Translations under genes and position numbers: made by a program
The notes under the pieces: generated by a model
Seen by the model: only the letters and a program-made list of their open reading frames with translations
What the model was told of the DNA's origin: nothing
Database searches by the model: none
Assembly: GCA_022842935.1 (NCBI GenBank)
Contig: JALHOP010000002.1
Location: forward strand, 310,001 to 374,000
Source of the DNA: Myxococcota bacterium
GTDB taxonomy: Bacteria; Myxococcota; XYA12-FULL-58-9; JALHOP01
Length of the DNA stretch: 64,000 bases
Reading direction: 5' to 3'
In this document: piece after piece, positions 1 through 64,000 of the stretch
Layout of the letters: each line of letters opens with the position of its first letter
Numbering within the stretch: the first letter of the stretch is position 1

Positions 1-840
1 CCGCCAGGGTACCCGCACGTCGCGGCTTTCTTCGAAGTGGCTGAGAGCCTCCGCAGTGGGCTCGTTGCACTCGGCCATGACGCGGTGGTGACGACGCGTG
101 GCGACATTGCGGGTCATCAGCACATCATTCTGGGCTCGAATCTGCTCGTCAGTTATCCGCTCCCCATCGCCCAGGACGCCATCCTCTACAATCTCGAGCA
201 GATCGATGTCGGCTCGCCATGGCTCAAGCCCGATCTCATCGCGCTTTTCAAGCGCTCGCGTGTCTGGGACTACAGCCGTCGCAATGCGAAGGCGCTGGCT
301 CAGCTCGGCGTGAACGTCGAGCAGGTGGTTCCGGTGGGCTACGCGCCGGAGCTCACGCGCATCCAACACGCGCCGAACAAGGACATCGACGTCCTGTTCT
401 TCGGTTCGATGAACGATCGGCGCAAAGTCATCCTGGATGGTTTCGCGCGCTCTGGCGTAAAGCTCGTCGCGGTGTTCGGGGCGTATGGCGCCAAGCGCGA
501 TGCGCTCATCGCCCGCGCCAAGGTGGTGCTGAACGTCCACTACTACGACGCGAAGGTTCTCGAGATTGTCCGTCTGCAATACCTGCTCGCCAATCGGGTC
601 ACGGTGCTGAGCGAGCGCGGCGCCGACCCAAGCGAAGACGCGACCCTATCTGACGCAGTGGCATTCGCCGACTATGACGACCTCGTAGCAAAGGGCTTGT
701 GGCTGCTCGCAGCTCCGGAAGAGCGCGATTCGCTTGCGAAAAGAGGATTTGACGCGATCCGACGCCAGCCGCAGGCCGACTGTTTGCGCCGCGCGCTGTT
801 CGACGCAACGAGCACGACCCACGCTCCGATAACTCCATAG
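1..840 (+). CDS. Glycosyltransferase-like protein, 5' end missing
   Basis: The reading frame is open from the first base of the window, so the gene starts upstream; the GTG at 37 is only the first possible start inside the window. The visible 279 residues have a layout seen in small bacterial glycosyltransferase-like proteins: an N-terminal Rossmann-like part, then a beta strand with VLFFGS followed by paired Arg (residues about 130-140), then RAKVVLNVHYY and a C-terminal helix-rich part with LEIVRLQYLLAN and a conserved SE pair, where family 1-type enzymes bind the sugar nucleotide. The substrate cannot be read from sequence. It ends 35 bases before the next small gene on the same strand. 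The family call is by motif layout only and is moderate. Confidence 0.6.
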   Translation, partial: PPGYPHVAAFFEVAESLRSGLVALGHDAVVTTRGDIAGHQHIILGSNLLVSYPLPIAQDAILYNLEQIDVGSPWLKPDLIALFKRSRVWDYSRRNAKALAQLGVNVEQVVPVGYAPELTRIQHAPNKDIDVLFFGSMNDRRKVILDGFARSGVKLVAVFGAYGAKRDALIARAKVVLNVHYYDAKVLEIVRLQYLLANRVTVLSERGADPSEDATLSDAVAFADYDDLVAKGLWLLAAPEERDSLAKRGFDAIRRQPQADCLRRALFDATSTTHAPITP

Positions 841-875
841 ACCCAGCTCTATCGAGAATTGGGTGGAGTCTTGCC

Positions 876-1190
876 ATGACGAGCATTACGCCTTCCGCAG
901 CCGACGTAGCGAAAATCAAGCAGTCGATCGCCGACCAGGGCGTCGTTTTCACCCGCGAAGATGAAGACCAGCGCGGCGCCAAAGCCGACGCGGCCGCCGT
1001 CAAACGCGCGAGAGTCAATCAGGCCCTTGCGGCATCGCGCGGCAAAAGCGCCGACATCACCGCGGGCAGCGCCGCCGACATTGGCACCGTGCGCGTTGCG
1101 TCTCTGGGGACCGGCGTCGGCGGTGGTCATCCCGACGGCAGTGCCCGTAGTGGCAAGCGACCACGCTCGCACCGCGTCGACGTCACCTAA
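876..1190 (+). CDS. Small hypothetical protein
   Basis: This codes for 104 residues from ATG with a GGTGGAG Shine-Dalgarno-like stretch 8 bases upstream. Codon third positions are GC-rich like the neighbours, which supports coding. The protein is Ala/Asp/Lys/Arg-rich, hydrophilic, without a signal peptide or membrane segment; the last 40 residues are Gly/Arg-rich and look disordered. No family is recognised. Its stop overlaps the stop of the convergent srkA gene by 4 bases, leaving no room for a shared terminator. Confidence 0.5.
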   Translation: MTSITPSAADVAKIKQSIADQGVVFTREDEDQRGAKADAAAVKRARVNQALAASRGKSADITAGSAADIGTVRVASLGTGVGGGHPDGSARSGKRPRSHRVDVT

Positions 1191-2149
1191 CGATCGACGA
1201 TCGCCAGCTGCTCATTAATGTCGGCGAGCTGGGCCTCCCAGTAGCGATCCGTCCCCCAGTCCGGGAAGGCGCGCTTGAAAGCGGGATCTTCCCAGCGCTG
1301 GGCGATCCACGCAGCGTAGCGCACATAACGCAGCGCACGCAGCGCTTCGATGAGACCAAGCTCGCCGCGATCGAGCTGTCGGAACTGCTCGTAGCCTTTG
1401 ACCAGCGCCTCGAGCTCGTGGGGAACGTCGCGTGGGCGCCCCGGCAAGATGAGCCAAAAATCCTGCACCGCGGGGCCGTGCGCCATGTCGTCAAAGTCGA
1501 GGACGAGCCAGCCCTGAGGCGTGCGCAGGACATTGCCACGGTGAAAGTCTGCGTGGACGGGGAGCTGCGAGGCCTCGGCGAAACGTGGCGTCGCGACCTG
1601 CACGAGACGGTTCACCGCGTCGCTATAGCGGCCACGCACACCCGGGGCGAGGGTCGCCTTCTCGAGAATGGTCGCCAAGGCTTGGCTGCCGTAAGTGGCC
1701 GGCGAAAGTTGGGGTCGCGCATTCAAGCCAAGCGCCGCGGTGACGTTGTGGATACGCGCGATGAGGCGCCCCATCTGCTCGAAGTCGTCGGCAGTGAGGT
1801 CGTCTGGCGCTCGTCCTCCGCGCCGCGGGAAGAGCGTGAAGTGAATGCCCTCGGCGGTGGTGTGAAGAGTCGCACCGTCCGCGAAAGGCTTTGGCGCCAC
1901 CACCGCGATCTCGCTATCCGCTAAAGCAATCAAGGCGCGGTGCTCGTCGAGGATGGTCGCCCGCGACCACCGCCCCGGCCGATAGAACTTCACGACAACG
2001 CGCGAACGATCGTCGAGCTCGACCTCGTAAACGCGGTTCTCCAGGCTATTGAGCGCGTAACACAGGCCAGTTGTTTCGCTGCCACCTTCTTCGACCGCGG
2101 CGAGGACGCGGTCTGGCGTGAGCGAAAAAAAGTGATCCAGCTCGTCCAT
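1187..2149 (-). CDS. srkA: Stress response kinase A (SrkA/YihE-type)
   Basis: A 320-residue cytoplasmic Ser/Thr protein kinase of the aminoglycoside-phosphotransferase/choline-kinase fold, close to the roughly 328-residue length of E. coli SrkA (YihE/RdoA). Visible landmarks: N-terminal ALNSLENRVYEVE, an ATP-binding lysine at K54 in VVVKFYRPGRW, the catalytic loop HADFHRGN (H199, D201, N206) and the metal-binding DFDD (D218-D221). Known family members protect cells during envelope and oxidative stress, in E. coli as part of the Cpx response. Here the gene stands alone, convergent with a small unknown gene and divergent from the phosphofructokinase gene, with only 63 bases between the two starts. 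The family call is firm; the physiological role in this organism is inferred. Confidence 0.9.
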   Translation of the reverse strand: MDELDHFFSLTPDRVLAAVEEGGSETTGLCYALNSLENRVYEVELDDRSRVVVKFYRPGRWSRATILDEHRALIALADSEIAVVAPKPFADGATLHTTAEGIHFTLFPRRGGRAPDDLTADDFEQMGRLIARIHNVTAALGLNARPQLSPATYGSQALATILEKATLAPGVRGRYSDAVNRLVQVATPRFAEASQLPVHADFHRGNVLRTPQGWLVLDFDDMAHGPAVQDFWLILPGRPRDVPHELEALVKGYEQFRQLDRGELGLIEALRALRYVRYAAWIAQRWEDPAFKRAFPDWGTDRYWEAQLADINEQLAIVDR

Positions 2150-2212
2150 GCGTTTTTCGGGTTAGACCACGTTTGACAGTTGCCCGCGAACCCGCCAAGA
2201 CACTGTGTCTAC

Positions 2213-3406
2213 ATGGCAGCCAATGCGATCATCGGGCAGTCGGGCGGACCGACTGCGGTCATCAACCAGTCTCTCGTGGGCGTCATCGAAGGCCTCAAGG
2301 CCGGTAAAGACGTCGGCACCATCTACGGGGCCATGTACGGCGTGCGTGGAATGGTCGAGGGTAAGCTCCTCGAGCTGAACGGCCTCGACCAAGCCAAGCT
2401 CGAGCGCATCGCCCAGACACCGTCGTCTGCTCTGGGGAGCTCCCGCGACAAGCCGGACGTCGAGTACTGCAAGAAGATCATGAAGGCGCTCGCCGAGCGC
2501 GACATCCGATACTTCTTCTATATTGGCGGCAACGACTCGAGCGACACCACGCGCATCGTCAGCGAAATGGCAGCCTCGCAAGGCTACGACCTGCGCGCCT
2601 TCCACGTGCCGAAGACCATCGACAACGACTTGATGGAGAACGACCACACCCCCGGGTTTGGCTCGGCGGCGAAGTTCGTCGCCTGCGCGTTCATGGGCGA
2701 CAACCTCGATAACCGCTCGCTCCCCGGCATCAAGATCAACGTGGTCATGGGTCGCCACGCCGGCTTCCTCACGGCAGCGAGCGCGCTAGCGCGCCAATTC
2801 CCCGACGACGGTCCACATCTCGTGTACGTGCCGGAGAAGGCGTTCGACATCGACACGTTCATTGGTGACGTCGACGCCGTTTACAAGCGTCTCGGACGCT
2901 GCATCATCGCGGTCAGCGAGGGCGTCCATGACGCATCGGGTGCGCCAATCATCACCAAGCTCGCCAAGAACCTCGACAAGGACGACCACGGCAACGTCCA
3001 GCTTGCAGGCACGGGCGCGCTGGGTGACCACCTTGCGGCCGCTCTCAAGGCGAAGCTCGGAGCAAAGCTGCGGGTCCGCGCCGATACTCTCGGCTACATG
3101 CAGCGTTCGTTCCCTGGTGTCGTGAGCGAAGTCGATGCCAAAGAAGCTCGTGAGTCGGCCCGCAAGGCCGTCGAGCTCGCGCTCAAAGGCGAGAAAAACG
3201 GTTCCATCGCCATCAAGCGGGTGAGCGACTCGCCCTATAAGGTCGCTTACGAGCGCATCGAGCTGTCCGCTGTAGCAGCCAAGACGCGCACCATGCCACC
3301 CGAGATGCTCAAGGGTGACAACGATGTGACCCCGGCCTGCATCGCTTACTTGAAGCCGATCGTCGGCAACCTGCCAGTCACCGAGCAGCTGCCGCTCGTG
3401 AAGTAA
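2213..3406 (+). CDS. pfp: Diphosphate-dependent 6-phosphofructokinase
   Basis: A 397-residue glycolytic enzyme of the PfkA superfamily, phosphorylating fructose 6-phosphate reversibly. The start chosen is ATG 2213, giving MAANAIIGQSGGPTAVINQS; an upstream in-frame TTG at 2180 would add 11 residues that do not look like family sequence. Motifs: GGPTAVINQS (10-20), GGNDSSDT (105-112), PKTIDND (133-139), MGRHAG (179-184). The lysine in PKTIDND, where ATP-dependent enzymes carry PGTIDND, marks the PPi-using type; GGND in place of the usual GGDD places it in a subgroup whose phosphate donor is less certain. The downstream gene begins 2 bases after the stop, suggesting one transcript. Confidence 0.88.
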   Translation: MAANAIIGQSGGPTAVINQSLVGVIEGLKAGKDVGTIYGAMYGVRGMVEGKLLELNGLDQAKLERIAQTPSSALGSSRDKPDVEYCKKIMKALAERDIRYFFYIGGNDSSDTTRIVSEMAASQGYDLRAFHVPKTIDNDLMENDHTPGFGSAAKFVACAFMGDNLDNRSLPGIKINVVMGRHAGFLTAASALARQFPDDGPHLVYVPEKAFDIDTFIGDVDAVYKRLGRCIIAVSEGVHDASGAPIITKLAKNLDKDDHGNVQLAGTGALGDHLAAALKAKLGAKLRVRADTLGYMQRSFPGVVSEVDAKEARESARKAVELALKGEKNGSIAIKRVSDSPYKVAYERIELSAVAAKTRTMPPEMLKGDNDVTPACIAYLKPIVGNLPVTEQLPLVK

Positions 3407-3408
3407 CC

Positions 3409-3873
3409 ATGGATCTCGATCGCCTCTACCGCCCGCGTAGCATTGCTTCTCTCGGGCTTTGGCGCATCCGCAACTGGAGCTTCAAAGCCTACGGGGTGCA
3501 TCACGATCCGCGGGCCGCGCGGATGTTCACGGCCCAACGCTTGGAGGCGGCGCGCATCCACGCGGGCGCGCAACTCGAGCTCGCGGAGATGTTGGGTGAC
3601 CACGATGCGACCGGTTATCTCATTCTTCACCAGGCAACTGACGAGCTCTGGCATCTGCAGCACTGGTGGACCCAGGCCAATATGGTCGCCGGCATTACCT
3701 CGATCTTCACCAACGAAAACGTCTTCGAACGCTGCAGCGAGCCCTACATCGCCTGCGTGTGGGAAATGATGATCATGGCTCACGAGCGGGCCGCGTGGAT
3801 CGAGACGATGCTGGGTCCGAACCCAGACGTCAAAAACTACCTCGCGAAGCAACTTCCCGACGGGTTGTATTGA
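3409..3873 (+). CDS. Hypothetical protein coupled to phosphofructokinase
   Basis: A 154-residue protein starting 2 bases after the pfp stop, so the two are almost certainly co-translated. It is rich in Trp, His, Tyr and Met (a segment around residues 80-90 reads ELWHLQHWW, and residues 120-128 read EMMIMAHER), with no signal peptide and no convincing membrane helix. The His/Glu spacing is suggestive of a helical-bundle metalloprotein, but no known family is recognised. The last 37 bases overlap the tail of the convergent gene at 3837-4295. A role near sugar phosphate metabolism is inferred from position only. Confidence 0.75.
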   Translation: MDLDRLYRPRSIASLGLWRIRNWSFKAYGVHHDPRAARMFTAQRLEAARIHAGAQLELAEMLGDHDATGYLILHQATDELWHLQHWWTQANMVAGITSIFTNENVFERCSEPYIACVWEMMIMAHERAAWIETMLGPNPDVKNYLAKQLPDGLY

Positions 3874-4295
3874 GAGCGGAGCAGGCACACGAGTGTCGAC
3901 ATGTCTCCGCCGCGCAGCGCGTTTTCGATACCCTGACGAAGGGTGACGGCGTGGTGCGGGAGGCAGCCCAGGGTGAGCAAACCGACTTCATGCAGGAGAG
4001 TCGACGTTACCTTCGGCCAGACTCGACCTGCTCCCAAGTAGACCTCGCCGAGCGTTTGGCGGATGTGATCGCGGGCCCAGCGGGCGTCGGCGAGTCGTTT
4101 CGATGCGTCACTGGTGAGTCGCGACGCTCTGGAACTGGCTTCGGCTCGAACCGGTTCCAAAAACGCCGGGTCCGCTGCGATGTCGCGGAGAGCTCTGCGC
4201 GTGACAACTTCGGACGGAATGACCTCGCGGCGTGGAAAGGCGCTTGGGCCGCTGGAGCTGGGGTAAAGGTATTGCACCTTCAAGAAGTCGAGCAT
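3837..4295 (-). CDS. Hypothetical protein, 152 aa
   Basis: The frame has GC-rich third positions and ordinary codon use over its whole length, which argues for a real gene, although it overlaps the convergent 3409-3873 gene by 37 bases. The protein is cytoplasmic-looking: an Ala/Arg-rich helical middle (about residues 35-90), then a more hydrophobic segment with Gly-Cys-Leu-Pro-His-His, and two Cys near the C-terminus. No family is recognised. A competing plus-strand frame (3666-4421) covers the same bases, but its composition is Arg-rich shadow-like. Existence is moderately supported, function unknown. Confidence 0.5.
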   Translation of the reverse strand: MLDFLKVQYLYPSSSGPSAFPRREVIPSEVVTRRALRDIAADPAFLEPVRAEASSRASRLTSDASKRLADARWARDHIRQTLGEVYLGAGRVWPKVTSTLLHEVGLLTLGCLPHHAVTLRQGIENALRGGDMSTLVCLLRSQYNPSGSCFAR

Positions 4296-4494
4296 GACGT
4301 GTCCTTAGCGCTGGCCTCGCGTCCGAGAGTATCGGGTGCGGCTAGAGGCCGTTGCCGTGCGCTCGGTGAACACGTGGCACTTCGCACTGTGCGCCATGCT
4401 CGAGCGACTTACCTCGGCTAGTGCAACAGACAAGCTTACATGGCCGTAAGGTCGAATCGGCCCACCCAACGCATAAGTCGCCCGAAGGCCTGTT

Positions 4495-5709
4495 TTGAGC
4501 ACCGAGAGTCTGTCGCTACGTGAGGCTCGGGGGCTTGCTCTCGCCGCAGCGGGGTTCGAGCGGACTGGCAAGAAGGCCGGCCACGACGCGCTCGCCCGGG
4601 TCGTCACGGCGACGCAGCTCTTTCAGATCGATTCGGTAAGTGTCCTCGTGCGCGCGCACTACCTGCCGCTCTTCGCGCGCCTCGGGCCGTACGCGCACGC
4701 GCTCCTCGATGAGGCCGCCTGGGGCAAGCGGCGTTCGCTCTTCGAGTATTGGGCCCACGAAGCGTCCCTGGTGCCGTTCGCGTTGCACCCCCTGCTGCGC
4801 TGGCGGATGCGACGCGCCGAGCAAGGGGTCGGCATCTGGAAGATGGTCGCCAGGTTCGGTCACGAAAAAGCGCGGCTCGTCGACGATATGCTACAGCGGA
4901 TCCGCAATGAGGGACCGAAGGCCGCGAGTGACTTCGAGAAACGCGCGGCGAAAAGTGGCATGTGGAGCTGGAGCAATGCCAAGCGGGGGCTCGAGTGGCT
5001 CTTCTGGTCTGGCAAGGTCACGACCGCTACACGCCGCGCCTTCGAACGGGTCTACGACCTGTCCGAGCGCGTGATCCCGACCGAGGTCTTGGCGTTACCG
5101 ACGCCAAGCGACCACGACGCGCACCTCGAGCTCACGCGCCGCGCGGTGAAGGCTCTAGGCGTGGCGAGCCGTCGCGACATCCGCGACTACTTCCGCACCG
5201 CCATAGCCGACACGGAGCCATGCATCGAGCAACTCGTTGAAGCCGGCGAGCTTCGCGCGGTACGCGTCGAGGGTTTGAAGGATACCCACTATATGGCGAG
5301 CGACACGCGACCCGCCAAGCAGCGCGACTACCGAGCGCTCCTCGCGCCGTTCGACCCCCTTGTGTGGCAGCGGCGCCGCACGCACGACCTCTTCGGCTTC
5401 CACTACCGCCTCGAAATCTACACGCCCGTCGCGAAGCGCAAATATGGCTACTACGTGCTGCCATTTTTGCTTGGCGATCGCCTGGTTGCGCGGGTCGATC
5501 TGAAGACCGATCGCAAGAACGACCGTCTGCGAGTCATCGCAGCCTATGGCGAAGACCACGCTCCGCCTGAAACAGCTGAGGCGCTTGCTACCGAGCTACG
5601 GTTGCTCGCGCACTGGCTGGGACTCACGCACATCGCCGCAGGCCAACGCGGAAGTCTAGCCAGAGCTGTCGCTGGTTCGCTCAAGCACATGAAGTTGCCT
5701 GCCTTGTAG
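4495..5709 (+). CDS. YcaQ-like winged-helix DNA glycosylase (HTH_42 family)
   Basis: 404 residues from a TTG start preceded by GAAGG. The protein matches the YcaQ/AlkX winged-helix family (COG3214), monofunctional DNA glycosylases that open interstrand crosslinks and remove bulky N-alkyl adducts. The hallmark block TQLFQIDSVSV places Q44-I45-D46 at the catalytic Q-hydrophobic-D position that distinguishes the YcaQ-like branch from the azinomycin-resistance (Q-x-Q) branch. A second family block, LFEYWAHEASLVP, lies near residues 83-95, followed by three winged-helix segments and a beta domain with LLAPFDPLVW near 280-290. It is a single gene, divergent from the unknown gene at 3837-4295 across a 199-base spacer. 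Confidence 0.85.
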   Translation: MSTESLSLREARGLALAAAGFERTGKKAGHDALARVVTATQLFQIDSVSVLVRAHYLPLFARLGPYAHALLDEAAWGKRRSLFEYWAHEASLVPFALHPLLRWRMRRAEQGVGIWKMVARFGHEKARLVDDMLQRIRNEGPKAASDFEKRAAKSGMWSWSNAKRGLEWLFWSGKVTTATRRAFERVYDLSERVIPTEVLALPTPSDHDAHLELTRRAVKALGVASRRDIRDYFRTAIADTEPCIEQLVEAGELRAVRVEGLKDTHYMASDTRPAKQRDYRALLAPFDPLVWQRRRTHDLFGFHYRLEIYTPVAKRKYGYYVLPFLLGDRLVARVDLKTDRKNDRLRVIAAYGEDHAPPETAEALATELRLLAHWLGLTHIAAGQRGSLARAVAGSLKHMKLPAL

Positions 5710-5734
5710 CGCTGCTTCGGCTATAGAAGATGGT

Positions 5735-7957
5735 ATGGGGCGGAGCCTCGAGGCGAAGGGCCGAATCGCCCTGAGTTGCTTGTTTCTACTGGCCTGCTCG
5801 GCCGCGCTCGAGGTGCCCGTCGACGCGGACATCGTCTGTGCCAGAGATGCCGATTGTCCCGAGACCCGCATTTGCCAGGTCGTCGTGGGTCGCTGCATCG
5901 ACCCGACCATCATCGACGCGGAACCGCCCGTGTTACTGTCCGCAAGCGCGCTCGACAGCACCGTGTTGATGCTCGACTTCAGTGAGCGCATTGACCCGGG
6001 GTCGATGAGCGCCTCGCGGATCATCATCACGCCGTCACTTCCAGTCGATGAAACGGTCGTGCAGCCAAGCCTTCGCCAGGTCCGCGTGACCACCGGCGTG
6101 CAGGAACCCGGCTTCGAGTACCTCGTTGAGGTCCGGGAAGTTGCCGATCTCGCTGGGAATGCTATCGCGGACGGAAGTAGCCAAACGTTCAACGGTTTTG
6201 GAGCCGGCCCAGACCGCTCGCCGCCCAGTATCTTGGCACCGCGCGGTGGGACGCCGCTTACGGTCGAAGAAGTCACCTTGATCTGGACACGACGTGCGCT
6301 GGCGCTCAGCTACACCGTCGAGGTGGCCTACGACCCATCGTTCACCCAGTTGGTGCCGGGCTTTCCTGCGACTGTGGACGACCCCGACAACAGCCTGACG
6401 CGAACCTTCGACCTCCCGGTCCGCTATTACTGGCGCGTACGCGCCAATACGACCTCGGCAGGAGTCTACGGCGAAGGGCGGTTCGACCGCCTCGGAAGGG
6501 AGGTGCACGTCTATTGCGCGGCCGGCGCGACCTGCCTCGAAGTCGATGGCGAGGGTAACCCCCTCCCCGGCAATATCAGCGCTCCGCTCGGCACTATCGC
6601 GGGCGGTGTGCGATTGGCCCAGGCGCTTGGCTTGCCGTCTATCAGACTCGCGGCGCGCGGAGCTGGCGAGGCCTACCGCGAGCGCGTCCTGTTGGGGACC
6701 CTGAGCCTGTACGGCGGATACGACGCGACCTTTTCGGACAGTAGCCGCGACCGTGAAGCGAATCCTACAGTCATTGAAAGTGATGACGCAGCGGCGCTCT
6801 TCATCTTCGGAAGCTCCGTGCAGCAAACCGTCGAAGGTCTCGAGTTGCGAAGCAGCAACGCCCCAGCCCTGGCCGCTGCGGGGGCGCAGACACTGCACAT
6901 TATCGATAACGTCGTCCGCAGTAGCATCGTGGGAATAGAAGCGAGCGGAGTCAGCGACCTCTTGGTGAGCGGCAATACCCTTCAATCTCTCCCAGCCAGC
7001 AACGGCGCGGGCATGCGCATCACATCGTCGGTGGCGGTCGTACAGGGCAACACAGTTGTCGTGGAACCGTGCGGCGCCGGGCCTTGCGGCGATCCGATCG
7101 GCGTCGATACTCACCTAGGCTCGCTCTTCGTCTGGGATAACGACATCACCGTGGCGAGCTCCGGCGGCGAGCTCGATCACATCGGCTTGCGCGCGCGCGA
7201 CTGCGTGGTTGATGCGCAGCGCAACCGCCTGACCGTGGGTGACGGAAGCGGCGCGGCGCTCCAGATCATCGTGAACTCATCGTTGGGACAGTCATTGATC
7301 CGCAACAACATCCTGGTGACTGGCGCCACACTCGACGCCTTCGGCGTGACCTACGGCCTTTTGGCCACCGACTCCGAGCTAGCCACGGCAGAGTCACCAT
7401 TCCTCGCGGTCGCCAACAACCTCATTTACGCCGGGGGTGGTCCGGGAACCGCGATGGCGGTCTCCGATGGTCTCGTCGGCTCGATCTACGTCAACAACAT
7501 CATGGCGACCGGGCCGGGCGCGGTTCGCTACTGCCTCTCCGAGACCTGGGCCGACAACAAGATCGCGAACTTTCGCAACAACCTGCTCCTCGAATGCCCT
7601 ACCGCCCTGTATCGCGACATCAGCGACCTGGGTGAGGCCAACAGAACCGCGATCGACGACGTCAACCTCGAGGCGAATACAACGCAGAACGGCGTTGCCG
7701 GGAGCGTCGCGGGAAACATCACGGCAGCGAGCCTACTTGGCGTGGGTTTCGCGGGGTTCCCAACGGATGTGCGCCTGACTGCCGCGAGCCCCGCGAACGT
7801 GCGTCTTGGCGGTACCGACGCTTCGCAGGTGGCCTGCGGACCGGGGGGATTCTACGCATGCGGCGGTCTCCCAACGGACTTCGTGAGCGCAGCCCGCACC
7901 TGTCCCACCGAGGGCAGCAACTGCTATTCGATTGGCCCTTTCGAGAGCGACCCATGA
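5735..7957 (+). CDS. Surface lipoprotein, Ig-like plus parallel beta-helix
   Basis: 740 residues with a lipoprotein signal ending in LLAC (about residues 17-21), so it should be lipid-anchored after export. Next comes a short Cys-rich stretch (DADIVC, DADCP, ICQ, RCI), then an SbsA/Big-type Ig-like domain (about 50-150), a fibronectin-like domain ending in YYWRVRA (about 175-240), and a long C-terminal right-handed beta-helix made of imperfect turns rich in Asn, Val and Ile (about 270-690) with paired cysteines at the end. These architectures are common in secreted proteins of Myxococcota. No catalytic residues were recognised. Its stop codon overlaps the start of a paralogous gene by 4 bases. 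Confidence 0.85.
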   Translation: MGRSLEAKGRIALSCLFLLACSAALEVPVDADIVCARDADCPETRICQVVVGRCIDPTIIDAEPPVLLSASALDSTVLMLDFSERIDPGSMSASRIIITPSLPVDETVVQPSLRQVRVTTGVQEPGFEYLVEVREVADLAGNAIADGSSQTFNGFGAGPDRSPPSILAPRGGTPLTVEEVTLIWTRRALALSYTVEVAYDPSFTQLVPGFPATVDDPDNSLTRTFDLPVRYYWRVRANTTSAGVYGEGRFDRLGREVHVYCAAGATCLEVDGEGNPLPGNISAPLGTIAGGVRLAQALGLPSIRLAARGAGEAYRERVLLGTLSLYGGYDATFSDSSRDREANPTVIESDDAAALFIFGSSVQQTVEGLELRSSNAPALAAAGAQTLHIIDNVVRSSIVGIEASGVSDLLVSGNTLQSLPASNGAGMRITSSVAVVQGNTVVVEPCGAGPCGDPIGVDTHLGSLFVWDNDITVASSGGELDHIGLRARDCVVDAQRNRLTVGDGSGAALQIIVNSSLGQSLIRNNILVTGATLDAFGVTYGLLATDSELATAESPFLAVANNLIYAGGGPGTAMAVSDGLVGSIYVNNIMATGPGAVRYCLSETWADNKIANFRNNLLLECPTALYRDISDLGEANRTAIDDVNLEANTTQNGVAGSVAGNITAASLLGVGFAGFPTDVRLTAASPANVRLGGTDASQVACGPGGFYACGGLPTDFVSAARTCPTEGSNCYSIGPFESDP

Positions 7958-10191
7958 GAGGGGTACACGTCGTGCTCCTGTACGGCGCATTGAGTGCGTG
8001 CGTTGTGACTCTCGACGTGCCTCGCGATGCGGACATCGCCTGTGTGACCAGTGCGCAGTGTCCGGAAGCCATGGTCTGCCGCGCGCAGCTGTGTGTTCGC
8101 GACGCCGAGGTCGATCGTACTCCGCCGGCGCTCGTGTCAGTTGGCACCGCGGGGGTTCAGGCTTTGGTGCTCTCCTTTAGCGAGCCAATCGAGCGCGCAG
8201 AAGCAGAGGACCTCGCGAGCTATACGGTCGTGCCATCCCTCGCCTTCACGAGCGCAACGCTCGGCGGCGAGGGTCAAACGGTCGTGCTGGCTGTGCAGCG
8301 TCAGGCGGGCGTGACCTATGCGCTCACGGTGACGAACATCCGCGACACCGCAGGGAACATCATTGGGCCACCAGGCGACAGCGCAACCTTCGTCGGTCTG
8401 CCTCCCACGATCGATACCGCCCCTCCCGAGCCCCTATTGCCGCCACTCTCCGAACGCTTGGTGGGGGTAAGCGAGGTGGTCTTGCAGTGGTCTGATCGGT
8501 CAGGTGCGTCGAGCTACACAGTGGACGTAGCCTACGATCCCGCCTTTCAATCGCCGGTCCCCGGAAGTCCTTTCACGGTGCTGCCTGCTATCGCGGGCGG
8601 CGTCCCCGACGCGACGTTACGACTCGAGGTCCCATCGGCGCGTACGTACTACTGGCGCGCTCGAGCTGACATCACCACCGGGTCTTCGCTCGCAAGTGAC
8701 TTCGACGTTGTCGGCAACGTCTTGTACGTCTATTGTGAGACACCGGGCGGGTGTGGAAATCGAAGGACGGCTGGCAACGTCACCCGTCCCTTCAGGACTA
8801 TCGCGGCGGCACTCGCAAACGCCGCGCTGGATGGGATCAACCGAGTCAATGTCGCGGGTCGCCCCGGCGGCGCCCCGTATGACGAGGTGGTTGCGCTAGT
8901 CGATGGCGTCAGTCTGTACGGGGGCTACGACCCCACGTTCGACGAAGCACGCCGAGGGGATACTGAGACCGGCATCCGCGGAGAGACCGCCTTTGCCGTC
9001 TATGGTCAAGACATCACGGAGCTCACTGTCGTCGACGGCTTCCGCATCTATGGTGGCACGCAAGGGGCGACGTATCTCGTAAAGCTCGTTAAAGCGGATG
9101 GGGTGGTCCTCTCGAACGACGTGATCGACGGCGTCGAGAGCGGTGGGAGTAGCGCAGGCGGGTGCAGAACCCCCGTCAGCATGACGAGCTCGGGGAACAG
9201 AGATGGTCTCATCCCCACGATCGCAGGCTGCACGATCACGGCGCGCAACGTCACCGGCACGCCGGTTCGCGGGGTCGAGGTCATCGACAGCCAGGTGCGC
9301 ATCACCGCGTCCACGATCTCGGCCGGCAGCGGGTCCGAGAGCTGCGGTGTTTGTGTGCGCGGCTCGCTGTCCATGAGCGACACTATAGCGAACGCCTCCA
9401 CGGCCACGGGCGACAGCTGGGGAGTACGTCTTGAGCCCGCGGCCCCGGCTTCGATGCCATCGCGTATCGAGCGAAGCACCATACGCGCGGGCGACGCCAC
9501 CAACTCCTACGGCCTGCTCATCGCTGGGGGCGCTGGTACGGCGCCACCAGTCGTCATCAACAACACGATCGCACCTGGCTTCGGTGGTACGCGCTCGACT
9601 GGGGCGCAGATCAGTCGGGGCGTCTTCGTGAACAACACCGTAGCGTTTCGTGACTGCGGCGCACCAACCTGCCGACGCTATGGGGTCTTCACCCAAGGTC
9701 CTACTGACACCGACATCATCGTCGCCAACAACATCGTCTTCGGGCAAGGCAGCGAGGCGCGCGGCGGATGCCTCGGCATGACGAGCACAGTTAGCGAGCC
9801 GAAAGTGCCTTCCCGCATCGAGCACAACCTGCTCGTCGATTGTCCGGGCGCCTTCGTGGAGATCACCCAAGGACTGCTCATCATCTTGGGTCGCTTCACG
9901 GACATCTCGGACGTCAACAATCCCGCAAGCTACGTTTTCAGCGGCCGCGAGGCGCCGGCGAGCGCGACTGGCAACATCAACGACGACAACGGCGAGGCGT
10001 ACTTCGTCGATCTGCCTGGGGGAAACTGGCGTCTGACCCTTGGCACGCCTGCCGCTATAGCGTACGGCGGCATAGATGCCGCAGGGCCTCTCTATGGCTT
10101 CGTGGGCGTCGATGCGACTCAGACCACTCGGACTTGCCCTACGCCGTTAGTCGACTGTTACAGCCTAGGGGCCTATGAGCGTGACGACTAG
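7954..10191 (+). CDS. Paralogous surface lipoprotein, beta-helix
   Basis: 745 residues from ATG 7954, which sits in an ATGA overlap with the upstream stop; an apparent frame extension to 7858 is inside the previous gene and is discarded. The layout copies its neighbour domain by domain: lipobox LSAC, a DADIAC/QCPEAMVC/QLCV cysteine segment, an Ig-like domain, a fibronectin-like domain ending in YYWRARA, the shared motif LYGGYDPTF, and a beta-helix body ending in a CPTP-DCYSLGAYE tail. The two are clearly an old tandem duplication. Coupled translation suggests they are made in equal amounts and may act together. Function unknown; adhesion or surface structure is only a guess. Confidence 0.85.
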   Translation: MRGVHVVLLYGALSACVVTLDVPRDADIACVTSAQCPEAMVCRAQLCVRDAEVDRTPPALVSVGTAGVQALVLSFSEPIERAEAEDLASYTVVPSLAFTSATLGGEGQTVVLAVQRQAGVTYALTVTNIRDTAGNIIGPPGDSATFVGLPPTIDTAPPEPLLPPLSERLVGVSEVVLQWSDRSGASSYTVDVAYDPAFQSPVPGSPFTVLPAIAGGVPDATLRLEVPSARTYYWRARADITTGSSLASDFDVVGNVLYVYCETPGGCGNRRTAGNVTRPFRTIAAALANAALDGINRVNVAGRPGGAPYDEVVALVDGVSLYGGYDPTFDEARRGDTETGIRGETAFAVYGQDITELTVVDGFRIYGGTQGATYLVKLVKADGVVLSNDVIDGVESGGSSAGGCRTPVSMTSSGNRDGLIPTIAGCTITARNVTGTPVRGVEVIDSQVRITASTISAGSGSESCGVCVRGSLSMSDTIANASTATGDSWGVRLEPAAPASMPSRIERSTIRAGDATNSYGLLIAGGAGTAPPVVINNTIAPGFGGTRSTGAQISRGVFVNNTVAFRDCGAPTCRRYGVFTQGPTDTDIIVANNIVFGQGSEARGGCLGMTSTVSEPKVPSRIEHNLLVDCPGAFVEITQGLLIILGRFTDISDVNNPASYVFSGREAPASATGNINDDNGEAYFVDLPGGNWRLTLGTPAAIAYGGIDAAGPLYGFVGVDATQTTRTCPTPLVDCYSLGAYERDD

Positions 10192-10207
10192 AGCTCGTCG
10201 GATCCGG

Positions 10208-11413
10208 CTACCCAACTTGCAGCTCGACATCGGCCTGCACCAGCTTGCGCCAGCGTTCGACCTCGCCGAGCAAGGAGGCACTCTCGATGAACCGCAGGTT
10301 GAGTCGGTCTTCGGGGTCGCCACACGAGATGATGCCCGTCAGGGCGTCGGCGGCGTGCACGGCTGCGAGAACTTCACGCTGCGTTCCCGGAATCAAGTCG
10401 AGGTCGTGATGGAACGCGACACCTTCCACGACCGATATGGGCAAACCCCAAGTGGCAAGCAGAAATGCTCCGACTTCGCTATGGCAGACACCGAAGACCT
10501 CGCGTTCGACGACTGGCGTATCGTCGCCGGTCTGCGCGATGCGATCCATGACCCGCTCGAAGTCAGCCGGTTGCCGTAGCGCCAGCACCAGCTTACCGAT
10601 GTCGTGCACCATACCGACGGTGAAAGCTTCGTCGCCGAGCTCGCGTGTCACCACGAACTTGCGCGCCAGCCGCGCGATGCGAATCGAGTAGTTCTGGAAA
10701 TGTTCGAGCGACAGGCCTCTCGGGCGAACGTCATCCATCGCTTTGAAGACGTGCGCCGTCAGCACCAGGCCCTTGAGCAGGTTGATGCCCAGGATACCAA
10801 CGGCCTGCGAGATGGACGTCATGCGTCGCGACAAACCGAAGAAAGCTGAATTGACCAGCTGCAAGACCTTCGCGCTCATCGCTGGGTCCGCCTCGACGAT
10901 ACGGCCGATGTCTGCAACAGAGGTGTTGGCGTCGCCAGCGGCCTGGATGAGCGCCCAATACGTGCGAGGTACCGGCGGCAGTCGATCAAGGCTGCCACAG
11001 ATTCGCGCGACGGCCGGCGTGTTCATCAGTGCGCTCAGGCCGGAAGCCCGCTCGAGGACCGTCTTGAGCTCGCGGCGTGCCGTGGCCTGGTCGATCACGA
11101 ACGACTCTCCGAGGGTCCACTGCAAACCTCCTTCGAGGCCATGCTCCTCGACGAGCACTGTCTCGATCCTAGGATGGATGCGCTTTACCTGGGCGGCGAA
11201 AGCGCGCGCATCAAGCGCACCGAGGCGGGCTCCGCAGACCAAGACGTCGATGTCGTACCCCGTGCGATGGAGCTCGGCCAGGGCAGTGTCAGCGCTGTTT
11301 GCCCAGTGCACCTCCCAAGGCGCCAACTCTGCTTCGCGTGTCAGCCTGTCTGGCGTCGAAGGGTTCGTTGCATCGACGAACAGCGCGCGCTTGGGGCGAG
11401 GATTCATGTTCAT
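10208..11413 (-). CDS. Pseudo-receiver plus HDOD domain protein
   Basis: 401 residues, last gene of the chemosensory operon, starting 13 bases after the preceding stop. The N-terminal 120 residues have the alternating pattern of a response-regulator receiver, but the expected phosphoacceptor position reads VLVCG (Gly61), so it probably cannot be phosphorylated. Residues about 138-340 form an HDOD domain: LDRLPPVP, then a helix with ADPAMSAKVLQLVNSAFFG and SISQAVGILG, then GMVHDIGKL. HDOD proteins act as signalling output modules, usually without HD phosphodiesterase activity. Its place in the operon suggests it connects chemosensory state to another output. Confidence 0.87.
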   Translation of the reverse strand: MNMNPRPKRALFVDATNPSTPDRLTREAELAPWEVHWANSADTALAELHRTGYDIDVLVCGARLGALDARAFAAQVKRIHPRIETVLVEEHGLEGGLQWTLGESFVIDQATARRELKTVLERASGLSALMNTPAVARICGSLDRLPPVPRTYWALIQAAGDANTSVADIGRIVEADPAMSAKVLQLVNSAFFGLSRRMTSISQAVGILGINLLKGLVLTAHVFKAMDDVRPRGLSLEHFQNYSIRIARLARKFVVTRELGDEAFTVGMVHDIGKLVLALRQPADFERVMDRIAQTGDDTPVVEREVFGVCHSEVGAFLLATWGLPISVVEGVAFHHDLDLIPGTQREVLAAVHAADALTGIISCGDPEDRLNLRFIESASLLGEVERWRKLVQADVELQVG

Positions 11414-11426
11414 GAGTTCACCAACC

Positions 11427-12536
11427 CTACGGCGCGGCCACGTCTACGATGGACTTCGCAGGTAGCGAGGTATTCAGCCGTTCAATCATTGTCTGCGATA
11501 AGCGAGTACCACGGGCGAGTAGCAAGAGGCCTTTGGCGTTGTAGACGTCGCTCGCGAGCACCATGCCCTCCTGGAGCGCCGCGCGCGCGAGCGCGAGGTT
11601 GCCCTTCCATCTGAGCCCCAAATAAACGGCTAGAGCCGCATCGGCAGCGACGAGCGCGAAACCATGCTGATGCCTATAGGTGATGACGGGTCGCATCACC
11701 TCGTCGACAGCACACGCCTCGGGCAAGCCCGCTGCAAACGCACAATTGGAGGCGTTCAGCGAAGCCTTCATGTTGCCCATGAAAATGTTGCCAAGCTCGC
11801 CGAGCAAGTCGGCGACCATCCCATCGTCGTCAGCGCCAAACATGTGAGTCGCGAGCATCCGCGCCGAACGCCCGTCGGCACCAACGGCAATGCGGAGCTC
11901 GAGTTGTTGCTCCGCCGAGCGCAACACAATCGACGAGCCGAACGCGAGCGGTGCTTTGAGATGACCGACGTCGCCTACTTTCACCGTTAGGCCGATCATC
12001 TGACTCGCCGCAGTCGCTAGCGCGTCATGCGCTCCGATCCACGCGGCGGTCGCAGCGCACTGGTCGACGACCGCCGCGCCAGCCCCTTGGCTAGGCGACG
12101 GCATGCTCGGCGACGCTGCAATCACTGCCGGGGTCTGAAGATTTGCTGCTTTCGACGTACGGGTCTCGTTGCGCCGCGAACGACGTTCCGCCGCGCGAAC
12201 GAGCGCGACAGCCGTCGTCGCTTGGCGGCCGACCACCGCTGCATCGGCTCCGCTATCATAGACGAGCGCCAGCTGCGCTTCGTCGAGAGCACCGGCGACG
12301 ACCAAGAGCTCGGCGACGAAGCTATCGGCCACGACGCGCAACGCTTTGACTTCGACGATGGCTCGTTCGAGGGCGAGTGGCGCGAGATACACGATCGCGT
12401 TGGGGGGCTGCTGTGAGCCCGCCGCTCGCGCTGAAGACTCATCGGTCGCGATCGCCGTCTCGCAGCCCGCAAGCTTGAGCTGAGCCGCGAGCGCCCCGGC
12501 TTCCCCGGAAGTCGGGGCAACCAGCAGAGCTCTCAT
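11427..12536 (-). CDS. Pseudo-receiver fused to CheX-like phosphatase domain
   Basis: 369 residues from ATG 12536, which overlaps the cheX stop as ATGA; the longer open frame upstream is inside cheX. Residues 1-115 resemble a receiver without acidic pocket or phosphoacceptor Asp (the strand reads NAIVYLAPL). After an Ala/Ser/Pro linker (130-155) comes a CheX/CheC-like domain (about 160-310) with GELGNIFMGN, carrying E247 and N250 in the E-x2-N arrangement used by CheX phosphatases to dephosphorylate CheY. The C-terminal 50 residues read LQEGMVLASDVYNAKG...GTRL, a module seen at the ends of HD-GYP and related signalling proteins. Its partner is probably CheY or another receiver of this operon. 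Confidence 0.8.
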   Translation of the reverse strand: MRALLVAPTSGEAGALAAQLKLAGCETAIATDESSARAAGSQQPPNAIVYLAPLALERAIVEVKALRVVADSFVAELLVVAGALDEAQLALVYDSGADAAVVGRQATTAVALVRAAERRSRRNETRTSKAANLQTPAVIAASPSMPSPSQGAGAAVVDQCAATAAWIGAHDALATAASQMIGLTVKVGDVGHLKAPLAFGSSIVLRSAEQQLELRIAVGADGRSARMLATHMFGADDDGMVADLLGELGNIFMGNMKASLNASNCAFAAGLPEACAVDEVMRPVITYRHQHGFALVAADAALAVYLGLRWKGNLALARAALQEGMVLASDVYNAKGLLLLARGTRLSQTMIERLNTSLPAKSIVDVAAP

Positions 12537-13033
12537 GAAGTGCACTCTTGCAAGACGGTCGATTCGTTGGCAGCGCGCGAGGCGTAGACCGTCACGCAAA
12601 CCGGCACGCCGAGACAGTCGAACCACTCTTCGAAGATGACCTTGCCGCCCTGCGTGTTGCCGCGTTCGCTCGAGACAGTCGGCAGCGAGAGTCGGCACGC
12701 GCTCCCAGCGGGTGAAAAGAGGGCCTTGAGGTTGCCACCGACGACGTTCGTCATCTCGGCCAGGGCTTCCCGCGCCAGCTCGGGTGACACCGGCTTATCC
12801 GCCGGTTCGTCGAGAAAGGTGCGGGCCATGCTTTCGGCGAAGTAGCGCGGACAGGTCACCATCACCCCGCCGCTAAATGGCCCACTGATGGTGACACAAC
12901 CGGTCCATTGGCCGGCCGAGGTCGTGGCTCCGTGCAACGTCATCTGCTGCACAGGCGCATCCAGCATGGTCGACGTGACGTGGAGGATGGTGTCGCAGAG
13001 CTCGCTCGACGTTGGACTGTTGAATGGGCTCAT
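12533..13033 (-). CDS. cheX: Chemotaxis phosphatase CheX
   Basis: 166 residues from ATG 13033, in an ATGA overlap with the cheR stop; its own stop overlaps the next gene in the same way. The protein is a single CheX-type domain. The central helix reads EALAEMTNVVGGNLKALF, giving E93 and N96 of the E-x2-N catalytic motif that removes phosphate from CheY-P. Single-domain CheX is the usual signal-termination enzyme in chemotaxis systems without CheZ, and no cheZ is present here. The domain pattern and operon position make the call good. Confidence 0.83.
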   Translation of the reverse strand: MSPFNSPTSSELCDTILHVTSTMLDAPVQQMTLHGATTSAGQWTGCVTISGPFSGGVMVTCPRYFAESMARTFLDEPADKPVSPELAREALAEMTNVVGGNLKALFSPAGSACRLSLPTVSSERGNTQGGKVIFEEWFDCLGVPVCVTVYASRAANESTVLQECTS

Positions 13034-13863
13034 GGTTGCACCGTGTAGTAAGTGACTTTGCCGTCGAGCTGAGGGGACCAGCCAGTGGCTACTTTCAGCA
13101 GGGTCTCGGCCGAGCCCAAAAAGAGCGCGCCGTCGGCGGCGATGGTCTGACGAACGCGGTCCAGGATGGCGCGCTTGGTGTCGCCGTCGAAGTAGATGAG
13201 CACGTTGCGCAACAACACGATGTCGGGGCGCTGTAGGCCCGCCCAACTATCCATGAGGTTGGCCTGTCGAAATTGCACGAGTTGCCGCACGCGACTCTTG
13301 ATGCGCCAGGATGCACCTTCGCGGTCGAAGTACTTGACGAGGTAGCTAGCGGGTAAGCCGCGGTTGACGTCGAGTTGCTTGAAGAGTCCCTCGGCTGCTT
13401 GGGCTACGACGGGCGCCGACATGTCGGTGGCGGTAATGCGCACACGCCAGCTCTCGAGGACTGGAAACTTCTCCAGCAACAACATCGCGAGGCTGTAGGG
13501 TTCCTGGCCGGTAGAACAAGCGGCCGACCAGATGTTGATTGCCTGCGTCGCACGCCGCGCTTCGACTAGCCTCGGCAAGACCGACTTCGCGAGCACGTCA
13601 AACGGTGCGCTATCGCGGAAGAAAGAGGTTTCATGCGTTGCCAGGGCTTCGGTGATTTTGACCCCGAGAACGTGGTCACCGTTGCGCGCGCGTGACACGA
13701 GCTCGGCGATCCCGCCGCTGATGCGTTGAGCCTCAGCGAGCGGCGCCAGCCTGTTCTCGATGAGGTAATCTTGGCTGGTATCGAGTCGTATGGCGGCTCG
13801 CCGATGGACCAGCCCACGAACGTATTCGGCGTCTGCGCTATCGAGAGACATGGGTGCTGCCAT
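13030..13863 (-). CDS. cheR: Chemotaxis protein methyltransferase CheR
   Basis: 277 residues from ATG 13863, which shares one base with the cheY stop (TGATG); a TTG one codon earlier is the only other start. CheR methylates glutamates on chemoreceptors using S-adenosylmethionine. The N-terminal helical subdomain (about 5-75) is followed by the SAM-binding Rossmann domain with ETSFFRD, SAACSTGQEPYS as the SAM-binding loop, ITATDMS, and LLRNVLIYFD. There is no C-terminal TPR extension. It is paired with CheB three genes upstream, so the operon has a complete methylation/demethylation adaptation pair. Confidence 0.93.
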   Translation of the reverse strand: MAAPMSLDSADAEYVRGLVHRRAAIRLDTSQDYLIENRLAPLAEAQRISGGIAELVSRARNGDHVLGVKITEALATHETSFFRDSAPFDVLAKSVLPRLVEARRATQAINIWSAACSTGQEPYSLAMLLLEKFPVLESWRVRITATDMSAPVVAQAAEGLFKQLDVNRGLPASYLVKYFDREGASWRIKSRVRQLVQFRQANLMDSWAGLQRPDIVLLRNVLIYFDGDTKRAILDRVRQTIAADGALFLGSAETLLKVATGWSPQLDGKVTYYTVQP

Positions 13864-14234
13864 CAATCCCGGGCGAAGCCCAGGAGCATGAGCTTCTCGC
13901 GCAACACGTCGGGCGTGAATGGCTTCATCACATATTCGTTGGCTCCCGCTTCGAGCGCCCGCTGGACCTGAGATGACTCGGTCTCGGTCGTGACCATCAT
14001 GATCGCCATGCTGTTGAAGTCGAGGTTCGCGCGTAGCTCGTTGATGAGCTCGAACCCGGTCATCACCGGCATGTTCCAGTCGACTAGAGCGAGGTCGACG
14101 GGCCCCGTCTTCTTGAGCTCCTCCAGGGCTTGCTTGCCGTCGCCTGCCTCGAAGACGTCGAAGCCTTCTTCAAGGAGCGTCTTGCGAATTACGGAGCGCG
14201 TCGCGCGCGAGTCGTCGACGATGATGGCTTTCAC
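13863..14234 (-). CDS. cheY: Single-domain response regulator CheY
   Basis: 123 residues from GTG 14234, with GGAGAGG five bases upstream; the open frame continues another 16 codons upstream but without a better ribosome site. All receiver residues are present: acidic pair D7/D8 (VDDS), phosphoacceptor D52 in LVDWNMP, T82 (VTTE) and K104 (MKPF). There is no output domain, so it should act by binding a motor or other target when phosphorylated by CheA. Tyr101 occupies the conserved aromatic switch position. Two CheX-type domains encoded just downstream are the likely phosphatases. Confidence 0.93.
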   Translation of the reverse strand: MKAIIVDDSRATRSVIRKTLLEEGFDVFEAGDGKQALEELKKTGPVDLALVDWNMPVMTGFELINELRANLDFNSMAIMMVTTETESSQVQRALEAGANEYVMKPFTPDVLREKLMLLGFARD

Positions 14235-14287
14235 GAGAACCTCTCCAGGGTCGGCCGCGGCACAAAGCGACGGGCAGCCCACCCAAG

Positions 14288-15400
14288 TCAGCGGATCGTT
14301 TGCGCTGGATCTTGAGCGCCCGAATGCCAGGCAGACGGGGCGTTCTCATCGGCAGGCCGCAGACGTTTGAGGATTTCAGGGGCGATGCGCGCGAGAGGCA
14401 GCACGGCGTCGGCGAGGCCTGCGCGCGCGACGTACCCCGGCATACCCCACACCACAGAGGTCGCCTCGTCTTGCGCGATGACAACCGCGCCTTCGGCCCG
14501 AAGAGCTTCGACACCCCGTAGGCCATCTTGGCCCATGCCGGTCAGAACCGCGGCGAGGCAGGCGCGACCGTAAAGAGCCGCGGCGGATCGAAAGAGCACG
14601 TCGACGGCAGGTCGAACGGAGTTCTCGGCGGGCCCCTGGTCGAGCTTCACGCGTACATCCATGCCCCGGCGCACGAGCGACATGTGGAAACCGCCCGGCG
14701 CGACGTAGGCATGGCCCGGCTGGAGCACCTGGTCGGCAGTGGCCTCGTGACAAGCGATGCCCGTCGCGTCGGTCAAGCGCTCGGCGAACAGCTTGGTGAA
14801 GACCGGCGGCATGTGCTGCACGATGACAATGGGTATGCCGATAGGTCCACCCAAACGCCCCATCACCTCCGCAATAGCGTTTGGACCGCCAGTCGACGCA
14901 CCAATCGCGAGGAGCTCGACTTTCACAGCGCGCGGCCTTGGTCGGAGCGGCTGCACCTCTCCTTGCCTCACGGGCTCCGCCGCGGTGCCATCAACGCGCG
15001 CCAAAGCTCGAAGTCGAGGTACGAGCTCGGTTTGAATATGTGTCATTGCCGCGGCACGGTCGGCGACACGGCTGGGCTTGGTAACGTAGTCGACCGCGCC
15101 TCGCGACAAGGCGTCCAAGGTCACGGCGGCAGACCGCTCTGTAAGCGCGCTGAACATGATCACGGGAATGAGCGGAAAACGCAGACGCAGGTCAGTCAAC
15201 ACATCGAGACCGCTTCGGTCGGGCATCTCGACATCGAGCGTGATGACGTCGGGATTAGTTTGCGCCGCTCGGGCCATCGCGATCTCGCCGTTGGCCGCTA
15301 CAGCGACAACCTCGACGTCGGGCACCGCCGAAAGCGCGTCACTCAAGATGCGACGCACAACCACCGAATCATCGACGACCATGACGCGTATGCGGCGCAT
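14288..15400 (-). CDS. cheB: Protein-glutamate methylesterase CheB
   Basis: 370 residues. An N-terminal receiver (VVDDS at 9-12, phosphoacceptor D56 in TLDVEMP, TKPS at 107-110) is joined by an Arg/Pro-rich linker to a C-terminal methylesterase domain with the full catalytic triad S169 (GASTGG), H196 (VQHMP) and D292 (LTGMGQDG). It removes methyl groups from (and deamidates) receptors, opposing CheR. It starts 47 bases after the receptor gene and stops 53 bases before cheY, the two widest gaps within the operon. The gene is complete, with no missing key residue. Confidence 0.95.
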   Translation of the reverse strand: MRRIRVMVVDDSVVVRRILSDALSAVPDVEVVAVAANGEIAMARAAQTNPDVITLDVEMPDRSGLDVLTDLRLRFPLIPVIMFSALTERSAAVTLDALSRGAVDYVTKPSRVADRAAAMTHIQTELVPRLRALARVDGTAAEPVRQGEVQPLRPRPRAVKVELLAIGASTGGPNAIAEVMGRLGGPIGIPIVIVQHMPPVFTKLFAERLTDATGIACHEATADQVLQPGHAYVAPGGFHMSLVRRGMDVRVKLDQGPAENSVRPAVDVLFRSAAALYGRACLAAVLTGMGQDGLRGVEALRAEGAVVIAQDEATSVVWGMPGYVARAGLADAVLPLARIAPEILKRLRPADENAPSAWHSGAQDPAQTIR

Positions 15401-15447
15401 TGCGGAAACCTTTCATGAGCTGGCGAACAAGCTCACGATCACGGGTG

Positions 15448-17271
15448 TCATGATGGATGGCCGTCGTCGACGCCGATCAAGTCGAGGCGAGGACGTGCGT
15501 GGCCATTGGTGTAGCTCTTGGGCGCGGTCACCGCGTGGCGCTCGCGCGCGCGTGGCGTGCTGGTCGAGCCGTTGATGACGAAGCGGTCGACGAGCGCCTG
15601 CAAGCCGCCTCCCATTTCGGTGAGCGACAGCGCGGCTGCGCGGGACTTGTTGGCGCCTTCGTTCGTATCGGCGGCGGCCCGCGCCACCCCGGAGATCGCC
15701 GCGGCGATCTCGCGGCTACCTCGTGCGCCCTCGGAGACGTTTCGACTAATTTCGTTGGTCGTCGCGGTCTGCTCTTCGACCGCGCTCGCGATCGTCGTCT
15801 GGAAATCGCTGATCTGATTGATGATGGTACCGATCTCGCCAATTGCTGCGACCGCGCCGCGTGTGTTGGCCTGAATCGCATCGATCTTGCGGCCGATGTT
15901 CTCCGTCGCTTTAGCGGTGGCCTTTGCGAGCTCTTTGACCTCGTTGGCCACCACCGCAAAGCCCTTGCCCGCTTCACCGGCGCGCGCGGCTTCGATGGTC
16001 GCGTTGAGCGCGAGAAGATTGGTCTGCTGTGCAATCGACGTGATGACTTTGATCACCTCACCAATCTCGGCGCTGCTCTCGCCAAGTTTCGCGACCATAC
16101 CGTTGGTGTTGCCAGCCACGTTGACGGCGGAGGAGGCTACACGCGCAGCTTCGGCCGCGTTCTTGGCGATCTCACGGATGCTCGCGGAGAGCTCCTCGGT
16201 CGCGGTCGCGACCGACTGCAAGGTGGTGCTGATCTCCTCGGAGCCAGCCGAGACGTTCTGCGCCTGCGACGACGTTTCGTTGGCGCTGCCCGTCAGGCGC
16301 TCGCCGACCGACGACAACTCTTCCGAGGCGAGGCCGAGCATCTCGGCGTTGTTCGAGATCGCCGCGATGCTGTCACGAAGGCTGCGCAGAAGCTCGCGCA
16401 GACCATCCGCCATCTGGCCAATCGCGTCGTCGCCCAACTCGGGCACTTCGACCGTCAGGTCGCCGCCAGCCGCACGCTTGACGACCTCGAGGATACGGGC
16501 CACGCGCTGCCGCAGACCCTCGGACTGTTCTCGTTCGCGCTCGGCGTTTTCCGCGCTGACCGTCGCGAGCTTCGTGCTGGCCTCGGATTCTTGCGCGGCT
16601 TGGATGAGAGCGGCTCGGCGCAGCCACCAGGATGCCAGCACCACGATGCCGAAGATTGCTAGCGCAAGCGTCAACTCCATGCGGCCGGCGTTGTCGATAA
16701 TGTTCCCTACCTCGTCTTCCGCCGCGGTCGCGTCGCGGGTCGCGCGCTGGGACAAGCGCGCAATGATGTCGCGGTGATGGCCAAACGGCTCAGCGAGCGA
16801 GCTGGCAACTGCATGATGTGCGCGCTCGCGGTCACCACGCTCCATCGCCGGTATCACTTCGCGCTCGATGACATCGAAAATCACGAGCACCGAACGGTGC
16901 GCGTCTTCCACGACTGCCGTCTTGAGCTCGCCGTCCGGTAGCCGGTCCAACCAGTACGTGCGTCGTTCGAAGTACGCGTCCCGATTGCGTTGGTGTTCCT
17001 GGCTGAGCCGGGCGATTTCGACGGGCGTCGTCGCGGTGCTCAGGAGAAAGGCATTGAGATAGGCCTCGACGACGAAGAGCGGCGGCGGGAGGATGTCCGC
17101 GAGGAGATCCTTGTTGAGGGTGATGCGGTCATAGTTCGCCCCGTGAACCTTGACGGTCTCGAAGGTGTGACGAGCGTACGCAACGTAGATTGCACCGCTG
17201 ACGAGGAAGACCAACGGCATCAAGACGAGGCGCTGCGCCAGGGTGAGTTTGGTGAGCCGGGATACCTTCAC
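15448..17271 (-). CDS. Methyl-accepting chemotaxis receptor
   Basis: 607 residues from GTG 17271, in a GTGA overlap with the cheW stop and preceded by GGAGG. Membrane topology: helix 1 at about 13-33, a periplasmic helical sensor of about 160 residues (four-helix-bundle-like), helix 2 at about 199-217. A 35-residue charged coiled segment separates helix 2 from a HAMP-like stretch (about 260-305). The signalling hairpin tip lies at about 410-446 and includes [20 protein letters not shown] and [13 protein letters not shown]. The C-terminal 40 residues are basic and disordered, and there is no E. coli-type NWETF tether for CheR. As the only receptor in the operon it is probably the dedicated input. 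Confidence 0.92.
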
Positions 17272-17741
17272 GCGATTCCTCCATGAGCCATTGTGCGATT
17301 CGAATCTTCGAAGGCGAGCAGCCCTTCGACCGACAAGCTCACGACGAGCTCGGGCGCGAGCTTGTAGGCACAACTGATGAGAGTCCGCCCGAGCGGCCCG
17401 ATCGTTGCCGGTGGGTCGGCGAGCAGGTTGCTACCAACGTCGACCACATCCCCGATCTCGTCCACCAGCAGACCAACGACATGGCCGTCGTGGCAGATCA
17501 CGACCCCGTGATGGGCAGCCTGCTGATGCGAGAATCCGAGCCGTCGGCGCAGGTCGATGACAGTGACGATCTGGCCGCGCAAGTTGATGAGCCCTCGAAC
17601 AGCGTCGGGCGCGAGCGGTACCCGCGTAATGCCCCGGACGAGAACAACCTCTTGCACGGCTCGCACATCGACCCCGCACCACGCGTCGCTGACGCGGAAC
17701 GTACAGAGCTGCGAGGGCATGGTCGTCGACGTGCTGCTCAT
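17268..17741 (-). CDS. cheW: Chemotaxis coupling protein CheW
   Basis: 157 residues, start ATG 17741 in an ATGA overlap with the cheA stop. A single CheW domain: [18 protein letters not shown] near the N-terminus, then [21 protein letters not shown] (about 50-70), [13 protein letters not shown] (about 90-102) and a C-terminal strand-rich part. It links the receptor to CheA in the cytoplasmic signalling array. It is translationally coupled both upstream (cheA) and downstream (receptor), fixing the stoichiometry of the three array components. Confidence 0.93.
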
Positions 17742-19933
17742 GCCCGGTCACCCGCTTTCTCCACTGTATGGAGGGCCGCGATGTCGATGAGCTGAGCTAC
17801 TTCTCCGTCGAGCACGCGCAACACGGTCGGGTCACCATCGGTCTTGCCTCCACCACGAGGCGCCGCCTCGACGATGTCGACGATGCGACCGACACGCACG
17901 CCAACCGTATCGCCGTCGAGCTGATGCACAATGACGGCGACCTTCGAGCCGCTCTCTCCGCCTTGCTCGGCCGGGGCGCCGTCGATGTCGATGAGACGCA
18001 AGATCTCGCCGCGACAAACCACGACCTCACGGCCCGCGACCGTCTTGATCTCGGAGCGGTCGAACTCTTCGAGTCGCCACACGAGATGCAGCGGCACCGC
18101 AACGTGGCCCCGACTTCCCGCGTGAGCAACAACGAAGCGCTCCCGCAAACGTTCGTCACGAACGCCTTCTTTCGCGTCATCTGCGGCGGAGTCTTCCGCG
18201 GGTACCGTCGCCAAACGCCGCGCCAAGGCTGGCACATCAACGATCAGCGCGACTTGCCCGTCACCCATGATGGTCGCCCCCGCGAAGACGGAGAGTCGCT
18301 TGAGCTCCTTGCCAAGCGGCTTGACGACGATCTCTTGCGTGTCGCGAACCTCGTCGACGACCAGCCCGAAGAGGGCATTTTCCGCCTTCAGAACCACGAT
18401 GTTCGTCGCCGGTCGCGGAGCGGCGCGCTCGGGCCTTGGCGCAAGGTCAAGAGTGGCGTCGAGGTACACCAGCGGCAGGACCTCGTCGCGCAACCTGAAG
18501 ACGGGCGCGTCGTGGACCCACTCGACGCGATTTGGCCCATCCGCGCCGCGGACGAGCTCGATCAGGCTAGCCTGAGGTATCGCGAAACGTTCGTCGGCGC
18601 AGCTGACGACCAACGCTGGCACGATAGCGAGCGTCAACGGGATCTTGAGCCGAACAGTGGTGCCCCTGCCGCGCGCGCTAATCAGGTCGACTGTGCCACC
18701 TATGCGCTCGATGTTCGTTTTCACAACATCCATACCAACGCCACGTCCGGAGACATTGCTGACCGTTTTCGCGGTCGAGAAGCCTGGAACGAAGATCATG
18801 GCTATGAGCTCACGCTCGCTCGCCACCCTCGCGCGGTCTGCGTCGATGAGACCGCGTTCCAAAGCTCGCTGGCGAACCGCGTCGACGTCGATGCCAGCGC
18901 CGTCGTCCGCGATTTCGATGTTGACCTGGCCCCCCTCGTGGTAGGCGCGCAAGCGGAGTGACGCGGTGCGGGGCTTTCCCGCCGCAGCGCGCGCGTCTGG
19001 TTTTTCGATGCCATGGTCGACCGCGTTGCGAACGATATGCGTTAGCGGATCTTTGATGGCTTCGATGATGGTTCGGTCGAGCTCGGTCTCGCGCCCCTCG
19101 AGCTCGACACGTACCTGCTTGCCACAGGTGAGTGAGAGATCCCGAACGACACGCGGTAGCTTGTCCCAGATGCTGCCGATGGGCTGCATGCGCGTCTTCA
19201 TGACGCCTTCTTGCAGCTCCGAGGTCACCGCCGACAGACGCTGCGCCGCGCCCACTAGAATCGGGTCCTCGATGACGCTCCCGGCTTGAGCAATCTGATT
19301 GCGCGCGAGGACCAGCTCGCCAACCAGATTCATGAGTCTATCGAGGAGCGAGACATGCACGCGCACTGTGCTTTCTGCGCTGCTCGCGGGTTGAGTGCGC
19401 TCTGGAGGCGTTGGCGTAGCTGGCGGCGACGAGGCTGCTGGTTTCGGCGTCGACGGATTTTGCGCGACCTGCGGGGCGCTGGCCGTGCTCGCTACGACCT
19501 CCGCCGTAGCGACAGCGGCCTCTGGCACCGGCGCGGTCGCTGGTCTGTTGTCCGCGATGGCAAGCAGGCGTTCGCGACATGTGCGAGGGTCCGCATCACC
19601 CTCAGAGCCGGTCGCCTGAATCGACGCCAGAATCTCACGGACTTTGTCGACCATCGCGAGCAGGGCGGAGGTGCGTTCGGGGGTAAGCTCGAGAGCGCCG
19701 TCTCGGATCTTCGACAAGACGTGTTCGCCGGCATGCGTCAGGGTCTCGAGCTTGTTGAACGCCAGAAAGCCTGCCGTGCCCTTGATCGTGTGAATGGTGC
19801 GAAAAACCGAAGCGATACCGTCCCTGTCGGACGGGTTATCCTCGAGTTTCACGAAATCCTGATCGAGACGGTCGAGGTTCTCACGGCTCTCGACGAGGAA
19901 TTCGCGGACCACTTCATCATCGACAGCTGTCAC
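17738..19933 (-). CDS. cheA: Chemotaxis histidine kinase CheA, double CheW domain
   Basis: 731 residues from GTG 19933 with AGGAAG five bases upstream; first gene of the operon. Domains in order: HPt (1-115) with phosphorylated H48 in IHTIKGTAGF; a Pro/Ala-rich linker (about 130-185) where the CheY-binding P2 domain usually lies; dimerisation domain (about 187-250, RLMNLVGELVLARNQ); HATPase with N-box HIVRNAVDHGIE, G1 DDGAGID and G2 GRGVGMDVV; then two consecutive CheW-like domains, the second ending close to the C-terminus. The kinase phosphorylates CheY and CheB. Absence of P2 and duplication of the CheW module are the unusual points. Confidence 0.93.
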   Translation of the reverse strand: MTAVDDEVVREFLVESRENLDRLDQDFVKLEDNPSDRDGIASVFRTIHTIKGTAGFLAFNKLETLTHAGEHVLSKIRDGALELTPERTSALLAMVDKVREILASIQATGSEGDADPRTCRERLLAIADNRPATAPVPEAAVATAEVVASTASAPQVAQNPSTPKPAASSPPATPTPPERTQPASSAESTVRVHVSLLDRLMNLVGELVLARNQIAQAGSVIEDPILVGAAQRLSAVTSELQEGVMKTRMQPIGSIWDKLPRVVRDLSLTCGKQVRVELEGRETELDRTIIEAIKDPLTHIVRNAVDHGIEKPDARAAAGKPRTASLRLRAYHEGGQVNIEIADDGAGIDVDAVRQRALERGLIDADRARVASERELIAMIFVPGFSTAKTVSNVSGRGVGMDVVKTNIERIGGTVDLISARGRGTTVRLKIPLTLAIVPALVVSCADERFAIPQASLIELVRGADGPNRVEWVHDAPVFRLRDEVLPLVYLDATLDLAPRPERAAPRPATNIVVLKAENALFGLVVDEVRDTQEIVVKPLGKELKRLSVFAGATIMGDGQVALIVDVPALARRLATVPAEDSAADDAKEGVRDERLRERFVVAHAGSRGHVAVPLHLVWRLEEFDRSEIKTVAGREVVVCRGEILRLIDIDGAPAEQGGESGSKVAVIVHQLDGDTVGVRVGRIVDIVEAAPRGGGKTDGDPTVLRVLDGEVAQLIDIAALHTVEKAGDRA

Positions 19934-20493
19934 AGTTCTTCCTATCGACGGACATTTGCAAAGCTAGAGCGTTTGCTCAGAACCACGCGACTACACCGAA
20001 GCGCGCTCGGGGCCTCCGAAGTATAGGATCGAGCGTTGGCGGCGCCGCGGCAACCCGCACGCTCGACGGGTCGTTGGCCTGCGCGCCCTCGACGGCTATC
20101 GGCGCTGATAAGGCGGCAACAACAGTCTGCTGAGCGAAAGCGATCCGACCGCTAACGAGGACAACGAACACAAGAAGAAAACCAAGCGGCCGGGTACTGC
20201 GGACAACCATGTACAGATAGCGGCCTTTAGCCTGAAACACTTGAGGCGCCGCACGGTCCGACCCAAAAGGACCCATCGCAAGCACAGACACTGCATCGTT
20301 CCGACACTATCCGCTACAGCGCACCACAGCAAAGGTGGTCACGGGTGGTCAACACACGGCGCAGGTATTGGGTCGCCGCGGCGAGAAGTCGGGCGCGCTC
20401 GTGTAGAGCATCGAGCGAACATCTCCGAGGCTGCTCACCGACGACGAGAAGCGCTGATGAGCTAACGGACCAGAGCGCATCTGATGCTCTATG
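19934..20493. other. Spacer upstream of cheA, with paired repeats
   Basis: A 560-base stretch between the cheA start and the zinc-ribbon gene, with no strong gene. It must hold the promoter of the chemosensory operon, but no convincing sigma-54 or sigma-70 pair stands out. Two exact copies of GGTGGTCA lie at 20334-20341 and 20344-20351, ten bases apart, one helical turn, as for paired activator sites. A TATCCGCTACAGCG element lies at 20308-20321. The only candidate gene is a 77-codon secreted ORF at 19977-20210. Confidence 0.5.
19977..20210 (-). CDS. Possible small secreted protein
   Basis: A 77-codon frame from ATG 20210. Residues 1-27 look like a classical signal peptide (Arg-containing start, hydrophobic LGFLLVFVVLV core, AFA before the likely cleavage site), and the remainder is a Pro/Ala-rich 50-residue tail ending in VVAWF. 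No ribosome-binding site is visible and third-position GC is only moderate, so this may be a chance frame. If real, it lies directly upstream of cheA on the same strand. Confidence 0.3.
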   Translation of the reverse strand: MVVRSTRPLGFLLVFVVLVSGRIAFAQQTVVAALSAPIAVEGAQANDPSSVRVAAAPPTLDPILRRPRARFGVVAWF

Positions 20494-21582
20494 CTAGCTG
20501 CGCTGCGACAAGCCGTAGACCACGAGCGCGAGCATCAGCGCCATGAACACGGCAAACGCGATCTTCCAAGGGCTGTACGGCCTCTCGCCCTGCACCTCGC
20601 CGGTGCCGGCGTTGACCATCACCTGATAGCTCTTGTCGCCGTATTTGTAGGCGAGCATCCACACGGGCAAGAGCACGTGTTTGAAGGTCAGCGCGCTCAT
20701 TTGCGTTTCGATCGAGTGCACACGCTGAACGTCCCCACCAATTCGGTCGCAAACGTCAGCGTGGAGCGCGCGGTCGATGCGCTCCTTGGCGGATACGAAA
20801 CCAGCTTCGAGAGTCTGATCGTACGTCATCGCGTGGTAGCCCGAGAGCGCGTCGGGCGTGAAGGGCACCATCTTGTCGAGCGGCCAGGGCTCGAGCGCGG
20901 TGAGCAGCTTCGTCTTGGTATCGTTAGCGGCGCAGACGAGCACGTCGTCGAAAAATCGCCGAAACGACCCCGCCGCGTGTGACCAGCGCGTCCGCGTCTC
21001 GGTGCGCGCATCTTTGCCACTCCCGACCCGCACCGTGTAGTGGTCGCCGCGCTCTCCGCGATAGCGGTTATCAGTCATGGCGTCGAAGGTCCAATACGGC
21101 AGATAGATGCCGTTGAACTTTCCGGTCACGCCGTAGCGCTTGAACTCGTTTGGGGCAAACCACCGCGATGCCACCCAGGCACGCAGGTTCTCGCTCGCCG
21201 CTTGTTTGGTGACACCGAACGGCAGCACGCCCGAGACGTTGATGCGCTCGATCGCCTCATGGACAGAGGCGTCGACGACCGCGGCGCCACAGAAGGCACA
21301 TTTGTCGCTCGTGCGGCTGGCCTCGAAGACGATGGTCGCCGCGCAACCGTTGCAGGTGAACTCGCGACGGCCCGGAGCGAGCGGCGCTTGTCCGCGCATC
21401 GACGCCAGTTTGTTGAGCATCGCGTTCAGATCGCGCTCGACAATAGGCGCCTCGCTCGTAAAGCCGAGCTCGCGTTTGTGACCACAATGGGGACAAGCGA
21501 GCGCCTGTGCCCCGACATCGAAGGTCAGCTCGGCGCCGCATGCCTCGCAAGGGAAGCGGCGCACATCGGCGGTTGCTTGCAC
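20494..21582 (-). CDS. Double zinc-ribbon membrane-anchored protein
   Basis: 362 residues. Two N-terminal zinc ribbons are visible: C12-x2-C15 with C30-x2-C33, and C77-x2-C80 with C95-x2-C98. A beta-rich middle with many Trp/Tyr follows (about 110-330), and one transmembrane helix at about 340-358 near the C-terminus. Proteins of this kind are often annotated as TFIIB-type zinc-ribbon proteins and commonly sit next to SPFH-domain genes, exactly as here: the gap to the upstream SPFH gene is one base. Probably a membrane-associated partner of that protein; the mechanism is unknown. Confidence 0.75.
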   Translation of the reverse strand: MQATADVRRFPCEACGAELTFDVGAQALACPHCGHKRELGFTSEAPIVERDLNAMLNKLASMRGQAPLAPGRREFTCNGCAATIVFEASRTSDKCAFCGAAVVDASVHEAIERINVSGVLPFGVTKQAASENLRAWVASRWFAPNEFKRYGVTGKFNGIYLPYWTFDAMTDNRYRGERGDHYTVRVGSGKDARTETRTRWSHAAGSFRRFFDDVLVCAANDTKTKLLTALEPWPLDKMVPFTPDALSGYHAMTYDQTLEAGFVSAKERIDRALHADVCDRIGGDVQRVHSIETQMSALTFKHVLLPVWMLAYKYGDKSYQVMVNAGTGEVQGERPYSPWKIAFAVFMALMLALVVYGLSQRS

Positions 21583-21583
21583 G

Positions 21584-22672
21584 CTAGGCCTTCGGTGGCG
21601 GGGGTGGCGGGGGCGCCGCGAACAAGTGCGCGAGTGCCGGCACGGTTCCCGCCGGTACCCAACCGTTCATGCCGTGTGCCCACACGAGCGTCGTTGATGT
21701 GAGCTGCCCCTGTGCAACGGCTTGTGAGAGCTGCGGGCCGGCGAAGGGCCCAACGGTCTGGCCATTGACCGCCAAGTGAAACAGCGTGGCCTGAGGGGGT
21801 GGAGGTGGCGGGGGCATCATCTGTTGCGACAAGGTCGCACCGGCGGCAGCGCCAAGGCCCAGGCCCATGCCGGCCGCCGCGAACCCACCGCCTGGATTGG
21901 CGGCTGCCGCTGGCATCGAGGTCGCGACCTGGTACTGCGTGTAGCGCTGCATGTCGCCGATGACGCCCATACTACTGCGCGTGTCGATGGCCTTCTCGAC
22001 CTCGGGCGGTAGTGAAACGTTGACGATGTTGAGCTGCGGGACATCGAGACCGTATTCGTCATCAATGCGCTCGCAGACGAGCTTTCGAAGATCATCGGAG
22101 AGTTGCTGATAGCGCGCGGCGAGATCGAGGACCGGAATATTCGCTTTGCCGATCGCGTCCGCGAAAGCGGTATTGATGATCGAGCGCATGAGCTCGTTGA
22201 CCTCGTCGGTCTCGAACACCGAATCGGTGCCCACGAGCTCCTTGAGCAGCGCTTTCGGGTCGACGGCACGCAAGCTGTAGGTGCCAAAGGCGCGGATGCG
22301 CACCGGCCCAAAGTCGGCGTCACGCATGATGATGGGGTTTGGCGTTCCCCACTTGAGCTCGGTGACCTGCCGGGTGCTGACGAAGTAGACCTCGGCTTTG
22401 AAGGGACTGTCGAACCCGTATTTCCAGCCCTGCAGAGTCGAGAGGATCGGTAGGTTTTTGGTCTCGAGGGTGTATTGGCCAGGCTCGAAGACGTCGGCGA
22501 GCTTGCCGCGGTCCACGAAGACCGCCAGCTGCCCGGGCCGCACGATAAGCTGCGCACCGTGCTTGATCTGATTGTGGTAGCGCGGGAACCGCCACACCAG
22601 GGTGAAACGCCCGTCATCCACCCATTCGACGATGTCGACGAACTCTGCTTTCAGCTTCTCGAAAATTCCCAT
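21584..22672 (-). CDS. SPFH-domain protein with C-terminal GYF_2 module
   Basis: 362 residues from ATG 22672 (MGIFEKLKAEFVDIVEW); a longer open frame runs upstream through the divergent promoter and into yajQ and is rejected. Residues about 20-260 form an SPFH/Band-7 domain of the virion-core/YdjI-like branch (VRPGQLAVFVDRGKLADVFEPG near 47-68). A Gly/Ala-rich stretch and a run of prolines follow, then a GYF_2-like (DUF4339) domain with VNGQTVGPF and WAHGMNGWVPA, and a second proline run at the end. SPFH proteins form oligomeric membrane scaffolds. It is one base upstream of the zinc-ribbon gene and divergent from yajQ. Confidence 0.85.
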   Translation of the reverse strand: MGIFEKLKAEFVDIVEWVDDGRFTLVWRFPRYHNQIKHGAQLIVRPGQLAVFVDRGKLADVFEPGQYTLETKNLPILSTLQGWKYGFDSPFKAEVYFVSTRQVTELKWGTPNPIIMRDADFGPVRIRAFGTYSLRAVDPKALLKELVGTDSVFETDEVNELMRSIINTAFADAIGKANIPVLDLAARYQQLSDDLRKLVCERIDDEYGLDVPQLNIVNVSLPPEVEKAIDTRSSMGVIGDMQRYTQYQVATSMPAAAANPGGGFAAAGMGLGLGAAAGATLSQQMMPPPPPPPQATLFHLAVNGQTVGPFAGPQLSQAVAQGQLTSTTLVWAHGMNGWVPAGTVPALAHLFAAPPPPPPPKA

Positions 22673-22738
22673 GGCCGGGAGCCTAGCACGACCTAGGGGG
22701 GTTCGCCGCGCCCCATAATTCTGGCATGCAGTGGCGCT

Positions 22739-23245
22739 ATGGCCGGCAACCAATCGTTCGATGTGACCAGCGGCGTCGACATGCAGGAGGTCGACAACGC
22801 CGTGAACAACGCCAACAAAGAGCTCGGGCAGCGCTACGACTTTCGCGGCGTCGACTACAAGCTCGAGCTCAAGCGCGCCGAGAAGGTCATCCAGATCACT
22901 GCGGAAGACGAGTTCAAGCTCAACGCCATTTGGGACGTGCTCGCGGGCAAGGTCGTCAAGCGCAACGTTCCCATCAAGAACTTGAAGCGCGAGGACATCG
23001 AGAAGGCGACGAGCTTCGCCGTCCGTCAAACCATCACGCTGCAACAAGGCGTGCCGATGGAGATCGCCAAGGAGATTGTGAAGTTCATCAAGGAGGCAAA
23101 GCTCAAGAAGGTGCAGGCGCAGATCCAGGGCGACCAGGTGCGCGTCATCTCGCCTTCACGTGACGAGCTGCAGAACGTCATGGCGTTGCTGCGCGGCCAC
23201 GATTTCAAGCTCGAGCTCAAGTTCGAGAACTTCCGGTCGCAGTAG
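22739..23245 (+). CDS. yajQ: YajQ family nucleotide-binding protein
   Basis: 168 residues, close to the 160-165 residue length of the UPF0234/YajQ family. It begins with SFDVTSGVDMQEVDNAVNNA and has the family features RYDFRG, a ferredoxin-like double fold, LAGKVVKRNV and the C-terminal RVISPSRDELQNVMALLR. Family members bind nucleotides or tRNA, and one from Xanthomonas binds cyclic di-GMP and acts with a LysR regulator. The next gene starts on the last base of its stop codon. The family call is strong; the ligand here is unproven. Confidence 0.92.
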   Translation: MAGNQSFDVTSGVDMQEVDNAVNNANKELGQRYDFRGVDYKLELKRAEKVIQITAEDEFKLNAIWDVLAGKVVKRNVPIKNLKREDIEKATSFAVRQTITLQQGVPMEIAKEIVKFIKEAKLKKVQAQIQGDQVRVISPSRDELQNVMALLRGHDFKLELKFENFRSQ

Positions 23246-23589
23246 TGCGAATTCTCATCGGCGCGTTACTCGTTCTCGTGCCAGCTCTCGCAAGCGCGCG
23301 TGACGACGCGTGGACGGGCCCCGACAAGGTGCAGCACTTCGCCGTCGCGGGTGCTCTGGCGGCCGGGACGTACGGGGTCGTCGCCGTTGCCGAGGGCGAT
23401 CTGCAAACACGACTGCTCGGGGGCTTGCTCGTCGCGGGTGGGGCCGCCCTGGGAAAAGAGGCTTTCGACGCAGCGGGTGATGGGGACCCCTCGTTTCGGG
23501 ATCTCGCTTGGGACGGGGCCGGGATCGCGACGGGGCTGCTCACCGCGTTCGCGTTCGACATGTTCGTGCAGTGGGTCAGCGCGCCGTGA
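23245..23589 (+). CDS. Small exported YfiM/DUF2279-like protein
   Basis: 114 residues from GTG 23245, sharing one base with the yajQ stop. Residues 1-19 are a signal peptide (ILIGALLVLVPALASA). The mature part begins with DKVQHFAVAGALAAGTYG, a DK-x2-HF motif typical of YfiM/DUF2279-like small envelope proteins, followed by GKEAFDAAGDGDPSFRDLAWDGAG and a C-terminal hydrophobic helix. No lipobox is seen. Function is unknown; the family assignment is tentative. Confidence 0.7.
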   Translation: MRILIGALLVLVPALASARDDAWTGPDKVQHFAVAGALAAGTYGVVAVAEGDLQTRLLGGLLVAGGAALGKEAFDAAGDGDPSFRDLAWDGAGIATGLLTAFAFDMFVQWVSAP

Positions 23590-23599
23590 ATCTAACGCG

Positions 23600-24382
23600 C
23601 TAGACCTCTTCGAAAGCAGTCTTGACGCGCGCTTCGCCGTACGTGCGCTCGAGCGAACGTACCGTGAAGTGACCGCGCGCGAGCTCTTGGAAGTGGTCCA
23701 TGAAGATCGTGTTGACGGCGGCGCCGCCAACGGCACCGATGGCTGGGAGGGCGGCGGCCAGGGCCTTCTCTGTGACTACGAGGCCGAAGCGCGCCGCGAC
23801 TGCGCTGATGAAGCGTACGACCGCGGGCGCTTCACGGGCAGCGGCGCCACGCGTGAGCAGATGGCGAGCGGCGTCGGAGGTGAGCCGGCCGATGGCAAGG
23901 CGCGTCGCATAGTAGCTCGTGTCGGCGGCATCGTCGCTCGCTTGCGGCCCGCCGAGGGCGAAGACCTGCATACATGCAAGACGTGTCTCGAGGTCGGCGA
24001 GATCTTCGCCCTGATGACGCGCGATCTCGGCGATGGCGCGCAGCATGAGGGTGGTCGAGACTGGCAGCTCGACGATCAGCGCAGGCAAGCCGAACAACCC
24101 TCCGACCCCGCCAGTGAGAGCCGCAAAGGCGAGATTCAGGCGCGCGTTGGTGGGTCGGCCGCTGCCTTCGCCTAGCGTCAAGATCGCGACTTCCAAGGCT
24201 TTTTGGATGGCCTCGCCGGCGGCCTTGTCGATCATGCCGCGGGCCTTCTGGGGCAACATGGCAAGCCCCTTCTCGATGGGGGTGCCAATGAGGTCGGCCA
24301 CACGCGACGCGACGCTCTGGGCAGTCAGCTGGTGCTTGGCGAGCACGAGCCGCTCGCGGTCGGCTGGGGTAAGGTCTGTCAT
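23600..24382 (-). CDS. EcsC family protein
   Basis: 260 residues. The central region has the long amphipathic and hydrophobic helices of the EcsC family (PF12787): GGVGGLFGLPALIVELPVSTTLMLRAIAEIAR at about 90-121, then HQGEDLADLETRLACMQVFALGG. The C-terminal third contains GAVGGAAVNTIFMDHFQELARGHF. Members are membrane-associated and were first noted near an ABC transporter in Bacillus; the biochemical activity is not known. It is convergent with the small exported protein (10 bases apart) and divergent from the 56-residue zinc protein. Confidence 0.85.
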   Translation of the reverse strand: MTDLTPADRERLVLAKHQLTAQSVASRVADLIGTPIEKGLAMLPQKARGMIDKAAGEAIQKALEVAILTLGEGSGRPTNARLNLAFAALTGGVGGLFGLPALIVELPVSTTLMLRAIAEIARHQGEDLADLETRLACMQVFALGGPQASDDAADTSYYATRLAIGRLTSDAARHLLTRGAAAREAPAVVRFISAVAARFGLVVTEKALAAALPAIGAVGGAAVNTIFMDHFQELARGHFTVRSLERTYGEARVKTAFEEV

Positions 24383-24455
24383 GGCTTTCTGGTACTAATA
24401 TGCGCAGAAACGGAGAGGCTGGTAGCCTTCCGTTGCCTTCCAAGGAGCTCGAACC

Positions 24456-24626
24456 GTGGAATGTCAAAAGTGCGGTGAAGAGGTCGAAGAGCTGGTGCGG
24501 GTCAAAGTCGGCAAGAAGACCATGAAGGTCTGCGAGCAATGTGCCGACGTCGTGCGCGAGAGTGAAGAGATCGCGGGCGAGGCCGAAGGCGCCATGAAAG
24601 ACATGATGGGCTACAAGGGTCGTTGA
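24456..24626 (+). CDS. 56-residue zinc-finger-like protein
   Basis: A short gene, easily missed: GTG 24456 with AAGGAG nine bases upstream, stop at 24624-24626. The protein has two CxxC knuckles (C3/C6 and C26/C29) separated by a basic hairpin, VRVKVGKKTMKV, which should bind one zinc. It is followed by an acidic helix (ADVVRESEEIAGEAEGAMK) and a distinctive tail, DMMGYKGR. The acidic second half and the tail suggest protein-protein contact, not DNA binding. It lies divergent from the EcsC gene and 48 bases before the SET-domain gene on the same strand. Confidence 0.8.
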   Translation: MECQKCGEEVEELVRVKVGKKTMKVCEQCADVVRESEEIAGEAEGAMKDMMGYKGR

Positions 24627-24674
24627 TTTTTTCGCTGTACGACCGCAGTCCGACTCGCTACAGAGCGCTTGCAC

Positions 24675-25190
24675 ATGGCTGACGCTAGACGTTCCGCTGA
24701 AGAAGTCGTCCCCCGGGTAAGCTCCAAGGTCGCCCGCGGCGAGAGCCCGGCGCACGGAGCTGGAGCCTTCGCGATAGAGCCGATCGCCAAGGGTGAGCTC
24801 ATCGCCATTTTCACCGGCCGCATCACGCACGCCTCCGAGACCGATTTCGACGACTACCATCTCCAGGTTGGTGAAGAGCACTACCTCGGGCCGTCCGGCG
24901 AGCTCGACGACCTGGTCAACCACTCGTGCGAGCCCAACGCGGGCTTTAGCCCGCAAAGCGCCAACGAGACCCCGATTCTCATCGCCCGACGCGATATCGC
25001 GGCCGGCGAAGAGATCACCATGGACTACAACGCCATCATCGATGAGAGCGGCTGGGAAGGCTTCGCCTGCGGCTGCGGCGCCTCGACGTGCACGGGCATG
25101 GTTCGTAGCTTCCGTGACCTCTCGGACATGAAAAAGCAGGCCTTGAAACCGTGGTTACTGCCGTACTTGCGCGAGAAGTACTTCCGCTAG
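24675..25190 (+). CDS. SET-domain protein-lysine methyltransferase
   Basis: 171 residues from ATG 24675. A compact bacterial SET domain: HGAGAFAIEPIAKGELIAIFTG near 27-48 (SAM-binding strand), NHSCEPNAG at 82-90, GEEITMDY at 111-118 with catalytic Y118, and a post-SET zinc segment C132-x-C134-x4-C139 which together with C85 can hold one zinc. These enzymes transfer methyl groups to lysines of proteins. In bacteria without histones the target is unknown. Nothing but the SET module is present. It follows the small zinc protein and may share its transcript. Confidence 0.85.
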   Translation: MADARRSAEEVVPRVSSKVARGESPAHGAGAFAIEPIAKGELIAIFTGRITHASETDFDDYHLQVGEEHYLGPSGELDDLVNHSCEPNAGFSPQSANETPILIARRDIAAGEEITMDYNAIIDESGWEGFACGCGASTCTGMVRSFRDLSDMKKQALKPWLLPYLREKYFR

Positions 25191-25212
25191 ACTGCTGTAG
25201 CGGACAGCGCTG

Positions 25213-26268
25213 TCATGCCCGCCGCTGACCACGCTCGGTCAAACCGACCACGGTAATCTCACGTCGGTTTGCCGTGAGCTGCTTCGCGTAGACCCAGCCA
25301 AAGCCTCGACTCCTCACGCGATTGACGAGCTCTGGAATACGGACAGAAAAGCTTGGCTGATTCAGCTTGAGGGTCAAAACAACGCCGTAGGTTGGCATTC
25401 TTCCGAGCTTGATGACGTGCTCCACGGCCCGCAGCCCAAGCTCAGGTTCGGTATTCATATCGAGCAACAACCAATCAACGCGCTTTGGGAGATTGCTTTC
25501 GCGGACATCGAAAGCGCTCATCGCAAGGTGTGTGAAGCGCTTGTTGGCCTTCACCACGGTGGCCATCTCACCGGGGTCGATGCCGGTGACCTTCAATCCG
25601 CGGGCGAGCAGCGCATAGACGACGCCACCCGGCGCGGAGCCAAGCTCGACCGCGACGTCGCCTTCGCGCAGGGCGAGGCCAAACCATCGGATCGCCTCCT
25701 CGACCTTGAGGTAAGCGCGCGATGGCGCTTCCGGAGGATGCACTGGAACCATCGGTGAGGGAGGATGATCGATGGTGTGGTCGTGAACGCCGAGCCACCA
25801 GCTGTCGTCCTCGACGACGACGATGTCGAAGACGCGTTGTCCTATCGCTGGCATGGCGCTCACCTGCACCCCGAGCGCTGCGAGCTCTGAGCTCAAGCGG
25901 CTCGCTTCGGCGGCCCGCGCCGCCAAGGCTTCGCTGTCATCACCTGGCGCCGCGACGTCCCGAAGCCATAGCTGCGCGACTGGTTTCGTATCGAGCGATG
26001 CCACCTTAGCAGCCATGACCTTGGCCCGATCGGCGGCTGCCACCTCGGCCGTGACAACCTCGCCGAGACAGGCGCCGTAGGCCCGCGCAAACACGGCTCC
26101 TAGCTCGAAGCTGGGCTCGATACGCCCGCCCTCGCGGCTATCCTTGAAGGTGATGAAGCCAGGCCGCGAAAACGCTGGCCGCAAGGCTGGAAACCGCTGC
26201 GCGAGCTCTTCCTTGAGGATGCGCTCGGTCCCGACCTGGCAGGTCGCAAAGAGGAACTGCGTCTCCAC
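25213..26268 (-). CDS. RlmM-like 23S rRNA 2'-O-methyltransferase
   Basis: 351 residues. The N-terminal half (1-175) is a THUMP-like RNA-binding region beginning with FLFATCQVGTERILKEEL. The C-terminal half is an FtsJ/RrmJ-type methyltransferase with the SAM loop ELGSAPGG (208-215) and the complete K-D-K-E tetrad: K188, D270 (LLLDMN), K301 (LTLKLN) and E337 (REITVVG). This layout matches RlmM (YgdE), which methylates the 2'-OH of C2498 in 23S rRNA. The exact target nucleotide here is inferred. It is divergent from marC with 71 bases between the starts. Confidence 0.83.
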   Translation of the reverse strand: METQFLFATCQVGTERILKEELAQRFPALRPAFSRPGFITFKDSREGGRIEPSFELGAVFARAYGACLGEVVTAEVAAADRAKVMAAKVASLDTKPVAQLWLRDVAAPGDDSEALAARAAEASRLSSELAALGVQVSAMPAIGQRVFDIVVVEDDSWWLGVHDHTIDHPPSPMVPVHPPEAPSRAYLKVEEAIRWFGLALREGDVAVELGSAPGGVVYALLARGLKVTGIDPGEMATVVKANKRFTHLAMSAFDVRESNLPKRVDWLLLDMNTEPELGLRAVEHVIKLGRMPTYGVVLTLKLNQPSFSVRIPELVNRVRSRGFGWVYAKQLTANRREITVVGLTERGQRRA

Positions 26269-26314
26269 GATGTCATGAGCATGTCACGGGAAACGGCTTG
26301 CGTCACGCGTCCCG

Positions 26315-26333
26315 GGTCCGCATATAGCGGACC
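26315..26333. promoter_or_regulatory. Perfect inverted repeat before marC
   Basis: GGTCCGC and GCGGACC, seven-base perfect arms around a five-base spacer ATATA, end six bases before the marC start codon. It lies in the 71-base divergent spacer with the RlmM-like gene. It could be an operator, a 5' hairpin affecting marC translation, or a member of the recurring CCGCT-ATA-AGCGG-like family seen elsewhere in the window. No protein is known to bind it. Confidence 0.4.
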
Positions 26334-26339
26334 GCGGCA

Positions 26340-26990
26340 ATGGATATATTCTTCCAAAAAGCCAAGGTCCTGGTTGCGCTCGTCGTCATCGTCAACCCGC
26401 TGAGCGTCATCCCGACCTACATCACGCTGACCCGTGACTATACCAAACCGCAGCGCGCCGGTACGGCACGCACAGCCGCCATAGCGGTCGGCATGGTCCT
26501 CGTCATCTCGACGCTGCTAGGCGCTCATATCTTGTCGTTCTTTGGTATCAGCATCGCGGCCTTTCGGGTTGGCGGCGGCATCCTCATCCTCATGATGGGT
26601 CTGTCGATGCTGCAGGCCCGCCAGAGCCGCGCCAAGCAGACGCCCGAGGAGACCGCTGAAGCGGAAGACAAGGCCACCATCGGAATCGTGCCGCTCGGTA
26701 TCCCCCTGCTCGCAGGTCCTGGCTCGATTAGCACCGCCATCGTCTACGCCGAGCAAGCGACCTCGTGGGTCGATACTGTCTTCACGGTCGCTTGTTGTGC
26801 CCTCGTGGGCGTCACGGTCTGGGTGTCGCTCCGCTTAGCGGAGCCGATCGGGCACGCCCTCGGACGCACCGGCCTCAATATCGCGACACGCGTCATGGGT
26901 CTTTTGCTCTCCGCCTTGGCCATCGAAATCATCTCGTCGGGCCTGCGCGCCCTCCTGCCCGGCCTGGCTTCCGCATTGCGGCAAGGTTAG
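26340..26990 (+). CDS. MarC family membrane protein
   Basis: 216 residues with six predicted transmembrane helices. It has the UPF0056/MarC layout: IVNPLSVIPTYITLT in helix 1 (about 18-32), IAAFRVGGGILILMMGLSML in helix 3, a charged loop (RAKQTPEETAEAEDKA, about 97-112), then VPLGIPLLAGPGSISTAIV and RVMGLLLSALAIEIISSGLR. The family is widespread in Gram-negative bacteria; despite the name, a role in multiple antibiotic resistance has not been upheld and its function is unknown. The next gene starts three bases after the stop. Confidence 0.92.
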   Translation: MDIFFQKAKVLVALVVIVNPLSVIPTYITLTRDYTKPQRAGTARTAAIAVGMVLVISTLLGAHILSFFGISIAAFRVGGGILILMMGLSMLQARQSRAKQTPEETAEAEDKATIGIVPLGIPLLAGPGSISTAIVYAEQATSWVDTVFTVACCALVGVTVWVSLRLAEPIGHALGRTGLNIATRVMGLLLSALAIEIISSGLRALLPGLASALRQG

Positions 26991-26992
26991 CT

Positions 26993-27844
26993 ATGGAGCG
27001 CCGCGTGCAGTCGATCCTCGTCGCCAGTCACAACATCATGCACGGCCTGCGCCTGCCGCAGCTGGTCGCCACCTACCGCTCGTTGGCCACAACGCTCGAC
27101 CTCGGCGTCTTGTGTCTGCAGGAGAATCGCGTCGCCGGCGAGGCAACGCCCGCCGAGCTCATCGGGCGCGCCCTCGGGGAGGGGTTCGAGGTAATTTGCC
27201 GCGGCGAAAACGCGCAGCTCGCAGTCATCTTCGACCATCGCCGCGTTAGTGTGCGCGAAGAGCTGATCATCCCGCTGCCCAAGCTCAAAGTGCTCGGTAA
27301 GCTTGCTCACCTCTACATGGCCGAGGCCGAGCCCGAGCAGAAGTACGCGCTCGTTTGCACGGTCACCCCACACGGCGGCGCGCCGTTCACACTGGTGAAC
27401 TTTCACCTCGACGCGGCCGGTAGCAATCACCACCGTGAGGAGCAGCTCGCTGCGGTCAGCACCACCCTGGTCGCGCGCGACCTCCATCATCGGCTCATCG
27501 CGGTTGGCGACGCCAACGTCTTCACGCTCAGGCACAAGAAGCACCGCGAGGCCTACGAAGCGCTGCTCGCGCCTCTCACCGAGCTGGGCGCGGTCGATCC
27601 CGAGACCCGACCGACGCACTTCTTCTCGCGCTCGCGCGAACCAAAGATCGCACAGCGACTGGCGCGCGCCATCGGTAAGCTCCGTCTCGACCTGCCTCGC
27701 CGCTACGACGTCATCTGCAGCAATCTAGCGCCCTTGGCCCGCGGTCAGGTGGCGACACCGGATTCCGATCACGACCTCTTGTGGGGACGCTTCGATGTGT
27801 CCGCTACAACAGAGCAACGCGAGGAGGTGCGTCAATGGGCATGA
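26993..27844 (+). CDS. Endonuclease/exonuclease/phosphatase family protein
   Basis: 283 residues from ATG 26993; an open frame extends back to 26765, but that part is a shadow of marC. The EEP fold is recognised from the metal-binding and catalytic positions: SHNIMHG (Asn), LCLQENR (Glu), VNFHLDAAG (His), GDANVF (Asp-x-Asn) and the C-terminal SDHDLLWG (Asp-His). These enzymes hydrolyse phosphodiester bonds in DNA, RNA, phospholipids or phosphoinositides. There is no signal peptide, so it acts in the cytoplasm and the substrate cannot be told. It overlaps the next small gene by 10 bases. Confidence 0.85.
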   Translation: MERRVQSILVASHNIMHGLRLPQLVATYRSLATTLDLGVLCLQENRVAGEATPAELIGRALGEGFEVICRGENAQLAVIFDHRRVSVREELIIPLPKLKVLGKLAHLYMAEAEPEQKYALVCTVTPHGGAPFTLVNFHLDAAGSNHHREEQLAAVSTTLVARDLHHRLIAVGDANVFTLRHKKHREAYEALLAPLTELGAVDPETRPTHFFSRSREPKIAQRLARAIGKLRLDLPRRYDVICSNLAPLARGQVATPDSDHDLLWGRFDVSATTEQREEVRQWA

Positions 27845-28116
27845 CCGCCATGGTCGCCGTCAACTTGGGCGACGCGAGTGACGATCAACGCGAAGCCTTC
27901 GACACGCAGATGGACAGCCAGGACTGGCTCAAGGTGCCGAAGCTTCAATCGACTTATGCGGCGAACTTTCCAAACGCGGGCGATGGCTCCGAGCAGGCGC
28001 TCGCGCAGGTCGCCGTCGACGTGGTGACCATGGCGGCGCGCGGCTCCAAGATCGCGCGCTTCGACGCGGCGGTGCATATTGGCAAGGGCATTCCGTCGCT
28101 GTTTAGCGGGCCCTAA
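27835..28116 (+). CDS. Small hypothetical protein, 93 aa
   Basis: Starts at ATG 27835 with a strong GAGGAGGTG ribosome site at 27821-27829, inside the end of the EEP gene (10-base overlap), which indicates translational coupling. The protein is hydrophilic and helical (DDQREAFDTQMDSQDWLKVPKLQSTY, then VAVDVVTMAARGSKIARFDAAVHIGK) with no signal peptide, cysteine or recognised domain. It may assist or modulate the EEP enzyme; this is inferred from coupling only. Confidence 0.7.
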   Translation: MGMTAMVAVNLGDASDDQREAFDTQMDSQDWLKVPKLQSTYAANFPNAGDGSEQALAQVAVDVVTMAARGSKIARFDAAVHIGKGIPSLFSGP

Positions 28117-28353
28117 ATGCTCGGGCGCCTCACGACGAGGTACCTCATCAAGGGGTGAGCTGAACCTCGATGACGCGCGGGTCGAAGGCGGGCGATACGT
28201 GTCGACCAAAGTCATGATGGGCGCCGAATACGATGACCGCGCTTTCACCGCGATGGCGGCCGTCGATTGGCTTGCAGATAACCGAGGGCAGCGAGCTCGC
28301 TTGTCCACTACGCGCGAAACGCTACGACGCCATAAAGACGGTCTCTAGCTTAG
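28117..28353. other. Spacer with possible short coding remnant
   Basis: A 237-base stretch between a plus-strand gene end and a minus-strand gene end. In one plus frame, about 28157-28348, the translation is protein-like (VEGGRYVSTKVMMGAEYDDRA and AMAAVDWLADN) but lacks a good start and ribosome site; GTG 28199 would give a 49-residue product. It may be a gene remnant or a chance frame. Confidence 0.25.
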
Positions 28354-30774
28354 CTAGTCACCGCGGGTCAGGTTCCACTGCCAGAACTGACGTGCGACGC
28401 CGTTGTCCACGGTCTTGGTTCCCCCGATGCTCGTGCCGTCTTCGGAAACGGTATAGCCCTCGCTGAACATGACCATGAAGAGAGGGTCCGTGAGCGGCTG
28501 GCTGATGTCGTAGTCGTCTTGTGGCGGCTCGCAATCGGCTCGCTGCACCGGGGTGTAGGTCCCGTTGGAGATGGTGGACTGCACCCGTACAGGCTCGCTC
28601 GCGGCGTCGAGCGTGAGCTGACCGTAGAGGGGCTGCGGCAGGATCTCCCCCACATAGTCTGGCACCTGCAAGACACAGCCACCGACGGTGCCAGTCTTGG
28701 TAAAGCGGAACGAGCCTCTTGGCAGGAAATGCACGAGGGACGTCCCGTCATCGTCGGCCTGATCGAGTACGACGTTGGCGGTCACGATGGTTTGCTGGGA
28801 GCCAATGGGCGTGTTGCTCGTGAGCTCGTAACGCAATGCCCCCGACCAAGTCGCTCTGCAGGGTACATCGGTCACCTCGATACGCAGATTGCCAAGCACG
28901 AACTGTGTGAGCGGCACGCTGTGATTCGAGAGTACGAGGATGATATCTTCGACTTTGTCGCGGTTGAGGCAAAACGTCTTTTTTGCAAGACCGCTATAGC
29001 TGTCGACACTCCAGTTGCCGTCAGTCTTGATGACGCCATCGATGTCGAGACCATCGCGCACCGTCATATCGTCGAAATGAATGACGACCTTCTCCACGTC
29101 GTTGCGGGGCGTGTAGCGATAGTACGCGGCTCGGAGCGGAGCGATATCGACGGGTACGGTAAAGGCCTCGTTCGTCGCGAGGATCCTGTCGTGGCTATAG
29201 GTAGGGCGCGGCCGAGGCTCGGGAAATCTAGGGTCGAGACCGCGGTGTCGCTTGTCGAGCTCAAGAGCTTGCGGGTAGTTCTCGTTGATGTTTGCTATCG
29301 CGAACTCATGGAAGTTGGTCTCGTAGTCGAAGACGTTGCTCAACGCTTGGTTGGCAGCGTCGAAGGTCAGCACTGAACGGAGAGCATCCCACGATTGTTT
29401 GATGACCCCGACACCGCCGGTCTTGTGTTCGAGCCAGTAGCCCCAAATGAACGCTGCATACATGAGCGAAGAGCTATCGCCGTCATCACCACCGTACGAG
29501 CGATGCAGCGAAGAGCTCGACCGCTGAAACGGAGGGAAGCGCTCACTGTAGACATGCTCGAGTGCTAGCGAGCGCGCGTAATGCGTCGACGCCCAGGTCG
29601 CGGACGCCTCGACCCACCAAAACTCCGTGGCTTTGCGACCGTTGGCGTTCCCCTCGAACATGAACTTGTAGTTGTAAGCGTTCTGGAAGACGTGAAACAT
29701 TTCGTGGGCAAACGTCGACTTGAATCCGCTCGACTCGGCACGCGTTCGGCCCATGAGAATGTACGCGCTGGCGGTATTGCCGCTGTAAGGGCCATCGTCC
29801 ACCGTCACCGCGCGGGCGCTGTGTTGGTAGCCGCTGCGCAGGCTCGCGCTTCCGTCCGGAACGACGAAAAGGTCGATAGCGCTGTCGAGGTTACCCGGAC
29901 TTCCGATGCTCGCGTCATCGAGCACCGGCTGTCCGAAGTCTCGGACCATGTCGGGGACAAAGGCACTGGCATAACCGATCGCGGATTCGAGCAGGATGTC
30001 GTCGGCGGCTTCGTCGCCAGAACATTTGACCCAGATACGCATGGGTGCGGTGATGCGCTTGGTTTTGTAGCCAGCGACCACCAGCTGACCCGGGTCGGTT
30101 TCAGTGCAGTTGGCCGCTTGCGCGGTCAAGCCGTTTGGGTTCGCCGCGTCCGTCGTGTAGAAGACGCTCGTCGGGTCGGTGGGCCTGACCAGAAATGGCG
30201 CGAGCGCCGCCTGGGTGTCGGTAGGTAGAGTCGGGTCGCGCGCCTCGCGAAAGAAGCCGAGATCTTCGCCTGCGCCGGTCCCCCGATACGCATCGGGAAG
30301 TCGCTCGTCACCCACCAAAGCGAAACCGCGGTAGAGTAGCGAGGTCGGATAGTCGATGGCGCCATCAATCAGCGCGCGGTCGATGAGTTCATTGGTCGAC
30401 GGTGCGGCCGGCAGCACGTCGAGTGGGATCGAGAGCGCGCCGTCGCCGCCGTCCGCAATCGCGGACAGAGAGAACGAGGACGAGCCGACTTCGGTATCGA
30501 TGTCCGCGACCAGCTCCAAGACGCCACGCTCACGGCCAGCTGGGATAAGGACCTCGCCCGCGAGGACACCCTCGGGACCTGCCGTTAACGCTACAACGAC
30601 GTCGGTCATCGCGGAATCGATGCGTGTGATGGTCACGGGGACGAAGACCCGAACTCCCTGGTTGACCTCGATGCGCTCGAGCTCGGACGTGATAGCGATG
30701 TTGTTCTTCGCTGAGTTTTTCGTGCCGCCGCAGGCGGCGACGAGCAATAGGAGCGCGGCGCGATGGGCTTTCAC
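28354..30774 (-). CDS. Lipoprotein zinc metallopeptidase (HExxH)
   Basis: 806 residues from GTG 30774. A lipoprotein signal ends in VAAC (C15). An Ig-like domain (about 25-125) precedes a peptidase-like domain with FAHEMFH, giving H357, E358 and H361, followed 28 residues later by E389 in WWVEASATWAS, the spacing expected for a gluzincin third ligand. The C-terminal 400 residues are beta-rich. The peptidase activity is inferred from the zinc motif; M30-type hyicolysin-like enzymes have a similar core. The upstream divergent side is the arylsulfotransferase-like gene on the same strand, 79 bases away. Confidence 0.78.
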   Translation of the reverse strand: MKAHRAALLLLVAACGGTKNSAKNNIAITSELERIEVNQGVRVFVPVTITRIDSAMTDVVVALTAGPEGVLAGEVLIPAGRERGVLELVADIDTEVGSSSFSLSAIADGGDGALSIPLDVLPAAPSTNELIDRALIDGAIDYPTSLLYRGFALVGDERLPDAYRGTGAGEDLGFFREARDPTLPTDTQAALAPFLVRPTDPTSVFYTTDAANPNGLTAQAANCTETDPGQLVVAGYKTKRITAPMRIWVKCSGDEAADDILLESAIGYASAFVPDMVRDFGQPVLDDASIGSPGNLDSAIDLFVVPDGSASLRSGYQHSARAVTVDDGPYSGNTASAYILMGRTRAESSGFKSTFAHEMFHVFQNAYNYKFMFEGNANGRKATEFWWVEASATWASTHYARSLALEHVYSERFPPFQRSSSSLHRSYGGDDGDSSSLMYAAFIWGYWLEHKTGGVGVIKQSWDALRSVLTFDAANQALSNVFDYETNFHEFAIANINENYPQALELDKRHRGLDPRFPEPRPRPTYSHDRILATNEAFTVPVDIAPLRAAYYRYTPRNDVEKVVIHFDDMTVRDGLDIDGVIKTDGNWSVDSYSGLAKKTFCLNRDKVEDIILVLSNHSVPLTQFVLGNLRIEVTDVPCRATWSGALRYELTSNTPIGSQQTIVTANVVLDQADDDGTSLVHFLPRGSFRFTKTGTVGGCVLQVPDYVGEILPQPLYGQLTLDAASEPVRVQSTISNGTYTPVQRADCEPPQDDYDISQPLTDPLFMVMFSEGYTVSEDGTSIGGTKTVDNGVARQFWQWNLTRGD

Positions 30775-30853
30775 AGCCCCCAGTTACCAGAACGCCTAGC
30801 CATAGCAATCCTGCGTCGGCGCGCAACCGTTGCGGCCTGCTCGGGGAGCGACC

Positions 30854-32131
30854 TTACTTGCGGTGGATATTGGCCGTGGCAGCGAAGTCGACTGGTAGAC
30901 GCGTCATTTGGAACAGAGCGGCGATGAGGCGGTTATTCTTGCCGGTTCGGTGTGGGTTCCAGAACTCCCAGACCACGTCGCCAGCCGGAGTCACCTCGAA
31001 GGCTCTACCGGTCTCGGTCTCGGCGATGAGGGTATTGCCGTTGGCGAGGCGTTGCTGACCACCGCAAGTCGCAGAGTAGAAGGGCGCCCCTCTGCCATCG
31101 AAGATCCACCCGGGCTTACCGTTCGCGTCGATCTCCATGACGCGCGAGCGCCCGTCGACACCGCGGTTGTCGAAGAGGAGCATCTTGCCGCTCGCAAGTA
31201 GCTCCGGTGCGTGCTGCCGACGCCATACGCCCATCATCGACCAGACCGCTTTCGCAGACGTAGTGTCAATGAGAACCAGCGCATCGACCTCGCGAATCGA
31301 CAATAAGACTCGACCAACGGTGAAGCCTGGCCATGCCGTTGCGTGTCTGCCGTCAAGCACACGTACCGCGTTGGTGTGAAGCACGTCTTCGCCAGGTGGA
31401 ATCGTGCGCAACAGGTGCTCTTCGCTGCTGCCGTGGAGGGCCTCGAGGATCGAGAGCTGTGCCCGCAGACGACCGTAAGCGTCGAGGACCTGTAAGGTGT
31501 CGTCAATCACCGGCTCGGACCGCAGCCACGGCACGACGCGGCGGCTACGTCCGAGAGCCCAAACCGTACCGTCGGCGGCGACATCGACGTCGTGGTGGTT
31601 CCAGCCCTGATGTTTCCACAAGGGGCGCGAATTCCAGTCCAACGCGACGAGGCCGGCACCCTCGTAGACCGCGATGATGGAGCCGTCGGTCGCCGGCTTG
31701 GCATAACGCCAATAGAGTCGGTCTTCGTCCGCTTTAGCGGCGAATCCAGCAAGCGATGGGAAGGCACGCTCGCGCGCGTAGCTCCACGTGTGCAGGGGCC
31801 GGCCCTGCATGTCGACGAGATAGGCCTCCGAAGCATGCCCGGAAACGTAGAGGTTGACGCCGGGTGCGACGCGTTCCGCATCGTGGCGCGTGACACCGCT
31901 GACAGCGGGCGCGTCGTTCACCCCTTCGACGTAGCCAAGTGCCAGGAGTCGCGCGGCCTCCTCGTCAGCCGGCTTGGCGCTCGCGACTTCGTGCCATTGC
32001 CCTACCTTGGGCCAGCCTTCTTCGGCGTGGGCGCGGGCGCGCTGGTTGTTCCAGTGGCGCTCGATGGCCCACGCGGAGCCAAGCATCGCGACGAGGATGC
32101 CGACCTTAAGGAGTATCGCTCGCTGGTCCAC
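30854..32131 (-). CDS. Arylsulfotransferase-like (ASST_2) protein
   Basis: 425 residues from GTG 32131, which lies 26 bases inside the end of the dedA-like gene. One N-terminal membrane anchor (about 9-23), then a beta-propeller repeat domain of the arylsulfotransferase_2 type: HHDVDVAADGTVWALGRS near 195-215, DTLQVLDAYGRLRAQLS, HTNAVRVLDG, VLLSIREVDALVLIDT, ASGKMLLFDNRG and LANGNTLIAETETGRAFEVT. Classical ASSTs transfer sulfate between aryl groups in the periplasm through a catalytic His; HH at about 197-198 is the best candidate, but activity is unproven in this branch. Confidence 0.75.
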   Translation of the reverse strand: MDQRAILLKVGILVAMLGSAWAIERHWNNQRARAHAEEGWPKVGQWHEVASAKPADEEAARLLALGYVEGVNDAPAVSGVTRHDAERVAPGVNLYVSGHASEAYLVDMQGRPLHTWSYARERAFPSLAGFAAKADEDRLYWRYAKPATDGSIIAVYEGAGLVALDWNSRPLWKHQGWNHHDVDVAADGTVWALGRSRRVVPWLRSEPVIDDTLQVLDAYGRLRAQLSILEALHGSSEEHLLRTIPPGEDVLHTNAVRVLDGRHATAWPGFTVGRVLLSIREVDALVLIDTTSAKAVWSMMGVWRRQHAPELLASGKMLLFDNRGVDGRSRVMEIDANGKPGWIFDGRGAPFYSATCGGQQRLANGNTLIAETETGRAFEVTPAGDVVWEFWNPHRTGKNNRLIAALFQMTRLPVDFAATANIHRK

Positions 32132-32930
32132 GACTCGACTCGACGGGAGTAGGTTTCGTGTCGACGACCGCGGGCTCGACCGGACCGACTCGCGCCGCGG
32201 CTGCTTTGCGCGCCCGTAGCGCCGAGCGGACCTTCAGCATGGCGTAGAAAAGTACGAAGAGACCGATGGCGCTGAGCAAGAACGTGTTGCCAACCTTACG
32301 GGCCACGACGTCGAGCCACTCTTTCCCGTGCACCGCCGCCAAGGCACCGAGCGTCAACCAGATGGGCACGCTCACGAGACAGCCAAGGAAGTCGAAGAGG
32401 ATGAACTTGCTGAGCGGCATCCGCATGGCGCCGGCCGAGAAAAAGGTGACGAAGCGCACCCCAGCGACCTGACGCCCCAGGAAGACCGTGAAGTTGCCGT
32501 AGTGATCGAACCAGCGCTGGACGCGCGCGAGACGCTTCTCTGGGAGCAATCTCCCGATGATGCGGACCCGAGCCGGCAGAGCGAAGCCCCAGCGACGACC
32601 GATGCTGTAGGTCAACAAATCGCCCGCGAGGATGGGGACAATCACGACCGCCATGGTGATCGCGTAATTCAAGGCGACAAAACGGTCACCGGAGAGCTTG
32701 AAGGTCGTGAAGCCAGAGACAGTGAGCGGGATGTCTTCGGGAAGCGGAAAGCCAACACCCGCGAAGAACAGAATGAAGACGATGACGGCCCAGATGATGC
32801 CACGGTGCTCGTCGTTCCACTCCGGGTCGAAGAAGCTCGCGACCAGCCCGTGAATCCACCGGCCGGGGCCGGAGTGCGTCGCCCCGAGAGCGACCACGGT
32901 GAGAGCTGCTTTGAGAATACTGATCAGCAT
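32106..32930 (-). CDS. DedA family membrane protein
   Basis: 274 residues from ATG 32930; the open frame goes further upstream but then overlaps the divergent DTW gene. Six or so hydrophobic segments. DedA landmarks: FFAGVGFPLPEDIPLTVSGF near 65-85 with the membrane-embedded acidic residue, GDLLTYSIGRRWG, GRQVAGVRFVTFFSAGAMRM and FLGCLVSVPIWLTLG. Family members are proposed undecaprenyl phosphate or phospholipid flippases in the inner membrane. A basic, Pro-rich 40-residue cytoplasmic tail follows. Co-directional and overlapping with the arylsulfotransferase-like gene. Confidence 0.88.
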   Translation of the reverse strand: MLISILKAALTVVALGATHSGPGRWIHGLVASFFDPEWNDEHRGIIWAVIVFILFFAGVGFPLPEDIPLTVSGFTTFKLSGDRFVALNYAITMAVVIVPILAGDLLTYSIGRRWGFALPARVRIIGRLLPEKRLARVQRWFDHYGNFTVFLGRQVAGVRFVTFFSAGAMRMPLSKFILFDFLGCLVSVPIWLTLGALAAVHGKEWLDVVARKVGNTFLLSAIGLFVLFYAMLKVRSALRARKAAAARVGPVEPAVVDTKPTPVESSRGPASDTP

Positions 32931-32946
32931 GCGACAAGCATCAGAG

Positions 32947-33720
32947 ATGCCAAGCGAGCCACGGAAGAAGCGACGCCGGCGAAACGCCACTACCACGCCC
33001 AATCATGGGACCGGAAGAGCGCCTGACGGCCCCCCTGTCGAGCCCTGCCCAAGCTGCGGAAAGCCGCCCAATATCTGCGTTTGTGACCGTAGTGCCCTCC
33101 ACAATACGCGCCTGCGCGTGGTGGTGCTGCAACATCCTCAAGAACAAGATGTGACGCTCGGCACGGCACGCCTACTGCCCACCAACCTGACACGCGCAAA
33201 GGTCATCGTTGGCCTTTCCTGGCGCTCGCTCGCCGCAGCCTTGGGCGAAGACGCAGACCCAGCCCGCTGGGCGGTCATCTTTCCGCGCAAGGGCACGGCG
33301 CAGGGCAAGGGGACCCGCGCGGTCGACAAGAGCGGCGTGGTCGTACCGTCCAAGCGCCTGCAAGGCATCATCGTTCTCGACGGCACGTGGTCGCAGGCGA
33401 AGACCTTGTGGTGGCGTAACGCTTGGCTCCTCAAGCTCCAGCGCGTCGTGCTCGAGCCACGGGAGGCGTCCATCTACGGGGCCTTGCGGCGCGAGCCGAA
33501 GCGCGAATACGTCTCCACGCTGGAGGCTGTAGCGGACACCCTCGTCGCGCTGGGGGAGCCCGAGGCGGTGCGAGAGCACTTGCGTCGGGTGTTTCGCACC
33601 ATGCTTCAGCGCGTGCGCGACGCGGGCAAGCCTCGGGAGCCGTCACGAGACCAATCCGCGGCGAAGCCAGAGCCGCATGACGAGAACGACCCTGGTTCGG
33701 CTCCACTTCCTACCACCTAA
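32947..33720 (+). CDS. DTW-domain tRNA-uridine aminocarboxypropyltransferase
   Basis: 257 residues from ATG 32947; ATG 32929 is the alternative but would overlap the divergent dedA start. A basic N-terminus leads into a zinc knuckle CPSCGKPPNICVC (C34, C37, C44, C46). The core has QHPQEQ, then VLDGTWSQAKTLWW containing the family's D-x-T-W signature (about residues 151-164), and REASIYGALRREPKREYVSTLEA. Enzymes of this family (TapT/YfiP, DTWD1/2) add the 3-amino-3-carboxypropyl group of SAM to uridines in tRNA, typically acp3U47. The C-terminal 40 residues are disordered. Confidence 0.87.
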   Translation: MPSEPRKKRRRRNATTTPNHGTGRAPDGPPVEPCPSCGKPPNICVCDRSALHNTRLRVVVLQHPQEQDVTLGTARLLPTNLTRAKVIVGLSWRSLAAALGEDADPARWAVIFPRKGTAQGKGTRAVDKSGVVVPSKRLQGIIVLDGTWSQAKTLWWRNAWLLKLQRVVLEPREASIYGALRREPKREYVSTLEAVADTLVALGEPEAVREHLRRVFRTMLQRVRDAGKPREPSRDQSAAKPEPHDENDPGSAPLPTT

Positions 33721-33765
33721 GGCGTCACGGGCTGTTCCCGGTTGGTCGCGTAGGTTGGCGTTGGG

Positions 33766-34131
33766 ATGCGCATGCTCGTGTTGAAGATTTTCCTCTCTGC
33801 TGTACTCCTGCTCTCGAGTCTCGCGCTCGGACTTTTGTTCGGCTTGGTTGGCCTCTGGAGCGGACTCGCCTTCGCGCTGTTTTCCCTGGTCGCGACGGTC
33901 TACTGGCGACTGAGGCACGGCGCCGGCCGCTACCGCGTTTACTTCGTTTCGTTCGGCGCGGCCCTAGCGTTGGAAGTGATGCTGCTCCTCCTGTTCACCA
34001 AGTACAGCTGGCTTGGCATGCACAGCATCATGGATGGGTACACTGCGCCGGGCACGACCCAGGCATTGATCGCGTTTTCGCCCTTGGTGACGTACGTAGC
34101 GTGTCTGCGTCGGTGGGCGTCATCGCCGTAG
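33766..34131 (+). CDS. Small integral membrane protein
   Basis: 121 residues with three or four transmembrane helices (about 5-24, 27-46, 58-78, 95-112) and short charged loops (RLRHGAGRYR). ATG 33766 and ATG 33772 are both possible starts. No family was recognised. The stop is followed within 60 bases by the end of the convergent radical SAM gene. Confidence 0.65.
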   Translation: MRMLVLKIFLSAVLLLSSLALGLLFGLVGLWSGLAFALFSLVATVYWRLRHGAGRYRVYFVSFGAALALEVMLLLLFTKYSWLGMHSIMDGYTAPGTTQALIAFSPLVTYVACLRRWASSP

Positions 34132-34150
34132 GCCGAGCACGAGCGCTGGG

Positions 34151-34180
34151 CTCTACGTGCCAGTTTGAAAAACCGTAGAG
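34151..34180. terminator. Inverted repeat between convergent genes
   Basis: CTCTACG at 34151-34157 and CGTAGAG at 34174-34180 can pair as a seven-base stem across a 16-base loop in the 60-base gap between two convergent genes. There is no U-run on either side, so intrinsic termination is doubtful; a transcript-end stabilising hairpin is equally possible. Confidence 0.3.
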
Positions 34181-34191
34181 GCTTTCGCAGA

Positions 34192-36075
34192 TCACGCTGA
34201 GCGCTTCTGCCCCAACGCCCCGCGTACGAAGCCCGACTGCACGGTCGTTTTTGGGACCTTCATGGGAAACCACTGGCGCACGTCGTCATCGAGTCCGAGG
34301 CCGTGCATGAAGTTGTAGAGACCACGGCGCAGTCCTTCACCCAATCGATCGTGGTCGGCGCCGGTGGGGTCCACGAAAGCAATGTCGTTCTCTGCGAAGG
34401 TCGGTTCGGGGCGCGGCGGCAGGGTGATACCGTAGGCCTCGGGGTTCTTGGCGACTGGCGCGTGGACGGTCGCGGCAAAGCGGTGCCAAAAGGCCGAGTC
34501 GAGGCAGCCCTCGACGAAGAGCTGGCGCACGTATTCGAGCGCATCGACCGTCTCTTGCACTGTCTGCGTGGGGAAGCCGTACATGAGATACGCGTGGACA
34601 CGAACGCCCGCGTTGCCGAACGCCTTGGTGACGCGCGCGACCTGCTCGACGGTGACACCCTTTTGCATGAGCGTGAGTAGTCGGTTGCTCGCGACCTCGA
34701 GGCCGCCGCTCACGGCGATGCACCCCGACTGCGCAAGCAGCTTGCACACCTGCGGCGTGAACGCCTTCTCGAAGCGAACGTTACCCCACCAGGCGACCTG
34801 CACCTTGCGCGCGATGAGCTCCTCGGCGAGCGCTTTGAGCGCGGCGGGTGGCGCGGCTTCGTCGACGAAGTGAAAGCCGCGCGTGCCGGTCTCGGCGATG
34901 AGTTGCTCGATACGGTCGACCAGGAGCTTTGCGGCCACCGGATCGTAGTGCTGGATGTAGTGCAGGCTGATGTCGCAGAACGAGCACTTCCGCCAGTAAC
35001 AACCGTGCGCCACGGTCAGCTTGTTCCAGCGCGTATCGCTCCACAGGCGGTGCATGGGGTTCAGCGTGTCGATGACGGAGAGGTAACGCGCCAGGGGTAG
35101 GCCATCGTAAGTCGGTGTGCCGGTGTCTTTCATGGCGACATCGGTGACCTTGGGGTCATCGCGCCAAATTACGCATCCGCCTTCGCGCACACGTGTCCGC
35201 AGGAGCGGCTTCTGTTCACCAGACCAAGCACGCAAGAGATGTTCGAGCGGGCGCTCGCCATCGTCGTAAGTGATGGCGTCGACGTAGTCGAACAAGCGGG
35301 GGTCGGAGAGCCGACGCAGCTCGGTGTTCACGAAGCCGCCGCCCCAAACAATGCGGGTCTTGGGAGAAAGTTGCCGAATGGTGTCGGCCATGCGCAGGCC
35401 GCCCAAGACGTTGCCGGGAAAGGGCAGCGTCATGCCGACGACGTCGGGCTGGTGCTCGGCCAGGAGTCTTTCGGTGAGCTCAGCGAGCACCCGCGCGGTG
35501 ATGCGATCACGACCGGCGGAAAGCTCGGCGAGGAGCGGGTCCATCGTAGGCTGGCTCGTGGCGAGCGACTCGCCATAGCGGGCAAAAGCGAAATGAGGGT
35601 CGATGCCATCGCGAATGGCATCGGCGATGCACTCGATGAAGAGCGTTGCGAAATAGCGGGCACGGTCGACGACACCCATCGCGCCAAACGCCCAGTCCAG
35701 GTACTCCTCTTCGTGGCCCGCCGGGCCGATGTCGCGGAAGCGTGGACCCTCGACCAGCATGCGCCGCCCGGCGATGCGGTGGGCGAGCGAGAGGTCTTGG
35801 TTCTGCAAGAAAGCGACGACCGGCCCTACCTGGGCAACTACCGCCTCGAGGTTCTCGACCAGAAAGCGGACCGCCGCCGAGGTATGGTTGGCCGTCAGCG
35901 CGGCCCCAACCCGGCGGACGCCATCGGGTGAAATGAGCTCGAGAACCCAGCCGAGCGCCGGGTCGGCCTGCACGACCGCCATGCCCTGCGAGCGCAGATA
36001 GCCCGTCAGGTACGCCGTTGCGGGGTACGGCGTATTGAGCTGAGTCATCGGCGGGGTCACAAGGAGCAACTTCAT
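34192..36075 (-). CDS. B12-binding-type radical SAM protein
   Basis: 627 residues. It begins KLLLVTPPMTQLNTPYPATAYL, the usual opening of B12-binding radical SAM proteins; a Rossmann-type half (about 195-290, DVVGMTLPFPGN, IVWGGGFVNTEL) is followed by the radical SAM barrel with HGCYWRKCSFC. The iron-sulfur cysteines C359, C364 and C367 are spaced C-x4-C-x2-C instead of the standard C-x3-C-x2-C. SAM-binding regions SGGLEVASNRLL and YLMYGFPTQT follow. No canonical DxHxxG cobalamin motif is evident, so cofactor use is uncertain. Substrate unknown; the gene stands alone. Confidence 0.83.
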   Translation of the reverse strand: MKLLLVTPPMTQLNTPYPATAYLTGYLRSQGMAVVQADPALGWVLELISPDGVRRVGAALTANHTSAAVRFLVENLEAVVAQVGPVVAFLQNQDLSLAHRIAGRRMLVEGPRFRDIGPAGHEEEYLDWAFGAMGVVDRARYFATLFIECIADAIRDGIDPHFAFARYGESLATSQPTMDPLLAELSAGRDRITARVLAELTERLLAEHQPDVVGMTLPFPGNVLGGLRMADTIRQLSPKTRIVWGGGFVNTELRRLSDPRLFDYVDAITYDDGERPLEHLLRAWSGEQKPLLRTRVREGGCVIWRDDPKVTDVAMKDTGTPTYDGLPLARYLSVIDTLNPMHRLWSDTRWNKLTVAHGCYWRKCSFCDISLHYIQHYDPVAAKLLVDRIEQLIAETGTRGFHFVDEAAPPAALKALAEELIARKVQVAWWGNVRFEKAFTPQVCKLLAQSGCIAVSGGLEVASNRLLTLMQKGVTVEQVARVTKAFGNAGVRVHAYLMYGFPTQTVQETVDALEYVRQLFVEGCLDSAFWHRFAATVHAPVAKNPEAYGITLPPRPEPTFAENDIAFVDPTGADHDRLGEGLRRGLYNFMHGLGLDDDVRQWFPMKVPKTTVQSGFVRGALGQKRSA

Positions 36076-36117
36076 GCGCTTCTACAGTATCCACCGATCT
36101 GGTAAGCCGTGCCCACG

Positions 36118-37506
36118 ATGAACCACCGCCTGATTCTCGTCATCTCGCTGGCATTCGTCGCTGGTTGCACCTTCGTGCGCGGCAAAGGAAGCGCCTTTCA
36201 GCCCCACGCGGGCAAGCCCCAGAACACTTTCCAGGAGCGTTACTACAACGTCCGAGAGGACGCACCTGGGGTCAACACCTGCACGGTGAAGCCCCCCCTC
36301 CAGAATCTGCTCGAGGAGCCCTATCGTTGCACCCTCGACCTCACCTCGTGCAAGGCGGGCATCGAGACGGTGGCTGGCCGCTTGGATGCGAGCTACGAGA
36401 CCCTATTTGCCGACACGCTAACGCGGACTGATGGTGAGTTCGACTACGTCTGCAAGGGCGGAACGAGCCCGGAGAACCTCCACCTCCTTGGCCTCAGCGG
36501 ACTCGCCTATCTGGGTAACTCGGTTCACGTCGACCGTATGGTGGCGGTTGACGACGCGAACCAGCGCGATGCCGACTGGCATGTGGCGATGCGGCCAGCG
36601 CTCGCGTTCGCCCTCTTTCAGACGGGCGATCGTGAGCAGGCGTTGCCGAAGATCGTCGAGCTCGCCCAACTCCCCGGCGGCGATGACGATGCACGCGCCC
36701 GCTCTGTCCTCTATGTTGGACGCTGGGAGAGCGACGGGCTCATCGACACGTGCACCAAAGCGTTGACCGAGCCAACCACTGAGCCCATGACGCAGGCGTG
36801 CGCCTGGTACCTGGGTCGCCGTAAGGTTGGCGAGACGCTGCCGCTCTTGGGGGGCACCGACGCGCGGCTCGGACTCGCAGGGATCCGCGCCTTGGGCTTG
36901 TCGGGTGACCCGCGGGCCGTCGAGATCGTGACACGTGCGATGAACCCGGCCACCGCCACCGATCAGCAGCGCATCGCGGCACGCGTCGCGCTTTTGAACC
37001 TCGGGAAGAAGGAAGCGCTACGGGACTATCTCGGCATGTTCACGGGCAGTATCGGAGCGCGCAAGGCTGCGAACACGACGCCGAAGCTGTCTCCCGAAGA
37101 GGTTGCCCGTGACGCGGCCCTCGAGATCCTGGCGCTCACCACTCGCGCCTACGATAAAGATCTGGTGAAGGCACTGCGTCGCGCGACGACCGCCATCAAG
37201 AACGAGCAGACCGCCGCGGCGGCGTGGATCGCCCTCGCGTATCTGGGAGACGATGCCGCCTTCGACATCCTGGTGCAGCTCATTGGCGGCGATAACGCAG
37301 AGCTGCGCTCCTTCGTGCTCGAGCATATCGGTGGTCGGGCCTTCACGCCTGGACGTCACGCGGCGACCGGCAGCGGCGGCATCCTTGCAGACGCGCGGCT
37401 GCGCAATGCTTTGCTCACCGCCTATACGGGGGTCAGCGCGGAGACTCCGGGTCTCGCAGAGGCGATGCTGGCGCTCGCCGCCACGCGGGCGCCGCGCAAG
37501 GAGTAG
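36118..37506 (+). CDS. HEAT-repeat-like lipoprotein
   Basis: 462 residues from ATG 36118; GTG 36109 is a weaker start three codons earlier. A lipoprotein signal ends in VAGC (about residue 18). The mature region has four cysteines near the N-terminus, then a helical repeat region (about 140-440) with Ala-rich pairs of helices such as DARLGLAGIRALGLSGD, RIAARVALLNLGKKEAL, ARDAALEILALT and TAAAAWIALAYLGDDAAF, typical of HEAT/Armadillo-like repeats used for protein binding. The rluA-type gene starts one base after the stop. Function unknown. Confidence 0.8.
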   Translation: MNHRLILVISLAFVAGCTFVRGKGSAFQPHAGKPQNTFQERYYNVREDAPGVNTCTVKPPLQNLLEEPYRCTLDLTSCKAGIETVAGRLDASYETLFADTLTRTDGEFDYVCKGGTSPENLHLLGLSGLAYLGNSVHVDRMVAVDDANQRDADWHVAMRPALAFALFQTGDREQALPKIVELAQLPGGDDDARARSVLYVGRWESDGLIDTCTKALTEPTTEPMTQACAWYLGRRKVGETLPLLGGTDARLGLAGIRALGLSGDPRAVEIVTRAMNPATATDQQRIAARVALLNLGKKEALRDYLGMFTGSIGARKAANTTPKLSPEEVARDAALEILALTTRAYDKDLVKALRRATTAIKNEQTAAAAWIALAYLGDDAAFDILVQLIGGDNAELRSFVLEHIGGRAFTPGRHAATGSGGILADARLRNALLTAYTGVSAETPGLAEAMLALAATRAPRKE

Positions 37507-37507
37507 C

Positions 37508-38455
37508 TTGAAGTACGTCGAGGTCGAGCTGGTCGTCGAGTCGGCCTATGACGGGTTGCGACTCGATCGTTACCTCTGCGCCAAGCTCGGGAAGCTCTCC
37601 CGCAATCGCGTCCAGCGCATCATCGAGCGCGACCTCGTGGCGCCAGCGCTCAAGCCAGCGAGCATCGTCCGAACGGGGACCCGTGTCCGCTTACGCAGAC
37701 TTGCCGCCGATGAGCCCGAGACGCCACGTAGCTTCACGACCTTGTTTCTCGACGACGAGCTCCTGGTCATCGACAAGCCAGCGGGTCTGCCAGTGCATCC
37801 CTCGGCTAGCTATCACCTCGGCACGGTGGTCGGCCGTATCCGCGAGCGTTACGGCGAGGGGTTCGCCTCGCCTGTGCATCGTCTCGACCGTGAGACGAGC
37901 GGCGTCTTGGTGGCGGCACGTACGCCCGAGGCTCTGCGGCAGGTCTCCGCGGGCTTCGTCGACGGGGACGTGACGAAGACCTACCACGCCATTGTGCATG
38001 GTCACCCTGCCGAGGACGTCTTCGACATCGACGCGCCGATCGCCATGGGTAGCGAGCTCGTGCGCATTGGCGTGCGCATTGACGCCCAGGCAGGTCGCCC
38101 GTCACGAACGACGGTTCGCGTCCTACGACGCTTCGAAGCCCTTGGGCGCCTGCTCGCCTTGGTGGAAGCGCGGCCACACACCGGCCGTCAACACCAGATT
38201 CGGGTTCACCTCGCTCATGTGGGACACGGCGTGCTGGGTGACAAGATCTACCCAGACGGCGCCATCTACGATCGCTTCACGCGGGCCGCCATGACGGACG
38301 ATGATCGTCGCACGCTGCTACTCGAACGTCAGGCACTGCACGCGAGCGCCTTGACGCTGCGCAAGCCATCGACGGGCGAGCCGATGACCTTCACGGCCGA
38401 TCTCCCTGAAGAGCTGCGTGCTCTCTTGGGCAAGAGCAGCAACGCAAGCGCGTGA
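37508..38455 (+). CDS. RluA-family pseudouridine synthase
   Basis: 315 residues from TTG 37508 with AAGGAG at 37498-37503; the open frame back to 37253 is a shadow of the lipoprotein. An S4 RNA-binding domain (about 16-62: LRLDRYLCAKLGKLSRNRVQRII) precedes the catalytic domain with IDKPAGLPVH, HRLDRETSG containing catalytic D127, and GRQHQIRVHLAHVGHGVLGDKIY near 220-245. It isomerises uridines in rRNA or tRNA. The member type (RluA, RluC or RluD) cannot be told, though the S4 domain argues for the RluC/RluD branch. Confidence 0.92.
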   Translation: MKYVEVELVVESAYDGLRLDRYLCAKLGKLSRNRVQRIIERDLVAPALKPASIVRTGTRVRLRRLAADEPETPRSFTTLFLDDELLVIDKPAGLPVHPSASYHLGTVVGRIRERYGEGFASPVHRLDRETSGVLVAARTPEALRQVSAGFVDGDVTKTYHAIVHGHPAEDVFDIDAPIAMGSELVRIGVRIDAQAGRPSRTTVRVLRRFEALGRLLALVEARPHTGRQHQIRVHLAHVGHGVLGDKIYPDGAIYDRFTRAAMTDDDRRTLLLERQALHASALTLRKPSTGEPMTFTADLPEELRALLGKSSNASA

Positions 38456-38590
38456 AGCGCGGCAGGTCGTCGATGTGGTCAAGACGACTACCCGAGGCAC
38501 CCTTTTCGACACGCTGCTCTCCTTGATCTCCTCCTGAAGTGACCCCTCTGAGCCGTTGCAGACCGGTAGACTCCCGGAGGCTCGGCAACG

Positions 38591-40417
38591 ATGTCACGCA
38601 GGCTTGTCGTTACTCCCTTGGCGCTCGCGGCGACCCTTCTGCTGTGCGCTTGCGGTGACGAGGGCTCTGGGCTCGACGGTGAGGGCTTGGGTGGTGATGA
38701 CGCGCTTGCCGATCCTGAGCCTAGCGACCGCGATGGCGAGCCGCGTGTTGATGGCGACCCAGGCGGGGAGGCGGATCCCGACGGCGACGATGCGGCAAGC
38801 GATGCAGACGGTGATGTGGACCCGGCGACCGACGCGGACGGCGATGAGGGGGCCGATGCCGATCTGGGCGACGGCGACCCCGGCTACTGCGGCGACAGCA
38901 CGACCGACCCGGGCGAGACTTGTGACGACGGTAACGCGGTGGACGGCGACGGCTGCGATACGAACTGCACGAGCACTGCGTGCGGCAACGGCATCCTGAC
39001 CGGGAGCGAAGAGTGCGACGACGGGAACCCAGTGGACGGCGACGGCTGCGATACGAACTGCACGAGCACTGCGTGCGGCAACGGCATCCTGACCGGGGGC
39101 GAAGCGTGCGACGACGGGAACCCAGTTGAGGGCGACGGTTGCGACACGAACTGCACCTACACGGCCTGTGGCAATGGCGTCGTCACGGCCGGTGAACAAT
39201 GCGACGACGGCAACGATGACGGGGCGGATGCCTGTTCGACGTCATGCGAGGACCGCGTCGCCCCACACTTCACGAGCACCGACAACGCCGCATTGTGGAG
39301 CGGGCAACCGGCGAACCTCGTCATCATCACGACCGGAGCCCCTGCCAGCACCATCACGCTGAGCGGCGACCCCCTTCCCGCGACCCTCGTGTTCACCGAC
39401 CACGGCGATGGCACAGCCCAGATCACCGGCACGCCGGCTAGCGCCGATATCGGTTCGTACGCGCTCGCCTTCACGGCAACGAACGGCGTTGAACCGGACG
39501 CGACCCAGCCGTTTTCACTGCTCATCACGTCGCCACCGGCGCTGGCGCTGGTCGCCTCGACAGCTCAAACGGTGAGCGTTGGCGCGGACACGTCCATCAC
39601 GTTTTCGATCGGCAACACTGGCGGGGCTGGTCTCGTCTACGAGGTCGTGACCGATGGCGACGGTGCGGCGACCATCCACGATTCACCTCGGGGCGCCGTG
39701 TTCTCTGGCTTCAGAAGCACCATCTACACGAACCCAGCGACGGCCGGCAGCAACGCCCAGTTCTCTGCGGATGACTTCGTTCTCGAGGCGGAGACGGTCG
39801 TCCTTTCACTGCGCGCCGAGGGCTTCGTCGTCAGTGGCGCAGCGCTCGCCACCGCGAGCCCTCTCCTCACCTGGAGCATCTATCCCGACGCGAGCGGCGT
39901 TCCCGCTGGCAATCCCAGCTCAGCCCCGAGCGCCGCAAGCTGGACGTATACTGCGAGCGCCACCGCGGCAGGCGTCTCCGCAATCGACGGGACGATCGCG
40001 CTTGACCTCGTCGCCGCGGGCGAAGCCCCGACCTTACCCGCCGGCCGTTACTGGCTCGTCACCAACACGACGAGCACGTTCACCAACCGCTGGGCGCACT
40101 TTGGCTCGAACACGGGCAGCGGTGGCTTTGCTTCACTAACGGTGTCGACGGCGAACACCGGCGCATGGGCAGCGAACTACTCCTTGGCGGGCTTGGCCAT
40201 GAGCGTGCGTGGCCGCGTCGCTTGCGGTGCACCGTGGATTGGGACGAGCGTGGCTCCCTCGGGCACTGTGTCGTCCGCTGAAGCGGCATTGGTGGTGACG
40301 ACGCTGACGACGACAGGGCTCTCGCCTGGCACCTACCACGCAGCGCTGTGCGTCGTATCCAATGACCCCGCCCGCCCTCGCGAAGCGATACGTGTCGAGC
40401 TCACGGTCAATCCCTGA
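38591..40417 (+). CDS. DUF4215 repeat surface lipoprotein
   Basis: 608 residues. A lipoprotein signal ends in LCAC (about residue 21), then a 70-residue Asp/Gly-rich acidic linker (about 25-95). Three full and one partial DUF4215 (Myxococcus Cys-rich) repeats follow, about 31 residues each with the pattern ECDDGN..DGDGCDTNC..ACGNG (about 99-218). The rest has an Ig-like or cadherin-like domain (about 225-315) and beta-rich C-terminal domains (about 315-608). The repeats probably bind calcium and are cross-linked by disulfides. Exported, likely surface-exposed; function unknown. Confidence 0.87.
   Translation: MSRRLVVTPLALAATLLLCACGDEGSGLDGEGLGGDDALADPEPSDRDGEPRVDGDPGGEADPDGDDAASDADGDVDPATDADGDEGADADLGDGDPGYCGDSTTDPGETCDDGNAVDGDGCDTNCTSTACGNGILTGSEECDDGNPVDGDGCDTNCTSTACGNGILTGGEACDDGNPVEGDGCDTNCTYTACGNGVVTAGEQCDDGNDDGADACSTSCEDRVAPHFTSTDNAALWSGQPANLVIITTGAPASTITLSGDPLPATLVFTDHGDGTAQITGTPASADIGSYALAFTATNGVEPDATQPFSLLITSPPALALVASTAQTVSVGADTSITFSIGNTGGAGLVYEVVTDGDGAATIHDSPRGAVFSGFRSTIYTNPATAGSNAQFSADDFVLEAETVVLSLRAEGFVVSGAALATASPLLTWSIYPDASGVPAGNPSSAPSAASWTYTASATAAGVSAIDGTIALDLVAAGEAPTLPAGRYWLVTNTTSTFTNRWAHFGSNTGSGGFASLTVSTANTGAWAANYSLAGLAMSVRGRVACGAPWIGTSVAPSGTVSSAEAALVVTTLTTTGLSPGTYHAALCVVSNDPARPREAIRVELTVNP
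38888..39250 (+). repeat. 93-bp tandem coding repeat
   Basis: The unit beginning GACGACGG recurs at 38924, 39017, 39110 and 39203, exactly 93 bases apart. The second and third starts are nearly identical over most of the unit, while the fourth is diverged and ends early. The repeat encodes the DUF4215 modules and is in frame throughout, so unit number can change without breaking the gene. Confidence 0.88.
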
Positions 40418-40427
40418 GGGCGTGCGC

Positions 40428-40958
40428 TCAAGGCCGCTCGCCACGCTGGGCCTTCGCGGCGGCAACCCACTTGTCGACGTCGGCCTGCGCTTGGGCCTGC
40501 GTGCTCATCAACATGGCGAGGTCGGCGCTCGTCGCCTGTAGGCGCTCGGAGAGCACGCGAATGATGCTGCGGCAGATCTTCAGCCCCGACTGCGGGTGCT
40601 TGTCGCAGAAGTTCTCGAGCACGCTAGCGTCGATGACCACGCAGACGGTTTCGCCGGTCGCGATGCAGTCAGCGCTGCGCCGCGCCGTCTTGCTGAAGAG
40701 TGCCATCTCACCGAAGAAGCCGCCGCGCCCCAGGTAGGCGAGAAACTGTCCGCCGTGCTTGACGACGTTGACGCCGCCATCGACTACCAGAAAGAGCTCG
40801 TGGGCCCGATCGCCTTCCTGCACGATCACCGCACCCTGGCTGAAGGTCACGACGCGCACCGCCTCCATGAGGGTTGTGAGCTCGGAGTCGCTCAACGCCT
40901 CGAAGAGGAAGTTGTCGCGCGCAATGGCGTACGCCCGTTTCGCCAGTGCTTCGCTCAT
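40428..40958 (-). CDS. Cyclic-nucleotide-binding domain protein
   Basis: 176 residues with a single cNMP-binding beta-barrel (about 18-135) and no DNA-binding helix-turn-helix. The phosphate-binding cassette reads FFGEMALFSKTARRSA (81-96), keeping the glutamate (E84) and arginine (R94) that contact ribose and phosphate in CRP. The C-terminal helix is Gln/Ala-rich. It probably senses cAMP or cGMP and acts through protein contacts. It lies 44 bases after the purine permease gene on the same strand and could be the third gene of that operon. Confidence 0.83.
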   Translation of the reverse strand: MSEALAKRAYAIARDNFLFEALSDSELTTLMEAVRVVTFSQGAVIVQEGDRAHELFLVVDGGVNVVKHGGQFLAYLGRGGFFGEMALFSKTARRSADCIATGETVCVVIDASVLENFCDKHPQSGLKICRSIIRVLSERLQATSADLAMLMSTQAQAQADVDKWVAAAKAQRGERP

Positions 40959-41002
40959 GGTCGTCTCATGATGGTGGCCGAGGGGCTCGCATTGCGCAAG
41001 CG

Positions 41003-42274
41003 CTAGCGCACTGCTTCGAGAACGAGCAGGCAGGCAGAGACGCAGCTAATAGCGACCAGCATGGGGGAGACCTCCCGACCTCGGCCGGCAAACGCGTACA
41101 GCACCGTGTGGCTCACGAAACCCCAGAGAATCCCTTGGGTAATCGAGAAAGTAAGGGGAATGAGGGCGATGGTCAGGAAGGCCGGCAAGGCGTCCTCGAG
41201 GTGCGTTAGCTTGATGCCCTGCACCGCCTTGAACATCGAGGCGCCGACGACGATCAGCACGGGTGCCGTGGCAAAGCCGGGGACCATGCCCGCGAGCGGC
41301 GCGATGAACAGGCAAGGCAAGAAGCAGAGCGCCGTAACCATGGCGGTGCGGCCCGTGCGTCCGCCGACCGAGATGCCAGCCGCGCTCTCCACATAGGCCG
41401 TTCCAGCGGACGTGCCCAAGAGACCCGCGCCAAAGGTCGCGAACGCGTCGACGACAAGGCCCTGTCTGAGATTTCGGGGCTCGCCGCGCGCGTCCACCAG
41501 ACCGGTCGCCTGCGCGACGCCAACGAACGTGGAGACGCTGTCGAAGAGGTCAGTGAAGAAGAGCGCGACGATGGCCGGCAGGAGCGTGAGCTGGAGGCTG
41601 CCGACGACATCGAGTTGGAGGACGGCGCTGAAATCTGGCAGCGCGACGACCGCGTCGGGAAGCCGCGTCGCCCCAACGACGAGCGCGCCAAGCGTCGCGA
41701 CTCCGATGCCCGCTAGAAAGGACAGCGGGTGATTCTTGCGCAGCAACAGCACGATGACGAGCAGACCCACCAACGCGAGACCCGTACCGCGGTCGAAGTG
41801 ACCGACGCGTACGAAGGTCACGGGGTCGGAGGCGATGAAGCTCGCGCTCTTCAAACCAATGAACGTGAGGAACAAGCCAATGCCGACGGCCGCGGCGCTG
41901 CGGAGGTTCGCCGGAATGGCGCGCGCGACCTGCTCGCGCAGCGGCGTCACCGACACGACGATGAACAAGACGCCCGACCAGAAGACCATGCCGAGGGCGG
42001 TGCGCCAAGGGACGCCCTGGCCAAGCACGAGCGTGAAGGTGAAGAAGGCGTTGATGCCCATGCCCGGAGCGACCGCAAACGGGAGCTTCGCGTATACGCC
42101 CATGAACAACGTCATCGAGAAGGCGAGCAAGACCGTGGCCGTGAGCACCGCCGAGAAGGCCATGCCGCTCTGAGCGAGGATCGTCGGGTTCACGACGACG
42201 ATGTAGGCCACCGTGAAGAACGTGGTGATGCCAGCGATGACCTCGGTGCGGAGCGCGGGGGCCGGCTCACTCAC
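41003..42274 (-). CDS. AzgA-type purine permease (NCS2 family)
   Basis: 423 residues from GTG 42274 in a GTGA overlap with the adenine deaminase stop. About 12-14 transmembrane helices. It has the AzgA-like opening EVIAGITTFFTVAYIVVVNPTIL, then PGMGINAFFTFTLVLGQG, NHPLSFLAGIGVATLGAL, LFFTDLFDSVSTFVGVAQATGL and GTAYVESAAGISVGGRTG (the QTGxT-like substrate region). Members import adenine, guanine or hypoxanthine with protons. Coupling to adenine deaminase makes adenine the probable main substrate. Confidence 0.9.
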   Translation of the reverse strand: MSEPAPALRTEVIAGITTFFTVAYIVVVNPTILAQSGMAFSAVLTATVLLAFSMTLFMGVYAKLPFAVAPGMGINAFFTFTLVLGQGVPWRTALGMVFWSGVLFIVVSVTPLREQVARAIPANLRSAAAVGIGLFLTFIGLKSASFIASDPVTFVRVGHFDRGTGLALVGLLVIVLLLRKNHPLSFLAGIGVATLGALVVGATRLPDAVVALPDFSAVLQLDVVGSLQLTLLPAIVALFFTDLFDSVSTFVGVAQATGLVDARGEPRNLRQGLVVDAFATFGAGLLGTSAGTAYVESAAGISVGGRTGRTAMVTALCFLPCLFIAPLAGMVPGFATAPVLIVVGASMFKAVQGIKLTHLEDALPAFLTIALIPLTFSITQGILWGFVSHTVLYAFAGRGREVSPMLVAISCVSACLLVLEAVR

Positions 42275-43947
42275 GCGGCGACACCGATGACCGCAAAGGC
42301 GTCGACGTCGAAGAGCCCGTGGTCAGTGAGCTTGAGCGACGGGATGACTGGCAGGCTGAGGAACGCGAGCTGCAGGAACGGCTCGTGCAGTGCGCAGCCG
42401 ACCGCCTTGCTAGCGGCGTGGAGCTTGGTGAGCGCTTCTTCGACCGCTGGAGCGGAGGCTGTGGTCATGAGGCCAGCGATGGGCAAGGCCAATTGGGCGA
42501 GCACGGCCCCTTTGTCGACGACCACGAAGCCGCCGCCCGTTTCGGCGAGCGCTTTGAGAGCGACCCGCATGTCGGAAGCTTCTTTGCCGACGACGATGAG
42601 GTTGTGGCTGTCGTGGCCGACGCTCGAGCCGATGGCGCCTCGGAAAGAATCGCCGAAGCCGCGGACGTAGGCGTTGGCTGGGGGGCGACCATGGCCATGA
42701 CGCTCGAGGACCGTGAGCCGGTGGACGCCTGGCGCATCGTCACGCCCAACGCTCCGCCCGGTGATGATCTTGCCGGGGATCACGTCGATGACGTGGACGC
42801 TGCCGCGGACACTCTCGAGCGCCGAGGCCTCGGGTACGACGGTACGTACGCTGTTCGACGCGTCGGGAGCCGCCTTTCCGCGACTCACGAGCTCGGTCGC
42901 AGGCACACCGGCAACGTAGGTCTCGCGTACGGCGCAGGTCGTGGCGTCGCCAAGCCGCACGATGTCGGCGCGATAGCCGGGCGCGATGGCGCCGAGCCCG
43001 CGCAAGCCGTAGTGGCGCGCGACGCTGTGGGAGGCGGCCCGGTACACCACCTCGGGATGCGGCACCTGCTTCAAGACCTTGCGCAACACGTGATCGACGT
43101 GACCTTCGCGCGCGATATCCAGTGGGTTTCTGTCGTCGGTGCAGAAGCCGAGGCTCGTCGATGTGGCGAGCGAAACGAGTGGCGCCAGCGCGTCGGCGTC
43201 TTTGGCGACGCTCCCCTCGCGGATCCAGACGGCGATGCCCAGCCCAAGCTTCTCGCGAGCCTCGTCGAGGCGCGACGACTCGTGACAGCTCGAGATACCA
43301 GCGGAGGCGTAGGCTTCGAGAGCGCGCCCACGCAATAGCGGACAATGGCCATCAATGACGCGGCTCGAGAAGGCAACGAGCTTCTCGAGCACTTCAGGGT
43401 CGTTCCCGAGAACGCCGGGAAAGTTCATCATCTCGGCGAGCCCGAGCGCCTTGGGATGGTCGGCGAGCGCCCGCAGCGCCTCCGCCTTGATGGTACCGGC
43501 GCCATTGGTCTCGTGGACGGTGGCGGGCACACACGAGCTCATCATGACACGCAAGTCGAGGTGAGCGTGGGTCGCGGCCTCGAGAAAATACGATAGGCCA
43601 CGGGTGCCATGGACGTTGGCAATCTCGTGGGGGTCAGCGATGACGGTCGTCGTGCCGCGCGGCAACACGACGCGCTCGAAGGTCTCGGGGGTGACGAGCG
43701 AGCTCTCGAGGTGAACGTGGGCATCGATGAAGCCGGGCACCACGGCGTCGCCACCGCAGTCGATGACCCGCTTTCCAGCAAGGCCCGGGATCGTACCAAC
43801 GATGACGCCGTCGATAATCGCGATGTCACCTTCGCGGAAGGCGCAGCTGAACACATCGAGAAAGCGGACGTTCTTGAGCACCAGGTCGCAGGGGATGCGG
43901 CCTTGAGCGGCATCGATACGTCGCGCGAGGGCTGCGGTGGTGAGCAT
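42271..43947 (-). CDS. ade: Adenine deaminase
   Basis: 558 residues, matching the length of the amidohydrolase-type adenine deaminase Ade. It converts adenine to hypoxanthine and ammonia in purine salvage. Visible: an N-terminal beta domain with DLVLKNVRFLDVFS, metal ligands in VVPGFIDAHVHLESS, IADPHEIANVHGTRGL, GLAEMMNFPGVLGN, the central DGHCPLL, ISSCHESS and CTDDRNPLDI, and a second domain starting near 390 (VHVIDVIPGKIITGR) with GSSVGHDSHN. It is first in the operon and is overlapped by the purine permease start, so import and deamination are produced together. Confidence 0.95.
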   Translation of the reverse strand: MLTTAALARRIDAAQGRIPCDLVLKNVRFLDVFSCAFREGDIAIIDGVIVGTIPGLAGKRVIDCGGDAVVPGFIDAHVHLESSLVTPETFERVVLPRGTTTVIADPHEIANVHGTRGLSYFLEAATHAHLDLRVMMSSCVPATVHETNGAGTIKAEALRALADHPKALGLAEMMNFPGVLGNDPEVLEKLVAFSSRVIDGHCPLLRGRALEAYASAGISSCHESSRLDEAREKLGLGIAVWIREGSVAKDADALAPLVSLATSTSLGFCTDDRNPLDIAREGHVDHVLRKVLKQVPHPEVVYRAASHSVARHYGLRGLGAIAPGYRADIVRLGDATTCAVRETYVAGVPATELVSRGKAAPDASNSVRTVVPEASALESVRGSVHVIDVIPGKIITGRSVGRDDAPGVHRLTVLERHGHGRPPANAYVRGFGDSFRGAIGSSVGHDSHNLIVVGKEASDMRVALKALAETGGGFVVVDKGAVLAQLALPIAGLMTTASAPAVEEALTKLHAASKAVGCALHEPFLQLAFLSLPVIPSLKLTDHGLFDVDAFAVIGVAA

Positions 43948-44006
43948 CTTGGCGTCGTATCAAGCGACGATGAGCGAACGCTAGTGGGCTGCGAGTCGCC
44001 GTCAGC

Positions 44007-45155
44007 TCATCTCGATCGCAGGCCCACCTTACGCCACCAAACGAGAACGCCCGTGACTGACAACACCGACACGACGAGGCCAAGCATCGTAATGAGTACG
44101 CGACCGCCCGTACCCATGACGCGCCCAGAATGCAGGGGCAGCTGGAGGTCGTGTACCCAATCTGTCGACGTCGTACCTCCCGCGAAGCGCGTCTCCAACA
44201 CCACTGGTCGGTCTCCAGCGACTGTCACCCAGGCGCCTGGGTATGCCTCCATCAAGTCGGCTGGGGTGTGGAGGCCAACCACGTACGCGTGTTTGTCGTG
44301 CACGATTCTGAGCCCACCAACGCGTACCGTTTCGCCAAACCTCTCCGCGACACGCGCCTTCGCCAGGTCCATCGCGGCGCTGGGCGAGATCGTGAAGTGC
44401 CCGTCACCTGTTGGCAGAGTCTCGAGCACGTCCGGCGTTAACGGTCCGAGCTTGTCGAGGATCGGCTCGAACACTTCCGCGTGCAACGCCATTGCGAACC
44501 CAGTAAACGCCATGACGGACAACATCGGCCAAACCCAAAGACCACTCGCACGGTGCAACTCATAGTTGCGTCGCGCCGGATGGCCGCGAAGTCGTGCTCC
44601 GAATGCACGCCGAATAGAGCGCAGGGTAAGCCTTGGCCACGCGAGCCGAAGACCGACGATGGTGTCGAAGAACCATACAATGGCGACGCAGCCCAGAAAG
44701 CGCCGTCCCAGTTCTCCAGCGCAGAGACTCTCGTGCAGCGCGTAGACGAAAGGAACGACCTCGAGCCGGCGCGTTGGCACGACGCCACGCCTTCTTGCAC
44801 CCGTGATCCGCTGGGTTGCGGGCTCCAAGAAGACCTGGTCGACCTCTGGCTCGACCTGACCTTCTCTCGGCGCAAGGTAGAGCTGCGCGACATGTTGCAC
44901 ATCGCGCGGAGCCGCTACATAGAAGACCTGGCTATGCGGCCACGTAGCCTCGACGCGCGCAATCCAGTCTTCAATTGCGTACTCGACCGGAGCGTTGGCG
45001 GCAGTGCGCGCGCGGAGCACGTCGGCGTTGAGCGCAACGTCGATCTCCTCGTGCCACGCGATGACCGCACCCGAAAGTCCAGCGGTGGCGAGGAAGAGCG
45101 CGGTGGCCAGCCCGGCGTAGCGATGCAGTCGCGCCCACGCGCCGCGTCGGGTCAC
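44007..45155 (-). CDS. PepSY-associated transmembrane protein
   Basis: 382 residues from GTG 45155, which overlaps the previous stop as GTGA; the frame extends to GTG 45182 but the coupled start is preferred. Four transmembrane helices at about 10-33, 150-175, 195-220 and 350-372 flank two periplasmic PepSY-like regions. Family marks are WARLHRYAGLATALFLATAGLSGAVIAWHEEID, YELHRASGLWVWPMLSVMAFTGFAMAL and WVHDLQLPLHSGRVMGTGGRV. Such proteins sit beside TonB-dependent receptors and are proposed ferric-siderophore reductases in the inner membrane. Here it is coupled to an MxcI-like lipoprotein opposite a receptor gene. Confidence 0.87.
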   Translation of the reverse strand: MTRRGAWARLHRYAGLATALFLATAGLSGAVIAWHEEIDVALNADVLRARTAANAPVEYAIEDWIARVEATWPHSQVFYVAAPRDVQHVAQLYLAPREGQVEPEVDQVFLEPATQRITGARRRGVVPTRRLEVVPFVYALHESLCAGELGRRFLGCVAIVWFFDTIVGLRLAWPRLTLRSIRRAFGARLRGHPARRNYELHRASGLWVWPMLSVMAFTGFAMALHAEVFEPILDKLGPLTPDVLETLPTGDGHFTISPSAAMDLAKARVAERFGETVRVGGLRIVHDKHAYVVGLHTPADLMEAYPGAWVTVAGDRPVVLETRFAGGTTSTDWVHDLQLPLHSGRVMGTGGRVLITMLGLVVSVLSVTGVLVWWRKVGLRSR

Positions 45156-46354
45156 GGTAGTGGTACGACCTGATATGCCCACCCAGTGACTTGGAACTGC
45201 GCGGTTGCAGTACCGTCCGAGCGAACATCATAGACAGTGGTCGTCGCATAGTCAGCCGACGTCACGAAGACGAGCGTTCGCTCGTCCACTTCGACCATGT
45301 AGTAGCCGGCAGCGATGAGCGGCAAACCCTGGACGGGAGCTGCGCTACTACCATCTTCGGCAACCCGAAAGAGACGCCAATATGCGCCTCCCGTGATGTC
45401 GGCTGGAGTCAATTCACGGTTCGGTAGCTCCTCGCGAGCGAGGACGGAGACGAGTGCACTGCCGTCGCGAAGCACCCGGTAAGCCACGGTGTCTTCGGTT
45501 CCAACCAACGATGCGAGGTCGATGCGCGCATCTTCCGTGAAGACGTTGGCCCCTGCGCGCAAGCGCAGCGTACAGGTCTTTGGTGCCGCGGCGTCGAGGG
45601 CAGGTGCTGCCGCCGCAAAGACCCAGTTCGAGAAAAACACGTCGCCGTTCGGGGCGACGCTTGCGACGTCGAGTCCCGGACACGGCGCATCGATGAGCTC
45701 GAGGAGTGTTCCGCTATCACGGTCATAGCGAGCGATCTGCGATTGCGCGTCAAACGCGTAATAGTCGGCGTCGCTCCAGTAGTAAGGCTGCAAGATGTCG
45801 CCGCCGCGAACCACCATCGACCGATCGTAGCCAGCACGCACCGGTTTCCCTCCTCGCACGACCTCTGGCCCCCCGGTTGCGACCTCGCCTTGAATCGTCA
45901 TGGCAGAGGGATTCCAAGCGATGCGGCGCGTCTGCTCGCGCTGCACGTAGGCGTGCTCGGCATCGACGAACACGTTCGTGTAAAGCGGAACGCTGGGAAG
46001 GCCGTAGGCGTCGAATGCCACGACGGTCTCGTCGGCTAAGCTGTCGTCGCTGCCGACGCTATAGCGTCGAACGCGTGGCGAGGACCCGTCGCTTACAAAC
46101 AATTCACTATCGCGTGCGGCAATGGTCGCGAATCCAGCGTACTCGCGCGCGCTCTCGAGACTCACCACGCCACCTTCTGGAACACTCGAGAGCACCCGCA
46201 CGTAGGTCGCCGGCGCGTCTCCCAAAATCGTGGTGCCTAACGCAAAGCGTCGAGCGAGCGGCAGTTCCGGGGTGCCTTCGGGGATCTCATCCGAGCCGCA
46301 AGCGCCGAGGAAACCGAAGAGAAAAAAAGACGTGAGACTGATGTTGCGAATCAT
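45152..46354 (-). CDS. MxcI-like exported lipoprotein
   Basis: 400 residues from ATG 46354; a TTG two codons earlier is the alternative. The lipoprotein signal ends in LGAC (about residue 19). The mature part is a beta-propeller-like protein of repeated short strands (FATIAARDSELFVSDGSSPRVRRYSV, GDVFFSNWVFAA, YMVEVDERTLVFVTS) and ends in VVPLP. Position and layout resemble MxcI/DUF4374 lipoproteins found beside TonB-dependent receptors in myxobacterial siderophore loci. It may bind a ferric complex outside the membrane. The name rests on context and general form, not on a diagnostic motif. Confidence 0.7.
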   Translation of the reverse strand: MIRNISLTSFFLFGFLGACGSDEIPEGTPELPLARRFALGTTILGDAPATYVRVLSSVPEGGVVSLESAREYAGFATIAARDSELFVSDGSSPRVRRYSVGSDDSLADETVVAFDAYGLPSVPLYTNVFVDAEHAYVQREQTRRIAWNPSAMTIQGEVATGGPEVVRGGKPVRAGYDRSMVVRGGDILQPYYWSDADYYAFDAQSQIARYDRDSGTLLELIDAPCPGLDVASVAPNGDVFFSNWVFAAAAPALDAAAPKTCTLRLRAGANVFTEDARIDLASLVGTEDTVAYRVLRDGSALVSVLAREELPNRELTPADITGGAYWRLFRVAEDGSSAAPVQGLPLIAAGYYMVEVDERTLVFVTSADYATTTVYDVRSDGTATAQFQVTGWAYQVVPLP

Positions 46355-46360
46355 TTGCAA
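46344..46360. promoter_or_regulatory. Candidate Fur-family box
   Basis: TTGCGAATCATTTGCAA is a 17-base imperfect palindrome, two eight-base arms matching at seven positions around a central C, with the AAT-N-ATT core typical of Fur-type boxes. It covers the start codon of the MxcI-like lipoprotein gene in the divergent spacer with the TonB-dependent receptor. Iron-dependent repression of both genes would fit. Inference only. Confidence 0.42.
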
Positions 46361-46362
46361 TA

Positions 46363-46374
46363 TCGTTTAAACGA
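46363..46374. promoter_or_regulatory. Perfect 12-bp palindrome TCGTTTAAACGA
   Basis: A perfect AT-centred palindrome lies two bases beyond the Fur-like box, between the divergent lipoprotein and receptor genes. In GC-rich DNA a 12-base palindrome with a TTTAAA core is unexpected by chance and could be a second operator or the overlapping -10 regions of divergent promoters. Confidence 0.35.
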
Positions 46375-46469
46375 AGACCGTGTGCACCGTCAACCGCATT
46401 GTCCGTCGATTGCGTCGCGAACCAGGGCAATCCGAACGGTATGCACGGGCGGATTCACCAACAAAAACA

Positions 46470-48923
46470 ATGCCCTTTTGCCGATTTGTGTTTTTGGCCA
46501 CGCTGCTTTGGCCGGCGCTCGTGGGGGCAGCTGAAGCAGAATCGTCGCCAGTTGGGCATCGCACCCCGCCGGTCGTCACGTACGAGGTGCCTCCAGTCTA
46601 TCCTGAGGGAGCTAGTGGCGACGCTGTCGTCGTCCTGCGCGTGACCATCAATGCCGATGGAAACGTCGCCGACGCCGTGATTGTGAGCTCGGCAGGACTT
46701 GCGTTCGACGAAGCTGCACGCGCCGCAGCACTTCAAACACGATTCCAACCTGCCCACGTCGACGGCGCACCCGTGACGGCTCGCATCAGCTATCGGATTA
46801 CTTTCGTCGAACCTCGAGCGGCCGAGGTCGAAGATCGTGCGACTGACGCGGGCGTGGCATTGGCAGAAGCGCCAACCGTACCTGCGGGCGACGTGAAACC
46901 GATCGACGTCACGATTCACGGTGCACGTCCCGAGGGGGAGCGTCTCAGCAGGTCCTCCGCTGCGGTCGATCGCATCGAGCTGCGCGAGGCGCGTCTAGAG
47001 TCGGCGGATCTCGGGGCGGTGCTCGCACGCGAGGCGGGTGTCTCGCTACAGTCTGGGGCGGGCTTGGGGAGCGCGTTTCGTCTGTCGCTCAACGGTTTGT
47101 ACGACGACCAGATCCGCGTGTTCGTCGACAGCGTCCCCATCGCGGCAAGCGAGTTCCCGAACGGGATCGCGAACGTCCCAGTCAACCTGCTCGAGCGCGT
47201 CGATGTCTATCGTGGTGTGGTGCCAATACGTTACGGCGTCGATGCTCTGGGCGGTATCGTCGACATGGTGCGACGTCCGCTGGAACGCACGCGACTTTCA
47301 GCGGGATATCAGGTCGGGTCGTTCGGAACACATCGATTCAACGTCGATGGCTCGTATTTCGATTCCGCTAGTGGTCTGTTTGCCGGCGGGTCCGCCTACG
47401 CGGATCTCGCTCGCAATGACTACTCAATCGATGTGGATGTGGCTGACCCCACCGGCGCCTTGACCGAGCAGAGGGTGCGTCGCTTTCACGATGCCTATCG
47501 CGCCCTTGGTGCAAGCCTTGCTGCCGGTATTCTCGATCGAAGCTGGGCGCGGCGGCTCGTCGTGCGAGCTTTCGCGTCGACCTTCGACAAGGACATCCAA
47601 AACAACGTCGTGATGACGGTGCCGTACGGCGCGGCGACATACGGTGGCCACACGTACGGCGCGTCGGTCCGCTATCAAAACGCGCTTTCGTCCGCCGTCG
47701 CGCTGGATGCAACGCTTGCATACGCGCGCAACCACGTCTGGCTGTTGGACATCACGCGCAACGTCTACGACTGGCGCGGCGAGGTCGTCAGCGAGCGAAC
47801 TTTGGGAGGTGAGATCCAAGGACGACCTATCGACCGGGCGCTCGACACCGATACCTTCTTGGCGCGTCCGACGATGAGCGTTCAGCTTTCACCAGAGCAG
47901 ACGCTGCGTCTCGTCGCTGCGCCGACATTCGCCACACGCACGGGAGTCGACCGCGACCGTCAACGCACTGGTGAACGTGACCCATTAGCGGCGCGAAGCA
48001 ACATCCTGACTCTGGTTAGCGGCATCGAGCACGAAGCTTCTTTGCGCGAAGATGCGGTGCGCAACGTCTTGTTCGTCAAAGACTACGTTTACGCGGCGAC
48101 AACCGACGAAGCCGTGCCAGGCGGCAGCGTTCGGCCGCTTTCACGGACAAGTCACGGCCTAGGCTTTGGTGACTCACTGCGGGTTGACGTATCGAGATGG
48201 CTCGCGCTCAAGGCATCCTACGAATACGCGCGACGCCTCCCCAGCGTCGACGAGGTCTTCGGCAATGGAGTGCTGGTGAGACCGAATCTGAGACTCGAGC
48301 CGGAGGTGAGTCACAACGTCAACGTAGGTCCTCGCGTTGAGCTGCACGGGGAGACGACTGGCGACCTCATGGTCGATGTCAGTGGCTTCATGCGCTTGGC
48401 GGATCAGCTCATCCTACTCCTCGGCGACGACGTTTCGTCGGTTTACGCAAACGTCTACCGCGCTCGAATCGCCGGCGTGGAAGGTACGGTCGAGTGGACC
48501 TCGCGCGAGAGCTTCCTGAGCGCAGGGATGTCGTTCACGGCGCAAGATGCACGCAACGCTTCAGCGGATGGAACGTTCGGCGCCTTCGATGGCGAGCGTC
48601 TCCCAAACCGCCCCTGGCTCCTTGCGAGCTGGAACGTGCGACTGCTTTGGCGGAACGTGGCGCATCACATCGATGTTTCGCCCTACTACTACGGGAGATA
48701 TGTGCATCGCTTCCCACGCTTTTGGGAGGGCCTCGGCGACACGCGGTTCAAGAGCATCATCCCGAGCCAACTCACCCACGATATCGGTGTGTCTTTCATC
48801 TCCGAGCTCGGGGGTACGCTCAGCATTGACCTGCGCAATGTCACCGACGCGCGCATCTTCGACTTTTTCGGAGTCCAGCGACCTGGGCGCGCGGTCTTTG
48901 CGAAATTGACGTTCGACCTCTGA
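46470..48923 (+). CDS. TonB-dependent receptor with N-terminal TonB domain (MxcH-like)
   Basis: 817 residues from ATG 46470; the open frame reaches back to 46380, but the ATG chosen gives a clean signal peptide (FVFLATLLWPALVGAAEA). No ribosome site is obvious. After the signal comes a complete TonB C-terminal domain (about 38-112: PPVYPEGASGDAVVVLRV ... AALQTRFQPAHVDGAPV), then a plug (about 150-265: ELREARLESADLGAVLAREAGVSLQS, PIRYGVDALGGIVDMVRR) and an outer-membrane beta-barrel to the end. A TonB-type domain at the start of a receptor resembles MxcH of myxobacterial siderophore clusters. Probably imports a ferric chelate. Confidence 0.87.
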   Translation: MPFCRFVFLATLLWPALVGAAEAESSPVGHRTPPVVTYEVPPVYPEGASGDAVVVLRVTINADGNVADAVIVSSAGLAFDEAARAAALQTRFQPAHVDGAPVTARISYRITFVEPRAAEVEDRATDAGVALAEAPTVPAGDVKPIDVTIHGARPEGERLSRSSAAVDRIELREARLESADLGAVLAREAGVSLQSGAGLGSAFRLSLNGLYDDQIRVFVDSVPIAASEFPNGIANVPVNLLERVDVYRGVVPIRYGVDALGGIVDMVRRPLERTRLSAGYQVGSFGTHRFNVDGSYFDSASGLFAGGSAYADLARNDYSIDVDVADPTGALTEQRVRRFHDAYRALGASLAAGILDRSWARRLVVRAFASTFDKDIQNNVVMTVPYGAATYGGHTYGASVRYQNALSSAVALDATLAYARNHVWLLDITRNVYDWRGEVVSERTLGGEIQGRPIDRALDTDTFLARPTMSVQLSPEQTLRLVAAPTFATRTGVDRDRQRTGERDPLAARSNILTLVSGIEHEASLREDAVRNVLFVKDYVYAATTDEAVPGGSVRPLSRTSHGLGFGDSLRVDVSRWLALKASYEYARRLPSVDEVFGNGVLVRPNLRLEPEVSHNVNVGPRVELHGETTGDLMVDVSGFMRLADQLILLLGDDVSSVYANVYRARIAGVEGTVEWTSRESFLSAGMSFTAQDARNASADGTFGAFDGERLPNRPWLLASWNVRLLWRNVAHHIDVSPYYYGRYVHRFPRFWEGLGDTRFKSIIPSQLTHDIGVSFISELGGTLSIDLRNVTDARIFDFFGVQRPGRAVFAKLTFDL

Positions 48924-48985
48924 AACGCGGAGCTCTCGACACAAGCGTCTGCGGGCCGAAGGTTACCCCTTTTCAATGTCGGCGC

Positions 48986-49744
48986 TCAGCGCTCGAATCG
49001 CACGCGTACACGAATCGTCGACGCCGCAGGTGCTCCGCTACGGTCAACAGCGGGTCGCCATCGTCTTTGCTCTGCACAGCGCAAAGCCGCGGTGCCGAAT
49101 CCAAAACCGGGGTCCTGCACAGCGGCGACATGCGTGAGCATGCCATGCGCATCGATTCGCACATCGAGCAGCACTACCGCGTGGTGAATGCCTGCATCGT
49201 CAGCCCCTCTTGGAAAAGGACAGTTCCACGCGCCGTCGTCCGCAAGACCAGCATCCAAGCCGCCGCGAGGGCTGCCTTCGCGTGTCGCGCTTCCGACTTT
49301 GGCATCTGGCGACCCGGATGCGTCGGAGCGCGAGGCTCCGCCGGCGCCGCCGTTCGTGAGCACGTCATCGAAGTCGACGACTTGGTCGTCCGTCATCGCG
49401 TCCATCGCGAGCCGCTCACGGTCAGCCGTGTTCGCTGCAGAGTCAGGCGATAGCGGCTTCGCCTGCGTGGAACGGCGAGAGTGCCGCGCCAAAGCTGACT
49501 CTTTCGTCGGCCCGCCTGCGGGTTCGGGTTTCGCCCTATTGGATGGCTGATACGGAATGTGCGCAATGTCGGAAACGAGCGCCACGCGTACTGGCGCATC
49601 ATTGCGAGGCCGCACGCCAAACCAAAACGCCACGCCAACGTGCCCGAGCAGCGACAGGCCCAAACACACGACCACGGTCTGCGGGTACGCTCCGCGACGC
49701 GGCAAGAAAGCCCCGCTTGCGAAGCGCTGGGAGGACGTCGGCAT
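48986..49744 (-). CDS. Energy transducer TonB
   Basis: 252 residues from ATG 49744 (a GTG one codon earlier is possible). Short cytoplasmic start, one inner-membrane helix (about 23-45: VVVCLGLSLLGHVGVAFWFGV), a disordered Ser/Ala/Gly-rich periplasmic linker (about 50-170) without the usual Pro-Lys repeats, and a C-terminal TonB-like domain with VLLDVRIDAHGMLTHVAAVQDPGFGFGTAALRCAEQRRWRPAVD. It lies convergent to the TonB-dependent receptor, 62 bases away, and should power it. TTGATAAT at 49766-49773 upstream is a weak Fur-like half-site. Confidence 0.8.
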   Translation of the reverse strand: MPTSSQRFASGAFLPRRGAYPQTVVVCLGLSLLGHVGVAFWFGVRPRNDAPVRVALVSDIAHIPYQPSNRAKPEPAGGPTKESALARHSRRSTQAKPLSPDSAANTADRERLAMDAMTDDQVVDFDDVLTNGGAGGASRSDASGSPDAKVGSATREGSPRGGLDAGLADDGAWNCPFPRGADDAGIHHAVVLLDVRIDAHGMLTHVAAVQDPGFGFGTAALRCAEQRRWRPAVDRSGAPAASTIRVRVRFER

Positions 49745-49829
49745 CACGTCGATGGCTTACGCTTGTTGATAATGCGTCGCAAGAGCAAAGCTGTAGGCGC
49801 TCAGCGCGCAGCCAAGAAACATGGCGAGT

Positions 49830-50090
49830 TTATGCGGGACGGATCCCTCGCGCAGGAAGGCCGATGACGTTGCGCGGCGCATGCTCGAGCTCGTGAAGTA
49901 AGCTTTCGTAAACGTCGTGAAGGTCACTATCGACCCGCGCGCGGAAGAACGCGCGACCTTCATCGATGGCGTCTGCGTAGACCGCTGCGACGTCAGGCAC
50001 CCGGAGGTAGCGGCTATTGTAGAGCTTGATGTCGTCGATGATGACGCGAGCGAGACGTTCGGCGGCGTTGCGTGAGTCGTGGTCAGACAT
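49830..50090 (-). CDS. Small hypothetical protein, 86 aa
   Basis: Starts at ATG 50090; an open frame runs on to 50864 but is compositionally a shadow. The protein is charged and helical: RNAAERLARVIIDDIKLYNSRYL, then DEGRAFFRARVDSDLHDVYESLLHELEHAPRN. The AR-x2-AR-x3-DIKLYN arrangement recurs as a C-terminal module in many deltaproteobacterial proteins with receiver or zinc-ribbon partners, but its function is unknown. Cytoplasmic, no cysteines. Confidence 0.6.
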   Translation of the reverse strand: MSDHDSRNAAERLARVIIDDIKLYNSRYLRVPDVAAVYADAIDEGRAFFRARVDSDLHDVYESLLHELEHAPRNVIGLPARGIRPA

Positions 50091-50301
50091 GGCGCGGCTC
50101 CTCGAGCGCTGCTTCGCCGCATGTCGTCGCGCCGCCACTCCCCCGCCCACCTGCGGCACTCCTTCAGAATGACCAGTTGAGCCTACACCCGCAACAAAAA
50201 TTTGCTCCTCCCGATCGGCATCGGTTCGCTTCCTGGGAGGCCTGCGATTGCGAGCTGGCAACGCCCTTTCGAAGTTGCCGGCTGCGACTCTATCGAGGGG
50301 G

Positions 50302-50583
50302 TTAGCGCTTGCCTCGACGCACCCCAGCCAGCCTGTCCGCTGCGAACCGGGCGAGCGTCTCGAGGTCTTTGACGAACCACTCCACGCGGCCGCACTTGGC
50401 GCAGACGCGGGCCGACAACGAACACGCGATGCGTTTGCCGCCTGCGCCAAGAAAGCCACCACCGGAGGGCACCCACGCGGCCGCGATGGCGAGCGGGTTG
50501 ACCGTGTTCGCGTATTCGGTATTCGGCGTCGTGGCTTCATCGATGATGAACACCTCGCTGTCGCCGCAGACACATGTTGCCAT
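50302..50583 (-). CDS. Small zinc-ribbon protein
   Basis: 93 residues from ATG 50583. Two cysteine pairs, C4-x-C6 near the start and C61-x2-C64 (VCAKCGRVEWF), separated by a Gly-rich loop, form a likely zinc ribbon. The C-terminal helix VKDLETLARFAADRLAGVRRG is basic. Such single-ribbon proteins with CGxxEWF..DLETLA endings are found in Myxococcota without assigned function. Longer open frame upstream (to 51255) is rejected as a shadow. Confidence 0.65.
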   Translation of the reverse strand: MATCVCGDSEVFIIDEATTPNTEYANTVNPLAIAAAWVPSGGGFLGAGGKRIACSLSARVCAKCGRVEWFVKDLETLARFAADRLAGVRRGKR

Positions 50584-50772
50584 GACCTCGCGATAGCACG
50601 GAAAGTGTCGGAAACGACAAAGTGGCGCGGTCCGCGTCTGATGGGCGAGCCGGACCAGTATTGCGGCCGGCGCCATGACAGCCTGGCGACGCTTGGCGGG
50701 TTGGAGAGAGCGGGCCTGGTCACGAGTCCAACCCGGCTTCGTGGTGAGCTCTTGAGCGGCGACAAAACACGC

Positions 50773-50970
50773 ATGGCGGAGGCTGCTCGGGCCCCACGCT
50801 TGAACCTCGCCGCAGCGCTCCGACACATGACCCCCTCGGAGCGCGACCGTGTCATCCTCGACATGCCGGCGAGCGAGGCCCGCCGCTATCTGCGTCCTGC
50901 CATTGAGGGCATCGAGGGCCTGCACCTCTCCGAACGAGCGCGGCAAAAGCTCGGCCTGCCCGAGCCCTAG
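50773..50970 (+). CDS. Possible small hypothetical protein, 65 aa
   Basis: ATG 50773 gives a 65-residue helical protein with LAAALRHMTPSERDRVILDMPASEARRYLRPAIEGIEGLHLSERARQKLG. Codon use fits the neighbourhood, but the frame stays open much further upstream with less convincing sequence and there is no strong ribosome site. The 189 bases before it, up to the divergent zinc-ribbon gene, show nothing else. No family recognised. Confidence 0.4.
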   Translation: MAEAARAPRLNLAAALRHMTPSERDRVILDMPASEARRYLRPAIEGIEGLHLSERARQKLGLPEP

Positions 50971-51081
50971 AGCCACCCCGGGCCACAGCCGCTCGGCGCA
51001 GCCCTGCGTGCTCGCAGGCCGAACGCGCGACCGGCACGCCCTCGAACAGCAAAGCAGCGCAATCCGCTGTAGTATCGAGCC

Positions 51082-52899
51082 ATGAGGTTCGGCACTTGTC
51101 TCGCCGTGTTTTGGCTCGCTGCCTGTGGGAGCTCGGTCGGCGGTCGCCCGGGCACGGCAGACGAAGACGCAGGCGGCGACACGGGCGGCGACACGTCTTT
51201 GCCTGGCGATGGACTGGAGGATGGAGATCCGGGCTCGAGCGATGGGGACAGTCAATTGCCACCGCCGACCGCCGACGCGCTGACCTGCCCGAACGGAAGC
51301 ACTGCAAGCGGCCCGGCTCCCAACGGTGTCGTTCCGGGAGCCCTCTCGGCGCCGTTCCCCACCTTACGTAACGCGACGCTGGTGTGGAGCATGGATGGAG
51401 ACGCCGACCACGACAGCGTCGTCGACGTTCGCTTTCGTGTCTCCGGCACAGGGACGTGGCGCGCAGCCATGCCGTTGTTTTATGTTTTAGCGGACAGCGC
51501 CGAGGGGTTTTCCTGGGAAACTCGTCACACCGGAAGCATCTTCGACCTCGAGCCTGGAACAAACTACGAGGTCCAAGCGCGCATGTCCGATCCAGATGGT
51601 GGCTGCCGCGTCGCAACCATTGGCTTCACCACGCGCTCGACGCCCGACACGAGCTCGGTTGCCAACAAGACCGCGACCCCGGGGACGTTGGCGAGCGTGC
51701 TCGCAGGCCTCACGCCAGGGGACATCGTCGATGTTGCAGCCGGAGCCTACGCAGGTTTTTCGGTGCCAACCAGCGGAACCGCGAGCTCGCCAGTCGTGCT
51801 CCGCGCCGCGGGCGATGCCGTGATCAACGGCGACGTGTCACTCATCGGCCGCGCCCACGTCGCGTTTACCGGGTTCACTGTAAATGGCCGCGTCCGCATC
51901 AACGGCACAACGGGAGTCACAATCACCCGCAACACGATCAACACAGGCGGCGACGGTATCGTCGCAGCGACGCGCAGCGAAACCGCTTACATCGCCGACA
52001 ACATCGTGAGCGGCGCGACGGTTTGGCAAGAGAGCGCGCTCGGGGTCTCGGGCGCCAACATCGGCGAGGGCATCGCGGTCACGGGGCCCGGGCACGTCAT
52101 CGAGCACAACCGAGTGAGCGGTTTTCGCGACTGCATCTCGTTCTTCGAGGATGCCGAAGCAGAGGATCAGTACAGCCTCGACGTCGTCGAAAACGAGCTC
52201 GACAACTGCGCCGATGACGGGATTGAGGCCGACTTTTGCGCCCACAACTGCCGCATGGTGCGCAACCGCATGACGAACGTCTTCATGGGCATGAGCTCAC
52301 AGCCCTCGCTCGGCGGACCGACCTATTTCGTTCGCAATGTCGCCTACAACGTGGTGCTCTCGACGTTCAAGCTCCAGCGGGGCAGCATCGGAGATGTCGT
52401 CTTGCACAACACGAGCGTCAAGAACGGCGACGCGCTCGGCATCTACACGAGTGACGTGTTCGCGCGGCAGCTCTTTCGCAACAACCTGTTCATCGGTGGC
52501 CCCGGGGGCTCGTACAACGGTTTCTCGAATGGAGACGGCGACGTCATGGCCCTCGCCGCTGCCGATGCTTCGGGCGACTACGACTACGATGCCTTTGGGT
52601 CGACCACCGGAGCCTTCTCGGGGCGCCTAGGCGCTACCACCTTCGCGAGCCTCGCCGCGATGCGCGCGGGCACCACGGAGGAGCACGCCGTCCGTGTCGA
52701 CTTGTCCGCTTTTGCAGTCTCAATCGACTACCCGAGTTCCCCGTTCCCCGCGCGCGCAGTGCCTGATCTGCGTCTCGCCGCGACGAGCGACGCGATCGAT
52801 GCGGGGATCCCGCTCGCCAACATCAACGACACAGCCCCGCTCCCCGACTGTGGCGCGTACGAGCGAGGCTCGGCGCTCCCCGCCTACGGTCCCAGGTAA
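51082..52899 (+). CDS. Beta-helix surface lipoprotein
   Basis: 605 residues. The lipoprotein signal ends in LAAC (about residue 15), followed by an Asp/Gly-rich linker (about 20-60), a fibronectin-like domain (about 95-190) and a right-handed parallel beta-helix (about 200-500) with turns such as VITRNTINTGGDGIVAA, HVIEHNRVSGFRDCISFF, DDGIEADFCAHNC and FRNNLFIGG. A conserved ending, DCGAYERG, is seen. Architecture suggests a polysaccharide-binding or -cleaving protein, but active-site residues of lyases were not recognised. Stands alone; TTTTAGCGGACAG at 51485 lies inside it. Confidence 0.82.
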   Translation: MRFGTCLAVFWLAACGSSVGGRPGTADEDAGGDTGGDTSLPGDGLEDGDPGSSDGDSQLPPPTADALTCPNGSTASGPAPNGVVPGALSAPFPTLRNATLVWSMDGDADHDSVVDVRFRVSGTGTWRAAMPLFYVLADSAEGFSWETRHTGSIFDLEPGTNYEVQARMSDPDGGCRVATIGFTTRSTPDTSSVANKTATPGTLASVLAGLTPGDIVDVAAGAYAGFSVPTSGTASSPVVLRAAGDAVINGDVSLIGRAHVAFTGFTVNGRVRINGTTGVTITRNTINTGGDGIVAATRSETAYIADNIVSGATVWQESALGVSGANIGEGIAVTGPGHVIEHNRVSGFRDCISFFEDAEAEDQYSLDVVENELDNCADDGIEADFCAHNCRMVRNRMTNVFMGMSSQPSLGGPTYFVRNVAYNVVLSTFKLQRGSIGDVVLHNTSVKNGDALGIYTSDVFARQLFRNNLFIGGPGGSYNGFSNGDGDVMALAAADASGDYDYDAFGSTTGAFSGRLGATTFASLAAMRAGTTEEHAVRVDLSAFAVSIDYPSSPFPARAVPDLRLAATSDAIDAGIPLANINDTAPLPDCGAYERGSALPAYGPR

Positions 52900-53004
52900 G
52901 CGCGACGCGCCCTTCGCGCGGGGGGCTTACGGCAGCTTCCGCAAACAAAAATGCACGCCTGATTTCCGGCGGCACGTCGCTCGCGACAGTCCTAGACTGC
53001 GAGA

Positions 53005-54078
53005 GTGCTATTCGACCTTCCAGATCACGACACGCTCTATAGAGCGCTGCTGGACCGCAACGTTGCCTATGACGGGCAAGCTTATGTGTGCGTCTCGACA
53101 ACTGGTGTGTTCTGTCGGCTGACCTGTTCTGCGCGCAAGCCAAAGTCGGAGCACTGCAGATTCTTTGCGTCGGTTGGTGAATGCATCGACGCAGGCTTTC
53201 GCCCGTGCAAGAGATGCCATCCGATCCGCCCAATGGCGTCCGCCGACCCTGCGATTGGCGTGCTGTTGAGCGCGCTGGACGAACGCCCAGAGCATCGCTG
53301 GTCTGAAGGGGACATTGAGCGCCTGGGCTTTGATCTCTCCACGGTTAGAAGGTCGTTCAAACGACAGTTCGGGATGACGTTTCTGGAGGTTGCGCGGCAG
53401 CGCCGACTTCGCGACGGGTTTGAGACGCTTTCGGGTGGGGGCTCGGTAATCGACGCGCAATTGGCTGCGGGGTTCGAGTCTGCCAGTGCGTTCCGCACGG
53501 CTTTTGCGAAGCTTCTGGGACGCGCCCCGGGCACGTTGGACAGCACACCAGTTCTTTTTGCGGACTGGGTTGAAACGCCTTTGGGGAGCATGGTGACTGC
53601 TTGCAGCTCATCGCAGCTTCTTCTTCTGGAGTTTGTAGACCGCAAAGCGCTGAGAACAGAGCTCGGCAAGCTGGATCGACTTGCCAAAGGCAGAATCGGG
53701 ATCGGCAAGACGGTGCCGGGTGAGCAGGTCAGGAGTGAGTTGCAGGCATTCTTTGACGGCGTATCCGCGAGGTTCTCTACGCCATTGGCCTATTGCGGCA
53801 GCGCATTCGAGCGAAGCGTCTGGGATGAGCTGCGCCGAATCCCGCCCGGGCATACATGCAGCTACTCCGATATAGCGAAACGCCTGGGACAACCGACAGC
53901 CGCGCGCGCAGTCGCTCGCGCCAACGGAGCAAACCAGATCGCGCTTGTCGTCCCCTGTCACCGCGTGATCGGTGCAGACGGTTCGCTGACGGGATATGGA
54001 GGTGGACTTTGGCGCAAGCAGAAGCTCCTCGAAATCGAACGACACTATCGCGCAGTCTCGAAGGAAGACGCGAAATGA
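53005..54078 (+). CDS. ada: Bifunctional Ada: DNA methyl repair and regulator
   Basis: 357 residues from GTG 53005. Zinc-bound methyl acceptor site C37, C41, C68, C71 (E. coli C38/C42/C69/C72), with C37 the phosphotriester methyl acceptor; an AraC-type helix-turn-helix region (about 85-175); and an O6-methylguanine methyltransferase domain with VVPCHRVIG, active Cys C318. It repairs alkylated DNA and activates the adaptive response. Third-position GC is visibly lower than in neighbours, and the gene pair resembles arrangements in Alphaproteobacteria, which suggests transfer. Its stop overlaps the next gene. Confidence 0.94.
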   Translation: MLFDLPDHDTLYRALLDRNVAYDGQAYVCVSTTGVFCRLTCSARKPKSEHCRFFASVGECIDAGFRPCKRCHPIRPMASADPAIGVLLSALDERPEHRWSEGDIERLGFDLSTVRRSFKRQFGMTFLEVARQRRLRDGFETLSGGGSVIDAQLAAGFESASAFRTAFAKLLGRAPGTLDSTPVLFADWVETPLGSMVTACSSSQLLLLEFVDRKALRTELGKLDRLAKGRIGIGKTVPGEQVRSELQAFFDGVSARFSTPLAYCGSAFERSVWDELRRIPPGHTCSYSDIAKRLGQPTAARAVARANGANQIALVVPCHRVIGADGSLTGYGGGLWRKQKLLEIERHYRAVSKEDAK

Positions 54079-54839
54079 TGGATCAGATCGAGCGGGCGCA
54101 GCGCTTTAGGTCGCTTCATGTGAAGGGCGAACCCGTCATCCTTTACAACATTTGGGACGCTGGTAGCGCCAAAGCCTTGGTTGAGGCAGGAGCGAAAGCA
54201 ATCGCAACGAGCAGTTGGTCGGTGGCCGCCGCACACGGACATGAAGATGGTGAAGCGATCCCACTCGAGAGGGTCGTTTGGATCGTTGAGCGCATCGCTG
54301 CAACCGTCAACGCCCCACTCAGCGTTGATTTCGAGGGCGGCTACGCCGTTGAGCCAGCACAGGTTGCGGCAAACGTCCGACGGATCATCGCGGCGGGCGC
54401 AATCGGGATCAATCTGGAAGACCGGTTCGTTTCCGGCGACGGCCTGTACGGCTTGCAAGAGCAGGTCGAGCGGATCGAAGCAGTGCGTCAGGTAGCACGC
54501 CAGGACGGGAGTGATTTGTTCATCAATGCGCGGACCGATCTGTTTCTTGGGAGCGATCCATCGACTCACCCGGCGCGGGTGGAAGAAGCGATCGAACGCG
54601 CGGCAGCTTACGAAGCTGCAGGTGCAGATGGATTCTTTGTTCCGGGACTCATGGATGACGCGCTCATCCGCCTGATCGTTGAAGCCACCAGCCTACCGGT
54701 GAACGTCATGATGATGCGTGATCTGACATCTATCAGTCGCATCGCGGAAACCGGCGTAGCACGGGTCAGCTTTGGCCCCGGACCGTACTTGACCGCGATG
54801 TCCGACCTCAAGGAGCGTCTAGGCGCGTTGACCTCATGA
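54075..54839 (+). CDS. Isocitrate lyase/PEP mutase family protein
   Basis: 254 residues from ATG 54075 in an ATGA overlap with the ada stop. The TIM-barrel features of the PEP mutase/isocitrate lyase superfamily are present: ILYNIWDAGSAKALVEAGAKAIATSSWS, SVDFEGGYA, GAIGINLEDR, FINARTDLFLG, AYEAAGADGFFVPGL. The isocitrate-lyase catalytic KKCGH is absent, as expected of the small carboxyphosphonoenolpyruvate mutase-like group, so the substrate is a C-C or P-C bonded small acid that cannot be named. The compositional bias matches ada, so both seem to have arrived together. Confidence 0.88.
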   Translation: MMDQIERAQRFRSLHVKGEPVILYNIWDAGSAKALVEAGAKAIATSSWSVAAAHGHEDGEAIPLERVVWIVERIAATVNAPLSVDFEGGYAVEPAQVAANVRRIIAAGAIGINLEDRFVSGDGLYGLQEQVERIEAVRQVARQDGSDLFINARTDLFLGSDPSTHPARVEEAIERAAAYEAAGADGFFVPGLMDDALIRLIVEATSLPVNVMMMRDLTSISRIAETGVARVSFGPGPYLTAMSDLKERLGALTS

Positions 54840-54904
54840 GTCGAGCGCGCGAGCTTTTTGACGGAGCCCCGGCAAGGGTTTTCAGGCCGATTGCCCGGTC
54901 ATGT

Positions 54905-55138
54905 TTAGTTTGCGTCGTGCCGTCGCCAACGCGCGTGCATCGAACGCGCGTAGTCGGGCTCGAGCTGCGACAGACGCGCGACCACGAGATCGGCAAGGCC
55001 CGCGCAGCCGATCTGCGCGCGACCACGCGCGAGCACGGCCTGCGTGAGCGTCTCGACATCGTCGAAGCTAGTTGGATTCAAGCCCAGCGTGCGGCAGGCG
55101 CGAGCGATCGCGTCCGCATCTCGAAGCATACGGTCCAT
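54905..55138 (-). CDS. Small hypothetical protein, 77 aa
   Basis: Starts at ATG 55138 with AAGGGGG six bases upstream. The protein is helical (DRMLRDADAIARACRTLGLNPTSFDDVETLTQAVLARG, then GLADLVVARLSQLEPDYARSMHARWRR) with two cysteines and no export signal. No family is recognised. It is convergent with the PEP-mutase-family gene and divergent from the three-domain acyltransferase/ligase gene, 188 bases away. Confidence 0.62.
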   Translation of the reverse strand: MDRMLRDADAIARACRTLGLNPTSFDDVETLTQAVLARGRAQIGCAGLADLVVARLSQLEPDYARSMHARWRRHDAN

Positions 55139-55326
55139 GGTGGAGACCCCCTTGCGGTGAGCTTGGGTGTACGCACACCGATCGCGTTTTTCAATCGCGC
55201 AACGCGTCACCGAAACGCGCGCGGCGTGACGCAATGCGTGACCCGCAGGGCTTGGGCTTTTGGGCCGCGAAATCTTCATCCACCGAACAACGCAACGTGG
55301 AGCGCGCGCCCCCGATAACGCCGCCG

Positions 55327-58300
55327 ATGAACCAGCGAATCGATGATCTGGCCCGTGTTGCGACGCGCACTCCCCTCCAAACAGCCGAGCTCCCCGTCAG
55401 CAAAGGAGAGCTGGTCGCCAATGCGCCGCGCCCCGTCGTGCAGAGCGGTCCCTTCAAGGGTCTCGACGCCATCGACGTCGAGGCAGCGACGCTCAACCGC
55501 AAGAAGTGGATTGGTATCGACCCGGTGACGAAAAACGAGCGGCCGCCGACCGTGGCGGGCTCGCTTCTGCGACGGCTGCTCACCGGTGTCGCACGCGGTA
55601 TCTTCGCGACACGCTACGACGTGTCGGTCACGAAAGACGACAAGGTCTCCGAAGACGTGGCACTGCGCGGCCCCATCAAGGGCGCGCTGGTTCTGCTCAC
55701 TCCCCATACCGGTCTCGACGACCCGGCGGTCGTGTACGCGAGGATCGCGCCGTTCTTGCCGTGTCGTCCGGTGGGAACCGAGGGCTTGTTCACGCAGCCG
55801 GGTCTCAAGGACATCATGCGCTCGATCAGCGCGCTGCCGGTGCCTATCAGTGACAGTCCGCTCGGAGTCAAAGACGAGATCAATCTACTCGCGGTCCAGA
55901 TTACGAGCGCCATGCGGCGCGGCGAAAACGTCGGTCTGCACCCGAGCGGCCGTCTCATCCACGGCAACAACGAGCTCATCGGATCAAACTCGCTCGTGCA
56001 GCGCGTCCTCGAGCTCATGCCCGAGTCGCGCCTCATCAGCGTCAACACGATCGGCATGGGCGGCAGTGAGTTCACCCGCGCGTTCAACGGCGGCAAGCAG
56101 GCCAACATGGGCAAAGGAGCCAAAGCGCTCCTCGACGCGGCCAAGCACAACCTGACCCACCCGTGGCAGACGGGCTTTCGCCTCTTCAAAGCGCGCCGCG
56201 AGGTCGACATCGAGGTCCGCGACGTCACCGAGACGTTCAAGGCGGGACGCTCGACGGTCGAGCAGAACCGAACCCTCGAGGCGCTTGCCGACCGACCGCA
56301 CCCGGTGTTTGGCGGCCCCAATCCCAACATTCACGTGCCCGCGCGCGGCGATGACCGCTCCGGCGTACACGTGTACACTCTAGAAAAGACAGCAGGGCCG
56401 TCGGCCAGCAACGTCGTCATCGACCCGGCCGCGATCGCGACCATCGAAGACCAGGTGCGCGCACACATCGCACGCCTCGCCAAGACGGACCCGTCGAAGC
56501 TCGAGCACACGCACAGGCTCAGCGACTTGAACCTCGACAGCCTCATGCTCAACAACGACGTCATGTTGTGGGTGAACAAGACGTTCGACCGCAACTTCAT
56601 CACCCCCGAGGGCTTCGTCACGGTGCAAGACGTGATTGACGGCGCCACGGGCGTGCTCTCACCGATCGCCGGTATCGAGTTCCGCGAGGTGAGCGAGGCC
56701 TTCAAGCTGCAAGCAGCGAGCGGCGGCCTGTCCGCGATACCGGCCGAAGCACGCAGCACCGTCGACGCCTTCATCAAGCAGGTGCTCGCGAACCCCAAGC
56801 GTGTCATCGCGGTCGACGAGGTGATCGGCGAATACACCTACGAAGATCTCGCGGTCCTCGTTTCCTTGATTCGGCCGGACATCGCCAAGATCCAAGGAAA
56901 TCGCGTCGGATTGCTCTTCCCGAACTCGGTCATGAGCACCGCCGTGCAACTCGCGCTCGCCTTCGAAGGCAAGTCGTGCGCGATGCTCAACGCACAGTGG
57001 AACGACCAGCAAGGGACCTCGGCCATGAATCTCGCCGGGGTCGACGCCATCCTGACTGCTCAGGGCGCAGTTCGCGCTCTCAAGGGAAAAAAGGAGCGCG
57101 AAGACGCGGAGCGCGTGCAGAAGGGTCAGCTCACCCAGGCGCAGGTCGACAGCGACCCCTCCAATACGCCGTTCCCGAGCATCGAAGAGAAGTTCCTCGT
57201 GGTCGACAACTACCTGCGCGAGTTGCCGCTCCTGCGCGTGCTGGCCGACGGCAAGCTCCGCAAGGGCAAGATGCTCCGCCGGCTCGTCGCTGACGCGACC
57301 AAGCTCGATAGCGCGGGCGAGATCGCGGCGCTCTTCACCAGCGGCTCGAGCGGCAACCCCAAGGGTATCGCCTACCGCCACGAGCAGGTCATGCAGAGCG
57401 CCAAAGCCCTGGCCAAAGCGTTCGACCTACAGAAGAACGACGTGCTCCTGCATCTCGCACCGAGCTTCCATCTCGTCGGCTTCACGGCCGGCAACATGGC
57501 GACGATGATGGGCGTCGCCTCGGTCAACGTGCCGAACCCACAGCTTGCCGCCATAGCGGCCGAGCTCGGCAAGATCCGTCAGGCGACCATCGTCGTCGGG
57601 ACCCCCTCGTTGCTCAACGCTCTCGCCAAGGCAGCGGGCACGAGTGGACTGTCGCACTTGAAACGCATTGTCGTCGGCGCCGAGGCATTGACCCCGGAGA
57701 TCGAGGCCAACCTGCGCAAGGCAGCACCCTCGGCACAGATTATCCAGGGCTACGGCATGACCGAGACGGGCGTGACGTTCGTCGAGCGCTTCGACCCCAA
57801 GAACCCGAGCGACCGCAGCATCGGTGAGCCGCTCGAAGGGGTCGACTACAAGATCGTCAGCTCCGATGATCACACGCGCGAAGTCGCGCAGGGCGAGCCG
57901 GGCATCCTTGTGGTGCGCGGCCCCGCCGTTGTGACGAGTGAGCGTGGCTTCATGGGCAAGGTGCCGAGTGACGCCTTCGCGACCGTCGGCGGCGTCGAAT
58001 ACTTCGTCACCGGCGACATCGTGCGCGATAAGGTCGTGAAAGACCCGGCTGGGGTCGACCGCAAGGTCGTCCACTTCATGGGGCGCGCGAGCCGCTTCTC
58101 GAAGATCAACGGCGAGCGCATCGGCCACGACGTCGTCGAAGCGCCCATTGCGGCGCTCATGCCCGAGCCGCGCGACGGCGGCCTGCGCGCTTTCGTGGTC
58201 GAAGGCGTGGAGAACAGCGCTGGTCAACCGACGCTCGTCGCCTACGTGGTACCAGGCCGCGATAGCGGAGGTAAGCCGGTCGACGCAGAGGGCAGGTCGC

Positions 58301-58479
58301 TCACATACGAGCGTGTGCGCGACACCTTGTCGTCGACGTTCCGCGGCGACCCGAAGTTCAACGTCGCCGAGGTCCGCTTGGTGAACAAGATCGAGCTGCT
58401 TGGCACCGGCAAGGTCGCGCTTTCGCTCTACCAGAAGGCGGGCAAGCTCGCGCACGACGGTGAGGTCCTCAAGCTGTGA
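55327..58479 (+). CDS. Acyltransferase-ACP-AMP ligase fusion
   Basis: 1050 residues from ATG 55327 (an in-frame ATG at 55234 would add 31 residues). Three parts: a PlsC-like acyltransferase (about 80-300) with H127-TGLD-D132 as the H-x4-D motif and HPSGR (205-209) in place of the usual PEG block; an acyl carrier domain (about 365-450) with phosphopantetheine serine S405 in LNLDSLM; and an AMP-forming ligase (about 470-1040) with the P-loop TSGSSGNPKG (671-680), GYGMTETG (808-815), a TGD block and LGTGK near the end. Acyl loading by the ligase, carriage on the ACP and transfer by the acyltransferase would fit. Similar in logic to E. coli Aas, which lacks the ACP. Confidence 0.83.
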   Translation: MNQRIDDLARVATRTPLQTAELPVSKGELVANAPRPVVQSGPFKGLDAIDVEAATLNRKKWIGIDPVTKNERPPTVAGSLLRRLLTGVARGIFATRYDVSVTKDDKVSEDVALRGPIKGALVLLTPHTGLDDPAVVYARIAPFLPCRPVGTEGLFTQPGLKDIMRSISALPVPISDSPLGVKDEINLLAVQITSAMRRGENVGLHPSGRLIHGNNELIGSNSLVQRVLELMPESRLISVNTIGMGGSEFTRAFNGGKQANMGKGAKALLDAAKHNLTHPWQTGFRLFKARREVDIEVRDVTETFKAGRSTVEQNRTLEALADRPHPVFGGPNPNIHVPARGDDRSGVHVYTLEKTAGPSASNVVIDPAAIATIEDQVRAHIARLAKTDPSKLEHTHRLSDLNLDSLMLNNDVMLWVNKTFDRNFITPEGFVTVQDVIDGATGVLSPIAGIEFREVSEAFKLQAASGGLSAIPAEARSTVDAFIKQVLANPKRVIAVDEVIGEYTYEDLAVLVSLIRPDIAKIQGNRVGLLFPNSVMSTAVQLALAFEGKSCAMLNAQWNDQQGTSAMNLAGVDAILTAQGAVRALKGKKEREDAERVQKGQLTQAQVDSDPSNTPFPSIEEKFLVVDNYLRELPLLRVLADGKLRKGKMLRRLVADATKLDSAGEIAALFTSGSSGNPKGIAYRHEQVMQSAKALAKAFDLQKNDVLLHLAPSFHLVGFTAGNMATMMGVASVNVPNPQLAAIAAELGKIRQATIVVGTPSLLNALAKAAGTSGLSHLKRIVVGAEALTPEIEANLRKAAPSAQIIQGYGMTETGVTFVERFDPKNPSDRSIGEPLEGVDYKIVSSDDHTREVAQGEPGILVVRGPAVVTSERGFMGKVPSDAFATVGGVEYFVTGDIVRDKVVKDPAGVDRKVVHFMGRASRFSKINGERIGHDVVEAPIAALMPEPRDGGLRAFVVEGVENSAGQPTLVAYVVPGRDSGGKPVDAEGRSLTYERVRDTLSSTFRGDPKFNVAEVRLVNKIELLGTGKVALSLYQKAGKLAHDGEVLKL

Positions 58480-58586
58480 CGCAGCGGGGCGGGCACGACT
58501 GGGCGTTTTTGAGACACGTCCACGCCACTGCCCGCGGCGCTGGCACGTCTAGACTTCTCGCTTCTCCGTCATGTACGCACGCGCGC

Positions 58587-59381
58587 ATGGCAGTGCCCCC
58601 TGTTGTTCGCAGTATCGCCGTCGTCGCCCTCGCGGCAGTCTTGGCGTGTTCTCGCGCCGAACCGGCGCCTCCTGCAGCCGATGAGGACGATGTTTCATCG
58701 CCTCTCGTCCTTGGGATCGTGGTGAACCACGGCGTGACACCTGAGCTCATCCGCGGTTGGCCGCTCGTTGTTCGCGCTGTCGCCGCCCTCGACGCCGACA
58801 CAGAGCAAGCCATTGCCCTCGGCGACGACACGCTCTCCTTGCGTTTCGTGAGCCTCGACGGCGCCGCCCAGGACTGGGCCCTGCGCAAGGTGGGCGGCGA
58901 CGAGCCGAACCGCGCTCTCGACGCCACGACACCACGCGCCGAGGCGGTGTTCGTCGCTGACGCCGCTCAGACGACATCATACGCGCTCGGACCGTACCGT
59001 GCCGAGCTCGCTTGGGGTAACGCGACTTACGCGCTCGATGTGACCGTGGTCGATCCACCGTCGCTCGCCGGGGCCGAGGGCTTCGCGGCGCGCCTTGCCA
59101 AGACGTCTCTCGAGATCGAAGCGCTCCTCGCAGACGACAGGACCGCCGATGCTGTCGCCATCGCGGACATGGCGCTCGCTGTCGATCCCGGATCGATCGC
59201 CTTGCTCAACTGGGCAGGCGCCGCCCTCGTCGCAGCGAAGCGCCCCGTCGAGGCGCTGGCGGTGACGAGCACCGCGATCGACCTCTATCGCAGTCAGGTC
59301 CCGACTCCTGACGAGCCCCCAGTCATCGCCCTGCACGTGCAACAACAAGCGCTCGATCAGATCCTCGGGGTCTCGCCATGA
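58587..59381 (+). CDS. Lipoprotein with TPR-like segment
   Basis: 264 residues from ATG 58587; the frame opens earlier at 58476 but that part is not signal-like. Lipobox VLAC at about residue 21. A beta-rich domain (about 45-165: LVLGIVVNHGVTPELIRGWPLVVRAV) is followed by a helical segment (about 175-235: TSLEIEALLADDRTADAVAIADMALAVDPGSIALLNWAGAALVAAKRPVEAL) resembling one or two TPR repeats. The downstream metallopeptidase begins inside its stop codon (ATGATG), so the two are coupled. Function unknown, perhaps a partner of the peptidase. Confidence 0.75.
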   Translation: MAVPPVVRSIAVVALAAVLACSRAEPAPPAADEDDVSSPLVLGIVVNHGVTPELIRGWPLVVRAVAALDADTEQAIALGDDTLSLRFVSLDGAAQDWALRKVGGDEPNRALDATTPRAEAVFVADAAQTTSYALGPYRAELAWGNATYALDVTVVDPPSLAGAEGFAARLAKTSLEIEALLADDRTADAVAIADMALAVDPGSIALLNWAGAALVAAKRPVEALAVTSTAIDLYRSQVPTPDEPPVIALHVQQQALDQILGVSP

Positions 59382-61453
59382 TGCGCCCCACCGCTCTCGT
59401 CGTCATGGTCGTACTCGGCTGCGCAAGCCTCGCCCACGCTCAATCCGATGCAATCAAAGAGGTCGAGCGTTGGCGGCTGAACTTCACGTTCCGGGAGACT
59501 GGCAGCTATAGCTCTGACACCGCCAACTGGACGGTAAACCAAGTGGCAAGCGGCTCGGTCGTGCTCTCACGCAAGCCGGGGCGAACCAACGTCTTCGTGG
59601 GCACACCGACGATCTCCGTGCACTACGTGTTCAGCGGCGTCATCAGCGCGGGCGAGAACTGCACCTTCCGGGTCGACATCGACTCGAACGCATCCCCCGA
59701 CGTGGTCACCGACTCCGCGTCGCTCACGTTTTTCGCCGGTGGGTACCAATTTCAGACCGGCAACACGAGCCTCTACGTGCCCCGGCGCAGGACCACCACG
59801 TGCCCCACCGAAGAGGTGCAGGAGAGCATTTCAGGCAAGAGCTGGTCGCACTACATCGCTGACGACCTTCCCTACCCCGCAAGCGGCACGACGCTCTCCG
59901 GCACCTACGTTTCGTCAGAGCCCATCGACCCCGAGTCACCGACCACCGAGGAGGCGACGCTCGTAACGGGTAACTGGGAGTGGACCATCGTGCCCGACAC
60001 CGTCGAGGAGCTGCGCCTCGAAATCGATGAGTCGTCGGACTACGAGGCCTGGACACCACGCGCCAATCCCGACGGCAGCCCGGGCAGCGAGCTGACCATC
60101 GACGCGGCGATCGTGACCCAATCGGGTCGCGCGCCCGCAGTCCAGGCGCGCCGCTGGGAATGGCGGCTGGTGCAAACGTCGCGCGAGCCCGGTATCGCCA
60201 TGAACTTCCCGCCGAACGCGAGTGACACGCGGCCCGACCTCGAGCTCGCCGCACCCGAAGGGACAGTCGCGCAGATCGGCGCCGATGCACAGACCTTGGA
60301 GCGTTTTGTGGTGAGCGGCACGAGCGACGCGGTGGTGGTGCGTTCGTTCGACTGGGGAGCCTGGGCGACCCTCGAGGTCGTCGTCACGCTCGAAGATGAA
60401 CGCACTCTGACCGGGGTGGCGAAGGTCACCGGGGGCAACGGCCTGAGGCTGCCCAAGCGGCCGAGCAGCTCCTACATCGCCGACGTCTGGAAGAGTGACA
60501 ACGGCGCAAGTGGGGCCGATGACGTCGACAACGAAGCCGAACCGCCTGGTGATGGCACGGCTGGCGATGGGCTGTCGCTCTATCAAGAGTACCGCGGCTT
60601 CTACGAAAACGGCCGCCACGTGTTTGGCGCGCCACGAAAAAAAGACCTCTTCATCAAAGCCCCCGAGGCGGCGACGACGGGGGTCGCGCTCTTCAAACGC
60701 GCGAGCGGCATCGAGACGCACGCGCGACTGCGCGACGGCGAGCTTCCTGCCTCGCGCGTCATCAACAGCAATCGCGCGCAGGGTCCTGGCGCGACCGAGC
60801 AGCATGCACTCGTCGTGACCATGGGCGGGGCACAGGCTCCACAGCAAGGTGGCACGGCCCGCAGCACCTTGGGTCAAGCGGTCGGTGGCCCCGGAAATCC
60901 CAAGATGGTGAGCGAGATCCGCATCATGGGCGACTGGGCAGTCTTGCCTGCCGCAAAGCGCGACCAGGTGGTGGCCCATGAGCTGTTGCATGGCGTCAAC
61001 GTGTGGCACCACGGCGAACAGGACCGGCTCGTCGCCTGGGGCCTAGACGACGAGAACGAGCTCGCGGAGCTGAGTGGACCGGGGTCTACGACCAAAATTC
61101 AGGTCTTCGCCGAGCCCAACATCGACGTGACCGAGACCATCGTCGCGGCCCTGACCGGCCCAACCCAGTTCTTCCTCACTTGGCTGGGTGTCGAGTCGGG
61201 GCAACACGCCGGTCACGACCAGTGCGTCATGCGCTACTTCAGCTCGCAGGCGTACGTCAGCAGCGAGGACACGACCATCCGCTTTCGCGTTCAAGAGGCA
61301 CCGGGCGCAACCCTTTGCACCGCGTCCACCGGGACCGGGGTGAACGAGCCCGGACGTAATCCTCAGGCACGGTACAGCGACGCGGCTGCCGGCCGGGGCA
61401 ACTGCAAGGCACAGGTTCTGGTCACTGACGCCGCCCAGGCACCGAGCCGCTAG
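59378..61453 (+). CDS. Secreted HExxHxxNxxH metallopeptidase-like protein
   Basis: 691 residues, first ATG 59378 overlapping the upstream stop. A signal peptide (about 1-21, ALVVMVVLGCASLAHAQ) precedes a long beta-rich region. The zinc site lies at 534-545, VAHELLHGVNVWHHG, with H534, E535, H538 and H544 in the spacing of metzincins, except that the usual Gly is N541. A motif GDGLSLYQEYRGF at about 396-408 precedes it. The combination suggests a secreted peptidase with a divergent active site. Convergent with the ABC ATPase, 20 bases away. Confidence 0.78.
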   Translation: MMRPTALVVMVVLGCASLAHAQSDAIKEVERWRLNFTFRETGSYSSDTANWTVNQVASGSVVLSRKPGRTNVFVGTPTISVHYVFSGVISAGENCTFRVDIDSNASPDVVTDSASLTFFAGGYQFQTGNTSLYVPRRRTTTCPTEEVQESISGKSWSHYIADDLPYPASGTTLSGTYVSSEPIDPESPTTEEATLVTGNWEWTIVPDTVEELRLEIDESSDYEAWTPRANPDGSPGSELTIDAAIVTQSGRAPAVQARRWEWRLVQTSREPGIAMNFPPNASDTRPDLELAAPEGTVAQIGADAQTLERFVVSGTSDAVVVRSFDWGAWATLEVVVTLEDERTLTGVAKVTGGNGLRLPKRPSSSYIADVWKSDNGASGADDVDNEAEPPGDGTAGDGLSLYQEYRGFYENGRHVFGAPRKKDLFIKAPEAATTGVALFKRASGIETHARLRDGELPASRVINSNRAQGPGATEQHALVVTMGGAQAPQQGGTARSTLGQAVGGPGNPKMVSEIRIMGDWAVLPAAKRDQVVAHELLHGVNVWHHGEQDRLVAWGLDDENELAELSGPGSTTKIQVFAEPNIDVTETIVAALTGPTQFFLTWLGVESGQHAGHDQCVMRYFSSQAYVSSEDTTIRFRVQEAPGATLCTASTGTGVNEPGRNPQARYSDAAAGRGNCKAQVLVTDAAQAPSR

Positions 61454-61473
61454 ACCCCGCGTGGCGCGCGACG

Positions 61474-62262
61474 TTAGTGCTTGTAGCGACGCACCCGATG
61501 GCGCATCGCTGCGCGCACGGCACCGCGGTTGCCGCGCACCGGGGCGAGCATCACCTCGGGCTCGGCGTCGCAGAAGATGGTCTCGGGCGGCCCCGAGCGC
61601 TGCACGGTGCCCTCACCGAAGACGTGAACCGTCGTGGCGATGCGGCGTGCGAAGGCCATATCGTGGGTGACGATGACCATGGTCTGACCGGTGCGGGCGA
61701 GTGATTGGAGCACCTGCAAGACCTCTTGCATGAGCGAGGGATCGAGCGCGCTCGTCGGCTCGTCGAAGAGCATGACCTCTGGGTCCATGGCGAGGGCGCG
61801 GGCGATGGCGACCCGCTGCTGCTCGCCGCCCGACAGGCGGGCAGGCTTCTCGTGAGCCTTGGCGAGGACGCCCACGCGGTCGAGGAGCTGCTCGGCCTTT
61901 TCGAGCGTGGCTTTCGCGTTGGCACCCAGCACCCGCAGCGGCGCCTCCATCACGTTGCCGAGGACGGTGAGGTGCGGGAAGAGGTGAAACTGCTGGAAGA
62001 CCATGCCCATCTGCCGGCGCATTGCCGCGAGCCGCTCGCGCTGCACGTCTGGGGGTAGGTCGCGGCTCAATGTCACATTCCCGACACAAACGGAGCCGGA
62101 GTCGAAGCTCTCGAGGCCGTTCAAGCAGCGCAAAAACGTGCTTTTGCCGCAGCCCGAAGGACCAATGATGGCAGCCACATCGCCGCGGTCGATTTCGACC
62201 GACACGTCACGCAAGACACCAAGCGCACCGTGGGACTTCTTCAAGTGGCTGACTTTGATCAT
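61474..62262 (-). CDS. Polar amino acid ABC transporter ATPase
   Basis: 262 residues. A GlnQ/ArtP-type ATPase with Walker A GPSGCGKST (34-42), Q-loop MGMVFQQFHLFPHLTVLGNV, signature LSGGEQQR, Walker B VMLFDEPTSALDPSL and switch His in VTHDMAFARR. It drives uptake of polar amino acids with the fused binding-protein/permease encoded 58 bases upstream. The C-terminal tail is basic and somewhat longer than average (RHRVRRYKH). The substrate is not determined by sequence. Confidence 0.93.
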   Translation of the reverse strand: MIKVSHLKKSHGALGVLRDVSVEIDRGDVAAIIGPSGCGKSTFLRCLNGLESFDSGSVCVGNVTLSRDLPPDVQRERLAAMRRQMGMVFQQFHLFPHLTVLGNVMEAPLRVLGANAKATLEKAEQLLDRVGVLAKAHEKPARLSGGEQQRVAIARALAMDPEVMLFDEPTSALDPSLMQEVLQVLQSLARTGQTMVIVTHDMAFARRIATTVHVFGEGTVQRSGPPETIFCDAEPEVMLAPVRGNRGAVRAAMRHRVRRYKH

Positions 62263-62320
62263 CGGGTCTTTTGATTCACCACGTCGGCGCTAAAGCGTAC
62301 AGGGACCGGCCCGGCAATGG

Positions 62321-63817
62321 TTATCGTCGTAGGCGACGTTCCATGCGCGTCGAAAGTAACGACAGCGGGTAGCTCATGCCCAGGTAAAGGAGCGCGGTGA
62401 CCGCAGCCAACGGCAGGATGTCCTTGGGGTTGTTCATGACCGCGATGTTGTAGCGCTTGGACAGTTCGACGACGGTGATCACCGAGCACACCGAGGTGTC
62501 CTTGAAGAGAGCAATGAAGTCATTGGTGACCGGCGGCATGACCATGCGCGCGGCCTGCGGCAAAACGATGCGTCGAAGCGCCATGCCCCGCGACATGCCG
62601 AGGGTCAGCGCGGCTTCCATCTGCCCGGGCGGGACCGCCTGCAGGCCAGCGCGGTAGATCTCCGCCTCGTACGCCGAGTAGTTCACCGCGAGTCCGATGA
62701 TGGCTGCGGGGAGTGCGCTGATGTTCAGACCGACCGCAGGTAACAGGAAGAAAATGAAGAAGAGCTGGAGCATGAGCGGCGTGCCGCGAATGACCTCGAC
62801 GTAGACCGTTGCTGGGATGGCGAGCGCCCGCGGGCCGTACAGCCGGGTCACCGCGATGAGCACGCCAATCACGATGGCGAGCGGCATGGCGGTCACCGAC
62901 AAGAGGATCGTCGTACCGGCCGCCGCGAGTAGGAGCATCCCGTGCTTCTCGACGAACTCGTGGAAGCGCGAGCCCTCCGCCGCAGTCGCCTCGAGCTTCG
63001 GCAGCTGCAAGAGAGCTGGGTTCTCCTGCGTGGCGTTCCACATGGCGTAGCGCTCGAACAGCTCGCGCAGAGCACCACGGCTGCGCAAATTGGCGATGGC
63101 GGCGTCGAGCGCCTCGCGCAAAGCGTCGTCGCCCTTACGCACCAAGATCACGTAGCGGCCAGGCTCGACGGGCTTGTCGACGAAGCGGAGCTTGGGAAAA
63201 TCCTTGTGATAAAAGGTCGCGATCGGGAGGTCCTGCACCGTCGCGTCGAGCTTACCGGCGTGCGTATCGCTCATGGCGTTGACGTTGCCGTCATAGAGCA
63301 CCGGCTGAACCTCGCTCGCCGTGAAGTGCTGGCGCACATATGTCTCGGACGACGAGCCACCGAGGACGCCGACCTGTTTGCGCGGGCTACCGTGGAGGTC
63401 ATCCCAACTCTGGATGGGGCTGCCCTCGGGCACGATGAGCTGCAGCTCGTAGACGTAATACGGGATGGTGCTGTCGACGACCGAGACGCGCTCAGGGGTC
63501 CACTCGTAGCCATTCATGACGATGTCGATACGGCCGGTGTTGAGGACGGTCGGTAGCGTGTCCCACTGCGCCTGAAAGAACCGAGGTGCGATGCTGGTGC
63601 CAGTGGCGCGGGAGAGCTCTTGGGCAAGCAGATCGGCAAGCTCGGCTTCGACGCCAGCAAGTCCCCGGGGAGCGGCATCATCGGGCCACATGAAGGGGCC
63701 ACCGCCCTCGAGATCGCCGCCCCAGAGAAAGTAGCCACGGGACGTGATGACCGAGAGCGTGTCCGTGCTGGGTGGGGCGGTGAGGAGCGCCACCGCCAAG
63801 AGCGCGGGGGCAAACAT
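62321..63817 (-). CDS. ABC amino acid importer, binding protein-permease fusion
   Basis: 498 residues. After a signal sequence (1-15, LLAVALLTAPPS) comes a periplasmic binding domain of the amino-acid type (about 20-265: GRIDIVMNGYEWTPERVSVVDSTIPYYVYELQLIVP, VGVLGGSSSETYVRQ), then a permease with about five helices (about 285-498) carrying the EAA loop EAALTLGMSRGMALRRIVLPQA. Fusion of sensor and channel in one chain puts substrate recognition directly on the membrane unit; such fusions exist in some bacteria. With the downstream ATPase it forms a complete importer. Confidence 0.92.
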   Translation of the reverse strand: MFAPALLAVALLTAPPSTDTLSVITSRGYFLWGGDLEGGGPFMWPDDAAPRGLAGVEAELADLLAQELSRATGTSIAPRFFQAQWDTLPTVLNTGRIDIVMNGYEWTPERVSVVDSTIPYYVYELQLIVPEGSPIQSWDDLHGSPRKQVGVLGGSSSETYVRQHFTASEVQPVLYDGNVNAMSDTHAGKLDATVQDLPIATFYHKDFPKLRFVDKPVEPGRYVILVRKGDDALREALDAAIANLRSRGALRELFERYAMWNATQENPALLQLPKLEATAAEGSRFHEFVEKHGMLLLAAAGTTILLSVTAMPLAIVIGVLIAVTRLYGPRALAIPATVYVEVIRGTPLMLQLFFIFFLLPAVGLNISALPAAIIGLAVNYSAYEAEIYRAGLQAVPPGQMEAALTLGMSRGMALRRIVLPQAARMVMPPVTNDFIALFKDTSVCSVITVVELSKRYNIAVMNNPKDILPLAAVTALLYLGMSYPLSLLSTRMERRLRR

Positions 63818-63934
63818 GGCGGCGGTTTATCGCAAAAGCCGGTGCGACAGTTGCGAGCGTCCAGACGGGCGCGGGCGGCTGAAGGCCTGACATGGCCTAG
63901 ACGTATCCCCTTGGCGACCTCAACGCGGCGGACC

Positions 63935-64000
63935 TCACTCGAGACTGGCCTCCAACTTGACCGTCTGATTGACCCGAACCTTGATCGTGACAGTCCGCGT
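63935..64000 (-). CDS. 3' end of a gene running off the window
   Basis: The last 66 bases, read on the minus strand, are open to the window edge and end in TGA at 63935-63937. The last 21 residues read as a beta-strand-like tail (TVTIKVRVNQTVKLEASLE), resembling the end of a PEGA-type or Ig-like domain. Too little is visible for any call. It is upstream of the ABC transporter genes on the same strand. Confidence 0.35.
   Translation of the reverse strand, partial: TRTVTIKVRVNQTVKLEASLE

Follow-up and report, generated by a model that had tools for sequence, protein, structure and literature searches.

The analysed window is a 64-kb stretch of myxobacterial DNA, and a check of its open reading frames verified four genes at 44007-49744. 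As described in the original prediction, these encode a PepSY membrane protein and an MxcI-like lipoprotein, a divergent receptor and a convergent TonB. Rfam and tRNA scans of the whole window gave no match. The features of the locus are as follows.

44007-45182, minus strand: PepSY_TM inner-membrane protein, a FoxB/XusC-like putative ferrisiderophore reductase (Pfam PF03929, E=9.6e-51)
45152-46360, minus strand: MxcI-like lipoprotein, XusB-type beta-propeller; likely start ATG 46354; lipobox FLGAC
46345-46359, no strand assigned: TGCGAATCATTTGCA, a palindromic box of the Fur type that overlaps the probable mxcI start codon and lies about 110 bp upstream of the likely receptor start
46380-48923, plus strand: MxcH/XusA-like TonB-dependent receptor (NCBIfam MxcH, XusA profile); likely start ATG 46470
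46566-46805, plus strand: receptor N-terminal domain of the TonB C-terminal type (Pfam TonB_C, E=1.2e-12; AF2 and fold match)
46899-46922, plus strand: putative TonB box PIDVTIHG at the linker-plug junction, its position kept in most aligned receptors whichever N-terminal module they carry
48986-49747, minus strand: stand-alone TonB that belongs to a cysteine-bearing group of myxobacterial TonBs (Pfam TonB_C, E=1.6e-6), convergent to the receptor

The previously noted GTGA overlap between the PepSY start and the mxcI stop is present at 45155-45152, and the PepSY start is therefore more likely GTG 45155. The domain matches, the gene pairing and the Fur-type box all exceed chance.

The original prediction overlooked the identity of the lipoprotein, which is a XusB-type beta-propeller. 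A lipoprotein profile built without Bacteroidota rows matched XusB (E=1.3e-9). Furthermore, its AF2 model (pLDDT 89.6; three Bacteroidota rows in the underlying alignment) matched XusB with a Z score of 29.7, the next non-XusB entry being at 23.2. Thus, profile, Z score and lipobox together define a XusB-type propeller lipoprotein, although the Pfam scan found no DUF4374 match in it and its identity to XusB is only 13-14%. The DUF4374 search of the organism's own genome also gave no match, but the controls were equally silent, and that search is uninformative.

The receptor carries Plug (E=5.8e-12) and barrel (E=1.7e-17) domains behind its TonB_C domain. Its profile, built without Bacteroidota rows, reached XusA with an E value of 1.5e-118 and 400 bits, with BtuB next at 69 bits, which marks it as a XusA-type receptor. 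Against the NCBIfam model of MxcH (NF038079) it scored 916.5 bits over positions 7 to 791 of 792, short of the curated cut-off of 925; it is MxcH-like and is not filed as MxcH. A plasmid search with the receptor returned 24 records, all below 60% identity, one of them covering at least 80% of the receptor; a Bacteroidota record has a DUF4374 gene adjoining the receptor. The PepSY protein, a putative inner-membrane reductase by its homology to PF03929 and 7abw, had FoxB of Pseudomonas aeruginosa (7abw) as its sole PDB match (E=9.5e-49), a full-length homology in which at least four histidines are aligned. FoxB acts alongside FoxA, whereas the PepSY protein of the window adjoins an MxcHI pair.

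The available part of PMC13142918 describes XusABC as a xenosiderophore-piracy system of Bacteroides. In it, likewise, a receptor (XusA, 9gbc), a DUF4374-type seven-bladed propeller lipoprotein (XusB, 9hqe/9hqk) and a PepSY inner-membrane protein are encoded together. XusABC forms one operon, whereas the genes here are divergent and have a separate TonB alongside. Also, XusA begins with a carboxypeptidase-like domain, according to the same part of PMC13142918, where our receptor has a TonB domain. The hiuABC system of Caulobacter similarly combines a receptor with a FoxB-like PepSY protein for foreign siderophores; it is presented in the accessible text of PMC12424826 without a propeller lipoprotein and with a small membrane protein, HiuC, in its stead. 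Taken together, we consider it likely that the locus is a XusABC-type ferric-chelate scavenging system in a myxobacterium.

The scavenging of a foreign chelate, proposed originally from the lack of siderophore synthesis genes at the locus, thus gains the homology to XusA, XusB and FoxB, a Fur-type box and three siderophore markers that all fall short of their cut-offs. Searches of the genome found no match for IucA/C or for Lys/Orn N-hydroxylase, and the best match to DHB-AMP ligase, at 194.7 bits, stayed far below its cut-off of 723.6; by this last search, the DHB siderophore genes of a myxochelin system were not found. Since these three pathway markers are absent or below cut-off, scavenging is the best reading. 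Rather unlikely, by comparison, is an uptake system for a siderophore that the cell itself produces from genes located elsewhere, like MxcHI for myxochelin in Myxococcaceae. An NRPS/PKS cluster on contig C9 speaks for it, and in an assembly 97% complete in 46 contigs a siderophore gene could be missing; however, the marker searches count against it, and no biosynthetic gene adjoins the locus. The resemblance to MxcH/MxcI of the myxochelin cluster lies in the model match, including the TonB domain, and in the pairing with MxcI, whereas here no myxochelin-type genes are seen, a PepSY gene is present and the receptor scores just under the cut-off.

A search for similar loci with and without myxochelin genes also bears on this point: among 83 related receptor ORFs, 19 have a DHB-AMP ligase in their locus, which counts in favor of the own-siderophore reading. 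MxcI was found within 4 kb of 76 of the 83 (one locus without it, L101, stops at a contig end) and PepSY within 6 kb of 37. PepSY and the DHB ligase occur together in one locus (Fisher p=5e-5 for all 83, 3e-4 for the 52 with full flanks), a statistic that we did not take as proof because the states track clades and independent pairs did not bear it out. Flavobacterium records occur among the related loci. An apparent separate TonB at L124 was an artefact of a receptor spread over two frames.

In the available part of PMC13142918, hookless short propellers are taken to suggest hydroxamates. Because the propellers of the DHB-AMP-ligase loci also belong to the short class (377-406 residues counted from the domain start), we did not use this length rule and dropped the substrate call based on it. 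Such lipoproteins beside siderophore genes work for the cell's own siderophore, and the lipoprotein family is therefore not restricted to piracy.

The metal is indicated indirectly to be iron. An exact TGCGAATCATTTGCA occurs once in the window (0.01 expected), where it separates the divergent genes, and twice in the genome. With up to one mismatch, a Fur-type box lies upstream of 33 of 80 receptors, the window included (0.4 expected), a count that is not independent because the upstream regions include near-copies. One-mismatch sites within this genome are weak, numbering 18 against 8 for the reversed control. Three near-match sites have no iron gene beside them; the four ORFs there belong to no family, Radical_SAM, octopine dehydrogenase and no family. 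The second exact genome box precedes a metal-efflux operon for an OEP and a CzcB/NccB-family adaptor. The regulator may therefore sense another metal, and with it the locus could take up another metal chelate, e.g., of copper or zinc. Moreover, more than 75% of CrtA-family copper receptor loci have a PepSY_TM gene after the receptor, according to the accessible part of PMC12914433. We regard uptake of another metal chelate as improbable, as the receptor and the lipoprotein match XusA and XusB, the related loci have Fur-like boxes and often siderophore genes too, and the copper operon studied in PMC12914433 is, in that part of the source, described without a Fur site.

The original prediction drew attention to two TonB-type domains. 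Both the receptor-borne and the stand-alone one are present, but they do not set this locus apart: this genome has at least five receptors with an N-terminal TonB domain, and 53 of the 83 relatives carry one as well. Judged from such domain matches, the module is common in the genome and the phylum. TonB_C had at least 13 matches in the genome, 12 of them above cut-off, a lower bound since the window's stand-alone TonB, above cut-off in the window scan, is not among them. A survey of 34,893 receptors did not name the architecture. In a tree of about 90 columns, the window TonB clusters (support 99) with eight more stand-alone TonBs from related loci, and no receptor domain falls inside this group of nine, so that a derivation of the receptor domain from its neighbor is unsupported.

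The domain is an optional periplasmic module, with CarboxypepD_reg or nothing in the same slot in relatives. CarboxypepD_reg labels came from a home-made query; a Pfam rescan of 20 of the 23 receptors labelled "none" found CarboxypepD_reg in six, four above cut-off and two, L103 and L146, below, and no missed TonB_C. The counts of "none" and CarboxypepD_reg are therefore rough, as are the tallies of domain changes along the tree.

The domain itself scored 48.5 bits for PF03544 (cut-off 24.6), and the fold matches of its AF2 model are TonB domains (9dc4_T, Z 11.8; 6i97_D, Z 11.4). Of the roles considered, we tentatively favor one in bringing the receptor together with its TonB partner or in selecting that partner. 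The slot might then be a partner-selection module, whose TonB version would bind the C-terminal domain of a transducer and steer one chosen TonB, out of the several in the cell, to the adjacent box. In SusC/Oar receptors, CarboxypepD_reg likewise precedes the TonB box as an extra periplasmic domain, with an Ig-like instead of a TonB fold, and loss of the N-terminal extension of Bt1763 abolished growth on levan, as reported in the available part of PMC7782687. It is doubtful that the domain sits on its own TonB box and competes with the transducer in cis. Its TonB fold, some 30 residues ahead of the box, would suit this idea, which recalls the competitor or relay first envisaged; yet AF2 of domain, linker and box gave no docking, no strand at the box (pLDDT <50) and disorder in both linker and box, a monomer prediction lacking the transducer and weak evidence either way. 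An STN-like signaling domain is very improbable: the position equals that of STN domains in transducers, but Pfam finds TonB_C and TonB_2 before the plug with no STN (PF07660) up to E 1, the fold matches are TonB domains, and no sigma or anti-sigma family matched in any of the four genes.

Returning to the scavenging system, its reading draws on homology, predicted folds for two parts, gene pairing and the Fur-type box; for the best explanation, we infer the substrate, the surface exposure, the order of events and the metal. The MxcI propeller, on the cell surface, would capture a foreign ferric siderophore and would pass it on to the MxcH receptor. TonB, the neighboring one or another, would pull the putative TonB box, drawing the chelate into the periplasm, where the FoxB-like PepSY protein would reduce it and free the iron. 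A Fur-family repressor would control the divergent genes. The bacterium thus probably steals iron from the carriers of other microbes, resembling the gut system of Bacteroides.

The natural swap between CarboxypepD_reg and TonB domains before the box, within one receptor family, offers a test bed for the role of N-terminal extensions. If partner selection holds true, XusA and SusC would use their N-terminal domains for that job as well. We found no paper connecting MxcHI with XusAB in the literature searched. The present analysis connects the myxobacterial MxcHI pair with XusAB, a system of solved structure, and leads us to predict siderophore-capturing surface lipoproteins in predatory myxobacteria.

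The locus consists of the following genes.

44007-45182, minus strand: PepSY_TM protein, from open reading frame and domain scan
45152-46360, minus strand: MxcI-like lipoprotein, likely start ATG 46354, lipobox FLGAC
46380-48923, plus strand: divergent TonB-dependent receptor, likely start ATG 46470, upstream of a signal-peptide-like stretch
48986-49747, minus strand: convergent stand-alone TonB, from open reading frame and domain scan

The GTGA coupling of the first two genes was confirmed, a PepSY GTG start overlapping the lipoprotein stop at 45155-45152. One flank of the set carries genes for an adenine deaminase and a purine-type permease, the opposite flank a gene for a beta-helix protein, with no visible tie to either. 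Elsewhere in the window, a 1135-aa ORF (55072-58479) weakly resembles an AMP ligase, scoring 46.9 bits against TIGR02275 over 57310-58029.

The receptor scored 916.5 bits over 7-791 of 792 against the NCBIfam model of MxcH, the myxochelin-cluster receptor, below the cut-off of 925; the model itself includes the N-terminal TonB domain. A profile of 17 receptors, every one from the window's own phylum, matched XusA (9gbc_A), the receptor of the Bacteroides xenosiderophore-piracy system XusABC, with E=1.5e-118 and 400 bits, the runner-up being BtuB with 69 bits. The window lipoprotein had no match in a Pfam scan, and 10 of its 22 aligned relatives matched DUF4374 (E up to 1; best 1e-41). Lipoprotein profiles matched XusB with E=2e-23 with Bacteroidota rows and 1.3e-9 without them. 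The AF2 model of the lipoprotein (pLDDT 89.6, pTM 0.85), whose underlying alignment contained three Bacteroidota rows, has Bacteroides fragilis XusB as its best match, both by Foldseek (E=1.6e-16) and in a separate fold comparison (Z 29.7 with an rmsd of 3.2 across 339 residues), where BtuG2 follows as the best non-XusB structure (Z 23.2). Despite this fold match, identity to XusB is only 13-14%. The sole PDB match of the PepSY protein (E up to 1) was 7abw, entitled 'PepSY domain-containing protein' (E=9.5e-49; 1.1e-83 by profile search), with at least four histidines aligned. The available text of PMC12424826 ties 7ABW to FoxB and to FoxB's heme-binding histidines. The genome's second PepSY_TM gene (C8:27842-29311; L179 5843-7312) adjoins a di-haem oxidoreductase (DHOR) gene. 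All three XusABC parts are present by homology, the lipoprotein also by predicted fold.

The original prediction gave the receptor its own N-terminal TonB C-terminal domain, and this is borne out by Pfam TonB_C (E=1.2e-12) and by structure. Since the best fold matches all belong to TonB C-terminal regions (6i97_D at E=2.2e-4; in fold comparison, 9dc4_T Z 11.8 and 6i97_D Z 11.4), an STN-like fold is not seen. When domain, linker and TonB box were modelled together with AF2 (27 rows), the TonB fold was predicted, with block-mean pLDDT 94-98 across most of the domain; the box strand was not (pLDDT <50 from residue 98). A TonB-box-like stretch is kept in most aligned receptor rows.

This architecture is widespread. 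At least 12 TonB_C matches of the genome score above cut-off. Five of these lie in receptor-sized frames, all with TonB_C plus Plug by Pfam; three have a barrel that passes the cut-off and two a barrel match that falls short of it. The four frames outside the window are on contigs C5, C7 (two) and C20 (L077, L076, L078, L079), the L079 receptor having a weak CarboxypepD_reg match between TonB_C and Plug. Across 83 receptors, a home-made query assigned TonB_C alone to 48, TonB_C with CarboxypepD_reg to 5, CarboxypepD_reg to 7 and neither to 23, Pfam reassigning 6/20 of this last group to CarboxypepD_reg. On a quick receptor tree with several long branches and rough labels, TonB_C presence changes 16 times. 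The stand-alone TonBs form a group apart from the receptor domains. Those of the window (48986-49747), L082, L089, L099, L100, L110, L143, L156 and L157 have a motif resembling WxCPWP in common, together with another conserved cysteine, and a disulphide is possible.

We found no description of this architecture in print. The accessible portions of PMC11658791 and PMC12204202 describe no such fusion, and TonB_C is not among the domains named in the accessible part of a survey that groups 34,893 receptors by their N-terminal regions into five architectures made up of CarboxypepD_reg, STN and AMIN (PMC6434023), which may be an effect of survey design. As far as the text of PMC7782687 was available, levan supported no growth at 24 h when Bt1763 lacked its N-terminal extension, and this extension was suggested to possibly confer specificity for TonB orthologues.

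Above-cut-off MxcH matches occur in 63/195 genomes of the phylum; the remaining seven genomes of the window's order had none, their best matches being weak (E 3.5e-18 to 6.6e-27). When genome contigs were scanned with the receptor alignment, 152 of 198 pattern matches were confirmed and 80 were kept; the neighbourhood set comprised 83 receptor ORFs, window included, many loci being cut by contig ends. MxcI lies within 4 kb in 76/83 and PepSY within 6 kb in 37/83. The complete four-part set, separate TonB included, is co-located at the window locus and in L082 (Hyalangium versicolor), L100 and, from an earlier locus set, L058 and L075; L058 and L082, each 172104 bases long, are very probably the same contig. 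Three Flavobacterium records have receptor, lipoprotein and PepSY side by side. Some loci hold several MxcI-like propeller lipoproteins: three in L095 (12169-16022), three in L133 (2778-6770) and five in L123 (588-15987), where a single receptor may be served by several capture lids that differ in specificity. On the receptor tree, a record labelled Comamonas sp. KCTC 72670 twice (L090, L108) clusters with Myxococcus and its relatives, and is probably a mislabelled or mixed genome.

Does the locus serve a siderophore of its own? DHB-AMP ligase, a siderophore-pathway marker, was in the locus for 19/83 receptor ORFs, and together with PepSY in 1/83, many loci being cut by contig ends. All 57 of 195 genomes with an above-cut-off ligase also have above-cut-off MxcH; six have MxcH without the ligase, and the window's genome, its receptor just under cut-off, resembles these. 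Its top ligase match reached 194.7 bits against a cut-off of 723.6; IucA/C and Lys/Orn N-hydroxylase had no match in the genome, both searches detecting their controls. An NRPS/PKS cluster with an aminotransferase domain lies at C9:214261-230396 (L080, L081). Judged by the ligase marker, this is not a myxochelin locus.

Applied after the window site had already been inspected, the pattern TGNNAATNATTNNCA, the Fur 7-1-7 template, occurs at a single place in the window, between the two divergently transcribed genes (0.01 expected). Exact sites stand upstream of 7/80 receptors (0.0 expected) and sites with at most one mismatch upstream of 33/80 (0.4 expected), window included, the 80 regions including near-copies. 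The genome has two exact sites versus none for a reversed control. The other (C20:24045-24059; L178 5046-5060) precedes an operon of an outer-membrane efflux protein (OEP) and an adaptor under the CzcB/NccB model cut-off and over the general RND adaptor cut-off; at one mismatch there are 18 sites versus 8 for the control. The efflux genes behind the second exact box and these one-mismatch counts weaken a simple iron reading. According to the text available of PMC11388931, an M. xanthus furA mutant overproduces myxochelins.

Among the papers listed from literature outside most subscription journals, none linked MxcH/MxcI, or Myxococcota, to XusA or DUF4374; in one such listing, the best-ranked 10 of 1,649 papers, the XusABC paper alone carried two of the terms. 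The available text of the XusABC paper (PMC13142918) has no word beginning 'myxo'. The most likely use of the locus would be piracy of foreign ferric chelates.

Follow-up and report, generated by a model that had tools for sequence, protein, structure and literature searches.

The main finding of this study is that the order acyltransferase–acyl carrier protein (ACP)–AMP ligase within a single chain is a real and recurrent architecture: the 1050-residue protein P0001 is no one-off, and has 17 full-length relatives. Judged by its sequence, P0001 belongs to a little-described family of Aas type, kin to the LplT-Aas fusions, and is divergent within it. It probably serves as a divergent Aas-type enzyme of lysolipid acylation that carries its ACP in the chain, with a lysophospholipid as the most likely acceptor. 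In the route that we envisage, the ligase would convert a free fatty acid and ATP into fatty acyl-AMP and attach the acyl group to the phosphopantetheine arm on S405. Once charged, the ACP would swing to the N-terminal acyltransferase, where H127 and D132 would catalyse acyl transfer to a lysolipid hydroxyl, most likely that of a lysophospholipid, on the inner side of the cytoplasmic membrane. In this way, free fatty acids and lysolipids would be recycled into membrane lipid, bypassing the soluble ACP or CoA pool. We infer this sequence of reactions, the loading in cis and the acceptor, and it is the acceptor that is least certain.

The gene lies towards the end of the window, by which we mean the whole 64,000-nucleotide stretch that was analysed, and its features are collected in Table 1. 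The frame has an ATG start and a TGA stop; it is open upstream of this ATG to 55072, so alternative starts are possible, and a clear ribosome site is absent at every candidate start. The G+C contents of the three codon positions (0.66/0.44/0.85) are those usual for coding DNA here; a search for promoters near the gene gave no match. The neighbours tested, from 46.4 to 63.8 kb, encode Ada, PEP mutase, a beta-helix protein, a TonB-dependent receptor and an amino acid ABC transporter among others; they give no functional hint, and none was recognised as a lipid gene, as the preliminary description of this locus had said. Downstream, a probable lipoprotein gene (58476–59381) that has no Pfam match precedes a gene at 59378..61453 (+), whose product contains HELLHGVNVWHHG, a zinc-peptidase-like motif (HExxHxxxxxH), and likewise has no Pfam match.

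Table 1. Features of the P0001 gene, with positions in the window
Feature	Position	Strand	Evidence
Whole gene P0001, acyltransferase–ACP–AMP ligase	55327..58479	+	Open frame, coding-type GC3, domain matches, 17 full-length relatives
N-terminal extension, residues 1–83	55327..55575	+	Alignment; model confidence low over first ~30 residues
PlsC/Aas-like acyltransferase, residues about 84–340	55576..56346	+	PF01553 below cut-off, BLASTP to Aas, family profile
Block I HTGLDD, H127 and D132 (H-x4-D)	55705..55722	+	H127 in 22/22, D132 in 21/22
Block III PSGR, residues 206–209, where PEG is expected	55942..55953	+	P-[S/A]-G in 21/22
GMGGS, residues 243–247; family motif GLWGS minus tryptophan	56053..56067	+	W in 20/22
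ACP domain, residues 366–442, four helices	56422..56652	+	hhalign to E. coli AcpP, PDB ACPs, predicted helices
Asp-Ser-Leu, residues 404–406; S405 the expected phosphopantetheine site	56536..56544	+	D404 and S405 in 22/22
Aas-type acyl-ACP ligase, residues about 471–1045	56737..58461	+	PF00501, BLASTP, profile, structure match
ATP P-loop TSGSSGNPKG, residues 671–680	57337..57366	+	Column-by-column alignment with family TSGSExxPKA
C-terminal adenylation lysine K1029 (LGTGK)	58411..58413	+	Lys in 18/18 proteins with full ligase

Domain searches, relatives and a structural model all bear out the proposal, made earlier from the DNA, of a PlsC-like acyltransferase, an ACP with a DSL serine and an AMP ligase in one 1050-residue chain. 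The ligase starts at about residue 470. Conservation was counted residue by residue over 22 aligned AT-ACP proteins, an alignment in which the catalytic residues of all three P0001 domains are intact and the N-terminal extension is common to P0001 and its paralogue P0002 only. An AlphaFold2 model computed from 22 sequences (pLDDT 79.8, pTM 0.79) replaced an earlier three-sequence prediction that was useless (pLDDT 39.7); its Foldseek and VIA match lists are occupied by the ligase domain. For this domain, PF00501 matches with an E value of 1.9e-48, BLASTP to Aas gives 8e-30, the family ligase profile aligns with Aas end to end (E 1e-77), and the model matches ANL enzymes with a Z score of 38. 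An insertion near residues 587–611 is missing in most relatives. The other two domains score below their Pfam cut-offs in P0001 (PF01553 15.4 bits, in the expected place at contig position 365630–365971 in a genome scan; PF00550 12.2 bits), which, to judge from the relatives, is an effect of divergence: those proteins reach the PP-binding and AMP-binding cut-offs and, in most of the cases tested, that for Acyltransferase as well. The ACP that had been placed at residues 365–450 is upheld in this way despite its low PF00550 score, and also by the family ACP profile, with which hhalign pairs E. coli AcpP at 96.6% (E 7e-10) and which also finds PDB entries of ACPs, at E values from 2e-12. The model places helices at 367–385, 398–401, 405–420 and 433–441, S405 being the residue that opens the helix after the DSL loop. 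Two PPTase-like matches above cut-off in the genome could arm this ACP.

The acyltransferase domain deserves separate discussion, since its block III had been taken as a possible sign of an unusual acceptor. P0001 aligns with residues 1–108 of Aas by BLASTP (E 6e-4), and hhalign pairs the family profile with the transferase domain of Aas at 95.1% (E 3e-8), YPaGrl lying over FPEGRI. The two motif observations made at the outset were both correct: H-x4-D is intact, and HPSGR (residues 205–209) stands in place of PEG, P0001 thus departing from the canonical FPEG of the Aas and LplT-Aas enzymes. The conclusion drawn from them is not supported on this ground, because P-[S/A]-G is a hallmark of the family, from which the paralogue alone departs among the AT-ACP-ligase proteins, and HPSGR is therefore by itself no sign of an odd acceptor. 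Proteins fused to LplT-like transporters or coupled to them in operons have it too, and for these an ordinary lysophospholipid would be the expected acceptor. Downstream of block III, E216 is Glu in 21 of the 22 aligned proteins and Asp in the remaining one, and R291 and N314 are also kept in P0001. The tryptophan of the family motif GLWGS is replaced by G in P0001 and by N in the paralogue.

The relatives on which these statements depend come mostly from another phylum. In the phylum to which a MAG deposited under the name Planctomycetaceae belongs, an AT-ACP profile gave matches across both domains in 18 of 294 sampled genomes, one of which runs off its contig and three of which are AT-ACP proteins of 363–368 residues that have no ligase. 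The AT-ACP pair thus recurs alone (L090, L091 and L093, in genomes G667, G612 and G703, respectively); G667 also has a separate AMP ligase, encoded ~2.4 kb from the AT-ACP gene on the opposite strand. Within the window's own phylum, three other genomes have AT-ACP relatives: G170 and G171, picked up with the acyltransferase-ACP profile, and G005, from the same order as the P0001 genome, with an 879-residue homologue. The contig of this homologue has a G+C of about 0.41, equal to that of the other sampled contigs of its genome, and so does not look like a contaminant. Among 398 genomes from the phylum of Boseongicola aestuarii, which we take to be Pseudomonadota, 14 match in the acyltransferase and none through the ACP. 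No relative was found by a P0001 peptide scan of the genome contigs collection or by an alignment-based scan of viral contigs; plasmid records gave, among the matches listed for P0001, hits to the ligase part only, none over 80% of the query, and no hit to the AT-ACP part of P0003. Six genome-contig matches to a DNA pattern for P-x-G-R-x4-NNE were rejected as chance by translation and tblastn, and these loci were used solely as centres for the phylum-wide searches.

The family is also associated with LplT-like transporters. Seven of the 17 full-length relatives have an LplT/MFS-like transporter, either fused in front of the acyltransferase or encoded immediately upstream with a 4-nt overlap. 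The lack of a lipid gene nearby, which holds for P0001, thus fails as a trait of the family. Five relatives carry the MFS-like domain as an N-terminal fusion, above the Pfam MFS_1 cut-off in three of them and assigned by resemblance in the other two, one of which (P0019) gave no Pfam MFS match. In the remaining two cases (G637 and G613), a separate LplT-like MFS gene overlaps the AT-ACP-ligase gene; the G637 transporter matches the NCBIfam models for LplT (E 1e-18) and for LplT-Aas fusions (E 5e-54), both below curated cut-offs. In E. coli, LplT brings lysophospholipids to Aas and binds the Aas transferase domain (PMC11416262). The transporter link in the family therefore points to re-acylation of lysophospholipids.

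A tree of the ligases places P0001, Aas and the AT-ACP-ligase proteins together with support of 100/100, apart from ElbD and from the other adenylating enzymes, those of the same genome among them. P0001 is the longest branch (3.99 changes per site), and its exact place inside the Aas clade is accordingly best regarded as unsure. The AT-ACP-ligase proteins form a single group with a support of 71/100, so that the ACP may have been inserted once or on several occasions. Identity between P0001 and family members other than the paralogue is 21–27%, which, together with the length of its branch, suggests that the function of P0001 may have drifted.

How far such drift may have gone can be considered from the rest of the genome (6.28 Mb, 46 contigs). 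The paralogue P0002, encoded on contig 7 at about 71–73 kb (L002:1459-3834, minus strand) and divergently from a subtilase gene, is about 39–40% identical to P0001. It has kept the acyltransferase histidine and the ACP serine, and its ligase has lost the C-terminus and the ATP P-loop (VQHDAAGAHS). A doubtful reading is that P0001 and P0002 form a sub-family with the same machinery that no longer serves lysophospholipid repair and acylates a different lipid or some other hydroxyl or amine acceptor. The extension shared by these two proteins alone, the loss of the GLWGS tryptophan, the very long branch of P0001 and the lack of a lipid or LplT gene nearby would fit, and P0001's own acceptor could indeed be unusual on such grounds. 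The lysolipid job may also be done elsewhere, since the genome encodes PlsB-like and PlsC enzymes and an MFS-acyltransferase fusion with FPEG. This fusion (L026:3328-5160, minus strand, contig 7) is a 611-residue protein with a canonical FPEGK and no ligase, and is similar to the front half of the LplT-Aas fusions (PRK08633, E 3.8e-88). However, H-x4-D, P-[S/A]-G, E216, R291 and N314 are all kept in P0001, relaxed selection also yields long branches, and the same MFS-acyltransferase fusion could supply a flippase. A stand-alone LplT was not found in the genome with two queries, one of them with a positive control, yet both missed the known MFS part of this fusion, and a genome without a flippase is consequently not proven. 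It seems unlikely that P0001 is a self-contained, fast-diverged system for lipid acylation that loads its own ACP, has dropped its flippase partner and has an acceptor outside the common lysophospholipids. Even less probable is that P0001 is a relic that decays like its paralogue and yields no active enzyme: it is fast-evolving and P0002 has lost parts of its ligase, but 1050 codons are open with a GC3 of 0.85 and the catalytic motifs of three domains are intact. We favour the reading of P0001 as an Aas-type enzyme for lysolipids.

The simplest reading of the family as a whole would be an Aas whose ACP is permanently attached: the partner that is separately produced and tightly bound in E. coli Aas has seemingly become part of the chain. 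First, these proteins offer a testable case of intermediate channelling inside one membrane-repair protein, and in some members flippase, acyltransferase, carrier and ligase are found in a single chain of about 1300 residues. Second, a single polypeptide is handy for structural study of the acyl hand-over from ligase to transferase in Aas. Third, the family-wide change from PEG to P-[S/A]-G in PlsC-type acyltransferases, with a conserved Glu eight residues past the glycine, invites questions as to catalysis or the binding of the acceptor.

We found no description of the AT-ACP-ligase order in the open literature searched, most subscription papers being outside its reach, and no characterised homologue with this order. 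ElbD of Myxococcus xanthus also has an acyl ligase, an ACP and an acyltransferase in one polypeptide, and its ACP and ligase activity has been demonstrated in vitro (PMC9131029). That P0001 is an ElbD-like enzyme of ether-lipid synthesis is nevertheless highly improbable, and we rejected its membership of the ElbD group: ElbD has a reductase in front, which P0001 lacks, and a different domain order, as seen in the homologue from the same genome, and the P0001 ligase groups with Aas. That homologue (L023:4947-9452, minus strand) is a 1502-residue protein with the order reductase-ligase-ACP-acyltransferase and the motif FPEGTRS, so that the genome has an ElbD-like protein of its own. It is followed by an NAD-epimerase-like gene (L023:3935-5008, minus strand), as in the Myxococcus elb operon, and this pair suggests that the organism may make ether lipids.

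The LplT-Aas fusions (PRK08633 and PRK06814) and P0001 are of one ligase and acyltransferase group, and five P0001 relatives share the fusion to an MFS-like domain. P0001 differs in having no transporter domain and in scoring far under the curated cut-offs, with 196 of 1221 bits for PRK08633, its best NCBIfam match, and 98 of 886 for PRK08043; none of the relatives tested reaches an NCBIfam equivalog cut-off either. Judging by which of its positions are matched, the PRK08633 profile does not seem to leave space for an ACP between its acyltransferase and ligase parts. E. coli Aas itself (PRK08043) is colinear with P0001, with an N-terminal PlsC-like acyltransferase and a C-terminal acyl-ACP ligase, but is shorter (719 residues), has FPEG in block III and shows a gap at the ACP position when aligned to the family. 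The earlier remark that limits E. coli Aas to the first and last parts holds for the chain; it leaves aside that Aas has a high-affinity ACP site and uses the acyl-ACP bound there in trans (PMC13170283). Since Aas binds its ACP in this way, the built-in ACP of P0001 and its relatives can be seen as a known complex in covalent form.
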